In this document: positions 1 through 64,000 of the stretch, piece by piece
Numbering within the stretch: the first letter of the stretch is position 1
Layout: each line of letters opens with the position of its first letter
Source: Maylandia zebra
Taxonomy: Eukaryota; Chordata; Actinopteri; Cichliformes; Cichlidae
Reading direction: 5' to 3'
DNA: 64,000 bases
Assembly: GCF_041146795.1 (NCBI RefSeq)
Contig: NC_135170.1
Span: 6,722,033 to 6,786,032 of the forward strand
Notes under the pieces: generated by a model
What the model saw: the letters and a program-made list of their open reading frames with translations, nothing else
The model's database searches: none
What the model was told of the DNA's origin: nothing
Translations under genes and position numbers: made by a program

Positions 1-374
1 TGGTAAGGATACATTCTCATAGTCGTTCTCTTCATCACTAGTTTCCTCTTCCTTATCATTATCCACACCTAATGATGGTGAGGATATGTTCTCATAGTTG
101 TCTTCTTCATCACTAGTTTCCCCTTCATCTTCCCTGTGACCGTCTACGCTCACACAGGCCTCCTTGGGCTTGTTGTAATTGTCATTTGGGCTCACTTCCT
201 CATAATCATGATCTTCATCACTCACTGGGTCATCATAATCATCACTCGCTTCTTCATCCAGTACTGCAACTTCTTTGCTTTTTTCATTAGTTTCCACTGC
301 ATCAACATTCACATAGTCCTCCTCATCATCCTCTTCATCTGCATTGATATAATTATTCCTGACTCTGACAGACA
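1..374 (-). CDS. Gene A exon 9: acidic tyrosine-rich cytoplasmic tail (partial)
   Basis: Begins after a TTTCAG acceptor and stays open to the window edge, so the stop codon lies outside. The encoded tail is very acidic and carries spaced tyrosine motifs: DYVNVD, DYDDPV, DYEEV, NYENI and DYENV. Three of these fit pYxN, the pattern bound by Grb2-type SH2 domains (family knowledge; not shown for this protein). The ending is longer than in gene B, with an added [10 protein letters not shown] block. Confidence 0.75.
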
Positions 375-3300
375 CTGAAACACAAGTAAGGGAAAACAAT
401 GCAAATTTGTAATATGTATGAACATGTAAACAATGTGATGAATAATTATTTAATAATTGTGTGTCCTGGTGAGCACACACTTTGACTTTGGACGAGGATT
501 CCAGGCTGCTTGGTTGCTCGTGGTCTTCTGCACAGCAGCCACATCACTAATGGCAGCAGCAGGAGCAGCAGCAGGACTCCAACAGATACCGAGGACACCA
601 GCATCATCAAAGACACTAGGAAGAGAAAATTTGATCAGTTTATCCATAAAAACTACTTCTCATTTATGTTTCAGTCGAGAGCATGTAGTTTTCAGCCACA
701 TCGTATGTCATTCACACCAGTCTAGTTTCAAGAGTTTGGCTACAGAACACTATGCTCAGCAGGAGCAGATACACAGTCAACAGTCAACACTACACGCTCA
801 ACTTAAAAACCTACTTACTTACTAAAAGTAGTTGTAAAAATATGACAGCGTCCCCAGCACCAAAAGAAAGAAAGGCTAAATTAATTCAATTAGATGAAAC
901 CAGTAAAAAACATAAAATCATTTTCATCAATTTAATGTAAGCAGTTATTTACAAGTTTAAACAGTCTTAACAGACTGTCTCAAAACTTTACTGTGGTTCA
1001 CTAGTGATTACTGAGAATTCTGCTGATGACAGACAGTATAATGTCCAGACTGAGAGAAAGCTAAAACAGGAAAGATGGTTAAGAAAGTTTATTCTATTTT
1101 TATTCTATTGTATGCAGTATATTATTTGATTCTATTCTATTATGTACAGTATCTTATTCTTATCAATCATTTTATCCTATTCCAGTGTTTGTCTAATTTT
1201 TGCTATGAATAATAATCAAAGTGTTTTTATTGAGTTTTCAGAAAGCATACCATTCATACAGAAAAGCTCGAACTCAAGTCCTACCACACAGTGTAAGACA
1301 AAACTATACCCAGACAGAGGAAGGGAAAAAAAAAAGGGGGGGTGGGGGGGGGGGGGGGGGGGGGGGGGGGAGTTGCCAGTCATGGAGTGGACGGAAACTC
1401 ATCTTCAAAATAGGAAATGAAAGGCTGCCAGACCTTAAAGAATTTCTTGGTGTTGCCCTGTATAGTAAATCTGAGATGTTCTAATTTGAGGTGTGCCATC
1501 ACCTCCTCCACCCAGCGTTTATGGGATGGCGGTGTTGCCTTTATCCAGTTAAATAGAATCAATCTCCCAGCCAGCAATGAGGCGAATGCTATTGCCTTGC
1601 TCTGAGAGGCTGTTAGTTGAGTTTCCCTCGGTGCCACACCGAAGATGGATGTCAGAGGCATTGGTTCCATATCCTTATTAGAAATGAATGAGAATGTTCT
1701 AAAGATGTTAGCCCAAAAGTCTTTCAGCCTGGAACAAGACCAGAACATGTGGCATAAGTTGGCTGGCACCTGTTTACATCTGGGGCAGGTCGGATCGGCC
1801 CCCTGGTACATTCTTGCCAGTTTCTCCCTTGACAAATGGAGTAATTTTTGCTATGAAGTACACCCTAGCACAGGATTACTCTGAAAAGACTGATTACTGC
1901 ATTTGTTTTTGTTTTTTTTGGAAACTTCAGACTCATATCTTTCTGTTTCTATTCACGTTTGTTTCTATACTGGAACAGTCTCCTCCTTTACATCTGCTTC
2001 TTCTCTTTCTGGTTTTAAATGTAAACATTCAGAAATTAACAGAATGAACAGAGAAGCCTGAGAAATACAGATACACAGTGTGCACAGAAGATTTGTCACA
2101 GTGACATTTCTTATTATTTGTTTGTAATTAAAAAATAAAAAAGCATAAACTGTGTAATTTATGTATGTGTAAATACTGTACTTACTGTACTTAATGATGA
2201 CACTAATTGGTGCAATTACAGCAGATCTGAATGTCCGTGTGGACACTGTGACCTCATACACACAGCTGTAGTTGCCCTGCTGTTCATACTCAGCTACAGG
2301 GAAACTAAATGAGGCTGAGTTGTTGACTGCTGGCTCTGTGAGGTTGGAGCCAGAGAAGCTCAGAATAAAATGTCCACTGGAAAATGTGGAGTTAATGGAA
2401 CAGGTGAGGACAAAGCTGTAACCCCTGGTGATCTGTGCACCTTCAGGACCCCAGACAAGTCCTGCATTCGGAGACGTCAAGGAGATGCTGGGCCTCTGCA
2501 GTCTCACTGTGTAAAAGTGACATTGGGATTAAGGACGGAAGTCCAGCATTCACTCTTTTAGGCCTCAACTTAACATTTAGCTCTTTAGCTGCTAAATGCT
2601 CCACAGTGTGTAATAGTTTGTTTCCAGTAGTCTGTGTTTCGTCCTGAGTACTGTGGGCTTTGAGAGCATTTTGTCAGCCACCCAGAAATTTTATGAAAAA
2701 AGAGCTGCTGTTCTAAATACAAGAAAGAACTACTGCAGTATCCTCTTATAAGCATTGCTATTGATTATTTATGATCATACTTGTATTTGTTTTCTTACCT
2801 GTAACAGAGAGCCTAACAGAGTCACTTGTTGGGGAGTAAAATTGTTGACTTGGGCCGCTTTCCTGATACTGACACTGGTACAATCCCTCATCATCAAAGT
2901 CTACTTCAGGAATATTGAAGGTAGCAGAGTTTGTGTTTGAGTTTTGGGTCCTGTTGAATGAATCTGATGTTTTCATCAGAATGAACGTCCCACCTAAAGT
3001 TTGAGTTGAGATTGAACAAATGATTCCAATGTTCTGACCCCAGGTCACCTCACCAGCAGGACTGATGGAGATATTGGGTTTTGGAAAGATTACTGAAAAG
3101 AGACACACAACACCAGCACAATAATACATTTGTTGTAGCTCACTGAGCGCCCTACTTATAGAAAACAAATGAAACATGATGTTCAGGAAAGTGTATTTCT
3201 TCTTACCAGTAACAGAGATTCTGACAGAGTCACTGAGGGGGGAGCTGAATGTGTTACTTGAAATGCGTTTCTCATACTGACACTGGTACAGTCCATCATC

Positions 3301-6300
3301 ACTGAAGTCCACTCTGTGGATATTGAAGGTAGCAGATCTGGATCCTGTTTCAGTCTGACTGAAATTACTTGAGGTTTTCTTGAGGGTGAAAGTTCCATCT
3401 AAGAACTCAGATGAGACGGAACAAGTGATGCTGATATTCTGACCCCAGCTAACCTGACCTTCATTTACAGAGATGCTGGGTTTTGGGAGACTCACTAACA
3501 AAAAAAAAAGAAAAGAAAAAAAAGAATAGTGTTAGTTTTAACAGATCACAAAGTCAAGCTACACCGATGTCCTCAGCTAATCCCAATAACAATCCATATG
3601 GCTCAACTGATACCAGTTTACATATCCAACTGGTAATTCTCTTTAGTGACATTCTCACTGCAAGCCACTTTGCAACCCACTATCACCTCCACTTTCCCTT
3701 CTCAAGCTCTACATGAATCAATACCATGTCTGCTGGCAATAAAATCCAGTTTAGAAAAGATGAGAGCAAGATGGTATCTGGGACAGAAACTGCTAACACA
3801 ACTTTGGCTCTTTCCAAGCATAGACAGTATAATAACACTAGAGGTGGGAAGTAACAAAGTACAAATACTTTGTTACTGTACTTAAGTACAATTTTCAGGT
3901 ATCTGTACTTAAGTACTTTTTTTCTGACTACTTTTTACTTTTACTCCCTACATTTTTAAACAAATATCTGTACTTTCTACTCCTTACATTTTCTAAACTT
4001 GCTCTTTATCTCTGGTTTAACGCATTTGGGGGAGTTATTGTTTGTTACCGCTAGCCTTTATGACACCAGTTTAAACCTAGACAGTGACACTTGAAAGGCA
4101 GTCCTGTTCATTTATTAATCACCAGGGATGGCAAGAGAGGTAAAGAGAGAGAAAGAGAGATGGCATTGGCCAACGTTTATGGGTTAAAAGTGGGACAGTG
4201 GTTTATTTTATGTTTATTTTTTTATGTTTTTTTGCACAACACTGAAACGACTGTAGGTGTCTGTAAGTTGCAGTTGCAGTATCTAGCTAGCCCTACTGAA
4301 GAGGAATGAAAATGAGGGGAGTGACTTTTTAAGTGTCAGGTCATTTCAAATGCAACATTTTTATCAGCTCAACAAACATCAGCAAACACACAAACTGTTT
4401 GTGAGCAGTTTGTCTCACAGTGTATTGCTAGCTAAAGGTCCAGCTACTTTATTTCGCAGGTAGAGAAATAAATCTCACCCAGAGTTGGAGAAAGATAAGA
4501 AAGATTGGACAAGACGAACAGAGGTTAGATTTGAAGGTCTCAGTGGGATTTGATAAACTGGAAATGTAAAGCTTACATGTAAGTCCTCATGTTTTTAAAA
4601 CGGACATTGAGCCAGTACATACGAAATTGTGTTTTGCAGGATAAACAGGTTAATTTGCTATAATGTGGTGGATTTAAAGTAAAGAACAGTGTGTGACTGG
4701 TGCACAGTGGTTGTGGTTTCATGGTCAGAGTTAGGTTACATCTGCGGTGTAATTGCATTCCACAGCAGGATGTTAACGGAACCGGTGTGAATGCGGAAGT
4801 GAATGTGAGCGCGAATGGTTGTCTGTCTCTGTGTGTTAGCCCTGCGACAGACTGGCGACCTGTCCAGGGTGTACCCCGCCTCTTGCCCTATGACAGCTAG
4901 GATAGGCTCCAGTGCCCCACGAAATCCTGAAAAGGATAAGCGGAAGCGAATGGATGGATGGATGTTAACGGAACCAATCAGTGTAATTAGTTAGGATGGC
5001 AGCTAGGGGGCGAGACTGGTGGTGTCAGCGGGGCCGAGCACGACGTTCAGCATCCAGCAACTGGAGTCCTCTGACTTTTCAAAGCCGCAAGAGTAGTCCA
5101 AATGGATACCAAGGTTCAAAAGATTTTCTCTTGCAAGTAATTTGAATGTGAGTTTGGAAGAGAACCAAGTCAACATTTTGATTTATTTCTTCACTGACTA
5201 AGTTAACTGCTAAGCAGAGGACAACATATCGGGGGTACATGATGGATTCGAGGCTGTTTTCAGCGTGCTTAAATTCAACATGCGCAGACAGGGAGATAAT
5301 CAGAAAGGGGATGCTTTTTTTTGTGACTGTGCTCTACGCACAAGCACAACACTGCAACTATGGAGTGCTACATGATGAGCTGATACGTGACAGGCTTGTT
5401 GTCGGTCTCACAGACAAACGGCTGTCAGAATGCATGCAGCTTGACTCAGATTTGACCCTGCAGAAGTCTATCAACATATCAACATAAAGTCAGACATAAG
5501 TACAGCTGGACTGGCCATCAGGCATATTGGGCATTCGCCTGGTGGGCTGATGATATTTTTTTGTTCTCATGAGCTTTTTTGTTGTTTTTTTTTTAATTTT
5601 TTGTAATGGTATAAACAATAAAAGGTGGTGGATTGGCCAATGTGTCATGATTGACCCTGGGCTGGACCATTTACAGCTGAGGACGTCGGACACACCCTCC
5701 CGTTTGCTTGGGCAGCGGCTCTGAAACCAATCTTATCATGGACAAACAGAAGAAAATGGTTTTGTGGTATCCTTATTGAGGTTAAAAAGAACGTGATTTG
5801 TTCCGTTCTTCAGCTAGAATGAAAATAAGACACAAAGCTGGAGTTATTCTGTCTTTATGCTGCACAGCTGCCTCTTCTTCTGTCATTCTCTCCCTCTCCT
5901 GTTGCTACTTCAATCATGAAACTGATCAATGATCAGCTGATTGGCTTTTCTGTTGCAAGTTCCGTCTCTCTTGTTTGTTTATCGCCCACTTTGTGACAGA
6001 AAGAGGAAACCTGTGGATGTCATGCTAAACAACAGCAGTATGGTTAAGCTTGATAAGCTGTTTTTAGAATTTATTTAATATTACTTTCAGGTATCAGCTG
6101 ATGTTTGCTGGAGCCACAGCCGTAAAAGCTGCTGGTCATGATATCGGTTTGGATATCTGGTGAGAGGGAAACATGAAGATGAAACCAGGAGAGGTCCTTC
6201 CCACATCGCAAGCAGGTCTGGCCCGGATCTGGTATCAAGCCTGCACTGCTGGCTGACTTCTGGCATGATAAGACGTATGTCATCCAGATATGGGCCAGGC

Positions 6301-9300
6301 CTGGCATAGATTGCGCTGTCCATAGCGGTTGGAATGCCATATCTGGCTCGATTGTGATTTGGTTCATGTGGCCCAGACCCATAGAAAAATGGGTCTGGCC
6401 CGGATCTGGCATCAAGCTGGCATTTCTGACTGACCGGTGTCATGGCTGCATGTCAACCAGATGTGGGCCAGGTCTGGCAATGATGGCAATATTTATGTTC
6501 CTATTTTAGTTAGAAGACTCAAATGCCATGTTGCAATACTATACTGCTATGGTAGCCAACATTACAAATGCAGGTTTGTGAGTGTACACTTTAGCCAAAA
6601 CCTAGTGACGGTTTGCTCATCTTTGCCAGTGCGTGGCTGTAGCTCAGGAGGTAGAGCAGGTCACCCACTGATCGGAAGGCTAGTGTCAAGTCTGAATGTG
6701 TATGAATGTAGTTAGGAAGCGCTCAGTTTAGAGAAAGTGTGTGATTGGGTAAATGTGGCATGTTGAGCAATCTGGGAGAATAGAAAAGTGCTGTATAAGA
6801 GTCAGTCCATTCACTGTCTGATCAGAGTTTTGTCATTTTACTTTTGCACTATTATGCACATGTTGTTATTACATGGCTTGATTAAGGTAGACATTAGGCT
6901 GACATCTGGGTCCAGAGCTGAACCTGTTCAGGGCCAGCACAGGGCCAGCAGTGTGCTTGCAACTGGCCCGTGGCTGCACACAACTTACACATGGCCCACA
7001 TACCACAAAGAATGACGACCCTTTGGTGGCCCAGATCATGTGTCTGCAACTGTGGCAACTCTGGTGGCTACAGCTGTAGCTGCCTCCACCAGTGTATGAA
7101 TGTGAGAGTGAATGAATAGTGGAATTGTAAAGCGCTTTGAGGGCCCCGAAAAGCGCTGTATAAATGCAATCCATTATTATGTCCTTCACTTATGTTGCCT
7201 CAATTTGATTTGCCATCATGATGGTACAATTGTGAGCAGTTTTTGCCGACAGGGGCATATCTTTTACTTGTTTGATTATCTTGTCTGTATCTGAAAAGTC
7301 GCCAAAAAGTTAACTAGCAACATCAAGCTGTCCCCTACAGGATATTTCAATGCAAATATAGTATGGCATGTGTCGAAGTGGCGCTTTATATCTGACCATT
7401 TCATCGATCCAATTTTATCATTGCATATTAGACACACTGCAGAACCTGCTCTCTCCACATAGGTGAATTCCTCTGTCCATTCCTGCTGAAAAGTATGATA
7501 TTCGTCATCTTTTTTTCTTTTAGCCATCTTCGATAAAAGGGTTTCTGCAATTGGCTAGCTGACTACTCGATTAAAAGGAAGGAAGTTTACTTCCTGACCT
7601 CACAATGACCCATGTATGTTACGCATTATCCAATAAAAATTTGGTGTTGTCTCGGAGGACAGCTGTGGTTAGCTCCAGCCATCCGCAACCATCAACATGA
7701 GCGGTAGAAAATGAATTGATTGAAATACATGGGAATGTTTTATATTTTTAATATCATATTTCTTTTATTGTTAAAGATTTGCCTGCGAGCCAGATGCAGC
7801 CATCAAAACAGCCACATCTGGCTCACGAGCCATAGGTTTCCGACCCCTGCTCTAAACAATCAAGAAGAAATTTACAGTAAAACACCAAACATACACGCTA
7901 AAAAACGGACTCACTGTTCTCTGTTTAATGTAATGGGGATTTTTTCTGTTTTGTTTTTGTTTCATAATTCCTCAAAGACAGTTTTTTTGCATCTGAATTG
8001 TTAAAGTTTTATGTTTATAAGTACACCAAGCCTTAAAGCTGGTTGTGTCAAAGCAGAGTCCTGGATTTGTTGGGTTTGCTTGCCTTCAGTTTATTTTTTT
8101 CCTTAATGTTTTTAAGAGCCACACTGGAAAGGAGTCAAGAAAAGAGAGCCTCACTGGTTGATGTTATCCTCATGTAAAAGCTGCACAATTTGCAGAAAGC
8201 CATGGACACCCATACTTAACAGTGCTCCGAATTGTTTAAAATCTCCTCTACACACCAGCTGCTGCTTTTCTTGTTTGCCTGAGTAACTTACTGTGTGTGG
8301 ATGTGTTAGTATGTGAAGGTGTTGTGATGTTTAGTTTTGAGCCATTTTTGTGTTTCTGCCCATGTATCTATGTGAATATGCTTGATCAATCATGCTGATA
8401 CGCAAGTTATTTGCATAAAAATGTAGTTTCACCATTTTACATGAGGACATTTTAGGCTGGTACAAATCAGCTGCAGTGCATTTAAATACATTTTCAATTA
8501 CATGTTAGGAATGTGGTCTCTCTTCAGCTCTTGAGGGTGGCACGGATGCCCCTCCGGTGGTCCTTCTTGGGCTCTTGCACTCTGGGGCCTCTGGATGTCT
8601 GGGGCCTGGATCTCTTCCATGCCTGCTTCATGCCATGGGAGCGGGGCTATGGCTCTCTACATCCTCTAGCAGACCATTACATGGGGAAACCTTTTGAATA
8701 CAAGCGCGCTGATCCACACAGGTGTGCACACGGGTGTTCACTGTTCATAGACATAAACTACACCTTTATTGGTGCTATTTCCAAGCACATTGTGCGCTGT
8801 TGGTCCTGCTTGCTACACAACAACATTCAATATTTAGTATTTACTGCTGTTTACACTTAGCTAGATTAACGTGATGGTGTTGTGTTTAGTATGTTGCTCT
8901 GTTTTCTCTTCTTTTTCTCTCAACATTTGATCCAGGAGATTTTTTTCCTCTTCTTTCTCTTTTTAAGTGCCCTTTCTCTCTGTCCCTCTTCCCTTCTGTT
9001 TTTCTTTTACTTCATCTTTCTTTCTCCCTTTCCTATCCCTCAGTCATGTCTGTCCCGTCTGTAACAACTGAAAATAAAATAAAATAAATAATAACAACAA
9101 AGGTCGATCAAATGGACCAATACGGCAAGGCCGTGATGATCCATTTGGCAAAGTAAATCCATTGGGTATCCTTGTTGGTCTTCAGACAACAATTCTGACG
9201 GCTAAAGAACCAAATGGGACAGGAAAAAAATAAATAAATAAATAAAGGAATGTGGTCTCTGTGGTGAGCCACACTGTCATTTCTGCTTGTACTCTTAGAA

Positions 9301-11678
9301 CAGGATTCTGTCATTTGACAAGACGGAGTTAGATGGCAAAATATTAATAACACCATGCTAAATATCAAAATGCTCCATGTACAGTAGGTTAGAAAAAGTA
9401 TGTAAAACCCCAATACAGCATCTCCAAATGCTAACCTTAGCTGGGCCTCAGCTAATTTACAAATCAAAACTGAAGGTGTGAAGATAAGCTACGCTTATTT
9501 TGAGTTTGTTATCTGCACGATGCATCTGCTGATGCGATTGTTGCCTCAAAAACAGATCTCTGGGAAAGCTGGAAATATAATCTGAAAGAGCTTTGACATG
9601 CATCTGAAACATTAACTGTCTGTAAATGAAGAGATATCAACAGTGTACTAGTTAGATGAAAGAATAAAAAATAAAAAGAATAATGATCACTTTTTGTGCT
9701 CTACTTGTATATGGCAAATGCATATCTATTTAAACAGTTCCCCTGGCAAGTAACCACTGAATCCTGAGTAAAAACCATTAAAGAAAAACTTGACAGAACA
9801 CACTATACTGCAAACTGACAGAAAAATGTCAAACACTGCACAGTGGAGGAAACATGATGGGTCCAGGTTGATTTGTTGCTTTTGACCCCATGTACCTTAC
9901 ATGATTGATGGAGAAAATTAAGTTTATCAAGTTGTTTTGTGTATTTTTTCCTCACCTGAACAAACAACACCAGCGTCCTCGCCATGTCCACAGTTGTGTT
10001 TCCCAAATCCACTGTGTCCACACTCAATTAGAGAACTTTCACTTCCTGAACAGGCCACGTCATCAAGCCAGATTTTCCCACTTCCTGGACCAAAGTGAGC
10101 AGATGCAGTGGCCTCCACTGCTGTCCCACAGCCCAGCTGTCCACAGGCCACCTTAGCATCACTTAAGTCCCAGTCATCATCACAGACTGTTCCCCACGCA
10201 CTGCTGTGGTAGATTTCTACTCTTCCAGAGCACCGAGTGGACCCAGACCCGGATAATCTGATATGAGCACCTAGTCACAGGCACATTTGCTTAAAGAGTG
10301 TTAGTGTTTCTTTTTTGTTATTTGGCCATGGCAAAAATCAAACACATTTACCAACAATAATAATTATGAAAGATAACATACTTTGTATCATTTAAATTCT
10401 GAAGAAACCAAAAGAAACCCAATCAGCATAACCCAGCCCAACTTTCCTTCTTGTCCTTCAGTTTGGCCCAGTTATAGTGACTGGGTCACAGAGTTGTTCA
10501 TCCAAACAGAGAAAGATACATTTATTCAACACAATTTATTAGAACAATATCTCACCTGAACAGACAACACCAGCGTCCTCGCCATGTCCACAGTTGTGTG
10601 TCCCAAATCCACTGTGTCCACACTCAGTTATAGAGCTTTCAGTTCCTGAACAGGCCACATTATCAAGCCAGATTTTCCCACTTCCTGGACCAAAGTCAGC
10701 AGATGAAGTGACCTTCACCGCTTTCCGACAGCCCAGCTGTCTACAGACCACGTTGGCATCATTTAAGTCCCAGTCATCATCACAGACTGTTCCCCAGGAG
10801 CCACTGTGATAGATTTCAACCCTTCCAGAGCACCGAGTGGACCCAGACCCAGCTAGTCTGATCGGACCTATCAGCACATAATATAAACTGTATTTAATAT
10901 TTTCTTCAAGTTTTATATTCATATGAGACGCATAAGAAGAAACTTACCTGCTGCAGGTGTGGAGGACGCAAAGAGACAAGAAACTGATGAAGAGGAAAAC
11001 ATGGGATTGCTTATGATATAAAGTTAGTTAAAAATAATGTAACAAATGTTATCATTTATAAAAAAAATAAATAAATAAATAAAAACTGAGTCTTAAAGAT
11101 GTATTCATTACTGCTTCTGTATCAGAGTTATTATAGTTTTGTATCTTTTTACTTTTTGTTCTTAATTTTTCTTTTGTACCCCGCCTCTCGCCCTATGACA
11201 GCTAGTATAGGCTCCAGCGCCCCCCGCGACCCTGAAAAGGATAAACGGAAGCAAATGGATGGATGGATGTTCTTAATTTATTTTCACTTTAGCTTCCAGA
11301 GTTTAATTTCTTATTTCAGTTTCTTTTTTATTATTTGAACATGCAACTTAGTTTAGTTTTAATTGATTTAGGAAAATCACTACAGGTCTTACAATGAACA
11401 AACATAATCTTTTGAAAGCAGTTCACTCGGGCTTGTAGACTCAAGTTTCAAGTCTACCAATGCCTCATCGGGCAAGTTGTAATAAAATTCCTACTAAAAC
11501 TAATTATATTCCATCTAAATTTTTATTTTAGTTTAGTTAACTAAAAGACTTTATTTTTTACATATAGTTTTAGTTAACTATAATATTCTTGATCTGCACA
11601 ATATAAAGAAAAACATTATACGAAAAGGAAGATTTTCTTCCCAAGGGTAAAGATGTGAAGCACCTTCAGCTGCTCCAT
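1..11678 (-). CDS. SRCR-Ig transmembrane receptor, gene A (3' end beyond window)
   Basis: Minus-strand multi-exon gene encoding a predicted type I membrane receptor. Coding exons in transcript order: 11678-11642 and 10983-10948 (signal peptide), 10867-10556 and 10270-9956 (two SRCR domains), 3494-3207, 3092-2799 and 2507-2186 (three Ig-like domains), 615-481 (transmembrane) and 374 to the window edge (tail). Each junction is phase 1. Each SRCR domain has eight cysteines, the group-B pattern of the CD5/CD6/CD163/DMBT1 family. Known members bind microbial or self ligands at the surface of immune cells; that role here is inference. Introns contain L1, gag, hAT and SINE debris. The first intron begins GG rather than GT, so this copy may be mis-spliced or inactive. 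It is the inverted paralogue of the gene at 48814-56452. Confidence 0.8.
481..615 (-). CDS. Gene A exon 8: transmembrane segment
   Basis: A 135-base phase 1-1 exon encoding a leucine-rich helix ([17 protein letters not shown]) followed at once by a basic stop-transfer stretch (CRRPRATK). It matches the exon at 55917-56051 in length, splice sites and sequence, although the helix is interrupted by a proline here. Confidence 0.8.
1376..1875 (-). mobile_element. L1-like LINE 3' fragment in gene A intron
   Basis: Minus-strand open reading of about 151 codons (1835-1380). It resembles the C-terminal part of an L1-type reverse-transcriptase protein, with a zinc-knuckle-like [18 protein letters not shown] region (C-x2-C...H...C). 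It is followed in the transcript sense by a long C-run (G-run at 1330-1371 on plus). It is 5'-truncated and lies between gene A exons 8 and 7. Confidence 0.7.
2186..2507 (-). CDS. Gene A exon 7: Ig-like domain 3
   Basis: A 322-base phase 1-1 exon. The Ig-like domain has the cysteine pair FVLTCSINS and GNYSCVYEV, with several NxS/T sites (NSTF, NLTE, NNSA, NYSC). It ends VIIKY before GTAAG. The paralogous exon is 54884-55201. Confidence 0.88.
2799..3092 (-). CDS. Gene A exon 6: Ig-like domain 2
   Basis: A 294-base phase 1-1 exon. The Ig-like domain has cysteines in IGIICSIS and GLYQCQYQE and ends VRLSVTG. It matches 53063-53350. The first few codons differ, because gene A keeps a short VIFP stretch that gene B lacks. 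Confidence 0.88.
3207..3494 (-). CDS. Gene A exon 5: Ig-like domain 1
   Basis: A 288-base phase 1-1 exon encoding an Ig-like domain. It has the first cysteine in ISITCSVSS, the second in the [10 protein letters not shown] motif typical of the F strand, and a terminal VRISVTG strand before the GTAAG donor. It is near identical to 52659-52946. Predicted NxS/T glycosylation sites (NFSQ) are present. Confidence 0.88.
3838..4020. repeat. Dispersed hAT-like repeat (AAGTACTTAAGTA-rich)
   Basis: The stretch beginning GGTGGGAAGTAACAAAGTAC, with repeated TACTTTTACTCC and CTGTACTT phrases, is a sequence type I recognise as widely dispersed in fish genomes and usually filed under non-autonomous hAT elements. 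The right boundary could not be fixed. It lies in the large gene A intron. Confidence 0.45.
4789..4972 (+). repeat. L2-tailed SINE-type repeat
   Basis: Contains GCGACAGACTGGCGACCTG, CCAGGGTGTACCCCGCCTCT, GACAGCTAGGATAGGCTCCAG and ends in a GGATGGATGGATG tail. This is the common 3' end of fish L2-type LINEs and SINEs that borrow it. The tail puts it on the plus strand. A shorter copy lies at 11177-11272. Confidence 0.65.
5335..5487 (+). pseudogene. Ty3/Gypsy gag fragment
   Basis: About 50 codons reading [20 protein letters not shown] then a [12 protein letters not shown]-type stretch. This resembles the conserved C-terminal part of Gypsy gag, and the gag at 41460-42200 in this window has the related motif DLRDSMIRDQIVFG. 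No pol or LTR was found beside it, so it is a lone fragment. Confidence 0.55.
5500..5760. repeat. Dispersed repeat, probable transposon end
   Basis: The run GCTGGACTGGCCATCAGGCA, CATTCGCCTGGTGGGCTGA and GACCCTGGGCTGGACCATTT resembles a dispersed fish repeat family. No open frame or clear terminal repeat pair was seen. The class is uncertain. Confidence 0.35.
6190..6490. repeat. Imperfect repeat units, GGTCTGGCCCGGATCTGG type
   Basis: The phrase GTCTGGCCCGGATCTGG occurs at about 6212 and 6392, each followed by ATCAAGC, a TGCTGGCTGAC- or TTCTGACTGAC-like stretch and ATGTGGGCCAGG or ATATGGGCCAGG. This gives about two diverged units of roughly 180 bp. Further CTGGCCCGTGG and GGGCCAGCAC fragments follow to 7045. 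There is no evidence of coding. Confidence 0.5.
6630..6810 (+). repeat. tRNA-headed SINE
   Basis: GTGGCTGTAGCTCAGGAGG followed by TAGAGCAGGTC resembles a tRNA A-box region. The 3' part has the GCTGTATAAGAGTCAGTCCATT ending common in fish SINEs. The B-box side is degenerate, so it is read as a SINE and not as a tRNA gene. A similar 3' end (GTAAAGCGCTTTGAGGG) is at 7092-7180. Confidence 0.5.
7276..7849 (-). mobile_element. Truncated hAT (Charlie-type) transposon with BED-finger N-terminus
   Basis: The minus-strand frame 7527-7276 encodes a BED-type zinc-finger start: a basic [10 protein letters not shown] leader, [10 protein letters not shown] (C-x2-C) and a later IKRHFDTCH (H-x4-H type). This is like the N-terminus of hAT-derived transposases. 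The element end at 7849 reads CAGGGGTCGGAAACC on the minus strand, a hAT-like terminus. The DDE domain and the opposite end are missing. Confidence 0.55.
8513..9090. repeat. Dispersed repeat with A-rich tail
   Basis: A GC-richer block (GGGGCCTCTGGATGTCTGGG, TTCCATGCCTGCTTCATG) passes into a pyrimidine-rich stretch and then AAAATAAAATAAAATAAATAA. This looks like the 3' end of a retroposon, which would put it on the plus strand. I recognise it only as a repeated fish sequence. Small open frames here lack coding character. Confidence 0.4.
9956..10270 (-). CDS. Gene A exon 4: SRCR domain 2
   Basis: A 315-base phase 1-1 exon that is open throughout. It encodes a second eight-cysteine SRCR domain with [28 protein letters not shown] and [10 protein letters not shown]. 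It is followed by a GTGAG donor and then a 6.5-kb intron rich in repeats. The counterpart in the paralogue is 49760-50074. Confidence 0.9.
10556..10867 (-). CDS. Gene A exon 3: SRCR domain 1
   Basis: A 312-base phase 1-1 exon encoding one complete SRCR domain. It starts [18 protein letters not shown] and contains the family motifs [24 protein letters not shown] and the end [10 protein letters not shown]. Eight cysteines give the group-B pattern. The acceptor is TAG and the donor GTGAG. It is nearly identical to the exon at 49162-49473. Confidence 0.92.
10948..10983 (-). CDS. Gene A exon 2: second half of signal peptide
   Basis: A 36-base microexon between a CAG acceptor and a GTAAG donor, phase 1 at both ends. 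It encodes [12 protein letters not shown], hydrophobic and ending in small residues as at a signal-peptidase site. The paralogue has a 39-base equivalent at 49024-49062. Confidence 0.65.
11177..11272 (+). repeat. L2-type 3' tail with GGAT repeats
   Basis: Contains ACCCCGCCTCTCGCCCTATG, GACAGCTAGTATAGGCTCCAG-type sequence and a GGATGGATGGATG tail, matching the repeat at 4789-4972. It is a short 5'-truncated copy in the first intron of gene A. Confidence 0.65.
11642..11678 (-). CDS. Gene A exon 1: start codon and first half of signal peptide
   Basis: Twelve codons plus one base, beginning [10 protein letters not shown], aligned with exon 1 of the plus-strand paralogue (48814-48856), including similar 5' flanking sequence. 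The expected donor after the last G reads GGAAG in the transcript sense (bases 11641-11637), where the paralogue has GTAAG. Without a GT here, correct joining to exon 2 is doubtful. A GT eighteen bases inside the exon (GAAG|GTGCTT) is a possible cryptic donor and would use an upstream in-frame ATG. Confidence 0.5.
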
Positions 11679-11734
11679 AACTGACAAACAAAAGCTGCTT
11701 CATGTTATTTATTAGAACCCGGTGGCAGTAAAAT

Positions 11735-11758
11735 GAACTTCCTCTTTCGATTTCCGGT
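11735..11758 (-). promoter_or_regulatory. ETS/PU.1-like sites upstream of gene A
   Basis: Read on the minus strand, a GGAAAT element (ACCGGAAAT) is followed by GAGGAAGTTC about 60 bases before the exon-1 ATG. The same pair is conserved in the flank of the paralogue at 48734-48757. GGAA cores of this form are bound by ETS factors such as PU.1. Function is inferred only from conservation. Confidence 0.3.
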
Positions 11759-11929
11759 GTTTTTCCTCTTTTTTTAATCTCACATGCATCCGCAGGGTAT
11801 TCAAACAAAGCAGCTGTAAGGCTTGAAGTTCACACACATGATTACGTGTTGTGTAATGTTGCATAACAATGGCAAAAATAATGCTAATGATTAATCGAGT
11901 GCCTCGCAGTCAGGGGCATTGCTACACAG

Positions 11930-14900
11930 CAAAAATGCCAGTGTTGATTTTTCAGTGTTAGTAGAATTCAACAGAGTTCCGAGTTAGTTCAACACTTAAT
12001 CGAGTTAAAATAACACATCGGGAGTTGATTCCTGAAAAGTGTTAGTGTGGATTTTAGTCGTTACTGCATTTTAACACTGTGGGTGTTAAATTAGACCACA
12101 CCTTCATTTCCTGTGGAGCTCCGCATTTCAGAATCCTCGGTCGCCATTTTTTCTTGCTGCTGCGGTAAGTTTTATTCGGTTAAATATTAAGTTTTAGATT
12201 GATGTTAGAACAAGTAACATGATAACTAGTAAAAAAAAAATAGTATTTATATCAAAATACATCATCTTTAAGTGTCATATTAGAATTTTAACTCTTTTTG
12301 TTAAGTTAGACTACTGCTAGCTAGAACTCAGCAAAGTACCAGTTACTTTCCTAATATTCATTTAGCATAATCTGGCTGTTGGCAGACTGTAATGAATATT
12401 ACTTGTTAATATATATGTCACAGTTTTTATTAAATGCCTTTTATTTATTTTCGAATTAAACTGCCAAAGCCTTAGGGTCAGTGGTCTCAAACTCGCGGCC
12501 ACTTACGGCCCACGTCAGGTGAGGTGAAGAAGTATAATGCAATTTGGCCCTTAATGTGACTTTTTTTTGTGATTAGCCAAAAATGATTTAATATGAAGGC
12601 AATAAGGGCAGAGTGTTACGGGCCCTCATAGGCAGCGTAGTCCGTGCTGCAGGGAGAACTTGTGGGATGGCCCCTCCCGTGTGTGTTTGAGCGCGAGAGA
12701 GGGAGAAAGTAGGAGCTGTTACCGAGGAGAAATGGAAGAAGAAAGCATGTAAATATAATAATAACCACTGCTGCCAAAATGAGTGCCTGGTTGTAAGAAA
12801 GCTGTTAAGACTCGACTGTACACTGTGTTCGCTGACAGTAAAGCTACAAGCCCGACAACCCGACGTATTAGCCAGAGGTGTCATTACCACGTTTCAGAGC
12901 CGTGGACCTGGCCGAGGTAACAAGAGAGTACAAACATGTGGAGGGATTGGCTTTGTTAGTTCAGTGAGAGTAAAAAACTAATGTGAACACTTATTTCTGC
13001 ATTTTTATTTTGTTAAATATGAACAAAATTACAGCAGAAGTGCTGCAAAGTGTCTGACCAGAAAGAGAGGACCATTGTGTTCATTTGGTAGTTCAATTAA
13101 AGGCATCGGTTAGTTAAGAGGGAGAGGGGGGGAAATGCATTCATATTTGCAGTTTTGTCTTGTTATACAATTTTTGAAATTTAAAAACGAACAAACCAAA
13201 CGCTACATTGTCAGGAATATTTGTGTGTTTTCTCTTTATGGTTTCTGTTTTTTTGAAGTAGCCCTCCAATGAGATGGCAGTTCATTTAGGTTTGAGACCC
13301 TGCCTTAGGTGAACTAGGATGCTTAAGGGTAACCTGAGAGTATTTTTACACTATTATGGCCCCTACATCTTGTAAATTATGGGAATTTCATTATAGTGTG
13401 CATTTCTGTAGCCAGTAGGTATTTTCTTTGTTTATATTTTTTAGATTTAAATTCTTTCGTGGTAAATTAAGCATTTTCTAGTCTAAAAATGAATAACAGG
13501 GTTATATTAGGGTTTGTTAGAGAGTGGGGAGGGGTTTTATGGCTTAAAATATATAAAAATAATAAAATAGAAATATGGTTCCTACTAACCCCTGCTATAA
13601 TTGAGAGAATACTGTATTGCAGTCATATTACACAGCTTGTACTACTTAAAAATGGACCAAGGATGTTTTTTTCTTAACAAAATTAATTTTAGCTCAGTCT
13701 AAAGGAACTAGACATGCTAGATATTTTGCAAAGAAATGGTGTTATATGCTGGACCTTATTTTACTCTTGGAAGGTGGTGATATGCTGGTTCCTGAGAAGA
13801 GATGAAGTAATCAAAGTCAGCTTTTCAAGACAGCCCCAAGACTCTTCGCAACTTGTGTTCAAATGTGAGGCCGTTGTCAGGTGATAAATGCAAGGAAGAG
13901 GCACTCAACTGACATGAAACATGTCAAAGACAACATGAAGGTGACATTTCAACATAGGCAAAAAGTGGTTCAAGAACCTGCCACAGCTTCTACTGTCCTG
14001 TACCTTTTCCCAAGATTTCTGGATACACCTGGCTTGGTAAGGCATAAAATGATTTAATGACCGCTTTGTGGTTCCTTTGTTTGTTTTCTTGTTAAAGTGT
14101 TGTTTCTGTTGTTACACTTTGTGTTTAAGATTGACCAAGACTTCACAATGTTGTTTGTTGTGGAGGAAGTGTCTGGTAAGCTCCTTGCAAAGTGGCCAAC
14201 ATTCTTCAAGCCAAGGATCATCAAAGATTGCAAAAATCTGTCTCAGAGTACAGAATTGGATGAGCTGCTCATTTCTGCACAGCGTTACTCTGACGAGGGT
14301 GGTAAGTGTAAGTTGGAAATGGTAGATTTTGCATGCCTTTACAGCATTTGCTTAATTCCCACAACACAATATATCACTGGTAAACCTTTACTACAAATTG
14401 GAATACAGCTGTCCATTTTCTAAATCACATTGGGTTTCTGTATGGTATGAAAACAAGCTTACAAACATGTTAAACTTGAAATGACATTTAATGTAGTTTG
14501 AACACAAAAAAAGTTACATAATCTTACTATTGTTATGACTCGATATGTACTTCACTTGGTGGCGAGAAGATTTTAAGTCTCTAGAAATGAATTTTTATAC
14601 CAAGGCACTGGTAAACTGCCTTATTTGAAAAATTATCAGGTGTCTAAAATGTCATCATGGTATTACATACCGTGGAAAAAATGGCTGCTGGGGTCCTTTA
14701 AATGACAGTAATTGTGATGATCTTAATTCCTATTCTGTAGTTTGGAACTGCGAGGCAGCTGCCATCTTTTGCTGCTTCACTTGTTACCTCCAACATCTAA
14801 GGGAAGGACGTCTTCAAAGATTAGGATCTGGGTGCTGAGCCCAGTCTTGAAATCTTTTGGATTTACTAAATTTACTAAATATTATAGTGAAATAAATATA

Positions 14901-15010
14901 ACATGTCAAAGATGTGCTGCCTCAAGGTTGAAGTCACAAAATAATACTAAAATAAACTTCATAGTCTTCATCTCCTCTGCTCTCTCCTCTGTCCTCGTTA
15001 TAAGAAGAAT
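11930..15010 (+). pseudogene. Decayed SAMD3-like multicopy gene or element
   Basis: Open exon-like pieces resemble the multicopy SAMD3-like proteins of teleosts. Bases 13935-14036 encode MKVTFQHRQKVVQEP and then LFPRFLDTPG before GTAAG. Bases 14130-14301 encode DQDFTMLFVVEEVSGKLLAK and WPTFFKPRIIKDC before GTAAG. Bases 14742 onward read LLLLHLLPPTSKGRTSSKI. The phase between the last two pieces does not match and stops follow, so the copy looks broken. The upstream part (11930-12165), with repeated AGTGTT/AACAC phrases and a GTCGCCATTTT leader ending GGTAAG, may be its promoter and first exon. The family name rests on memory. Confidence 0.4.
12478..13302. mobile_element. Non-autonomous hAT-like element
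   Basis: The ends CAGTGGTCTCAAACT and GGTTTGAGACCCTG form imperfect inverted repeats with hAT-style CAG/CTG tips. The flanks CCTTAGGG (12470-12477) and CCTTAGGT (13303-13310) look like a diverged 8-bp target duplication. No long coding frame lies inside. It is nested in the SAMD3-like sequence. Confidence 0.5.
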
Positions 15011-16610
15011 GTAATCAACATGTGCCAATGAAACTCCACCCAAATAGATCATCTATGGTATAACTCTTATGTATCAACTTACTTTATAAACTGGCCCAAT
15101 CAGTTATTCAACAAATGTCAGGTTGCAGAAAATCGAATTATTAATGCACAATTTCATGCCACAAGAACTAAACTGTCGATAATGACTGGACCTACAGGCC
15201 AATACTTAATGCAGATGTGGATGTTCATGAGTCAGGATTGTGTTGCTGTTATTTCTACTGAATGTCGTGCACAAATGACATCTGTCTTCACTATCATGTG
15301 ACTCCCTTGTTTGTTAATTTGTGTTTTCTATTTCATTTTGCAGTATATTTTATTCTTAGTGTCCTTTAATTTTCACTCTGCTTTTACACTGGTTTTTAAA
15401 CTATTCTGTGTAGTATCTTCAAATGTCCACTAGATTTCATTACTCCTCTGTGAACGTGGAACACAACAACGTACGTGACTTTCTATTGTCTTTCTGTGTA
15501 TTCACACTCTGAATACACAGATATGCACATCTTTTTCTTCTTAAGGTTACAACAATAATGCACACTATCTACACATACAGTTTACTTATTTTAATAGGTT
15601 TTAGTGCAATCTTGATATCGGATGGATATAATAACCTCAGATCATTTATCCAGTTTCAGTTTCAGACCATCCCACTGTCACTATGGTTACTTACTGTGAT
15701 GCTTGCCACCATCATTGTTGATGTGTTTTAGATAACTAATGACCTGATTAACCTGCTTTGCAGCACAGCTGTCCCATTGCTGAATCCAGTTTGTCAGACC
15801 AGTCAACATAGGCGCTGATGTTACTTTCGAGCTGCCAGAGTGATGCTCAGCTCTGACAGAGACCTTGCCTGTGATAGCCGGCGATCAGATAGCTGAATTT
15901 ATCTTCCCTCCAGTAAACAATTCTTTTATGAGATCCAGGGATATTCAAAAACACATCCAGGGCCCAGGCTAACTTGCTGTCAGTCACTGTGACTCATTGT
16001 GAACAATTTTGCAGCAGGTCTTCAACCTGTTATCCACAAGAACAGAACTCTTTGTCTTCATCTAGTGATCACACTGTAGTATTAACATAGATTGAAGTTT
16101 TTCTCAATCAATTTGATTTTTGATGTCATTCTACTTACTCTCAACCCTTTAAATGTATTTCTCCGTCCTCATTAGCCTTTGTCATTGTGTTTGTACACAG
16201 CTCTTTTGTTTACAGATGCTTGTCATGACACTGCTACTTGCATACAGCCAGTGAAGATATTTGTAGTTCACTTTAGGATTTAGAAATAAGTTACAAGAAA
16301 TGTAGAGTATTGTAGAGACACCGACACTGCCCTGGATGCAATAAAGGCCTAAACGTATCTTAAAGTTAGGACTAGACTTTTAGGAGAACCCCCCCACCTT
16401 GGGCTGTGAAAGTAGAACAAAGGGAAGCCATAGCTTAGTGGAAATTCCCCAAGGGATACCTGAGTGGGAGTCTCAGTGCTTGTGACCTAATAATCATGTT
16501 TTGTAGAGGAGTTTGGTGTACCTTGGGTGTGGGGAGATGGCCTTTTTTAAGACGGGAAGTCATATACACAGAGACATACACACATGCACACACACGGTAT
16601 GCGCACACGC
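15010..16610. other. Intergenic stretch with no recognisable gene
   Basis: AT-rich, stop-dense sequence on both strands without splice-framed open segments or a recognised repeat end. It may include the 3' remainder of the SAMD3-like element to its left. Confidence 0.5.
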
Positions 16611-17017
16611 TGTCAGGATTTGTGTCATGTGGAGGCAAGGAAGTGACCTAAACGCAGGACTCGTGGATAGTTAAGAACTGAAGATGGTTTATTATGAAGA
16701 GTGGATAAACAGCGCAGGAACAAAAGGACCTTCTGGCTGAAAGACTGAATGGCTGGCTATACTGAACGCAGGCGGAAACGACAACATAACATCAATGACA
16801 CGACAATGAACTGGAGGAAACTGAGGACTTAAATACACAGACTGATGAGGATGATAATGAGAGACCGGTGAGTACACAGCTGAACATAATCTGGCTAACG
16901 ACATGAGAGACGAGCTGATACGGGAAAAACAGGAAGTGAGAACAACATTGATGTGGCAAAATAAACCGAACATGAACAAACTGAAATCACTGGGTCAATG
17001 ACCCAGGAACCCTGACA
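16611..17017 (-). mobile_element. Solo-LTR-like copy, TGTCAG...CTGACA family
   Basis: About 407 bp related along its length to the solo LTR at 38489-38933. Shared blocks include GTGAGTACACAGCTGAACAT, TTAAATACACAG and the end CCCAGGAACCCTGACA. Read on the minus strand it starts TGTCAGGGTTCCTGGGTC. No clean 5-bp duplication could be read here, so one end may be altered. Confidence 0.5.
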
Positions 17018-18075
17018 GTCCATGTAGAAAAAGGAGTGATACACCTGCTGCCGTCAGACCTGCAGGTATCAGGCTGTGATGTTCTCCTTTATAGTGGACA
17101 GAATTATTTGGAGTGGCACAAATAATTTGTGTGGCATCTTATCGAATGCAGAACAGCTGATTGTTCTGTAAATAGTTTGAAATCAAGGTAAAAGGTAAAT
17201 GGATGCAAATAACTTTGTTGTTTGCAAAACTTGTGCATAGGATTTTAAAATTGACAATTTATATTTGCATTTAAAGTTATGAAATATGATTCATTAAACA
17301 TGTTTGTGGTTGTTACAGTATAAATATAACATTTTCTACTCTGATTGTATGTTTTTTTGTCTGATTTTACATCAATTGTGTTATTGCAGTATGACAAAAT
17401 GAAAACATAACTGTAAATTCAGTTACGTTGCGGAAAATTGACTGCAACTTCTATTTTATTTTAAAGAACTTTATTTAACAAACAACGAGTATACAACATA
17501 CAAACAGATGAAGTATACAAAAGAACAGAAAATGAACACACAAAATCAGCAGTAAAAAGAAAAAAGTAATAATTATACACGGAAAAATTCACATATACAT
17601 GTATTGTTTTGAGAGCCTTTTTGTTGGTGGAGTCTGATATTGATTGTACAATTCCACATCCTTAAACAAATGGCAGATATGGTGTTTTATTAGTAAACTT
17701 ATATTTATGGATAAAAAATTTAGCTAAAAGTATTAACAAATTTATTATAAAAAAACATTTATCATTCTCCGTGGGGAACTTAAAGAAACAGAATAAAACA
17801 TTTTCCCATCGTAAAGAAAACTCCCTTAAAATATGGACAATAACAAAACAGCTAAATTCCTTCCAGAATCTTTGTGTAGAAGAACAGTACCAAAAAAGAT
17901 GTGTCACGGTTTCTGGATGATCCCCACAGAAAGTACAATTAGTATTTATGTCTCATTTAAATTTTACCATGTAGTGACTGGCTGGATAACATTTATGTAG
18001 AAATTTAAATGAGACTTCTTTCACCTTATTTACAATCTACGGAAGAGGATTAGGGCCACTGGAAAAAAAAACAAA

Positions 18076-18585
18076 GAATTCTGACTTTAATCTCAGAATT
18101 CTGACTTTATTCTCAGAATTCTGACTTTTTTCTCAGAATTCTGACTTTAATCTCAGAATTCTGACTTTTTTCTCAGAATTCTGACTTTAATCTCAGAATT
18201 CTGACTTTTTTCTCAGAATTCTGACTTTAATCTCAGAATTCTGACTTTATTCTCAGAATTCTGACTTTAATCTCAGAATTCTGACTTTAATCTCAGAATT
18301 CTGACTTTATTCTCAGAATTCTGACTTTAATCTCAGAATTCTGACTTTATTCTCAGAATTCTGACTTTAATCTCAGAATTCTGACTTTATTCTCAGAATT
18401 CTGACTTTTTTTCTCAGAATTCTGACTTTAATCTCAGAATTCTGACTTTTTTCTCAGAATTCTGAGATTAAAGTCAGAATTCTGACTTTAATCTCAGAAT
18501 TCTGACTTTAATCTCAGAATTCTGACTTTTTTTCTCAGAATTCTGAGATTAAAGTCAGAATTCTGACTTTAATCTCAGAATTTTG
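18076..18585. repeat. 20-bp tandem array in left inverted repeat
   Basis: About 25 copies of a 20-bp unit GAATTCTGACTTTAATCTCA, varying mainly at the TTTAA, TTTAT or TTTTT position. Some units near the inner end (18460-18560) are inverted, forming local palindromes around GAATTC. Confidence 0.93.
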
Positions 18586-18663
18586 AGGTGGGCACCTGCA
18601 GGCTTCCAGCTTCAGTGACAGCGATGTGTCCAGTTTGGCAGGTGGAGAACTAATTCACTAAAT

Positions 18664-18738
18664 ATGGTGGATATAAGTGACTTTTTGCGTGGCCGAGGGG
18701 TCCCCGAAGATGCTATTTTATTAATGGAAGAGCAGAAG
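18664..18738 (+). CDS. SAM-domain exon 1 (left arm)
   Basis: Starts ATG and encodes 25 residues (MVDISDFLRGRGVPEDAI and a LLMEEQK end) before a GTGAGT donor, phase 0. It is the first helix region of a SAM-like domain. An identical copy starts the minus-strand gene at 28208. The start is chosen because it is the first ATG and is preserved in both arms. Confidence 0.7.
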
Positions 18739-20233
18739 GTGAGTAACAAAAAAGAGAAATAGTTTGGTGTCTCCTATTTTTACAGGAAAACAGTTACGGT
18801 ACAGTTACGGTTAGCTGTTAGCATGCTTGTTAGCTTATAATGTTATATAGGAATGAACGTGTTTCACGATGTTACAGTATACTAGGTGAATTGACGTTTT
18901 AACTGTTGTTGATCGCAGGATCATCCCAGATGGGTTCGTTGCATTTTATTTTATTGTTCTACTATTTCAGAGTTTTTCAAGGCAGTTAAGCGGAGCTGTG
19001 TTACAGATGCTAGCCGCCTGCCAATATCACTGATATATTTGATGTGTACAAGTAAGTTACACTTAGTACAGCGGAGGAGAGAAGCTGTAATGAATGTTTA
19101 TGCGGACATTTCACTCAGAAAAATGGGTGGCGTTCATACACAGCCACCGACACAGCCCCGGTTGTTGTTCTGACGGTGGCCGACTGACGATCCCCTCACA
19201 ACATGTTAGCTAACACAAACTAATGTTGTGCATGTAACTGTGTATACGTTAGTGGTACAGTGTCGGAAGAAATAAGCAAACTGTTAACTGTTTATAATGT
19301 CAGAATGACATCATCGTTCTCCTGCACTGTGTAATGTATGTCAGCTCAAGAAGGAAATCATATCTTATACTCTGAGCTGCCCAGTGCACTTAACGCCTAC
19401 GTGTGGAAATGGTAGGCTACACTACAGTTAACTACCGGTAAAAAATAAACTTAATACAGTATTTGATTTTTTTTTTATAGAACAATAAAATAAAAAGTGC
19501 TGGCTGAGGAGCGCTGCCGTGTTGAACTTTGACCTCGGAGTGACGTGACGTTTGTTCGCACAACCAATAGAAGTGCAGAAAGTCGCAAATCAGGCATATT
19601 GTTCGCATAAACACAAAAATAAATAAATAAATAACGAAATAATCCCGATATTGTGCCAAAGACTGATTTACAATGTTACTTTGTGTTCTATGTGTAATAC
19701 CTTTGCTTAAATGACTAAATGGACTGTGTATTTATGACTCTGCGTTATAGTCTTACATACATAAGTAACATTCATATGTACAGATAAAAATGTACAGAGA
19801 TATGTACACAAGCGTGTACACAAAAGTCTACTGCTGATCGAGCTGCTCAGTGGTCGTACAGTCTCATGCAGAGAGCGTGGAGGTGTTGTCCGTTGCCATT
19901 CCACCACTCCAGCAGACCACAACATAAAAGACAGCAGACGCCACCACAGTGTCGTAGAACATCCTTAGAAGACGTACTACCTACATCATAACCAATCAAG
20001 TCCTGCTTTTTTTTAAATACAGAAGAGGATTTATTATTTACTGAAAGGCTATGCCTTAGTTTGCTTCTTTCATTATTGTGTTTCGCCCTGCATAAAATAG
20101 ATAGCTTTTCTGATAACTACAGTCAATACTCTCCTACTGGCATTAGCAGTGACCTAAGAGGCTTAACCGTAATATTGCTTTGCAGTGTAAATGTTGCAGA
20201 AAATGACTGTCTTTTCTTTCTTCTTGTGTGCAG

Positions 20234-20392
20234 ATTGACTGTGACTTCATAGCACTGATGGATGACGCAACTTTGGCAAACTACATTCCCTCGTACGGAG
20301 ACCGAATTGCCGTCTTCAATTTCTGCAAAAGCAAGCAACCACTGTCAAAAAGAAAACTAGGACTTCTGCAAAAAGTTCACCTCTCAAAGTGA
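20234..20392 (+). CDS. SAM-domain exon 2 (left arm), ending at TGA
   Basis: After a TGTGTGCAG acceptor it continues the SAM domain: IDCDFIALMDDATLANYI, PSYGDRIAVFNFCKSKQ, then a basic tail. The frame closes at TGA 20390-20392, just where the transposase frame opens in another register. Joined to exon 1 it would give a SAM-only protein of about 77 residues. Alternatives are that a base was lost and SAM was fused to the transposase, or that the AAA|GTGAGA site at 20388/20389 is a donor skipping the transposase start. Confidence 0.55.
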   Translation: MDCDFIALMDDATLANYIPSYGDRIAVFNFCKSKQPLSKRKLGLLQKVHLSK

Positions 20393-20409
20393 GAGAAACA
20401 GTGGCTGAC

Positions 20410-22236
20410 ATGTCAGATTTGGATGACTTAATAAGACTGTATTTCAGACTTTCTTTCAGTAACAAAGAAATACTTTCAATTTTAGCACATAGTCATCATA
20501 CAATTATAAGTGTTCGAACTCTAAAGAGAATTTGTAAAAGACTTGGGCTTTTTAGAAGGAAGAATCAATCAAACTTGGAGGAAGTGCTAGCCTTTGTCCA
20601 ACAAGAGATCATGACAAATGGACAGATGCAAGGTTATCGTTGGCTACATCTACGTGCAATTCAACATGGATTTGTGGTGTCACAAGATACTGTAAGATGC
20701 ATAATCAAATTGCTTGACCCTCAAGGTGTGGAACTGAGACGAGCTCGACGGTTGAGAAGACGACAGTACAGCTGCAGAGGGCCAAATGCTCTCTGGCACA
20801 TGGATGGCTATGACAAGTTGAAACCATATGGTATTGCTCTCAGTGGCTGCATAGATGGTTTTAGCCGCTATGTTTTATGGATGGAGGCTTATACTACAAA
20901 CAGTGACCCTAAATTGATTGCAAGTTATTTTCTGAAAACAGTTTCATGCATCAGCGGATGTCCAGAAAGGTTACGTGCTGACCGAGGCACCGAAAATGGT
21001 TGTGTCGAACAAATGCAGATGTTTTTACGGAGAAACCACACAGACAGTTTTGCAGGTGAGAAAAGTTTCCTTTACGGAAGAAGTACGGCCAACCAACGTA
21101 TAGAAGGATGGTGGGCTACCCTACGCAAACAGAGTGCACAATTTTGGATGAACTTATTTCAAACTTTTCAGGATGATGGCCACTTCACAGGGGATTTTTT
21201 GGACAAAAGTCTTATCCAATTCTGCTTTCTCAATCTTATTCAGGTAAAAGCATGTGCTCATGCTATGTAATGTCTTAGCTGCATAAATAGAAAATATAAA
21301 TATGGTTAGAACATTTTTTTTCTTTAAATTAAATATGAATTTTATTTCCATTTTAATATGTCTTGATGCATGCTCAATCAGCCAGGTAAGGAATGTTTTT
21401 TGACAGAACATTTCTCACACTGAAAACACTACATCCAGATGAACAGAATCAACTTTTTGGGATTCCATTTTAATACTTTGATGGAATTGTATTCATGTTA
21501 TCAGTGGAAGTAACTGCACCTTTCTCAGCACAGGTGCATGGAGCATTTTTTTTTTATTGCCACATGGTTTAAATTACTATGGAGTCTGTTACCTAGTGGT
21601 CCTTTGGGCACGGTTTCAGAAAGCAATCCTATCATTTGGTTAATTCTCTATTGAAAATATATTGTAGAATCATTGCACACTGAGTATAAAGTGTTGGGCT
21701 ATCTATTCAACAGCAGAATCATGCAGCACCATTCTGTGTCCATGTGCTGTTTAGTGAAAGTGCTCTTTTGTTGTTGCTGCTTGGTTTTACATTAATTAGA
21801 GGTCAGTTTCTATGTCTGTTGATTAATGAGTTAATAAGCCTCAACTTTGGCTAAATCTACTGGTACATGGTCTGTTTCATATACCGGTACTTATATTGTG
21901 TTGTTTTTCATGTAGGATGAACTTGATGAAGTTGTGAACACATGGAACTCGCACAAAATCCGGCCAAGTGGTAGTGCAGCATCGGGTCGACCAGTAGTAA
22001 TGTACTCATTTCCAGAGCTGCACAGTGCTGAGGATAGACTGAAGCCTATTTCTATGGAGGATATTACTTTGTGTATGGAAGAGTGTAGCCCAAAAGGTCA
22101 ACACCCCTGTGATGAAACAGTCTTTGAACTGTGTTGTCTGCTTATGGTAGAAAATGAATGGGATGCCCCAGGAGATCCACTTGGTGCTGCGGATCTGTAT
22201 ATTAGGTTAAGAGAAGAAATACTGCAAAGTATTTAA
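20410..22236 (+). CDS. DDE integrase-type transposase (two exons)
   Basis: Coding parts 20410-21243 and 21916-22236, joined by GTAAAA and TGTAG splice sites in phase 0, give about 384 residues. The N-terminal part is helix-rich and DNA-binding-like (NKEILSILAHSHH, RTLKRICKRLGLFRRK). The integrase core has ALWHMDGYDKLKPYG (D132), LRADRGTENG (D191) and NQRIEGWW (E232), a D-D-E triad. The end reads CDETVFELCCLLM. It should cut and join transposon ends in the nucleus. No stop or frameshift lies within these exons. The frame remains open upstream to a GTG at 20389, but ATG 20410 is the first methionine. AATAAA lies 25 bases past the stop. Confidence 0.85.
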
Positions 22237-22260
22237 GGAACTTCAGTGTGTAAATGTACA

Positions 22261-22266
22261 AATAAA
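22261..22266 (+). terminator. Polyadenylation signal of transposase gene
   Basis: AATAAA 24 bases after the TAA stop at 22234-22236. Confidence 0.5.
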
Positions 22267-24760
22267 TACAAAATATTTCTCTTTATCTTGATAACGTGAT
22301 TTGATAGTAGGTGCCATGTCTTACAGGTACCTTTTATGCAGGTATTTCTGCACTGCATTAAATGAAAGACATCTTTTAGGTGTGACCGAACATGCCATTT
22401 TTCAGGTCATTCTCTCAGAATATTGCTGTTTATTTCTGCTGTAATGTAAATTCAGAGTGCTGATAGGAGGTCAGCACCAACTAGTATCATTTTATGTTGA
22501 TCATAGTAATAAATACAGTTTGGTTGGTATCTTCCCCCCCCCCCCCCCCCATTTGATTGTTTTTCTACATTCACACTACCATTAAACAGAAATGTTTATA
22601 TATTACTTGAAAAAGCTGAATATTGTGATATTATCAATCAGTTATGAAACACATGTCAATCCTTTTAAAAGGCCATACATTAAACTGCATTTACAAATGT
22701 TATATTTTTGATTGAATCATAAGTGGTGTAAACCTGCCTACCAGTAAATTGCAATATAAATTTTTGTGTTTTGTTGCCAGACATGTGCATAGTATATAAA
22801 ATATAAACTGACCAGCTCCCTGCTCATTGTTTTCTGTATCAACCTTTACTCTTAATATTCATGGCTGGAAACCCAGGCACCAGCATATGATATGCTAAGT
22901 GCCCGGGTTATCTGTGGTATGTTTCAGCAAACCATAGTAGCATTAACAATTCTAGGTCTTGACAACAGCATGTTTCTATAAACGTATCATTGTTAATATT
23001 TAAAGTCGTTATGCCTTTTGGGGAGCTTTTAGTGCAATTATATTAAAGCAAAGCTATTATAATCATTTACCCATATGAAGGTCCATCACTTAATTATTAA
23101 TGTATTTCACTTCTGTTAGTTGTAAGATATTTTAGCTGGTTTTCATGTAAAATGACCATGAATCATTGCTATACTGATTCAGTGTTAGCTGTTGTATACA
23201 AGGCTCCTTCATGATATGAATCCTAAAATTATAAGAAACATACCAAAAATATTTTGACTTTTATTTGTAGTATCCCAGCAACAATGCAACAAAACAGTTC
23301 CTGCAAGTGGAACCAAGTTATTGTCCCATTAAGTGCAACATGTTTTACATTTATATTTGTGTATCTTTATGAAATGTTTGAAATTAAAAATAAATGGTAT
23401 TCTTCCATGTTACTGAGCTCATGTGTGGCAGTCTCTTGAATTCTGGCATGTTCAAATAGATATGGAGTTTGATGAACATATTCAAAACAACAATACAAAT
23501 GTACTGTGTACAGTAACATTTTATTGGAAAAAGTTTACAAGAAACCTGTTCTTTCCAATGCCAATAACATGGCTAAAACTCATAACCGTATAAGCTGCCC
23601 TGTAACAAGAATGACTCAACTTTTAAAACAAACTTATAGATCTCATACAGTCTTGTTATGCATCAGTATACATTAGTGACTTACTGTAAAGACCATGAAC
23701 ACTGGCTATTGTGGTATCACATATTCCTTCAGTGTCATCTATGGTATAGAAATAAAAACAAGTGTGAATGACTGAGAACATACATGCATACAAATAAAAA
23801 TGCATAATTTCTGGCAGTAACAAGACATTTTTTCAGGTGTTAAGATTAATACTATATCTGAGAACATGACAATTTGGCATTACAAAAGGATGCCTGAATA
23901 ATCACAGTACTTGACCACTGCACTGAAGTGTACAGTGTTTATTTATGATCTCAGTAATCAATAACCATCTTCAAAACAGACTGAATCCTTTAAGCAGCTT
24001 GAATCAATTTGATGGATGAATAACAGGTATGCTTAGAAACAATATGGCATTAAGAAAATACTGGAATTTTAAAAAATATTTTCACCAACTTTATATGGAA
24101 CCTTTGTAATCAACAACAAATGCCAAACTTTGATACCTTAACCTACCTTAACTAAAAATTGCATATACTGTAAAGCAAAATGTTTTCAGACATGACAAAT
24201 GCTAAAGTATAAAATTGTACTTATTCCTTTTACAATACAGTGTTGCATAACAGCATTACTTTTACGTTATAACTATGTTCAGTTTTAGCCCTGACCTAAT
24301 AAGAAAATACCATCTGAATGAATTAGTCTTTCTACTAATTACTTACAAAAGTATTTGACTGTGCTGAGCTCTCACACCACACATGGTGCTTTAAAGAACG
24401 TTTAAGAGCAGTTTAATTATAGTTTATAGATCTTAAGTAATCTTTCTTCATGCTTTTGCTGAAGGTTTCTGTCTTACAGCTGGAAAGCTTGGATTTGGTG
24501 AAGACAGCTCTGGATATGGTAGTAAACAGTGTACCTGTTCGTTTTGTTTTGTGACTGTATTATGTAAAACTCAAAATGATAAAAGAAAATGAAATATTAG
24601 CCAAAACTAGACTTCTAACAGAGATGAGAAACTTCTCTCTAATTAAAAAAAGTATACTGTATAAGTTCAAAATACATAAAAATACATATTCCTAACATCT
24701 CTTTACAGTTATGCTCTAGTGTGCATGAGCAGTTCAAATGTAGCGCTTTGCTGTGAGAGT
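22267..24760. other. Noncoding middle of the 10.8-kb transposon
   Basis: The 2.5-kb AT-rich gap between the two convergent genes, with a C-run at 22532-22549. It has no supported coding frame and probably holds their 3' ends. Confidence 0.55.
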
Positions 24761-27700
24761 CTAAACAATGTCCATCACCCAGATATTACTTTCAAGAACT
24801 GCATTAAATTCAGAACAAAAATCTGGGAAGTTTTCATAGCTGTTAGCTAGCTGCAGAACATTCCCACACGTGCGTCCGACTGGTCTTCTTGTAAACTCTG
24901 TCATATCTTGAAATTCCACATAAATACTGTTTGTTACTATAAGGTCAGATCCGGTGCAGAAACACATAAATTTCTGAAGTTTAATGTTATCCAGCTCTCT
25001 GATGAATCTTTTGAGATGATTTTTCACTTCTTTTTATTGTGGAGTCAAATCCACAGCAAATTTCAGCAGCTGGCACACTTTTTTTGAAGTTGGTTGCAGT
25101 TCAGAGAATAACTTGGTCAGTCCCTCCGGACTGAGGGAGATATGGGAGTCGATGATCTCCCTCCAGCAGTCAATAACAAACAATGGTTTTTGGACAAGCT
25201 CTTTGTGTGCTATTTCATCAAGGATTGTAGGAAGAGTCTCAGCAGTGATTCTTTTTCTACAGCCATAACTGTCAAGAACTTCCACAAGATCATCCAAGTC
25301 AACTGCAGAGAAATCTTTTACTGCTTCCATCAAAACATCACATTCTTGGCTGCTGACAAACTGTAGAAAGTGTGCTTTAAGATCACTGTAAACACCACTG
25401 AAAAGCACTTGTTCCAGAAAAGGGATTGCAAGTTTATTTGGAAAATACTGACATTCTTGGTAACCTTTCAGGAGTATTCGCCCAACTGCCTTCCATTTTT
25501 CAGCAGGAAAATCATGGCGAATGAATGGCACTTTAACGGTTGCACCTAGGGTGCATCGCTCATAAAATTCATGCCAGAAGCATGTGAGTACATCTCTTAG
25601 TATTCCTGATCCAGTGCCTGGTTCTTCTGTGTTGTCTGGAAGTATGCGCTTCACATTCAGTGTTTTGGTCAAAATCTCCTCATCAGAGAAAGCAGTAATC
25701 ATGTCATGTAAAGTGTCAGTATGACGTATGGTGATTGTTATTATGTTCTCTGAATTAGGTGGACTGAGGGGTACAAGAAAACCCTCATAGACTAATGTGT
25801 CTTCTGTATCTTTTTCAGCATCAAAAATTGGACCAAAAGTAATTTCTGGATCATCTAAAATTTCTGAACCAGCGATGACTTCATCAAAATTACCCCTGAC
25901 TTCCCCCACTTGCAATGGATTAATATCACTGCCACTGCTTTCTGAGACAAACACCACTTCAGATGTCTCGCTGGCATCTTCTTCAGGATCTTTTGGTTTT
26001 GTTGCAATGTAGAAGCGTAACATTGTCAGTCTCGCTGCCTCATACATATTGCCAATAGACTGGCAGGTATCATCAGTAAGGTGGTTCTGTTTAAAGTCCC
26101 AAACCTCAAACTCAAAATCTGTTTCACATCCCTTAGGAGATATGCCATTAGGAAAAAAAAAGTTTCTTTCCTTCCTGAAGAATATCTTTTAATCCAGCAT
26201 CAGTGGCCATTTGAATTTTTCTAGTGCCACCTCCCTGCTTCGCTCTCACCTGTTTGGCTATTTTTCCATCACAATGTATCCATCCTATCTCAACATTGCG
26301 TGTTGCTTTTTGCTTCTTTGTCTGTCTTATTCCTGCATCTGTATGTGAAGTGTTCTCCTTTGGACTTTCTTTTCTGGTTTTCATTTTCTCACGAAGTTTT
26401 TGCAGAAGTCCTAGTTTTCTTTTTGACAGTGGTTGCTTGCTTTTGCAGAAATTGAAGACGGCAATTCGGTCTCCGTACGAGGGAATGTAGTTTGCCAAAG
26501 TTGCGTCATCCATCAGCGCTATGACATCACAGTCAATCTGCACACAGGAAGAAAGAAAAGACAGTCATTTTCTGCAACATTTACACTGCAAAGCAATATT
26601 ACAGTTAAGCCTCTTAGGTCACCGCTAATGCCAGTAGGAGAGTATTGACTGTAGTTATCAGAAAAGCTATCTATTTTATGCAGGGCGAAACACAATAATG
26701 AAAGAAGCAAACTAAGGCATAGCCTTTCAGTAAATAATAAATCCTCTTCTGTATTTAAAAAAAAGCAGGACTTGATTGGTTATGATGTAGGTAGTACGTC
26801 TTCTAAGGATGTTCTACGACACTGCTGTCTTTTATGTTGTGGTCTGCTGGAGTGGTGGAATGGCAGAGAGGGACAGGGGGAAACTTAACAAACTGGTCGG
26901 GAGGGCCAGCTTTAGCGGTCTGCTAAAGTCCACTGAGCAGACTGGGGAGGAGAGGATGTTGTCTAAGCTAACATCCACCATGGACAACACCTCCACGCTC
27001 TCTGCATGAGACTGTACGACCACTGAGCAGCTCGATCAGCAGTAGACTTTTGTGTACACGCTTGTGTACATATCTCTGTACATTTTTATCTGTACATATG
27101 AATGTTACTTATGTATGTAAGACTATAACGCAGAGTCATAAATACACAGTCCATTTAGTCATTTAAGCAAAGGTATTACACATAGAACACAAAGTAACAT
27201 TGTAAATCAGTCTTTGGCACAATATCGGGATTATTTCGTTATTTATTTATTTATTTTTGTGTTTATGCGAACAATATGCCTGATTTGCGACTTTCTGCAC
27301 TTCTATTGGTTGTGCGAACAAACGTCACGTCACTCCGAGGTCAAAGTTCAACACGGCAGCGCTCCTCAGCCAGCACTTTTTATTTTATTGTTCTATAAAA
27401 AAAAATCAAATACTGTATTAAGTTTATTTTTTACCGGTAGTTAACTGTAGTGTAGCCTACCATTTCCACACGTAGGCGTTAAGTGCACTGGGCAGCTCAG
27501 AGTATAAGATATGATTTCCTTCTTGAGCTGACATACATTACACAGTGCAGGAGAACGATGATGTCATTCTGACATTATAAACAGTTAACAGTTTGCTTAT
27601 TTCTTCCGACACTGTACCACTAACGTATACACAGTTACATGCACAACATTAGTTTGTGTTAGCTAACATGTTGTGAGGGGATCGTCAGTCGGCCACCGTC

Positions 27701-28208
27701 AGAACAACAACCGGGGCTGTGTCGGTGGCTGTGTATGAACGCCACCCATTTTTCTGAGTGAAATATCCGCATAAACATTCATTACAGCTTCTCTCCTCCG
27801 CTGTACTAAGTGTAACTTACTTGTACACATCAAATATATCAGTGATATTGGCAGGCGGCTAGCATCTGTAACACAGCTCTGCTTAACTGCCTTGAAAAAC
27901 TCTGAAATAGTAGAACAATAAAATAAAATGCAACGAACCCATCTGGGATGATCCTGCGATCAACAACAGTTAAAACGTCAATTCACCTAGTATACTGTAA
28001 CATCGTGAAACACGTTCATTCCTATATAACATTATAAGCTAACAAGCATGCTAACAGCTAACCGTAACTGTACCGTAACTGTTTTCCTGTAAAAATAGGA
28101 GACACCAAACTATTTCTCTTTTTTGTTACTCACCTTCTGCTCTTCCATTAATAAAATAGCATCTTCGGGGACCCCTCGGCCACGCAAAAAGTCACTTATA
28201 TCCACCAT
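24761..28208 (-). pseudogene. SAM-HECT E3 ubiquitin-ligase-like gene of the transposon, two lesions
   Basis: Exon 1 (28208-28134) and a long exon 2 (26537-24761) encode SAM halves, a basic linker (REKMKTRKESPKENTSHTD) and then a HECT-like region. Recognisable parts are FGPIFDAEKD, SGILRDVLTCFWHEFYERC, VPFIRHDFPAEKW, an N-lobe helix set and a C-lobe ending VGRTCGNVLQLANSYENF. The RTCGN cysteine (codon 24868-24866) sits where HECT enzymes carry the ubiquitin-accepting cysteine. Such proteins are often labelled G2E3-like in fish. A nine-T run (A9 at 26153-26161) shifts the frame to an early stop at 26148, and TAA at 25036-25034 interrupts the C-lobe in frame. Either could be a real mutation; the homopolymer one could be a sequencing error. 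Confidence 0.75.
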
Positions 28209-28833
28209 ATTTAGTGAATTAGTTCTCCACCTGCCAAACTGGACACATCGCTGTCACTGAAGCTGGAAGCCTGCAGGTGCCCACCTCAAAATTCTGAGAT
28301 TAAAGTCAGAATTCTGACTTTAATCTCAGAATTCTGAGAAAAAAGTCAGAATTCTGAGATTAAAGTCAGAATTCTGAGAAAAAAAGTCAGAATTCTGAGA
28401 TTAAAGTCAGAATTCTGAGAAAAAAAGTCAGAATTCTGAGAATAAAGTCAGAATTCTGAGATTAAAGTCAGAATTCTGAGAATAAAGTCAGAATTCTGAG
28501 AAAAAAGTCAGAATTCTGAGATTAAAGTCAGAATTCTGAGATTAAAGTCAGAATTCTGAGAAAAAAGTCAGAATTCTGAGATTAAAGTCAGAATTCTGAG
28601 AAAAAAGTCAGAATTCTGAGATTAAAGTCAGAATTCTGAGAAAAAAGTCAGAATTCTGAGATTAAAGTCAGAATTCTGAGAAAAAAGTCAGAATTCTGAG
28701 ATTAAAGTCAGAATTCTGAGAAAAAAGTCAGAATTCTGAGAATAAAGTCAGAATTCTGACTTTAATCTCAGAATTCTGAGAATAAAGTCAGAATTCTTTT
28801 TTTTTTTTCCAGTGGCCCTAATCCTCTTCCATA
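26397..28833 (-). repeat. Right long terminal inverted repeat (about 2.44 kb)
   Basis: Inverse copy of 18038-20374 with the same order from the tip: tandem array, promoter-like zone, SAM exon 1 (28208-28134), intron, and SAM exon 2 from 26537. It keeps a 117-bp segment (26865-26981) missing in the left arm. That segment and its right flank read like the end of a LINE protein (RGKLNKLVGRASFS, SKLTSTMDNTS). Confidence 0.88.
28289..28796. repeat. 20-bp tandem array in right inverted repeat
   Basis: Mirror array of TGAGATTAAAGTCAGAATTC units, with AATAAAG and AAAAAAG variants. The order of variants is not an exact mirror of the left array, so the two arrays have evolved copy number separately. 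One inverted unit pair occurs near 28750-28780. Confidence 0.92.
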
Positions 28834-28848
28834 ACAATCAAATATTTA

Positions 28849-30451
28849 CAGTGGGGCAAAAAAGTATTTAGTCAGCCACCGATTGTGCAAGTTCCCCCAC
28901 TTAAAATGATGACAGAGGTCAGTAATTTGTACCAGAGGTACACTTCAACTGTGAGAGACAGAATGTGAAAAAAAAATCCATGAATTCACATGGTAGGATT
29001 TGTAAAGAATTTATTTGTAAATTAGGGTGGAAAATAAGTATTTGGTCACCTAAAACAAGGAAAATCTCTGGCTCTCACAGACCTGTAACGTCTTCTGTAA
29101 GAAGCTTTTCTGTCCCCCACTCGTTACCTGTATGAATGGCACCTGTTTGAACCCATCATCTGTATAAAAGACACCTGTCCACAGCCTCAAACAGTCAGAC
29201 TCCAAACTCCGCCATGGCCAAGACCAAAGAGCTTTCGAAGGACACCAGGAAAAGTATTGTAGACCTGCACCAGACTGGGAAGAGTGAATCTACAATAGGC
29301 AAGCAGCTTGGTGTGAAAAAATCAACTGTGGGAGCAATCATCAGAAAATGGAAGACATACAAGACCACTGATAATCTCCCTGGATCTGGGGCTCCACGCA
29401 AGATCTCATCCCGTGGGGTCAAAATGATCATGAGAACGGTGAGCAAAGATCCCAGAACCACACGGGGGGACCTGGTGAATGACCTGCAGAGAGCTGGGAC
29501 CAAAGTAACAAAGGTCACCATCAGTAACACACTACAACGGCAGGGAATCAAATCCCGCAGTGCCAGACGTGTTCCGCTGCTGAAGCCAGTGCATGTCCAG
29601 GCCCGTCTGAAGTTTGCCAGAGAGCACATGGATGATACAGCAGAGGATTGGGAGAATGTCATGTGGTCAGATGAAACCAAAGTAGAACTTTTTGGTATAA
29701 ACTGAACTCGTCGTGTTTGGAGGAAGAAGAATACTGAGTTGCATCCCAAGAACACCATACTTACTGTGAAGCATGGGGGTGGAAACATCATGCTATGGGG
29801 CTGTTTTTCTGCCAAGGGGACAGGACGACTGATCCGTGTTAAGGACAGAATGAATGGGGCCATGTATCGTGAGATTTTGAGCCAAAACCTCCTTCCATCA
29901 GTGAGAACTTTGAAGATGAAACGAGGCTGGGTCTTCCAACATGACAATGATCCAAAACACACCGCCCGGGCAACAAAGGAGTGGCTCCGTAAGAAGCATT
30001 TGAAAGTCCTGGAGTGGCCTAGCCAGTCTCCAGACCTCAACCCCATAGAAAATCTGTGGCGGGAGTTGAAAGTCCGTGTTGCTCGGCGACAGCCCCAAAA
30101 CATCACTGCTCTCGAGAAGATCTGCATGGAGGAATGGGCCAAAATACCAGCTACTGTGTGTGCAAACCTGGTAAAGACCTATAGTAAACGTTTGACCTCT
30201 GTTATTGCCAACAAAGGTTATGTTACAAAGTATTGAGTTGTATTTTTGTTATTGACCAAATACTTATTTTCCACCCTAATTTACGAATAAATTCTTTACA
30301 AATCCTACCATGTGAATTCATGGATTTTTTTTCACATTCTGTCTCTCACAGTTGAAGTGTACCTCTGGTGCAAATTACTGACCTCTGTCATCATTTTAAG
30401 TGGGGGAACTTGCACAATCGGTGGCTGACTAAATACTTTTTTGCCCCACTG
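28849..30451 (+). mobile_element. Tc1-like transposon
   Basis: Inverted ends CAGTGGGGCAAAAAAGTATT are present at both sides, flanked by TA. The shared sequence continues for well over 100 bp through the region around TCAGCCACCGATTGTGCAAG. It holds one transposase gene and is inserted in the L1-like LINE, 15 bases from the right tip of the 10.8-kb element. Confidence 0.93.
29214..30236 (+). pseudogene. Tc1-like transposase with one internal stop
   Basis: A 340-codon frame beginning [20 protein letters not shown]. It has paired helix-turn-helix DNA-binding regions in the first 110 residues and the DDE core: D153 (MWSDETKV), D244 ([10 protein letters not shown]) and E279 (NPIENLW). The last two are 34 residues apart, the Tc1 DD34E spacing. 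Codon 164 (29703-29705) is TGA, in frame with everything after it. A single nonsense change therefore inactivates an otherwise complete cut-and-paste transposase. Confidence 0.92.
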
Positions 30452-30892
30452 TATGGGGGATCATCCAGACTGTCTTCCACTTGATATCTGGAACATATCA
30501 GTTCCATTAAGATATTATATATGGGAGAGAGACGATATCTTCTTGGAATAAACTACGTATTCTCTTATTGCTGTTACCAAGTTCCTGTGAAAAGCAGATT
30601 TTTCCTACTGCTGACTCAGCTGGATCAGGGAGAGTGACTGAGGTAGATATTAAGCTGTCAGTGTTTTTATATAACATTAAAGTCCCTGCGGGTATGGCAC
30701 CAAGCACCACTGAGAATTCCTGAATACTGATTGGAAAATTATATAGTGCAATAAAGTCATTGTAAGTAAGTAGTTGTCCCTCTTTATTAACCAGCTGAGC
30801 CACCAATAGGATCCCATTTTGGACTCAAGTTTCCAGGAAAAGTGATTTATTTTTAAATAAAATATCTCTGTTGTTCCAGATGAGGTATTTGT

Positions 30893-31212
30893 GTGGTAAA
30901 TGGCGTGTATTTGTATAGCGCTTTACTAATCCCTAAGGACCCCAAAGCGCTTTACACTACATTCAGTCATTCACCCATTCACACACTGGTGATGGCAAGC
31001 TACATTGTAGCCACAGCCACCCTGGGGCGCACTGACAGAGGCGAGGCTGCCGGACACTGGCGCCACCGGCCCTCTGACCACCATCAGTAGGCAACGGGTG
31101 AAGTGTCTTGCCCAAGGACACAACGACCGAGACTGTCCAAGCTGGGGCTCAACTCGGCAACCTTCCGATTAGAAGGCGAACTCCCAACTCTTGAGCCACA
31201 ATTGCCCCACAA
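30893..31212 (-). repeat. tRNA-derived SINE (minus strand)
   Basis: Read on the minus strand it starts GGGGCAATTGTGGCTCAAG, with a B-box-like GGTTGCCGAGTTGAGCC. It continues through CTTGGGCAAGACACTTCACC and ends in the AGCGCTATACAAATAC tail. It is the same family as 52258-52522. It interrupts the LINE frame. Confidence 0.75.
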
Positions 31213-31391
31213 TTGGTGAGAAGTTGTGTTTATAAATGAGGATCCACGCTAAGAGGACTTGCTTATGGAAGGATGAAAGCTTTACAGGGAGTTTCTCAAC
31301 ACTGTAATTACAATTTAAAATAAAATTAAAGCCACCAAAACAAGAGAAAATATGATATGGTATAAAGTTCCAGATAGAGGTCTATAAGAAA

Positions 31392-32007
31392 ATAGATCCC
31401 ACGATACGATATTATCACAATACTTAACGCACGATACGATATTATTGCGATTTTTTTTAAAAAATATTTTGCAATATTCAGATTCTGTACATAAAGTTAA
31501 ACTTTATCAATATTCATTTTATCTAATATTAAAGTCTCGCACTCAGTCTTTCTCTCATTTCAGTCAGTTTTATTGTTGACAAACTGAACGGTTTGTATTA
31601 CAGTCTAGTTCAACTTAACTGAATGCAACCATCTGGTACAATTATAGCTATTCTGAACTATGCAATTTATGAAAACTATGCAGCCCATTCAGCAACTGAA
31701 GAATTTGAAAGTAAATTAAAACAAAATATAATTTTACATTAAAAAAAAAAGTTTTAAACTTAATTAAAATAAAACATGTCTTAAATTAAAATAAGTAAAC
31801 TGTCATGTTTATTGCTGCCACACACACAACACATTTGGACAGTGAAGGAATGTCAGGATTCTTGCTCAGAAAAAGGATCAACATGCTCTGAGCACAAAAA
31901 CCTTTTTTGTAACAAAATATCAATTTCTGCTGTCCCTGTATCGATACATTATTAGCAAACAAAATATCACGATACTACACAGTATCGATTTTTTCCCCCA
32001 CCCCTAC
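31392..32007. mobile_element. Non-autonomous hAT-like MITE
   Basis: AT-rich, without coding capacity, with ATCGATAC and CGATACGATATT phrases near both ends and a right tip CCCCCACCCCTA. This resembles fish hAT MITEs that start TAGGGGTGGG. It breaks the LINE reverse-transcriptase frame after TLYINS. Confidence 0.5.
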
Positions 32008-34606
32008 TATTTATGTATAAGGTTTTGACAGCTTTACAGAAAAACTCTCCAAAGCCATATTTTTCCAAAGAGTAGAAAATAAATCGATGTTCAATTGTAT
32101 CAAAATCCTTATAAAAATCCAGGAAGAGAATGAAGCTATTGTCAGATACCAAATCAGAGTGATCAAGAAAATCCAAAACCAGTCTAATGTTATTAGAAAT
32201 GTGTCTATTTCTCATAAAGCCTGATTGTGTCTCATCGACAATTGTGTCCAAGACCTCTTTAATTCTGTTTGCAAGTATTATAGCCATAATCTTATAGTCA
32301 TTATTGAGCAGGGAGATGGGTCTCCAATTATCAATAAAAAGTAAGTCTTTGTTTGGTTTTGGAATAAGTGTTATGAGACCTTGAGTAAGAGTAGGAGGGA
32401 GGGTGTATACTTTCTGTGAAAACCTGCAGTAAAAACGGAGCCAGGAGATTAGAAAATGATTCATAAAACTCTGCAGTCAAACCATCTGTGCCGGGAGATT
32501 TGTTGGCCTTAAGTGCAGAAATGGAATTACAGACTTCCTCCACAGTCAGAGGGCTGTCACAATAACTTCTATCTTCCACAACAATAGTTTTTAGGTTTTT
32601 AATATTATTGAAAAATCGTGTTGAGATGACCTCATTATATTTTGAGTATAGTTTAGTATAGAATTTTGCACAGAAATGTGAAATTTCTCTGGGATTGTCA
32701 GAGACAATGCCATTAATATTTAGTTGATGAATAAAGTTTATTTTTGATCTATATTTTTCAAGCCTGAAAAAGTAAGCAGAATTTTGTTCGCCCTCCTCCA
32801 GCCACCTCTTCCTGGATCTTACAAAAGCACCCTCAGCCCTTGCGTCGATATAAACCGTCCAATTTATTTTGAAGTTCTAGTAAACTTAATTTATCTTCCT
32901 CTGAGATTTCTTCTGGGGACTACTGGTAATAAGAGGCAATTTTGCTTATCACTTCTTGTTCTTCAGCTTTCTTTAACTTAGTAATTTGACTCCCATATCT
33001 TCTCAAGAATTTGCATGCTTCAAATTTAAAAAGTTCCCAATTCGTACAAAAGGACTTCTCTCTGTTAGCTTTATTCCAATAATAAACGATTAATTTATTA
33101 ATCTGCATATAACCATTTTATCTTTTAGTAAATAATTATTTAACTTCCAGTAAGAGAATTTATAAGGTATATTATCCAGTGTAAACATTTGGATGTTAAT
33201 GTGAATTGCTCTATGATCAGTAAGGGGGGTGGCAAGTATATTAACGGAAAAATTATCTTTATCAATGCAGTCAGAAACAAGCCAAAAGTCAATACGTGAT
33301 TGCCTGGATCCTGTCTTATTGCTCCAAGTAAAGAGTCTATCATCTGGAAATTTTTCTCTCCAAATATCCACAACATTAAATTTTCCCATAAATTTTTTTA
33401 ATTTTGCACTGTATGCAGACTGCTGCATCCTGGAGGCCACCTGTCAACCATATTGTCTAAAGCGATGTTAAAGTCTCCACCAATTAAGACGACTGAATTT
33501 GGGTATTTGGAGAGCCAGAAATTAATTCTTTCTTCTAAGGAGTTAAGTAATTTGTCATTTTCAGTTTTATTATTGTAACCATATATATTTACTGCAATGA
33601 AAGTACTGTTATTGTGTCTGATCATTGAGCAGAGGTAGTGTCTTAAGGTGTCACAGTCAGAGTGTAACACATCCCCAGAAAAAGATTTTTTAAGCGTGGC
33701 AACTCCAGCAGAACGCTCAAAGCCATGGGACAACCAGACTTCATTACCCCATTGTGATTTCCAAAAATTTGTATCAGCAGGTGTGGAATGACTCTCTTTG
33801 GAAAAAGCAAAAATCTGTTTTAAATTGTTTGGCAAACAAAAACAAAGCTGACTGCAACTTCTACCCAGGTAACAAAATGACTCCGGGCCCTGTATACTGT
33901 GGTGCTCAGCAGAGGCGCAGCCAGACACTTGAAACACCCGGGGCTTAGCCCTAAAGGGTAGTATGCATGTGGGATTTTTTATTTTTATTTTTTTTTTGGG
34001 GGGGGGGGGGGTAGAAATGACTGAAAGATTAATTCTGAGCTTTGTTCAAAAAAGAATGACTTCATATAGGGAAAATATATATCACATGTGCAGGACACCT
34101 TAAACTAGGTTTTTAATTAAGCAGCAAGGCAGAACAAAGTCGGGCCTGTATCAAGACACGAGGACTACACCCCAATTCAACCAGACCCAGAACTGATCCA
34201 GAATTAAAACAGGACTACAACAGTTCAAAATCAGGACTACTGAGGACTTAACCAAGACAGAACCAGAATCAGAACTAGATGATAGTAGCACTAAAAATCA
34301 TCATAGACCTGCACTAAACTTATTTTTTAATTCTACCAAAGTCCACTATTTAGATTGAGAAAAGTTTATATAATTATTTAGCCTTGTTGTGCAAACAAGC
34401 CTGCATAACTTAATAAATGTAGAATTTGAAAAATAGCAAACCTAAAAAGAAACACTAGGTACGAGATACATGAGGACCTATGATACGGTGATACTTTTGG
34501 TAAACAACCATTTGACTAACATGTGTGTCTCACCTGCTCTTGTTCATCTCTGTTCTGTCCTCATTCTCCTCTCTCTCCCTCTTTGTGCTGACAATCATCA
34601 AATATA

Positions 34607-35209
34607 CAGTTGAAACCAGATATTTACAAACTCTTCAGATCAAAACACAAACACTTTTTTTTAATTGTAACATCAAATCAGACTAAATGTTTATTTTTTT
34701 AGATTGATAAATATAAAAAACATTTGTTAACTTTAAGAGTAAAGAGAGAAACTCTGTATTTCTTAATTGTAAATGGCACCAAATTGTATTCAAAATTGAG
34801 CCACACTTATGGAGCTCCACAATTCTTTTCCTGGTGTTTTGGTTGACATCTCTTGATTTTAGAGAAACAGGCTCTGTGTTTTGCCTTATATGCATCCACA
34901 GCTGTGCCACCAATTTACTCACATGGACTCTACTAACCTATCAGAAGCTTCTTCAGCCCAGAATGGAATCGTCTGGAGTTTTGTTATTAATTAACAATAA
35001 ACTTAGCGTATATGTACTCCTAAATTTGATCAAAGTGATAAAAAATAGACAGCTCTGTCTCTCTTTATTCTGACACTTAACTAATTCAAAAGATATTTCA
35101 ATATTTATTTATCCAAAACAAAACAAGTTTACTCTAAATTGATGTTGTACAGTAAAAAAATGTTATTGTAAAAAAAAATAAGGTGTATGTAAATATCTGG
35201 TTTAAACTG
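34607..35209. mobile_element. Tc1-like remnant, copy 1
   Basis: The tips CAGTTGAAACCAGATATTTA and TAAATATCTGGTTTAAACTG are inverted repeats, with TA just outside the left one. The minus strand retains a transposase fragment (NTRKRIVELHKCGSILNTI). About 600 bp, internally deleted. The second copy is at 46006-46608. Confidence 0.7.
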
Positions 35210-35245
35210 TGTATTGAAATTCCTCTTGTTTTGCATAGAAATATA

Positions 35246-35552
35246 GGGGAGACCGGGGATAGTTGTAACATTTTTGACATTTCTGTCTGTAAATTGAAGC
35301 TCTTTTAAGGTAGTGGATTCAAAATGTAATGCTATTAAATAGTGCAGCTATTTTCTCTGCAGCACAATTACCCATTGCATGGTATGGTCTCAAACACAAA
35401 GAGTGAAATGTTACAATTAACCCCATAGTCTGGGTTAGTTGTAACATATCCTGGGGTAAAATGTAACACAATGAAATAAGGGTACCAACAAAACATTAAC
35501 ATGTAATCTTTGTTTATTCAACACATGAATGCACTTACATCCATTTATGTAG

Positions 35553-35636
<84 letters not shown>

Positions 35637-36551
35637 CAGAATGCAGAAATCTAGCTTTTGAACATATTCCAACCCCCCAAAAAAGACAAATTATGGAATT
35701 TTCTGCAACTGAATATTTCATTAATTTTGGTTGGTCTTCCTTGCGTTTGGCCTCATTGGCTCAGTGGGCATTATAACCTACAACTCTTGCACCAATTTTG
35801 AACATAACAATGAAGCATCGCAATTCCAGCATCGCAATTCCATTACTTTTTATCATGGCTTACCTTGGTGTGGTTTGCAGAGTGCTTCAGAAAGATGAGG
35901 AAATCTGTTTCTTGCACCCATCCTGATTTATTTCCACTATCAATACTTCCTACTGGTCCATCTCTGACACAGTGGTCAGCATAATGTATGTGTGGGAACA
36001 CAAACAGTGGAGGAATTGTGTTGCCAATGGCATTAACCGCATATACAAAAGCGACCAGTGAACCTCTCTCTGCTGATGTTGTTGCCCCAACTTGTTTAAT
36101 ATAAGTTAAAGTAATAGTGTGGTAAGTTGTAACATCTGCATTATTGTTACAACTAACCCAGACTGTTGCTGTTACAACTGACCCAGACTCCTATAGCCAT
36201 GAACTAGCTAACATTACAGCCAACGGCTAAAACATTAGCACTAAAGACTTACACAGAATATATCCCCATAGACATACAAATAACACAATTTAAGTTTGAT
36301 GAGTTTAACTGCAAAGCAGATAATGCTATTACAAATTGAAATAAAGTAGAAAAACTTACTTTTTGGCATACAAATTACTTTTTTTCATGTTAAATTGTCT
36401 GTGTTTGACAAAATGTGCTGATTTTTCACATGTGATAGCAGAACTGAATTGGGCATGCACAGGATGAGTCACATCATTTGAAACTTAGCCCTGATTGGAG
36501 AAATTGGAAGTGTTACAACTGACCCACGTTACAACTATCCCTGGTCTCCCC
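35246..36551. mobile_element. 1.3-kb MITE with GGGGAGACC termini, inserted at TA
   Basis: The ends GGGGAGACCGGGGATAGTTG and, inverted, GGGGAGACCAGGGATAGTTG match over 24 bases with one difference. The empty site survives in the duplicated segment near 46649 (GATATACTGAAC), showing a TA duplication. Repeats of GTTACAACT/AGTTGTAAC are scattered inside. It includes a GT microsatellite. No transposase. Confidence 0.8.
35554..35635. repeat. GT dinucleotide microsatellite
   Basis: About 41 uninterrupted TG units. The apparent Cys-Val open frame across it is an artefact. Confidence 0.97.
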
Positions 36552-36851
36552 TACTGAATAACATACAAAGCATAATATATAAAATACTACCAGAGTTTTT
36601 TCTTTGAAAGAAGCCCCTTATGTCCATTCTTGTATATCAGTGCATTACTGAAACCGATTTATTTAGCCGTGGAGGGTAACAACTGAAAATATGAAATAAA
36701 CACACATGTAAGCTAAGACTCTCTAAAGAAACAGCATTGTTGTTGATCGGCTTTTCATTTCGCTATTTGTTGATTCACTTGAATAGCAAGTAACGTAATA
36801 TGGGTCAAGTGATCAGTTTGATATCAATCTTTCGTGATACACTGTCATATT

Positions 36852-37023
36852 TGTAATGTTCTTATTCCTCTATGAATAAAACATCAAGAATTGCTCCTGG
36901 TGCTAGCTTCAGCTAGCTGTTTATTGTTTTTTTTCTACAACGATCACTTCTTCTATTCTGTATATCTTATGGATTCCAGAGCGCCCCCTGTGGGTAGCTT
37001 CAACAATAGCAGCTATCATTACA
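36852..37023 (-). repeat. Probable 3' LTR of the Gypsy element
   Basis: A 172-bp block that on the minus strand runs TGTAATGATAG...AACATTACA, with TG/CA tips and short inverted ends. It is preceded by a purine-rich tract (GGAAAGGGGA) and contains AATAAA. It lies downstream of the integrase in the right orientation. No second copy was found beyond the gag start, so the 5' LTR is missing. Confidence 0.55.
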
Positions 37024-37475
37024 TCCCCTTTCCAAACAGGTTGGTGTTATAATAAGCACATTTCCAAAGAGAACTGTTACTCTGTAACATCTGAACATTC
37101 TTGTCTAACATTCAACATGTTATAAATTGTGCAACAAACTACATTCAGTAGTGTTTTTTTTATAACCAAAAGTTGGAGCACAAGTCAAACAAAATAAATC
37201 CAAATGTATGCATTACATCTTCCAGAATGAACCAAATGAGTCCCATACAGCCTTCAAGCACATTAGAACTCTTCACCTTTGACAACTTGAACAGTCAATA
37301 ATACATTATAACTCAGCAGGTCGCAAGTAAGTGTGAACAATTACTATTCTAAATGAATTATTATCTGTTATTTACTTGTGATTTATTATTATTATTTTTT
37401 AACAATTCTTTACCACAACAGTTCACACTTTTTCTATGAGCCTCTCTGTAGGTTTCTTAGGTCTGGTAGACCTTC

Positions 37476-38483
37476 TCAGTATCTCAGACATTGGGGAAGG
37501 TCACTGTGGTGCTCAACAGGGTTAGCACCTCGTTGTTCAGTTCCAGTCTCTGTGTCCTGATGTTTAACATCCTGTGTCTTTAACAGACTTCTCCGGTTTC
37601 TTCTTAACACTTGTCCATTCTCTGTCTGAACAGCAAACGATCTGGGCCCTACTTCGCTGAGAACTGTTGCTTTTTTGTCCCAGAAATCTGGACCTGCAAT
37701 CCTCACAACATTTCTTTCCTGAAGCGGTTCCAGACAACTTGCAGTTTTGTCATAGTTCCTTTTCTGTCTGTGCTTGAGTTTCATCCTTTTGTCAGTCAGC
37801 TTGTTGTCATGTGCATTGTCATTTTCCTTGGAAATGTGTGGAAGTGTGGTGCGGAGCTTGCGATGCATGAGTAGCTCAGCAGGTGATGCCCCACACTCCA
37901 GGGATGAAGCTCTGTAGCTTAGCAGAGCCAGGTAAGGGTCGGTCTTACTGTCTCTTGCTTTTTTGAACAATCTCTTTACTATTTGGACTCCTTTTTCTGC
38001 CTGTCCATTCGCTTGGGGATACAAGGGACTAGAGGTGATATGTTGAAATCCATATTGTTTTGCAAAGTCACTGAATTCTCTACAGTCATATTGTGGACCA
38101 TTGTCACTGATGACACACTGTGGAATTCCATGTCTGGCAAAAAAGCCCTTCATGTGTGTGATGACTGACTGTACTGATGTACTGGAAAGCTGTGCCACTT
38201 CTGGATAATTAGAATAGTAGTCAATCACCAAAACATAGTCCTTGCCATCCAGATGAAATAAATCCGTGCCTACCTTTTGCCATGGTGCAGTGGGTAGATC
38301 TGCTGCCAGCATTGGCTCTTTTGTTTGTTTGTAGTGATGTTTGAGACATGTTTCACATTTCTGTATCATCTCCTCAATATCCCTGTTGATGCCTGGCCAG
38401 TAAACTGCTCCTCTTGCTCTCCTTTTACATTTCTCCACTCCAAGATGTCCTTCATGGATACGCTGAAGCATGTCCTTCCGCAT
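37476..38483 (-). pseudogene. Gypsy integrase
   Basis: Encodes the zinc-binding HHCC part (RIHEGHLGVEKC, then CETCLKHH) and the catalytic core with aspartates in VGTDLFHLDG and VISDNGPQYD and glutamate in QANGQAEKGV. It ends with a basic tail. This is the Ty3/Gypsy integrase layout. The upstream join to the rest of pol is interrupted by the solo LTR at 38489-38933. Confidence 0.88.
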
Positions 38484-38488
38484 GGATT

Positions 38489-38933
38489 TGTCAGCGGTTG
38501 TGTGTGGAGGCGTGGAAGAGATGACCCAAACGCTGGACTCACGGTGCAGAAATGAAGAGGATTTATTGGAGGGCGAATGAACAAAGCAGGAACGATGGAG
38601 TGGCTGGCTGGCTGGCTGGCTGGCTGAAAGACTGGAAGAATGGCTGACTGACTGACTGAACATACAGACGGAGGGACAACATGAACATCAACATCAATGA
38701 CACGACATTGGACTGGTTGAACTGAGGGACATAAATACACAGGCTGAGTGATGAGAGATTAGAACCTGGTGAGTACACAGCTGAACATAATGAACTAATG
38801 ATAAACGGGAAGAGGACGGAACATAATGCACATGGACCAAGGCTAACACAATAAAACAGGAAGTGGAACAGGCAGAAGATAAACAGTGAACGTGAACTGA
38901 AAATACTGGGTCACCGACCCAGGAACCCTGACA
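38489..38933 (-). mobile_element. Solo LTR inside Gypsy pol
   Basis: 445 bp with TG...CA tips (TGTCAG and CTGACA) between identical 5-bp flanks GGATT (38484-38488 and 38934-38938), the signature of an LTR insertion reduced by recombination. It contains a CTGG tandem run near 38603-38625. Related copy at 16611-17017. Confidence 0.75.
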
Positions 38934-40166
38934 GGATTGAGGGATGACAATCTGGTTTTGTCTCAGCACCAGCCCATTAGCCATGCATAAATCAGCTCGC
39001 ACAGAGTAGAACCCTGGACAGACTCCTTTTGACCACCCATTCTGTATAAGGTGGGATACTTTCTGCAGCACTGGATCTTTTGTTGTCTCCTGTACAATTT
39101 GCTGCAACATGACATCTGATGCTGGGAGTGAGGCAGTTACCATGTTTACATGTGTTTCAGCCTCCTCGGCTGTAGTGCTGACTAACCTGTCACCACTTGG
39201 TGCTGGCGCTCGGGATAATGCGAGTACGATATATTTCCCAGGCGTGTAGATCAGCTCAAAATCATAGTGCTGCAACACCATCATCATGCGCTGAATTCTG
39301 GGTGACATGTCATTGAGGTTCTTTTTTCTGATCGAGATGAGAGGTTTGTGATCAGTTTCTGCTGTAAAGGTTGGTAATCCATATACATAGCTGTGAAATT
39401 TTCCACACCCAAACGCTAAGCCCAAAGTCTCTTTTTTGTCAGTGGGTGCTGGCATATCCAATATGGCTTGTACCTTTGACTGATCAGGTTCCACCCATTC
39501 ACTTGTAACCTTATCTCCCAAGAAGGTCATCTCTGAAACACCAAAGAGGCACTTGTCTCTATTCAGTTTAAGTCCATTCTTGTTAACTCTCCACAAAAGT
39601 TTCTCCAGCCTTTCATCATGTTGTTGCCTTGTATTTCCCCAGACTACAAGGTCATCTATGTAGACTCTGGTGCCTTCCAGCCCTTCAATCATGGACTCCA
39701 TTGCCCTGTGGAAGATCTCTGGTGCTGATTTAAATCCAAATGGGAGCCTCGAGAAACAGTAATGCCCAAATGGTGTGTTAAAGGTAGTGTACCGGCTGCT
39801 TTCTGGGTCTAGCCTCAGCTGCCAAAATCCATGTGATGCATCCAGTTTGCTAAAAAGCTTAGCTCCTGCCATTTCACTCATTATTTCCTCTATTTCCTCT
39901 CTCTTAGGGATCTGATAATGCTCTCTTTTAATGTTTTCATTTAGATCTTTGGGATCAAGGCAGACTCTTAAGGCACCTGTATTCTTTTTCTTGACACAAG
40001 AGTTCACCCAGTCTGTGGGCTCTTCCACTTGTTCAATGACACCCATTTGAGTCATTCTTTCAAGCTCTTTTTTCAAACTTGTCCGTAATGGAGCAGGCAC
40101 TCTCCTTGGGGCATGCACCACAGGCACGGCATCATCCTTGAGCTGGATTTTGTAGGTGTAAGGCAA
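38934..40166 (-). pseudogene. Gypsy reverse transcriptase and partial RNase H
   Basis: The reverse-transcriptase palm has LDPKDLNENI, FGFKSAPEIFHRAMES and the catalytic VYIDDLVVWG (near 39655). Then MPAPTDKKE passes directly into TLGLAFGCGKFHSYVYGL and TAETDHKPL. Comparison with the usual Gypsy pol length indicates that the thumb and first half of RNase H are deleted in frame. The reading continues past 38934 into the solo LTR only by chance. Confidence 0.85.
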
Positions 40167-40253
40167 TGTTCCATGTCCTTTGAAGACTGAAGGAAATTTA
40201 CTGATAATGTCTGAACTTCCTTCATGCCCTTGGTGTTCCAGTCTTTTGCCTTG

Positions 40254-40876
40254 TTAGGCTTCTTTCATGGCGTCAGTATTAATCTGATAGATCCTCTTTA
40301 CTAGTCCCAAGTCCTCAGATGTTTTATCTCCTAAAAGTGACTCGTGTCCATCAGGCACGATGGTGAACAAAATGTTATGCTGTTTGCCTTTTGCTGTCAC
40401 TTTAAGTCTGCATCCACCTTTTGTTTGTATTGGCTGGTTATTGTAGGCCCTCAGCGGCGTGACTTTCTCTGTAAATCTTCTAGGCTTCTCAGTCAGTGCC
40501 TTGAAATCCTTCTCGTTGATCAAGTTAGCTTTGGCCCCTGTGTCAATTTTAAATGTTACCAATGGCCATTGACTAACAGTGGAGCAGTCCATTTATCATC
40601 TGTGACTGAACTAACACTTTGGCCAGTGTTATGTCTTGAAGACTGTGCATTGACATCTTCTTCATGTGACACCATCTTAATGAAAAATGTTTCACTTAGA
40701 TCATCACTGTCATCTGTGTCGTCCTGCACAGTGTGTACTTTTTGTCCCTTGTTTTTGGAGAGACACATTTTTGCATAATGGTTTTGTCCTTTACATTTTG
40801 CACATTTTTTTCCATATGCGGGACATTGTTTTGGTCTGTGTTTCTCTCCACATCTCTTGCAAGTGAACATTTCATT
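40254..40876 (-). pseudogene. Gypsy nucleocapsid zinc knuckle and protease
   Basis: Two cysteine knuckles (CKRCGEKHRPKQC and CAKCKGQNHYAKMC, C-x2-C-x4-H-x4-C form) are followed by an acidic linker and an aspartic-protease region with the IDTGAKANLI active-site motif. The two halves (40870-40556 and 40592-40254) are in different frames and overlap by 37 bases, so this part is frameshifted. Confidence 0.75.
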
Positions 40877-40886
40877 GTCACATGTT

Positions 40887-41554
40887 TGTCACGGACCCGG
40901 CTCTGGAGGACTCGGGGGTCCGTGAGCAGTTTTGACTGTTGTTGTTGCTAGTATGATTATTATTTGGTGATGTGTGTTTTTTCTCCACAATGCTGTGTTA
41001 GTCTGTGTCCCACTCGTATGTATAGACAGGGTGTGGTTGTGCACGTGTCTATGTCTGCGGGTGTGGCTGGAGGATGGAGCACAGCCACCTGCAGGCCTGA
41101 TGGGTGTGGCCCTGCGGGAGGACGGGCCACACCTGAAGTTCCTGCCACACCTGTTGGTGATCAGGCTCGTCGGGGGAGCTACTTAGGAGAGTGTTGGAGC
41201 TCCCACCGGCGCGGGATCATTGAGTTATCGTACCAAGTTAGTGTGTCAGCATATGTCTGTGCTGTTCGTATATGCCCGCTGAGGGTTAGTGTTGACGGCT
41301 GCTTCTATGGTTTCCCTGCAGGAGGAAGAGTGGTCCAGAAAGGCAGCACGCACAGGGAGTGCGGAAACACAACAGCGGGGAGCACGAGCACAGACGTCGG
41401 AGGGAAGCATGCACACGGGGTTCGAGGGAGCAACGGGGAGTTATTGTGTTTACAGCTTTTCACTGTAAATAAAGAGCACTGTTTGCATCGCAGAGTCTGC
41501 GTTTTGGGTCCTCCTTTCCCCACATCCCCACGGTCTGCCAGCCAGACCGTGACA
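40887..41554 (+). mobile_element. Solo LTR between Gypsy gag and nucleocapsid
   Basis: 668 bp starting TGTCACGGACC and ending CCGTGACA, flanked by ATGTT on both sides (40882-40886, 41555-41559). AATAAA at about 41468 gives a plus orientation, opposite to the host element. It differs in sequence from the other solo LTR, so two LTR families are involved. Confidence 0.8.
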
Positions 41555-41559
41555 ATGTT

Positions 41560-42200
41560 TTGTTTTTGTTGTCGTTGTTTTTGAATTTACTCCATGGCTT
41601 TCTTTTAATCGACACTGCGTTCACTGCCTCATTTTCTTGTTGCGCTGCTCTTTGAACAGGCTCTCTAAAAGTCAGTACATGTTGTCGTGCTAGCTCACTG
41701 GCTTGACTTATCTTTATAGCACTTTCCAGCGTTAGTTTTGTTTCTCTCAACAGTTTCTCTCGGAGCTTCTTCTCATTAGTTCCAAACACTATTTGATCTC
41801 GTATCATAGAGTCTCTGAGATCACCAAAATTGCAGGACGGAGCTTTGATCTTGAGGTCTGTGAGAAAAGTATCAAATGACTCACCCTGATGCTGTAAGCG
41901 TGAGCGAAAGACGTATCTCTTGTATGTTTTATTTTTCTTTGACAGACAGTGCTCGTCAAATTTCTTCATGACTTCATCAAAGTTATCTTTGTCCTCGGGC
42001 TGAGCAAACACAAAAGTGTTGAAGACCTCTATTGCTTCTGTGCCAGCGATGGTGAGCAGCATGGCTATTTTCCTTTCATCTGCCCGTCGATCCACTCCAA
42101 CAGCTGCAATATACAGTTTGAACTGCTGTTTGAAAGTCCTCCAACTTGCATCCACGTTTCCAGTCAGTTTCAACGGACTTGGTGGTTTTATTGCATCCAT
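41560..42200 (-). pseudogene. Gypsy gag (N-terminal and middle part)
   Basis: Starts MDAIKPPSPLKLTGNVDASW and continues with a capsid-like helical region (WRTFKQQFKLYIAAVG, FDTFLTDLKIKAP, SMIRDQIVFGTNEKKLREKL) to a basic KRKPWSKFKNN end, where the solo LTR begins. It would form the particle shell of the element. The start is the first ATG; immediately upstream the element sequence is lost. Confidence 0.82.
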
Positions 42201-42202
42201 CT

Positions 42203-42330
42203 AGACTTGTAGTCAAGACCGCCTAATCCGAGACCAAGACAAGACCAAGACCAGAGGGTATCGAGACCAAGATAAGACCAAGACCAAGACCGAGACAAAA
42301 AAAGTCTTTAAACTGCAGCCAGATCCTGCT
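42203..42330. repeat. GACCAAGACC-rich repeat
   Basis: Repeated GAGACCAAGACAAGACCAAG phrases directly beside the truncated Gypsy 5' end. A dispersed fish repeat type; class unknown. Confidence 0.5.
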
Positions 42331-42661
42331 TCGTTTACAGGCATATTTATGTGTTTTTGCTTTCGCACAGCCCTCCTCACCGCTGTCTACTGTCTCACTC
42401 ACTTACTGAGAGGACAGACGGATGCTCCACTTGACTGTCCTGTCTCTCACCCTCTCTGTTTTTCACATAATGATATTATCCTATATCCTCGCATGTGATT
42501 GGCCACAATATGGAGTGATTGGAGCATAACTGAGCCACTTTGTGAGAGCTGAGCAGCGAAAGGAAATTAAGTGAGGGTAGAAATGACTGAAAGATTATTA
42601 TGGTCTGTTTTGAGTTTTGTTCAAAAAAGAATGACTTCCCATATATATATAAAAAAAAAAA

Positions 42662-45281
42662 AAAAACACCCAGCACGCCCCTGCGGGCGGTTTATCCTTC
42701 AAGCTCGGGTCCTCTACCAGAGGCCTGGGAGCTTGAGGGTCCTGCGCAGTATCTTAGCTGTTCCCAGGACTGCGCTCTTCTGGACAGAGATCTCCGATGT
42801 TGTTCCCGGGATCTGCTGGAGCCACTCGCCTAGCTTGGGAGTCACCGCACCTAGTGCTCCGATTACCACGGGGACCACCGTTACCTTCACCCTCCACATC
42901 CTCTCGAGCTCTTCTCTGAGCCCTTGGTATTTCTCCAGCTTCTCGTGTTCCTTCTTCCTGATATTGCTGTCATTCGGAACCGCTACATCGATCACTACGG
43001 CCGTCTTCTTCTGTTTATCTACCACCACTATGTCCGGTTGGTTAGCCACCACCATTTTGTCCGTCTGTATCTGGAAGTCCCACAGGATCTTAGCTCGGTC
43101 ATTCTCCACCACCCTTGGGGGCATCTCCCATTTTGACCTCGGGACTTCCAGGTTATACTCGGCACAGATGTTCCTGTACACTATGCCGGCCACTTGGTTA
43201 TGGCGTTCCATGTATGCCTTGCCTGCTAGCATCTTGCACCCTGCTGTTATGTGCTGGATTGTCTCTGGGGCATCTTTACACAGCCTGCACCTGGGGTCTT
43301 GCCTGGTGTGATAGACCCCAGCCTCTATGGATCTTGTGCTCAGAGCTTGTTCTTGTGCTGCCATGATTAGTGCCTCTGTGCTGTCTTTCAGTCCAGCTTT
43401 GTCCAGCCACTGGTAGGATTTCTGGATATCAGCCACCCCCTCTATCTGCCGGTGGTACATACCGTGCAGGGGCCTGTCCTTCCATGATGGTTCCTCTTCT
43501 CCCTCCTCTTTCTTGGGTTTCTGCTGCCTGAGGTATTCACTGAGCACTCGGTCAGTTGGGGCCATCTTCCCAATGTATTCTTGGATGTTCGTTGTCTCAT
43601 CCTGGACTGTGGTGCTGACACTCACCAGTCCCCGGCCCCCTTCCTTCCGCTTAGCGTACAGCCTCAGGGTGCTGGACTTGGGGTGAAACCCTCCATGCAT
43701 GGTAAGGAGCTTTCTTGTCTTTATGTCAGTGGCTTCTATCTCCTCCTTTGGCCAGCCTATTACCCCAGCAGGGTACCTGATCACGGGCAGGGCATAGGTG
43801 TTGATGGCCCGGATCTTGTTCTTACCATTCAGCTGACTCCTCAGGACTTGCCTGACCCTCTGCAGGTACTTGGTGGTTGCAGCTTTTCTAGCGGCCTCTT
43901 CATGGTTCCCATTCGCCTGCGGGATCCCCAGGTACTTGTAACTGTCCTCTATGTCTGCAATGTTGCCTTCTGGTAGTTCAATCCCCTCAGTTCTGACTAC
44001 CTTCCCTCTCTTTGTTACCATCCGACTACACTTCTCCAGTCCGAACGACATTCCAATGTCATTGCTGTATAGCCTGGTAGTGTGGATCAGTGAATCGATG
44101 TCTCGTTCACTCTTGGCATACAGCTTGATGTCATCCATGTACAGGAGGTGGCTGACAACTGCTCCGTTCCGTAGTCGGTATCCGTAGCCAGTCTTGTTAA
44201 TGATCTCACTGAGGGGGTTCAGGCCTATGCAGAACAGCAGTGGGGACAGAGCATCTCCTTGGTAGATCCCGCACTTGATGGTGACTTGTGCTATGGGCTT
44301 GGAGTTGGCCTCTAGTGTTGTACGCCACATCCCCATTGAGTTCCTGATGAAGGCTCTTAGGGTCCCATTGATCTTGTACAATTCTAGGCATTCCAGTATC
44401 CAGCTGTGGGGCATTGAGTCATAGGCCTTCTTGTAATCAATCCAGGCAGTGCACAGGTTGGTCAGTCTGGTCTTGCAGTCTCGGCTGACTGTTCTGTCTA
44501 CCAGTAGCTGGTGTTTTGCGCCTCTGGTATTCTTGCCAATTCCTTTCTGTGTCCCGCTCATGTATTGACCCATGTGCCTGTTCATCTTAGCCGATATGAT
44601 GCCTGACAGGAGCTTCCATGTAGTACTGAGGCAGGTTATTGGTCGGTAGTTGGAGGGGACCGGTCCCTTCTTGGGGTCCTTGGGGATCAGGACCGTCCGA
44701 CCTTCGGTTAGCCATTCCGGGTGTCTCTCGTTAACTAGCAGCTGGTTCATTTGTGCTGCTAGACGCTCGTGGAGTGCAGTCAGCTTCTTTAGCCAGTAGG
44801 CGTGAACCATGTCGGGCCCTGGTGCTGTCCAACTCTTCATACTGGAGACCCTTTCTTGGATATCTGCCACTGTGATGGTTACTGGATCCTGTTCGGGGAG
44901 GTTGCTGTGGTCTGCCCTCAGATCCACTAGCCACTGAGCATTGCCGTTATGGGTTGCGTCCTTCTCCCATATGCTCTTCCAGTATTGCTCGGTCTCCAGC
45001 CTTGGTGGTGCTGTTCTCTTATTGTTCCCTTGCCACTGAGAGTACACCTTTGCTGGTTCTGTGGAGAACAGCTGGTTTATTCTCCTGCCTTCTATCTCTC
45101 TGGTGTACCTCCTCAAGCGGCTGGCCAAGGCTGTGAGTCTTTGCTTGGCAGTTTCTAAGGCCTCAGGTATGGACAGCTTGCTGTATTTCTTATGCACCTT
45201 CTTTGTCGCACTTTTCTGCAACTCCGTTAGTTGGCTAACCTCCCTCCGTGCTACTTTGATCTTGCCCTCTAGCCTCCTTCT

Positions 45282-45283
<2 letters not shown>
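42662..45283 (-). mobile_element. R4/Rex6-type LINE, 5'-truncated, inserted in TA repeat
   Basis: The minus-strand LINE body is bordered on both sides by TA repeats (42641-42650 and 45284-45350). Its 3' end in the transcript sense is a T-run passing into ATATAT. The protein is unbroken from the truncation point to its stop. R4/Dong-clade elements use a restriction-like endonuclease and favour simple-repeat targets (family knowledge). Confidence 0.8.
42714..45283 (-). CDS. R4/Rex6-type reverse transcriptase-endonuclease protein (N-terminus missing)
   Basis: About 855 uninterrupted codons of true element sequence; the preceding YIYIYI codons come from the TA repeat. The order is an N-terminal basic region (RRRLEGKIKVARREV), reverse transcriptase with SYRPITCLSTTWKLLSG-like motifs, the active site LLYMDDIKLYA (near 44135), a cysteine knuckle CRLCKDAPETIQHITAGC, and a restriction-like endonuclease with PDIVVVDKQKKTAVVIDVAV followed by EHEKLEKYQGL. 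The enzyme would nick target DNA and reverse-transcribe its own RNA there. The N-terminal zinc-finger region and any true start codon are lost. A long intact frame suggests recent insertion. Confidence 0.88.

Positions 45284-45350
<67 letters not shown>
45284..45350. repeat. TA dinucleotide microsatellite
   Basis: About 33 TA units at the 5' junction of the R4/Rex6-type LINE; probably expanded target sequence. Confidence 0.95.
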
Positions 45351-45357
<7 letters not shown>

Positions 45358-45810
45358 TTCTATATACATATGCAGGACACCTTAAACTAGTTTTTTAATT
45401 AAGCAGCAAGGCAGAACAAAGTCGGGCCTGTATCAAGACACGAGGACTAAACCCCAATTCAACCAGACCCAGAACTGATCCGGAATTAAAACGACTACAA
45501 CAGTAACCAAGACAGAACCAGAATCAGAACTAGATGATAGTAGCACTAAAAGTCATCATAGACCTGCACTACACTTATTTTTTAATTCTACCAAAGTACA
45601 ATATTTAGATTGAGAAATGTTTATATAATTATTTAGCCTTGTTGTGCAAACAAGCTGCAGAACTTAATAAATATAGAATTTGAAAAGTAACAAATGGTAT
45701 CTAAAAAGTTACACTAGGTACGAGATACATGTTCTGGTGAGTTTTGGCAAACAACTATTTGACTAACATGTCTGTCTCACCTGCTCTTGTTCCATCTCTG
45801 TTCTGTCGTC

Positions 45811-45870
45811 ATTCTCTCTCTCCCTCTCTGCTCCTGTCTCTCTCTCTCTGTTCCTCCCTCTCTCTCTCTG

Positions 45871-45907
<37 letters not shown>

Positions 45908-45965
45908 TCCTGTCTCTCTCTCTCTGTTCCTCTCTCTCTCTCTCTGTTCCTCTCTCTCCCTCTTT
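45811..45965. repeat. CT-rich microsatellite
   Basis: TCTCTCTC runs broken by CTGTTCC and CTGCTCC. Open frames here (Ser-Leu or Arg-Glu repeats) are low-complexity artefacts. Confidence 0.93.
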
Positions 45966-46005
45966 GTGCTGACAATCAAGCCAAACACCAACATCATCAA
46001 ATATA

Positions 46006-46608
46006 CAGTTGAAACCACATATTTATGTACTCTTCAGATAAAAACACCTTTTTAATTGTAACATCAAATCAGACTAAATGTTTATTTTTTAGATTGATAA
46101 ATATAAAAAACATATTTGTTAACTTTAAGAGTAAAGAGAGAAACTATCTGTATTTCTTAATTGCAAATGGCACCAAATTGTATTCAAAATTGAGCCACAC
46201 TTATGGAGCTCCACAATTCTTCTCCTGGTGTTTTGGTTGACAGCTCTTGATTTTCCCATGTCACAGAAACAGGCTCTGTGTTTTGCCTTATATGCATCCA
46301 CAGCTGTGCCACCACTTTACTCACATGGACTCTACTAACCTATCAGAAGCTTCTTCAGCTCAGAATGGAATCGTCTGCAGTTTTCTTATTAATTAACAAT
46401 AAACTTAGTGTATATGTACTCCTAAATTTGATGAAAGTGATTAAAATAGACAGCTCTGTCTCTCTTTATTCTGACATTTAACTAATTCAAAAGATATTTC
46501 AACATTTATTTATCTAAAACAAAAGTTTACTCTAAATTGATGTTGTACAGTAAAAAAAAGTTTTTATGTTTTCTCCCTAAAGTGTATATAAATATCTGGT
46601 TTAAACTG
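46006..46608. mobile_element. Tc1-like remnant, copy 2
   Basis: The same internally deleted Tc1 remnant as 34607-35209, with the same tips, at the matching place in the duplicated segment. It was therefore copied with the segment and did not insert independently. Confidence 0.7.
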
Positions 46609-47995
46609 TGAATATACTGCTGTGTATTGAAATTCCTCTTGTTTTTTATAGATATACTGAACAACATCCAAAGCATAATATATAAAATAACATCTACCTG
46701 AGTTTTTTCTTTGAAAGAAGCTCCTTATGTCCATTGTTGTGTTCATCAGTACACAATTGAAACCGATTTAGAGAGTTTGTTTAGCCGTGGAGGGAAACAA
46801 CTGAAAATATTAAATGTAAGCTAAGACTCTAAGCTAAGACTTTGTGAGTAGTTCTTAACTGAGCGGTGGTTTCCCTTAAGTGACAGCGGCCTCCATTATT
46901 TTGTTTGGCCTGCCTGGGTATTGTTAATAGCAGCATTGCTGTCTTTTTTTTGTTGAAGCCGTATAGTTGTTTTCTTTGTTGAAGTGGTCACTATCTCTTT
47001 GGGTTGACCTGTCTGATTTATCATTAAAGCAGCGGTGCTGTCTCTTTTTGTTGTTACCATTTATATGATTATTGAGGTATTTGATTATAATAAAGATTTA
47101 TTTTATGTTAAATACCTCTGCCTGGCGTTCTTTTCATTTCACCCGGATCCAACTGTTACTGTCCCCCACCCTCATCGCCTAGCTTTTATGTGGGGATGTA
47201 ACAAGGCGAACTGAAGAGGAGGACAGGGACAGGTGCTGCTAGGGTGAGACAGACGTCTCTCACGGAGTCCTTTAGTGCTGCAGGCAGGCAAGGTGTTCAA
47301 ATAGTGCACAACTTCAGTTTTTTTTATTTCTATATGATGAACTCTGCATTATTAAGTGATAAGAACAAGAAATCTGATGTCCTGTAATCATTATGATGCT
47401 ACAATTTGAGATACAATAAATAAAATAAGTTTGTGCACAAAGTATCGGATCAGTATCGTCGATACCACCCTGAATATTACTTGGTATCCGATCGGAAAGA
47501 AAATCAGTGGTATCGCACATCACTAGTACCTAGTCAAACTTCACTTCTCCTCTGTCTGCCCTGCTCCGTTTCTCCAACAGCGCGCTCTTAGGCAGCAGCT
47601 GCCCTGCCCCGCTTAGTGCCTGAGCTCGGATCATACCAATATTAGGGGGGGTTTACGCACAGTCATAAATTCCCACAGTGTGCACTATGTGCTTCGAATA
47701 TTGTGTGTAGTTTTTTGCTTTATACAGTTGTCAGCCAGGCATCTAACTATGAAAAAAAAATTACACTCCAAAAGACCCCGGGCTTCTGAAAAAACAACCC
47801 GGGCTTAAGCCCAGTAAGCCACCCCCCCCCCCCCCGCTCCGCCACTGGTGCTCAGTACCTTGAGAATATTCTTCCTGGCTCAAAATGACTTTATATGATT
47901 CATTAGATTTATGTTTGGCAGATTATAGGCCAACATGTCATTCATAACCGTTTAAATTCCCGGAATTCACTTTTCGCCACAACACCAGTTTGCCT

Positions 47996-48444
47996 GTGTC
48001 GTGGCAAGGTAGGGATCAGCGACAGAATTTGCTTCCCCTGCGTAGGGAGTATGTCTGGTTGACTCTGCCTGCATTACAACCAACTAGATGAAGTAGTGAT
48101 GTTTACTTTAGTAAAAATTGAAAGATGAGCGTCGTTACATTACCGTTCAGTTTGTGAGTTACAATCAGAAAATGATACATTTATTGTTCATTTATCGGAC
48201 AGGATTATTTTTGACAAATCAAAGAAATTTTGCCCGATAATTACTTTTTTTCCTAGTGTAACTTCACTTCAAAGAGCTACAACTCAAACATTTCGGAGTA
48301 ATAAGTCATAATAAGAAGTGCATCTGAACTAAAAATCAAGAATGAGTGATACTGTTTGTCAGTGATTTGGAAATTCTTTCCATTGCGTGCTTGCCACGCA
48401 GGGGAAACAAATTTTGTCGGGGATACCAACCTTGGCACGACACC
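47996..48444. mobile_element. 450-bp MITE upstream of gene B
   Basis: The left end GTCGTGGCAAGGTAGGGATC followed by GCTTCCCCTGCG and the right end, inverted, GTCGTGCCAAGGTTGGTATC followed by GTTTCCCCTGCG form imperfect inverted repeats of about 45 bp. The centre is AT-rich and noncoding. No target duplication was settled. Confidence 0.6.
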
Positions 48445-48733
48445 GGCAATAAACAAAAGCTCTACCTCTGCTAAACTGTACATTACACACTTCAGAAAAC
48501 ACAGTCTGGTGTGAGGAAAATCAAAGCGATCGAGGTAACTTGTAATCTAGGTTAATACTACAGTGTGACCACTAGATGGAGACAGTGTCTGTTCTCATGG
48601 ATAACGTGTTGAAGACCTGTTGCAAATTTGTTTCCAGTCCTATTCAAACTGTGATGATTTACAACAACTAAGAGACTAAATTAGAAATTAGGATTATGTT
48701 TGCAAATGGTATTCAGCAATCCACAAAAAACCC

Positions 48734-48757
48734 ACCGGAAATCTGAAGGGGAAGTTC
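48734..48757 (+). promoter_or_regulatory. ETS/PU.1-like sites upstream of gene B
   Basis: ACCGGAAAT then AAGGGGAAGTTC, about 60-80 bases before the ATG, matching the pair upstream of gene A. ETS-type binding is inferred from the GGAA cores. Confidence 0.3.
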
Positions 48758-48813
48758 GTTTTACTGTCGCCTGGCTCTCATAAATGACATGAAGCAGCTT
48801 TTTGTGGTCAGTC

Positions 48814-48856
48814 ATGGCAGGCACACAGCAAAACATCCTTCACTTTCTGATGCTTG
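48814..48856 (+). CDS. Gene B exon 1: signal peptide start
   Basis: ATG with [14 protein letters not shown] and a proper GTAAGC donor, phase 1. It joins exon 2 to give a typical hydrophobic leader. An upstream ATG at 48795 lies in another frame and gives no leader. Confidence 0.75.
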
Positions 48857-51815
48857 GTAAGCAATAATTTCTATAATGTATAATACTTTTCTTTATGTTG
48901 TACGGAGATAGCATGAGACAGTCTTTAAGTCTCAGTGTTCAATGCAAACATTCATCATTATATTTGTTTTATTTATTTTTTTGCCAACCTTTGTCCTGTG
49001 TAATCTCACGTATTCTTCTTCAGTAGTTTCTTGCATCTTTGCCTTTCTCGCACCTGCAGCAGGTCAGTGTCTTCTCATGTGTTATACATACATGCTTAAA
49101 TATAAAATTTTGATATTTTTAAAGGACAATATTATATATAGTTTATATTATGTGCTGATAGGTCCGATCAGACTAGCTGGGTCTGGGTCCACTCGGTGCT
49201 CTGGAAGGGTTGAAGTCTATCACAGTGGCTCCTGGGGAACAGTCTGTGATGATGACTGGGACTTAAATGATGCCAACGTGGTCTGTAGACAGCTGGGCTG
49301 TCGGAAAGCGGTGAAGGTCACTTCATCTGCTGACTTTGGTCCAGGAAGTGGGAAAATCTGGCTTGATAATGTGGCCTGTTCAGGAACTGAAAGCTCTATA
49401 ACTGAGTGTGGACACAGTGGATTTGGGACACACAACTGTGGACATGGCGAGGACGCTGGTGTTGTCTGTTTAGGTGAGATAATGTTCTAATAAATTGTGC
49501 TGAATAAATGTATCTTTCTCTGTTTAGATGAACAACTCTGTGACCCAGTCACTATAACTGAGCTAAACTGAATGGCAAGAAGGAAAGTTGGGCTGGGTTA
49601 TTGGCTTTTGGCTTTCTTTTGGTTTCTTCAGAATTTAAATGATACAAAGTATGTTATCTTTCATAATTATTATTGTTGGTAAGTGTGTGTGATGGTTGCA
49701 TGACCAAACAATAAAAAAGAAAACACTAACACTTTTTAAACAAATGTTCCTGTGACTAGGTGCCCATATCAGATTATCTGAGTCTGGGTTGAGTCAGTGC
49801 TTTGGAAGAGTAGAAATCTACCACAGTAGTGCATGGGGAACAGTCTGTGATGATGGCTGGGACTTAAAGGATGCTGAAGTGGTCTGCAGATCCTTAGACT
49901 GTGGTACAGCCCTGAGTGCCACTTCATCTGCCCTTTTTGGTCAAGGAAGTGGACAGATCTTGCTTGATGATGTGGCCTGTTCAGGGAGTGAAAGTTCTCT
50001 AACTGAGTGTCAGCACAGAGGATTCGGGACACACGACTGTAACCATGGTGAAGATGCGGGTGTCGTCTGTTCAGGTGAGCAGAAACACTGAAATTATAAT
50101 ATTTGTTTTCTTTGTTATTACTCATTAAACATTTTTAGTGTTTATGGAAAATAAATGAACTCTCGAGTAAAGCTTAAAAATAAGTACGTTCACATAGCAA
50201 CAGCTTTTACACAAGTCTTCTTCACAGCTCCACCATAATCTGGTGGAGCTGGAGCAGTCGAGTGGTCAGCACCAGCAGATCTCATCAGGTCATCCATCAT
50301 CATGTTAGTTAACTTAAAGTCTGGCCCTCATTTGTGCACACTTGGTTTCAGTTCCTTCTGCTGGACAAACTCCTTCAATTAATTAAATTTTTACACATGA
50401 ACTGACATGCAGTTGTTCTTTACTTGTGCTTTATTTTTAGTCTTTTAACTTTCCTCTAACTAGTATAATGTTGACATCCCTTTATTTAAAGACAGTTATT
50501 ATAGCAGATGAATGTCTAACATCTATCAGGTTACTTTTCCAGCTTCATGCTAACTCATGATGGTATGTCTGAGATTTCAGATGCTTCTTGTAGGTGATAA
50601 ACTCAAGATTAATTTTATTTGATAGATCAGCGTAGTACAGCCTCACTCCTTCAGTTTTGATTTGTGAATTAGCTAAGGCTCGGCTAAGGTTAGCATTTGG
50701 AGATCTCATTATAATGGGGTTTGACATACTTGTTTTTTTACATCCTTTTTTGTAGAGAATGTCAACATGTGATTACTACTTGAAAGTGTCACTTTGATGC
50801 TGCACAGCTTACATGTTCTTCCAGTGATAGTGTGGGCTGTTTCTTGCTACTCTGGCTTCCTCCCAAAGACATGTATATTGAGTTAATTGGTAATCCTAAC
50901 TGATTATATTGGGATCAGTGGAATATGATTATATTAACTGCCCTGCATCTCTTCAAAGCAAAAGATATCTAATAGTTAATAATAATATTAATAATGATGA
51001 TAATAATGATGATGAGAAGAAGAAGAAGTAGAAGAGTGGGCTGCTTATTAAAGTCTGTGACCTTTTGGAGTAAGATGTCTCAAAAACTGAAAACATTGCT
51101 AAGGCTGTCACTTATGTTTATGTCTTAACATTTTTTCAGATTTTAGATTTTTCTTCCTGCTCACCTCTCATTTCCCCCTTGCCTTAATTTTGTATTTTGC
51201 ATTTGTATTTCCCTCTTTTTATTTTTAATACATGCATGCATGCCTCTTTGTGTGCTCTGCATTTTCCTTAAGATAATATAACAGAGGTTAAAACATGAAC
51301 AGAGTGGATTTCAAAGCTTGTCAATATGGACGATGAAAACAAGCAGCTCTAACAAATTTATACTCTATGCTGTCATAAGCTGCCCTTTACCTTTCTTTGT
51401 TTATCAGAATATATATATTGAATATATATAAATATGTGTGTGTGCACGTGTGTATGTAGCAACAATGCCAAATATTCTAAGTCAAAGTTCATCAGTGCTG
51501 CAGATTTTTGGTGGTAAGAGAAACCGAAGGGTTTTTGCAAAAGAGGAACTAAAGCTGATTTGGGTGAAAACTACATGTTCTAGACTGACAAACTAAATAA
51601 GATGAAATACATCACACCGATGGTCAGAAATTTATTTTAAGGAAAAATGGAATGTGTTCATTCTGTTTTAGTGTCCTTGCTGCTGCTGTTTTAATACAGT
51701 CAATCCTTCTGCTGCTCCACTAGAAAAAAACACCATCTCCAAATTATTTTAAAGACTGTGTAATCATTAGTGACTTTTTGCAGTTAACATTTACATGTGT
51801 GTGTGTATATATATG

Positions 51816-51849
<34 letters not shown>

Positions 51850-54800
51850 TATTTGATTGCCGGTGCAAATTCTGTCATTGATCATGGTGATTTTCTCATT
51901 TCATTCACTGAAGTTTGTGAAGTTTCAAAACAAGATGTTCGAGTTAGGTCAAAGCTTCGACTGTAAATTTAGCATCTAGACCTAATTTCTATCGAGGACA
52001 CTCAAAAGAATAACTGTTATGTAATCCTGCAGTGATTTGTTAATTTGGCTCAATTCCAGCAATTGACACCTTCCCTGCACGTTTTTAAAACTAGATGTGG
52101 GGAAAGCAGCAATATCAGCCCATTGTAGAACAAAACAGAACAGCCTACAATGCCAGCAGGCATGAAATTGATTCTTGAAAGAAAGCTTGAAAAAATAAAG
52201 TGGATGTGATAGTGGGTTGCAAAGTGGCTTGCAGTGAGAATGTCACTAAATGTTACTGTGGGGCGATCGTGGCTCAAGAGTTTTGTAATCGGAAGGTTGC
52301 CGGTTCGAGCCCAGACTTGCATAGTCTCGGTCGTTGTGTCCTTGGGCAAGACACTTCACCCATTGCCTACTGGTGGCACGAGTGTCCGGCAGCCTCGCCT
52401 CTGTCAGTGCACCCCAGGGCGGCTGTGGCTACAATGTAGCTTGCCATCATCAGTGTGTGAATGGGTGGATGACTGGACGTGTAAACAATATACAAATACA
52501 GGCCATTTACCATTTGTAAAGAGAATTGCTAGTTGGATATGTAAACTGGTATCAGTTGAGCCATATGGATTGTTATTGGGATTAGCTGAGGACATCGGTG
52601 TAGCTTGACTTTGTGATCTGTTAAAACTCACACTATTCTTTTTGTTTGGACTTTTCAGCGAGTCTCCCAAAACCCAGCATCTCTGTAAATGAAGGTCAGG
52701 TTAGCTGGGGTCAGAATATCAGCATCACTTGTTCCGTCTCATCTGAGTTCTTAGATGGAACTTTCACCCTCAAGAAAACCTCAAGTAATTTCAGTCAGAC
52801 TGAAACAGGATCCAGATCTGCTACCTTCAATATCCACAGAGTGGACTTCAGTGATAAGGGACTGTACCAGTGTCAGTATGAGAAACGCATTTCAAGTAAC
52901 ACATTCAGCTCCCCCCTCAGTGACTCTGTCAGAATCTCTGTTACTGGTAAGAAGAAATACACTTTCCTGAACACCATGTTGCATTTGTTTTCTATAAATA
53001 ATCAAAGGGTAGTCACTCAACTACCAATATATTTAATATTGTTTGGGTTTTTTTCTTTTCAGTAAGCAAACCCAATATCTCCATCAGTCCTGCTGGTGAG
53101 GTGACCTGGGGTCAAAACATTGGAATCACTTGTTCAATCTCAACTCAAACTTTAGGTGGAACATTCATTCTGATGAAAACATCAGATTCATTCAACAGGA
53201 CCCAAAACTCAAACACAAACTCTGCTACCTTCAATATTCCTGAAGTAGACTTTGATGATGAGGGATTGTACCAGTGTCAGTATCAGGAAAGCGGCCCAAG
53301 TCAACAATTTTACTCCCCAACAAGTGACTCTGTTAGGCTCTCTGTTACAGGTAAGAAAACAAATGATAGCATGTAGTATGTATGATAGTCAATAATTAAT
53401 AGCAATGTATATAAGAGGATACTGCAGTAGTTCTTTCTAGTATTTATGACAGCAGTTGCTGTTTTATAAAGTTTCTGACTGCCTGACGAAATGCTCTCAA
53501 GGCCCACAGTACTGAGGACTAAACACAGACTACTGGAAACAAACTATTACACACTGTGGAGCATTTAGCAGCTAAAAAGAGCTAAATGTTAAGTTGGGGC
53601 CTAAAAGAGTCAATGGTGGAATTTCATTCACCAGGTCACAAAAAACAGTAACACTTGAAAATAATGTCACACTGTTAGTAAAGTATTAGTAAGTGCGTAA
53701 CTCATCATTTATAAAGCACTACTCCTCATTAGTATGTAACTTATAAATACAGATTTAAATTTTTATTCATGATTAATTCAGAAATTCTAAGTATTATTAT
53801 TATTTAGAGACACACACAAATATATACATATTTGTATTTGTATTCTATTTTTATCTTATTGTATATAGTATTTTATTTTATTCTATTCTGTACAGTTGTG
53901 TACTGTATTTATTCTTATTGTATTCTAATTTTTGCCTCATAACTTTTGCACTGTCCACTTCCTGCTGTGACAAAACAAATTTCCCACGTGTGGGACTAAT
54001 AAAGGTTATCTTATCTTATCTTATCTTATCTTATATATGTATATATATGATTACGATTTTTGTGAGTGTATTAATTGTGGTTATTTTTTTATTGTAAATT
54101 AAGGTAGTTGCTAGTTGTTAGTTTTGTGTGTATTTTAAGTATTTTGTGTGGTCTTCTCTAAAGTGAGGATAGTGGTGCAGTGGTTAGCACTGTTGCCTCA
54201 CAGTGGGAAGGTCCTGAGTTTGACCCCAACATCTAGCACACCCTTTATTTGTGGAGTTTGCATGTTCTCCCTGCATGTTTGGTTCCTCCTGGTTTCCTTG
54301 CAGTATCAGTGTATCATGAGGGATACTTGATATTTGTGAAGCTCTTTGAAAAACTCACTATTGCCTTGTGATCACCTTACTAGTCTTAGTATAATGAGGC
54401 AAAGCTACCCTGTGGCTCCAGCTGTCCAGTGTATCTTTTATTCCTAAATCCACTTTATAAACTATGGTTTAGACTCTGGTCTTAACTACATGTCAGTATT
54501 TTGCAAACCTCGGGGGGATTATGTTTGTAACTGGCAATAAATATTTACATGTCCTGTATGTCTTTGTTCTTTGTCTGTGTCATTTATCTGTTGTGAAGAT
54601 AGCTGAGACTTGTTCGAGTCTTCAGCTACTTTCATTTTTTTTCTAAATGCTTTATAAGGCAAGTCGTCCCTTTACTCGTCACACAAAATACTTAACAACT
54701 AGTAACTGTCTGAATTAACCATGAATTACAGTATGATAATAAAGTGTCTGTTAACACACTCACAAACAGTTCAGTTCATCTTTAAAAGCATTGAGTAATA

Positions 54801-56452
54801 CGTTACTAATGCTGCACTTAAATGTCTTAAACATTACAAAGTAAAGAAAATCATGATCTTAATCTCAATCCGTTTTCACACAGTGAGACTGCAGAGGCCC
54901 AGCATCTCCTTGACATCTCCTAATGCAGGACTTGTCTGGGGTCCTGAAGGTGCACAGATCACCAGGGGTTACAGCTTTGTCCTCACCTGTTCCATTAACT
55001 CCACATTTTCCAGTGGACATTTTATTCTGAGCTTCTCTGGCTCCAACCTCACAGAGCCAGCAGTCAACAACTCAGCCTCCTTTAGTTTCCCTGTAGCTGA
55101 GTATGAACAGCAGGGCAACTACAGCTGTGTGTACGAGGTCACAGTGTCCACACGGACATTCAGATCTGCTGCAACAGCACCGATTACTGTCATCATTAAA
55201 TGTAAGTACACTGTTAAATATATGTATTTTTATTTTTTACTAAGAAAGAAGAATCATAAATATCACTGGCAATTCTACTGGGCAGTATTTTTCCCTCAGA
55301 CGTCTCTCATTCTGTTAATTTCTAAATTTGTATGCATTTAAAAAGAAAGAAAAGGAGAAGCAGGTATAAGTCAGAAGGCAGTTCTGATATAGAAACAAAG
55401 CTGAACAGAAATAGGAACAAGCACAACTGATAATATATCCTAGCAAAGCAATCCTTTGCTATTTGTATTTGCTTATACATGCTCTGGACCAGAGATGTCA
55501 AACAAATCGACATGGGAAAGACTCCAATCTGGCATAAATTTTAGACTTTATCTGAATTTTCATAGACTTTTTAGCTTGTCCTACTGACAAAGATCTCACC
55601 CACAGTCATTCATTACTACATCAAAGTAATTAAGTAACAGAAACAATTAAATAAAAAAGTTTGGGTTTTGCACAACAGAAAAACTGAGACATATGTTGAA
55701 CTTGCACTTCTTTTTCTTATATTGAAAAAATGCAGGTATTAAATGTGCTATAACTTTTGTACACTGTTTCAACCCACTTAAGATGAGTGTGGGCTGTATT
55801 TGGCTTCCGCTGTAAAATGGGTTTGACATCCCTGCTCTGCATTAACAACCTAAATGAGAAGCAGTTCATTTCAGTGGGACAGAATGTGTTCTAATAGACA
55901 AATGCTGTCCTCCTAGTGTCTTTGATGCCGCTGGTGTCCTCTGTATCTGTTGTAATCCTGCTGCTGCTCCTGCTGCTGCTCTTAGCGGTGTGGCTGATCC
56001 TCAGAAGAAAACGACAACACAAGCAGCCTGCAGCTCTCATCCAAACTCAAAGTGTGTACTCACCAAGAGACACAATTTTAATTGATTACAAGTTTAACTA
56101 TATATTCACATTGTTTTCCTTTACGTGTGTTTCAGTGGTTGTCCAAGTTGGGAATGACTACACGTGGGGAGACAATGAGGGCGATGAGGAGGTCTATGTG
56201 AATGTTGATCTGCATCAAAAAATAAAAGGTGAAGCTACAGGAGAGGATGGAGACTTGAGCGATGACTATGAGGAGCCAGTGAATGATGGCGACTGTGATT
56301 TTAAGGAAACAGATCCCAGTGACTATTACAGATGTCCAAAAGAGGCCTGTATGTTTGTAGACAATCACAGGGAAGAAGATGATGATGAAGAGAAAACTAG
56401 TCATGCAGAAGATGTCTTTGAGAATGTATCCCCTCCATCACCAGTTTATTAA
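48814..56452 (+). CDS. SRCR-Ig transmembrane receptor, gene B (complete)
   Basis: Nine coding exons: 48814-48856, 49024-49062, 49162-49473, 49760-50074, 52659-52946, 53063-53350, 54884-55201, 55917-56051 and 56136-56452. They total 2055 bases, or 684 residues plus stop. All introns are GT-AG and phase 1. The domain order is signal peptide (about residues 1-27), SRCR 1 and 2 (eight cysteines each), three Ig-like domains, a transmembrane helix and an acidic tail of about 105 residues with several tyrosines. This mix suggests a leukocyte surface receptor that binds ligand through SRCR/Ig modules and recruits SH2 proteins; that role is inferred from family knowledge. It is the inverted paralogue of gene A. 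The exact orthologue name is not recognised. Confidence 0.88.
49024..49062 (+). CDS. Gene B exon 2: signal peptide end
   Basis: 39-base microexon after TTCTTCAG, encoding [13 protein letters not shown], before GTCAGT. Cleavage is likely near the AAG at the junction with SRCR 1. Confidence 0.75.
49162..49473 (+). CDS. Gene B exon 3: SRCR domain 1
   Basis: 312 bases, phase 1-1, with [24 protein letters not shown] and GEDAGVVC. Eight cysteines. Nearly identical to gene A exon 3. Confidence 0.93.
49760..50074 (+). CDS. Gene B exon 4: SRCR domain 2
   Basis: 315 bases, phase 1-1, with [30 protein letters not shown] and [10 protein letters not shown]. It is more diverged from gene A exon 4 (for example CRSLDC against CGQLGC) than SRCR 1 is. 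Confidence 0.92.
51824..51850. repeat. CA dinucleotide microsatellite
   Basis: About 13 CA units after TATATAC in the intron of gene B between SRCR 2 and Ig 1. Confidence 0.9.
52258..52522 (+). repeat. tRNA-derived SINE in gene B intron
   Basis: GGGGCGATCGTGGCTCAAGA (A-box region) and GGTTGCCGGTTCGAGCCC (B-box consensus), then CTTGGGCAAGACACTTCACC and a tail ATATACAAATACAGGCC. The surrounding intron matches gene A at 3540-3690, where the SINE is absent. Confidence 0.8.
52659..52946 (+). CDS. Gene B exon 5: Ig-like domain 1
   Basis: 288 bases, phase 1-1, with cysteines in ISITCSVSS and GLYQCQYEK. Almost the same as gene A exon 5; one visible change is DDG to DKG before LYQC. Confidence 0.9.
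53063..53350 (+). CDS. Gene B exon 6: Ig-like domain 2
   Basis: 288 bases, phase 1-1, with cysteines in IGITCSIS and GLYQCQYQE. The acceptor-proximal codons read VSKPNIS and are two codons shorter than gene A. Confidence 0.9.
53800..54036 (+). repeat. LINE 3' tail with TCTTA repeats
   Basis: ACAAATTTCCCACGTGTGGG, ACTAATAAAGGTTATC and a TCTTA tandem tail resemble the 3' end of Rex1-like or related fish LINEs. A minus-strand relative is at 58680-58800. Confidence 0.55.
54160..54345 (+). repeat. SINE/L2-type repeat
   Basis: GTGGTGCAGTGGTTAGCACT, GTTGCCTCACAGTGGGAAGG and GAGTTTGCATGTTCTCCCTG are the standard phrases of a fish dispersed family. Related copies at 58568-58680 and 60037-60275. Confidence 0.65.
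54884..55201 (+). CDS. Gene B exon 7: Ig-like domain 3
   Basis: 318 bases, phase 1-1, with FVLTCSINS and GNYSCVYEV cysteines and several N-glycosylation motifs, before a GTAAG donor. Confidence 0.9.
55917..56051 (+). CDS. Gene B exon 8: transmembrane segment
   Basis: 135 bases, phase 1-1. [18 protein letters not shown] forms one membrane helix, followed by the basic RRKRQHK stop-transfer signal, so the C-terminus is cytoplasmic. Confidence 0.9.
56136..56452 (+). CDS. Gene B exon 9: cytoplasmic tail and stop
   Basis: Acidic tail with tyrosines in NDYTWGD, EVYVNVD, DDYEEPV, DYYRCPK and the terminal SPVY. One clear pYxN motif (YVNV). The position matching gene A NYEN is VFEN here, so that tyrosine is phenylalanine. 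TAA stop at 56450-56452. Confidence 0.88.
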
Positions 56453-56517
56453 CATTCATAACAACCTGAATCGCATAAACATCCAAAATACAACCACACC
56501 GAAAATACCTGCAGGCC

Positions 56518-56523
56518 AATAAA
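56518..56523 (+). terminator. Polyadenylation signal of gene B
   Basis: AATAAA 66 bases past the stop codon. Further AATAAA-like sites at 57438-57450 could extend the 3' UTR. Confidence 0.55.
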
Positions 56524-58567
56524 TGTTCACCAGTGTCGTATGGGTTCTATTTCTTCAATATACCATTCTTTGTAACAATATTTCCCTGATATAATGAATG
56601 GTATTTAGCAATTAATCTTGTATTATGTGGTCCAAACTGAAGTACTATAAGTACTTTTAAATTACAGTTATTTTCGATTCCTTGTGGCATGAAAGTTAAA
56701 GGAATCATCTTCGGCCCAATGCCTTTGGTGGTCACCTGACTTTACAATGTCCTGATCTGTGAGTTTGATATCGGTTCTTATTTAAAGGTTCCCCTTCTGG
56801 ATCTCTGCAGGCTGCATGTCAAAGCTAAATGTGAAGGGTGTGTGGGGGGAGGCTCAAATGATCGTAAAACTGTTTATCGAAGTGTATCGTTAAAATTGGG
56901 CTTTGTCCCCTGAGGTTCTTGTCATGTCTGCTCCTTGTTCATGACGCCCAGTTTCAAAATATCAGGAGAAAATTGGCAAAATTGCTCATCTTGAAGCTTT
57001 ATAGTGGGACTAAAACCAATGGGTGATGTCAACCGTTCTAAGGTTATCCTTTCCTCTAACATTAAAACATTTTCTTTACACTGTAAGAAAATATTAGTTT
57101 TTTACCCTACATATTGAAATCCTCTTATTCCAAGTAGCCTTTGACAAACACCACTGAACAATTTAGGTTCAAAAAACTGTTTGACTTTTTTTCACCCTTT
57201 ATAATCTTACAAAGAGTGCATCAGTAATGGATGGAAACATTCTTTTAAACAACCTTTCCTTTGAACCTTTACTTTTTTTTTCATTTTATTGAGTCATACT
57301 GTATTTTATATTTGATCTTGGACGCGAATCTGGGTTGGCTTCATTTTAAAATGTACAAGTCTGAGCCTGAATTATTGTTTTTCAATGCTTTTTGTTTTTA
57401 TCTTCATATGTTATTCTATTTTCTTGGTGTATATATCTAAAATAAAATAAAAAAGGTTTTATGTTGCATGCTACTGTACACGTCAACATTACATTATACT
57501 CTGTGCATGATACTCAAATACTTTTCCAAGGCAAACCAGAAGTTATGTATTGATATTTTGGTAAAGTTATAAACACCCTGCAAATACTTTGAATAAATTC
57601 TTACAAAATATTTAGTTTCATCAGGATGTTATTGCAGACACTCACATTAATACAACCTTGACTGGTCTTAATTTGGATGTTCTTGTAGAGCCATGAATAA
57701 TAAGCAGGCTGATCTGGGTGGTGTAATAATATCTTAGTCATTTGGAGATGCAGATACAGCAGCTATCCAGAGTCTCCACTTCTATTTCTGACCTTGGCAT
57801 CCTTTGGTTTACTGACATACTTCTTTATTTATGCAGCAGCCCCGATGATTCAAAGCTGACTTGAACATTATTCCATATGTGTTCTTCTGTATATCTTTGT
57901 TCTTGTGAACAGATCTTTTGGCTTCATTATAAACGGGCACAATGCCTAAAGTTACCAGAGAGCTGAATTTAAATAACTTTTTTTAAAATGACAGAATACT
58001 TAACTCCATAAAACCTTTTACAGCCATTACACACATCAAGATAATTAGTTGGCATTTTGTATCAGCAGACTGTACCAAGAGTACCAACCAATCACATTCA
58101 AACTTGTTTCTGGTTTGAACCAATGATCTGACAGTCTGATGCCTACAAAGCCACAAATACATATGACACAGGGTCCTTGTAATGTTCACAAGCAGCGCTC
58201 ACATACACACAGTGTGGAAATGTTAGCACTCTGAGCTCATCCTCAGTGATGAGGCCCTGTAACCTGAGACAAGACAGACTCTGTTTATAATACAAGCTCA
58301 GCTCTGAGCAACTGCTGAGGTCACTTGTTGGCTGTCATTTAATGTCTGATAAATTGAAATGTACACAGAGCACACAGCCTGACACATAAAAGATATTTAG
58401 AAAGAAAAATTCCAAGATACTCATGTAGTATATGCTAGTTAGCTAAGCATAGCTTAAAGGAAGGAAACACTGGATATATTGAAAAGTAGTCTAACTTTAC
58501 CCACCAGTTACTACAGAGAAAGATGATTAAAAAAATAGGATTCAATATATTAAACTATAACAGTTTA
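56524..58567. other. Gene B 3' flank, no further gene seen
   Basis: AT-rich sequence without supported open frames or recognised repeat termini. May contain extended 3' UTR of gene B up to about 57450. Confidence 0.5.
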
Positions 58568-58810
58568 AAATGGCAGCGCACTGGTGCATTGATTAGCACT
58601 GCTGTCTCATATCGGGAAGGTTTGAATCCACCAGCAGGCAGTCTTTGTGTGTGGACTCTCCATGTTGTGCTTGTATGGTTTAAGATAAGCTAAGACTTTA
58701 TTGATCCCACGGCGGGGAAATTTGTTCATTACCTCAGCTCAGGTACAGATAGCAGAAGAAAAATAAGCAAACAAATACAAAATAAATAAGATAATACACG
58801 ATATACAACA
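58568..58810. repeat. SINE-type fragment next to inverted LINE tail
   Basis: GCGCACTGGTGCATTGATTAGC with TGCTGTCTCATATCGGGAAGG, then a minus-strand tail TAAGATAAGCTAAGACTTTA, TTGATCCCACGGCGGGGAAA. Both are dispersed fish repeats. Confidence 0.5.
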
Positions 58811-60036
58811 GCAGCATACACAGTATGTGATTATGGATAGAGGGTTGTGGAAATATACAAAAAATAAATGTAACTACTTACCACTACTATTATTACTAAA
58901 TACCCGAGTAATAGATATATATAAGTATGAGTATAGACGTATACTCGGGGTCTCTCTGGGTACTCCAGCTTCCACCCACAGTCGAGGGGATGAAGCTTTA
59001 TTAAACAATATTGTTAAACGTTTCAACACTGTGAAGTTTGACTTCACAGTGAAGGCACATTGAGATGCAGTAAGCATTACTTTTACATTAACATGCAACT
59101 AAGTCTTCATCTACTGTCTGTAGGCACAAAATAATGCATTACTGATCCCTCGTCACACATGACTAACGCTAATGAATCAATGTTCAGACGTTACCTAATA
59201 ATGTAACATGTTCATGTGAAATTATTAAATATTATTAACAGTGCCTTTCACTGTGTTATAACATATCTTAAAATTAAAGTGTTTATATGCATTTCATACA
59301 ACCTGTTTGTATGCATATTTGCTTCATGTTTTGTTTTGGGGCTTTTTTTTGTATTTTGGAGTTTATTTTTGCACCATCCACCTGTAAGGAGAAGCATTGG
59401 AGGATGACCTTTGCTGTCTTTACTTCAGTCAAAATAAAAATCTCTAGGCGCTGAAATCTGAGCTTGTTATTGCCTCTTTTTTTCTTACATACTGCTATGA
59501 TACTTACTTTAGTAAAATGTGTTGAATTTGCCATAATTTAAATCACAGTTATATCGAGTCAACAAATCATAACTTTTCAGCTGACTGCTATTTGTGGAGT
59601 TTGGACAAATAAAGAGCACTATTTCCATTAGTCAGTTCTGAGTGATGGAAGTAAAATGTTGCGCAAAACGCATTTGTGCAGTTTTAGTTTTTTGACATTT
59701 ACTGGCACCATTTAAAGAAGTTACAGATTTTGAGCACATAAGTACTTTAATTAAAGAGAAGCCATTTTGGCCTAGACAACGTTTGTCAAGTACAAAAACA
59801 CACAATTCAATAAGATAATGTTTTATTTGCTTTAGTGATCATTTATTTCCTCACTTGTAATTACTGGTCTTTTCATTCCAGTTAAGTTTCAAGTTTTGTA
59901 TCTAATAGAAAGAGGTTCAACACTGCTAAAAGGAGTTTACATTTTTGCACTATAAGGTTTGTGGCTTCCATTTGTAACTGAATTCTGTTTGAGGCCGTCT
60001 GTCTGTGTTTAGATGATATAGCTTTTCATTTGCAGC

Positions 60037-60275
60037 ACGATGGTGCGGTGACTGTCACTGTTACCTCACAACAATAGGTCCTGGGTTCAATTTCACCATC
60101 TATTTGGAGTTTGCATGTTCTCCTTGTCGTGGGTACTCGAGCTTCCTCCCACAATCCAAAGACACGTGGTTAGTGAGGTTAGGTTAACTGGTGATCCTAA
60201 ATTACCCATAGGTGTGTATGCGAATGGTTATCTGTCTCCCTGCGTTAACCCTGCGACCTGTCCAGGATCATACTA
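60037..60275 (+). repeat. SINE/L2-type repeat
   Basis: CACGATGGTGCGGTGACTGT, GGTCCTGGGTTCAATTTCAC (B-box-like), GAGTTTGCATGTTCTCCTTG and GGCGACCTG-like end (CTGCGACCTGTCCAGGATC). A 3'-truncated member of the family seen at 54160 and 4789. Confidence 0.65.
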
Positions 60276-63143
60276 ATCATTCTTTTGTCACAGTGAATTG
60301 TTCACGTCTTCTTATCCCTGTTCAACTTAAAAGAGCACTGAGCACACAGTGTAGGGTTCTTCTTCACCATGTGTCATAAAATGAGATGAACACTTTAAAC
60401 TCCTAACAAATTGTCAAAGAAGCAAATAAAAACATGTGATCTTATATTAGCCTCACTATGTACAAAATAAAAGTAACAGGAAGGATTTTTTTCCCATTAT
60501 TTTACATGGTATTAATTATGTAAACCTTGACCTTAGTTTTTTATTTACAGTAAATAAAGAGGAAATGAAAAATTGCTAACAAGCTGCTATTTTCCCAGAG
60601 AGGAAGAAGAAGAAAACTAGCAGGACAGCAAACAAGGTGATTATATAAGTATATATAGATATACTATTATTAAAGGAATTTATTTTAAACTAATAGCTAT
60701 GATTGGACCATGATCGTGGTTTAATGTAAAAGAAGAGATTGTATAATGTGTTAAAAGGTAAACATTAGGCTAAACCTCTTTTGATTTACTGGGGCAGCCC
60801 TTCATTCTGAAACGAGCCACTTTAGCTCCTGTCCTGTTAAACCAGCTTTCTTCTGATGAGCTACTTCTCACGAACAGCAGGTGGGTGGGCCTTCTGTGCA
60901 CAGAAGTCCACAAACTGCTACAAAAATATTTCAGATTTTAAAATATTTACATTTTTGCTAAAATATTTCAGCAAGACTATTTCATAGGATAAGTATGTAT
61001 AGATATACTTTGCATGACTTGTTTGGGATGTTTTGGATTTGTTTGTCTAATTCACCATTACATTGGTAATTAACCTTCCTGTAAAGTACATCACCCACAT
61101 GAGAAGTGACACTCTGGGAAATGTGATCTCTCCTTATTTAGAGAACATTTTAATCCCAAAAAGCTAAAAGCTTTAAGGGGAACAGCCCTTACTGTGTTGC
61201 CAGGTTTAAACACTTTTTGCTCACAGTGGTTGTGCTGTGAAGCAGACATGCAGTTTAACTTCCATGTCACACAAACCTTTCTTTAGTGATCAGGAGAGAA
61301 CCATATTACAATAATGTATCACTAAAAACCAATAATCTGTCATTTCTTTATCAGTTCAATTTCAGCTATAATGAAAATGGGTTGAAATGATTAAAATTGT
61401 TTTTTCAGCATGAAATAAGAAAACAGGGCAACCACCAAAACAGCTAGTCCACTGATTACGTCAAACAGATAGCAAACCAGGTTTGAGGAGAAGAGATGTC
61501 AGATGGATGTGCTCATCTTTGAACTTAGCATTAAAACTGAAAATATTCTGGAGATGAAAATACTCTTCAAGATATGTTCAGATAACCTCGAGTCCACATT
61601 CTAGTTTTGGTCGGTTAGATCAAGACTGATTCTTCAAGATTAGGCAGTCGATCAAAGTAAGAAATGATCATGATGTCTCTAAGTGGGAGAAGAATAAATC
61701 TATTTGGAAGGTGAGAACTCTCTTAAACAAAACATAACAAGGCTGCCTCAGTCTGCTGTGGCCGTGGACAGAGGATTACTGTAACTGGTGGGTGTCCTGT
61801 TTAGCAGTTGAGAAACCAAATCCCACAGCTTCAGAGCCTTAACTTACACAATACTTCTTATCCATAACGAACTTTTGATGTTGTCATTTTGCCCTAGTTT
61901 TGGCTCCTCAAAGACTGATATGAGCTTTCATCTTCTAGCTCAAATGTCTGGCCCTCTATCCGGTTGTTCAGTCTGACGTCACTAGCCGTGTCTGGGTCTA
62001 AACTCCGCTGCAGGTCCATTTATCAAACGATCACTATGGCATTACTGAGAGTTGAAAAACTGTCTAAAGTCTTTCATCTTTAATAAAATGATCAGCGTTC
62101 TGCTCTACCAGGTGTAACAATTGAGTTTAACATCCAGGCATCCATGAAAACGGGATTTATGACATTTAACGGAGTTAGAAGTTAGCAGGGAGTTAGCTCG
62201 CTAGCTTCTATCTAAATACAATATAGCATGTCCTGACTGCGGGGTTTTGGAAACAAATTAAAACGTACAGCTCTGTTATCACTTCCAGCATAAATGAAGA
62301 CAGAAAACTAAACAGCAGTGACGTTTGTAAGGTTACTGAAGTTGGGCTAGCTGCTATATAATGATGTGCTACGTGACCGCTAGCGACACAGCTATGTTAG
62401 CATAATATAAACAAGCTAACTTTTTTTCCACTCGATAAAAGTTAACGTGAGTGTTCTCGGTGGTCAGAAACAAATGTAATCGCATGGCAGGATGCTGTAA
62501 AAGGACCAAACTTCAGCCAGGAGAACAACTGAGATAATCCATCCACAATACGAGGTTCGTCATTCATATACTGCTGCATGGGCTGGGCTGTAGTTACATC
62601 CTAAGGTTTTAAAAACTGAGCTTAAATAAATGATTAGTGGTAATAAAAACCGAGGGAGGTCAACAGTGATCACTGACTGTTTTAGGAGCTTTTTGAGATC
62701 AAATAGAAGAAAATACAAAACATTAAACATGTTAACAACACAAAAGCCATATTAAACGCAGACTACTTTAGACCCGGAAGTAGGATTCGTCGCTTCATCA
62801 CTGAACAACCGGATTGGCTTGTCTCTTGAGAGTCTTACTCCCCTTACACAGTTCTGGTCAAAATCCTGTCTCCCTCATACAGCTCTCATATACCATTAAT
62901 GACATGGCCTAACAACACAGCTTTAGATTTAGGAGAGCATTGGGTGCAGAGAATGGAGTTAAAGTTTTGCTTTGTTGATATTCAGGAACAATTTAGAAAA
63001 TGTTTATGCAGGAATGTTTTCTGTCAACCACAATTCATGAATCCAAAGTTCCTATGGTGTCTGTTCACTGATCACCTCTGCCAGCCAAGCCACGTGAAGG
63101 TCTTTGCTGGTGTTATTGGCCACATTCAAACATTAAATATGTC
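60276..63143. other. Long stretch without supported genes
   Basis: No splice-framed coding exon was recognised. A CCGGAAGT motif at 62774-62781 stands in a slightly GC-richer patch and could belong to a promoter, but no adjoining first exon was found. Confidence 0.45.
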
Positions 63144-63188
63144 CACAGTCACACATTCAAACATTAAATGTTTGAATGTGTGACTGTG
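63144..63188. repeat. 45-bp near-perfect palindrome
   Basis: The 22 bases starting CACAGTCACACATTC are followed by one A and then their exact reverse complement ending GAATGTGTGACTGTG. The left half is part of a direct repeat (CACATTCAAACATTAAAT at 63121 and 63152). It would fold as a stem with almost no loop. Confidence 0.9.
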
Positions 63189-63703
63189 TAACTGTAATTT
63201 ACAAGCTAAGTCAGTTAAATGCAGCTAATGGCATGCTATTCAGTTTACTCTGATGTCCTTAACAAGTGTTCAAAATCCAGCACACTGTAGTGCTTTTAGA
63301 AAATAGTAACTTTAAGTTAATTTAGTTACTAGGCAGAAATTCATTTTGGTTATAGTAAAAAAGAAATATTAGAATTTTGTGTTTGCTTTTAACATAGAGG
63401 TGAATAAAGTCTTTTAAAAGGTGTTGTGTCATTATTTACTTCATCCTACATACTCTCAGTGAGACAGCACACTTTCAAAGTCCCAGTCTGGGTCACTTAT
63501 GAGGAATGACAAATCAGCATATTTTCTCCAGCAGTATCATGGCCTTGTGCATACAAACCCAAACAGGCTATGACCATGTGTTGTCTTTAGCTTTTTGATT
63601 AATGGCAGAGTATTCCTGACTTCACTGGCACATGTTAGCAAGCAGCACTGAGCTCATAGAGCTTAAATAGCACGGTGGGAGGGCCGGGACAGAGCAGCTG
63701 GGG

Positions 63704-63711
63704 TATATAAA
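63704..63711 (+). promoter_or_regulatory. TATA box of small heat-shock-like gene
   Basis: TATATAAA in GGGTATATAAAGGAC, preceded by a GC-rich stretch (GGTGGGAGGGCCGGGAC). The position predicts a transcript start near 63735 and a 5' UTR of about 110 bases before the ATG at 63843. Confidence 0.6.
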
Positions 63712-63842
63712 GGACTGCTGTGTAGATTCCCAAACTAAGAGAAGAGTCAATACGGAAAAACTGAGGAAGCTTTCAGTTCTCACTGGACCCTGAAGATATC
63801 TAGTCAGAGGCAGGAACCTGCAATCAAAACAACACTGACATC

Positions 63843-64000
63843 ATGTCCCAGCACGCAGCCTTGACCAGCTTGTTTGGCGATGACCCTTTCTTCAGTCATG
63901 AACGGGTGCTGTGGCCTCTCAATATTGAAGCCCTGTCTTCTCTCCAGCGAGACTTCTTTAACCGGAGAGCCAAACTAGCTGACAGCCTCCTGAGCCAGCT
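63843..64000 (+). CDS. Probable small heat-shock protein, N-terminus (runs off window)
   Basis: Open from ATG 63843 to the window end, 52 codons: MSQHAALTSLFGDDPFFSHE then RVLWPLNIEALSSLQ and RDFFNRRAKLADSLL. The DPFF and WPL phrases and the following charged helix resemble N-terminal arms of vertebrate small heat-shock proteins; an hspb9-like assignment is possible but from memory. The alpha-crystallin domain that would prove it lies outside the window. Such proteins are ATP-independent holdase chaperones. The TATA box and compact leader fit an inducible gene, but no clear heat-shock element was found. Confidence 0.5.
   Translation, partial: MSQHAALTSLFGDDPFFSHERVLWPLNIEALSSLQRDFFNRRAKLADSLLSQ

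Follow-up and report, generated by a model that had tools for sequence, protein, structure and literature searches.

Introduction

Two convergent genes are present in transposons of the RAG1-RAG2 type (ProtoRAG), in which a RING ubiquitin-ligase activity resides in RAG1. Ubiquitin ligases of the G2E3/HECT type carry the C-terminal C-lobe motifs TGS and HTCG. Two reports describe IS3EU transposons as having TA..TA-type ends and a 6-bp target duplication (PMC10045372, PMC12730594). The second report describes fungal IS3EU elements with an alpha-kinase gene opposite in orientation to the transposase, and with additional genes including one for a TET/JBP dioxygenase (PMC12730594).

In the window, that is, the whole stretch of 64,000 nucleotides of Maylandia zebra DNA analysed, a 10.8-kb element was found that shares with the IS3EU (IS3EU/GingerRoot) superfamily the TAYGG..CCRTA ends, the 6-bp duplication and an integrase-core DDE transposase. 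It differs in an added convergent gene, which encodes a SAM-like and a HECT-like domain (SAM-HECT), and in the inverted repeats of its family, which are about 2.3 kb long and bear exons. Two convergent genes, a DDE recombinase and, as predicted here, a ubiquitin-ligase activity within the system are also features of ProtoRAG; the transposases are unrelated, however, and in ProtoRAG the ligase forms part of the recombinase, as a RING, whereas here it is a separate HECT protein. The SAM-HECT protein has the C-terminal C-lobe motifs of G2E3/HECT-type E3 ligases, but its N-terminus is SAM-like, its middle region is distinct, and its Pfam score is near or below the cut-off. With the fungal IS3EU elements carrying TET/JBP or alpha-kinase genes it has in common an extra enzyme gene opposite the transposase; the hosts of those elements are fungi and their extras are alpha-kinase and TET/JBP dioxygenase, whereas here the extra is a HECT ligase (PMC12730594). 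A HECT partner of an IS3EU transposase was not found in the literature searched for IS3EU with HECT or ubiquitin ligase, a search that lay outside the Repbase entries, where the pairing may be recorded. Opposite-strand accessory genes as such are already known in fungal IS3EU elements (PMC12730594).

Limits of the Element and Its Copies in the Genome

The features of the element are listed in Table 1. The limits of the arms (about 18038-20374 and 26397-28833) were placed by hand. A 20-bp unit repeated about 25 times stands just inside each end of the element, and beyond it the arm continues as about 1.8 kb of unique sequence. In the window copy these two inner parts are near-identical: 1775 aligned bases contain 9 mismatches, and there are four indels. 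The initial annotation had correctly recognised long inverted arms, but its span, 18586-28288, left out the terminal tandem repeats and the true ends.

Table 1. Coordinates of the element and of its two genes in the window.
Feature	Position	Strand	Remarks
Transposon	18038-28833		10.8 kb; ends TACGG... and ...CCATA
Left target site duplication	18032..18037		ACAATC, 6 bp; matches 28834-28839
Right target site duplication	28834..28839		ACAATC
Left terminal inverted arm	18038..20374	+	begins TACGGAAGAGG
Right terminal inverted arm	26397..28833	-	ends ...CCATA
Terminal tandem repeats	left 18075-18586; right 28286-28797		20-bp unit
Unique inner arm, left	18586-20374	+	
Left copy of SAM-HECT exon 1	18664..18738	+	25 codons
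Left copy of SAM part of exon 2	20234..20392	+	with exon 1 forms a 77-codon ORF; TGA 20390-20392
Possible cryptic intron	20389..20459	+	donor GTGAGA; acceptors ending 20447 or 20459
Transposase exon 1	20410..21243	+	278 codons; rva_4/rve integrase core; D132, D191, E232 invariant
Transposase exon 2	21916..22236	+	106 codons plus stop
SAM-HECT exon 2	24761..26537	-	interrupted in the window copy; HECT C-lobe with conserved Cys at 3' end
SAM-HECT exon 1, right	28134..28208	-	

When the arm was used as a query against the same genome, 29 matches were obtained, among them ten further full-length pairs. All counts over 11 copies refer to the window copy and these ten; four loci that match one arm or part of it (L019-L022, at C3:3.13M, C9:31.7M, C14 and C5:2.58M) are outside these counts. 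The termini TAYGG..CCRTA were present in 11/11 copies, and so were target duplications, of 6 bp in ten copies and of 7 bp in one. As a control, flanks were mismatched among the ten further copies, and none of the 90 pairs gave a duplication. The element fits an IS3EU-type DNA transposon, a predicted assignment based on its ends, its duplications and its integrase core rather than on a tree with IS3EU reference proteins. Near the right end of the element, at 29151-30236 of the window, there is a Tc1/Sleeping-Beauty-type transposase ORF (HTH_SB, HTH_Tnp_Tc3_2, DDE_3) with one in-frame stop.

The 11 copies are 98-100% alike. The family has probably moved recently, since the aligned bases of four copies (L009-L012) show 99.99-100% identity. 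The frame of transposase exon 1 is uninterrupted in 8/11 copies, and the other three (L014, L015 and L016), whose HECT frames are open, have a common frameshift yet different target duplications, so they were probably mobilised in trans.

The expectation that the arms stay homogenised was borne out. Left and right arms differed on average by 4.6 events within a copy, versus 15.7 when arms were re-paired among copies, and none of 10,000 re-pairing permutations gave a value as low as 4.6. Differences between left and right arms ranged from 0 to 13 events within copies and reached 49 between copies (six copies tabulated). In L014 the two arms disagree at an 11-base indel at which the arms of the other copies agree and which marks groups of copies; it is a possible trace of arm exchange or of recombination between elements.

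Transposase

The integrase core was recognised by PF24764 (rva_4) with an E-value of 1.9e-27, far over the cut-off, and by rve with an E-value of 7e-5, below its cut-off. The three acidic residues given in Table 1 are invariant across four families in the transposase alignment. In the window the transposase starts 2,372 bp from the element end.

No relative was found in viral contigs scanned with the transposase and two alignments. The scan of genome contigs gave one match, L051 (CAIWFK010000811.1, positions 1107-3080), a 657-aa frame with an rva_4 core that is 33% identical to the window transposase. The 3.9-kb contig that carries it is labelled as belonging to a Myxococcales metagenome bin; the frame could come from a bacterial relative or from eukaryotic sequence within the bin, and it was left out of the family comparisons. 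Sequence searches of the PDB gave nothing useful for the single proteins or for the SAM and transposase profiles.

SAM-HECT Gene

The product of exons 1 and 2 on the minus strand is 616 aa long, or 601 aa where 45 nt have been deleted. Nine of the 11 copies keep exon 2 uninterrupted. Of the other two, L013 has a stop in the SAM part, and in the window copy the frame is shifted within a T-run near 26155 and meets an in-frame stop at about 25034. These two defects rule out a functional HECT gene for the window copy, not for the family.

PF00632 (HECT) matched at E ≤ 0.01 in 5/5 proteins from four families (best 4.9e-7), and the match covers the C-terminal part only. Against a cut-off of 23.9, the bit scores were 21.7 for L009, 23.9 for L018 and 24.7 for family F1. 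A HECT profile matched UBE3C weakly in the PDB (E 0.035). The catalytic-type cysteine C557 and its flanking motif are invariant across the families aligned; together with a dN/dS of 0.31 in HECT between L009 and L018, a value derived from only 13 synonymous and 15 nonsynonymous differences, this suggests purifying selection on the HECT domain. The evidence for the SAM domain is suggestive only, with a SAM_3 match in one of four family members (E 0.00098) and a best SAM_1 E-value of 0.19. The SAM sequence of the window gave no Pfam match, and a search of the PDB by sequence returned no chain named SAM domain.

Mirrored Exons in the Two Arms

As had been proposed, the same ATG exon and the start of the SAM-like exon 2 are mirrored in the two arms, and both exons were found in both arms of 11/11 copies. 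Exon 1 is identical in the left and right arms (MVDISDFLRGRGVPEDAILLMEEQK; donor AAG/GTGAGT), and exon 2 starts at 20234 on the plus strand and at 26537 on the minus strand, preceded in both cases by a pyrimidine-rich acceptor. In 11/11 copies the ATG of the left exon 1 is preceded by A at -3 and followed by G at +4, and the 77-codon SAM-only ORF of the left arm is open. The first 72 residues of this ORF are those of SAM-HECT; left and right SAM sequences differ by single residues in the window and in L018, and in L013 by a left change and a right stop.

Within intron 1 of both arms there is a block (19501-19598 and 27275-27372) in a CpG-rich stretch of 200 bases; CpG observed/expected was 1.36 in the 200 bases from 19486. 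The block contains what we take to be a CCAAT box and a TGACGTGACG motif, and may be an internal promoter.

Related Loci and Families

At least 89 matches to SAM-HECT exon 2 and at least 140 to the transposase were found in the genome. For the pairing count 53 of the 89 SAM-HECT matches were used, those dropped being other pieces of the same loci and SAM pieces of left arms; two of the 53 represent one locus, which leaves 52 loci. On the transposase side 77 of the 140 were used, those dropped being mostly weaker matches. Among the matches listed, a transposase lies within 15 kb at 34/52 SAM-HECT loci, 11 of them of the window family, and the two genes are convergent in 34/34. The claim that this transposon ties a HECT-like ligase to a DDE transposase is upheld. 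At the other 18 loci none of the listed transposases comes within 15 kb. A divergent transposase fragment lies about 15.3 kb from C22:19796207, just past this limit, and a convergent transposase about 17 kb from C9:6045030.

Five loci of other families were examined: F1 (L043), F2 (L044), F3 (L045), F4 (L046+L047) and F6 (L050). F1 and F6 are the same family, so that the five loci represent four families. SAM was not found on the transposase side at any of the five, only on the HECT side, in a scan with matches at E<0.1 from which weak, scattered, non-SAM-like ones were set aside. The initial annotation had named related autonomous copies whose arms lack SAM exons as evidence against its model; such evidence was largely obtained at these five loci. 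F3 and F4 could in principle have lost SAM from that side.

TA..TA termini and 6-bp duplications were mapped for F1, F2 and F6, and in these three the element end and the transposase start are 244-301 bp apart. F3 begins with TACGG on the HECT side and is truncated at its transposase-side end. In F4 neither the element ends nor exon 1 were found, and the HECT frames are split further. F1-F3 have an exon 1 whose following intron, as judged by inspection, interrupts the SAM-like domain at the same point, and their transposase frames break at a place equivalent to that in the window. Their ligases are 34-39% and their transposases 49-53% identical to those of the window family.

A decayed relative, F5 (L048+L049), is about 80% identical and was left out of the count of SAM absence. 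The arm extension may be older than the window family and partly lost in F5, since the transposase side of F5 keeps a 98-bp arm block (about 81% identity, corresponding to 19501-19598) and the last bases of the arm.

Two further finds have none of the listed transposases within 15 kb. Eight similar SAM-HECT-like fragments with open frames of 296-336 aa extend over 1.1 Mb at G000:C3:6376638-7505776, each matching query residues 257/258-516 at about 45% identity; this cluster is possibly an amplified or domesticated derivative. At G000:C8:2677735-2679558 there is a near full-length relative of SAM-HECT, 36% identical over query residues 1-582, with an open frame of 624 aa and one TGA in the match.

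Origin and Possible Role of the Mirrored Arms

We consider it probable that the two convergent genes are the standing equipment of this lineage, and that the mirrored 5' end of SAM-HECT is a derived extension of the inverted repeats. The mirrored arm is best read as derived because SAM was found on the transposase side only in the window family, and goes with HECT in all families read. The standing layout would consist of the DDE transposase and, convergent with it, a putative ubiquitin ligase with SAM-like and HECT-like parts. After this layout was established, the first 1.8 kb or so of the SAM-HECT gene, comprising the 5' region, exon 1, intron 1 and the SAM part of exon 2, would have been copied, inverted, from the HECT side to the transposase end, so that the terminal inverted repeats became longer. 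The transposase would now have directly ahead of it a second 5' region of SAM-HECT, from which it may be transcribed, and arm-to-arm gene conversion or recopying would have kept the arms alike. Regulation common to the transposase and SAM-HECT is plausible. The transposase presumably starts at its own ATG, by way of a downstream start site, reinitiation or leaky scanning, and the left SAM ORF would be a by-product, whether as untranslated leader, upstream ORF or small SAM protein. The HECT protein, for its part, may benefit the element by attaching ubiquitin, in the course of transposition, to a protein of the host or of the element.

The initial annotation had proposed instead that the SAM exons are spliced onto the transposase, giving it an N-terminus shared with the HECT ligase and allowing the two to co-assemble through SAM-SAM contacts. 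Just past the SAM sequence there is indeed a donor, AAA/GTGAGA, at 20389, followed by the two acceptors of Table 1, all identical in 11/11 copies, and with either acceptor an open frame of SAM and transposase exon 1 results, of 342 or 338 residues. This agreement weighs little in copies that are so alike; the intron would measure just 59 or 71 nt, and its use would delete the first 13 or 17 residues of the transposase, including I8, Y11 and F12, which are invariant in four families. With the intron retained, the SAM frame ends at the TGA in 11/11 copies, and the transposase ATG follows 17 nt on, so that a SAM-only ORF of 77 codons comes first and the transposase after it, with no fusion. At the five loci of other families SAM was found on the HECT side alone, and the decayed F5 keeps the donor but neither acceptor AG. 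Direct splicing of exon 1 (phase 0) to the acceptors at 20447 and 20459 was also followed by hand, and runs into a stop in both cases. A SAM-transposase fusion as the main product was rejected because of the TGA and the loss of conserved residues. The shared N-terminus did not hold up, nor did the proposed co-assembly, the transposase frame not being joined to SAM; the model as a whole is highly improbable. It is decidedly unlikely, too, that the function of the left arm is to produce a 77-aa SAM-only protein that caps or competes with SAM-HECT, or an upstream ORF that limits translation of the transposase. The ATG context, the open ORF and its near-identity with the start of SAM-HECT are what such a regulator would show, but the arms are homogenised, so that conservation of the left ORF is inseparable from that of the right, and no such copy is seen at the five loci of other families.

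That the HECT gene might be passive cargo captured from the host, with no role in transposition, we regard as unlikely. The 18 loci with no listed transposase nearby, the C3 cluster for example, are consistent with it; the movement of L014-L016 with a broken transposase and an open HECT frame is neutral on the role. Against it stand the convergent pairing over families whose transposases are no closer to that of the window than stated above, the common position of the SAM intron in F1-F3, the invariant catalytic-type cysteine in ligases so divergent, and the low dN/dS within the family. Returning to the reading of two standing genes with a derived extension, a bolder version would make the SAM-HECT ligase the regular second subunit of the lineage; the mirror-duplicated oligomerisation domain of the window family would then yield a free SAM protein that tunes assembly of the ligase, and so transposition, from the very promoter sequence that drives the transposase. 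This version is very unlikely.

Significance

The conserved pairing of HECT with IS3EU is the surprise of this locus, and is of more interest than the mirroring of the SAM exons, apparently a secondary extension of the inverted repeats. A report on fish describes unclassified repeats with G2E3 among their blastx matches (PMC5638112); the element may account for some of the HECT/G2E3-like gene copies in fish annotations. The extension points to growth of inverted repeats through copying of the 5' end of a gene, by which one gene may gain the promoter of another. Retention of the ligase as the convergent partner of the transposase across families suggests that these elements act on the protein-turnover machinery of the host, and in the window family, which looks young from its four nearly identical copies, the role of the ligase is open to testing.
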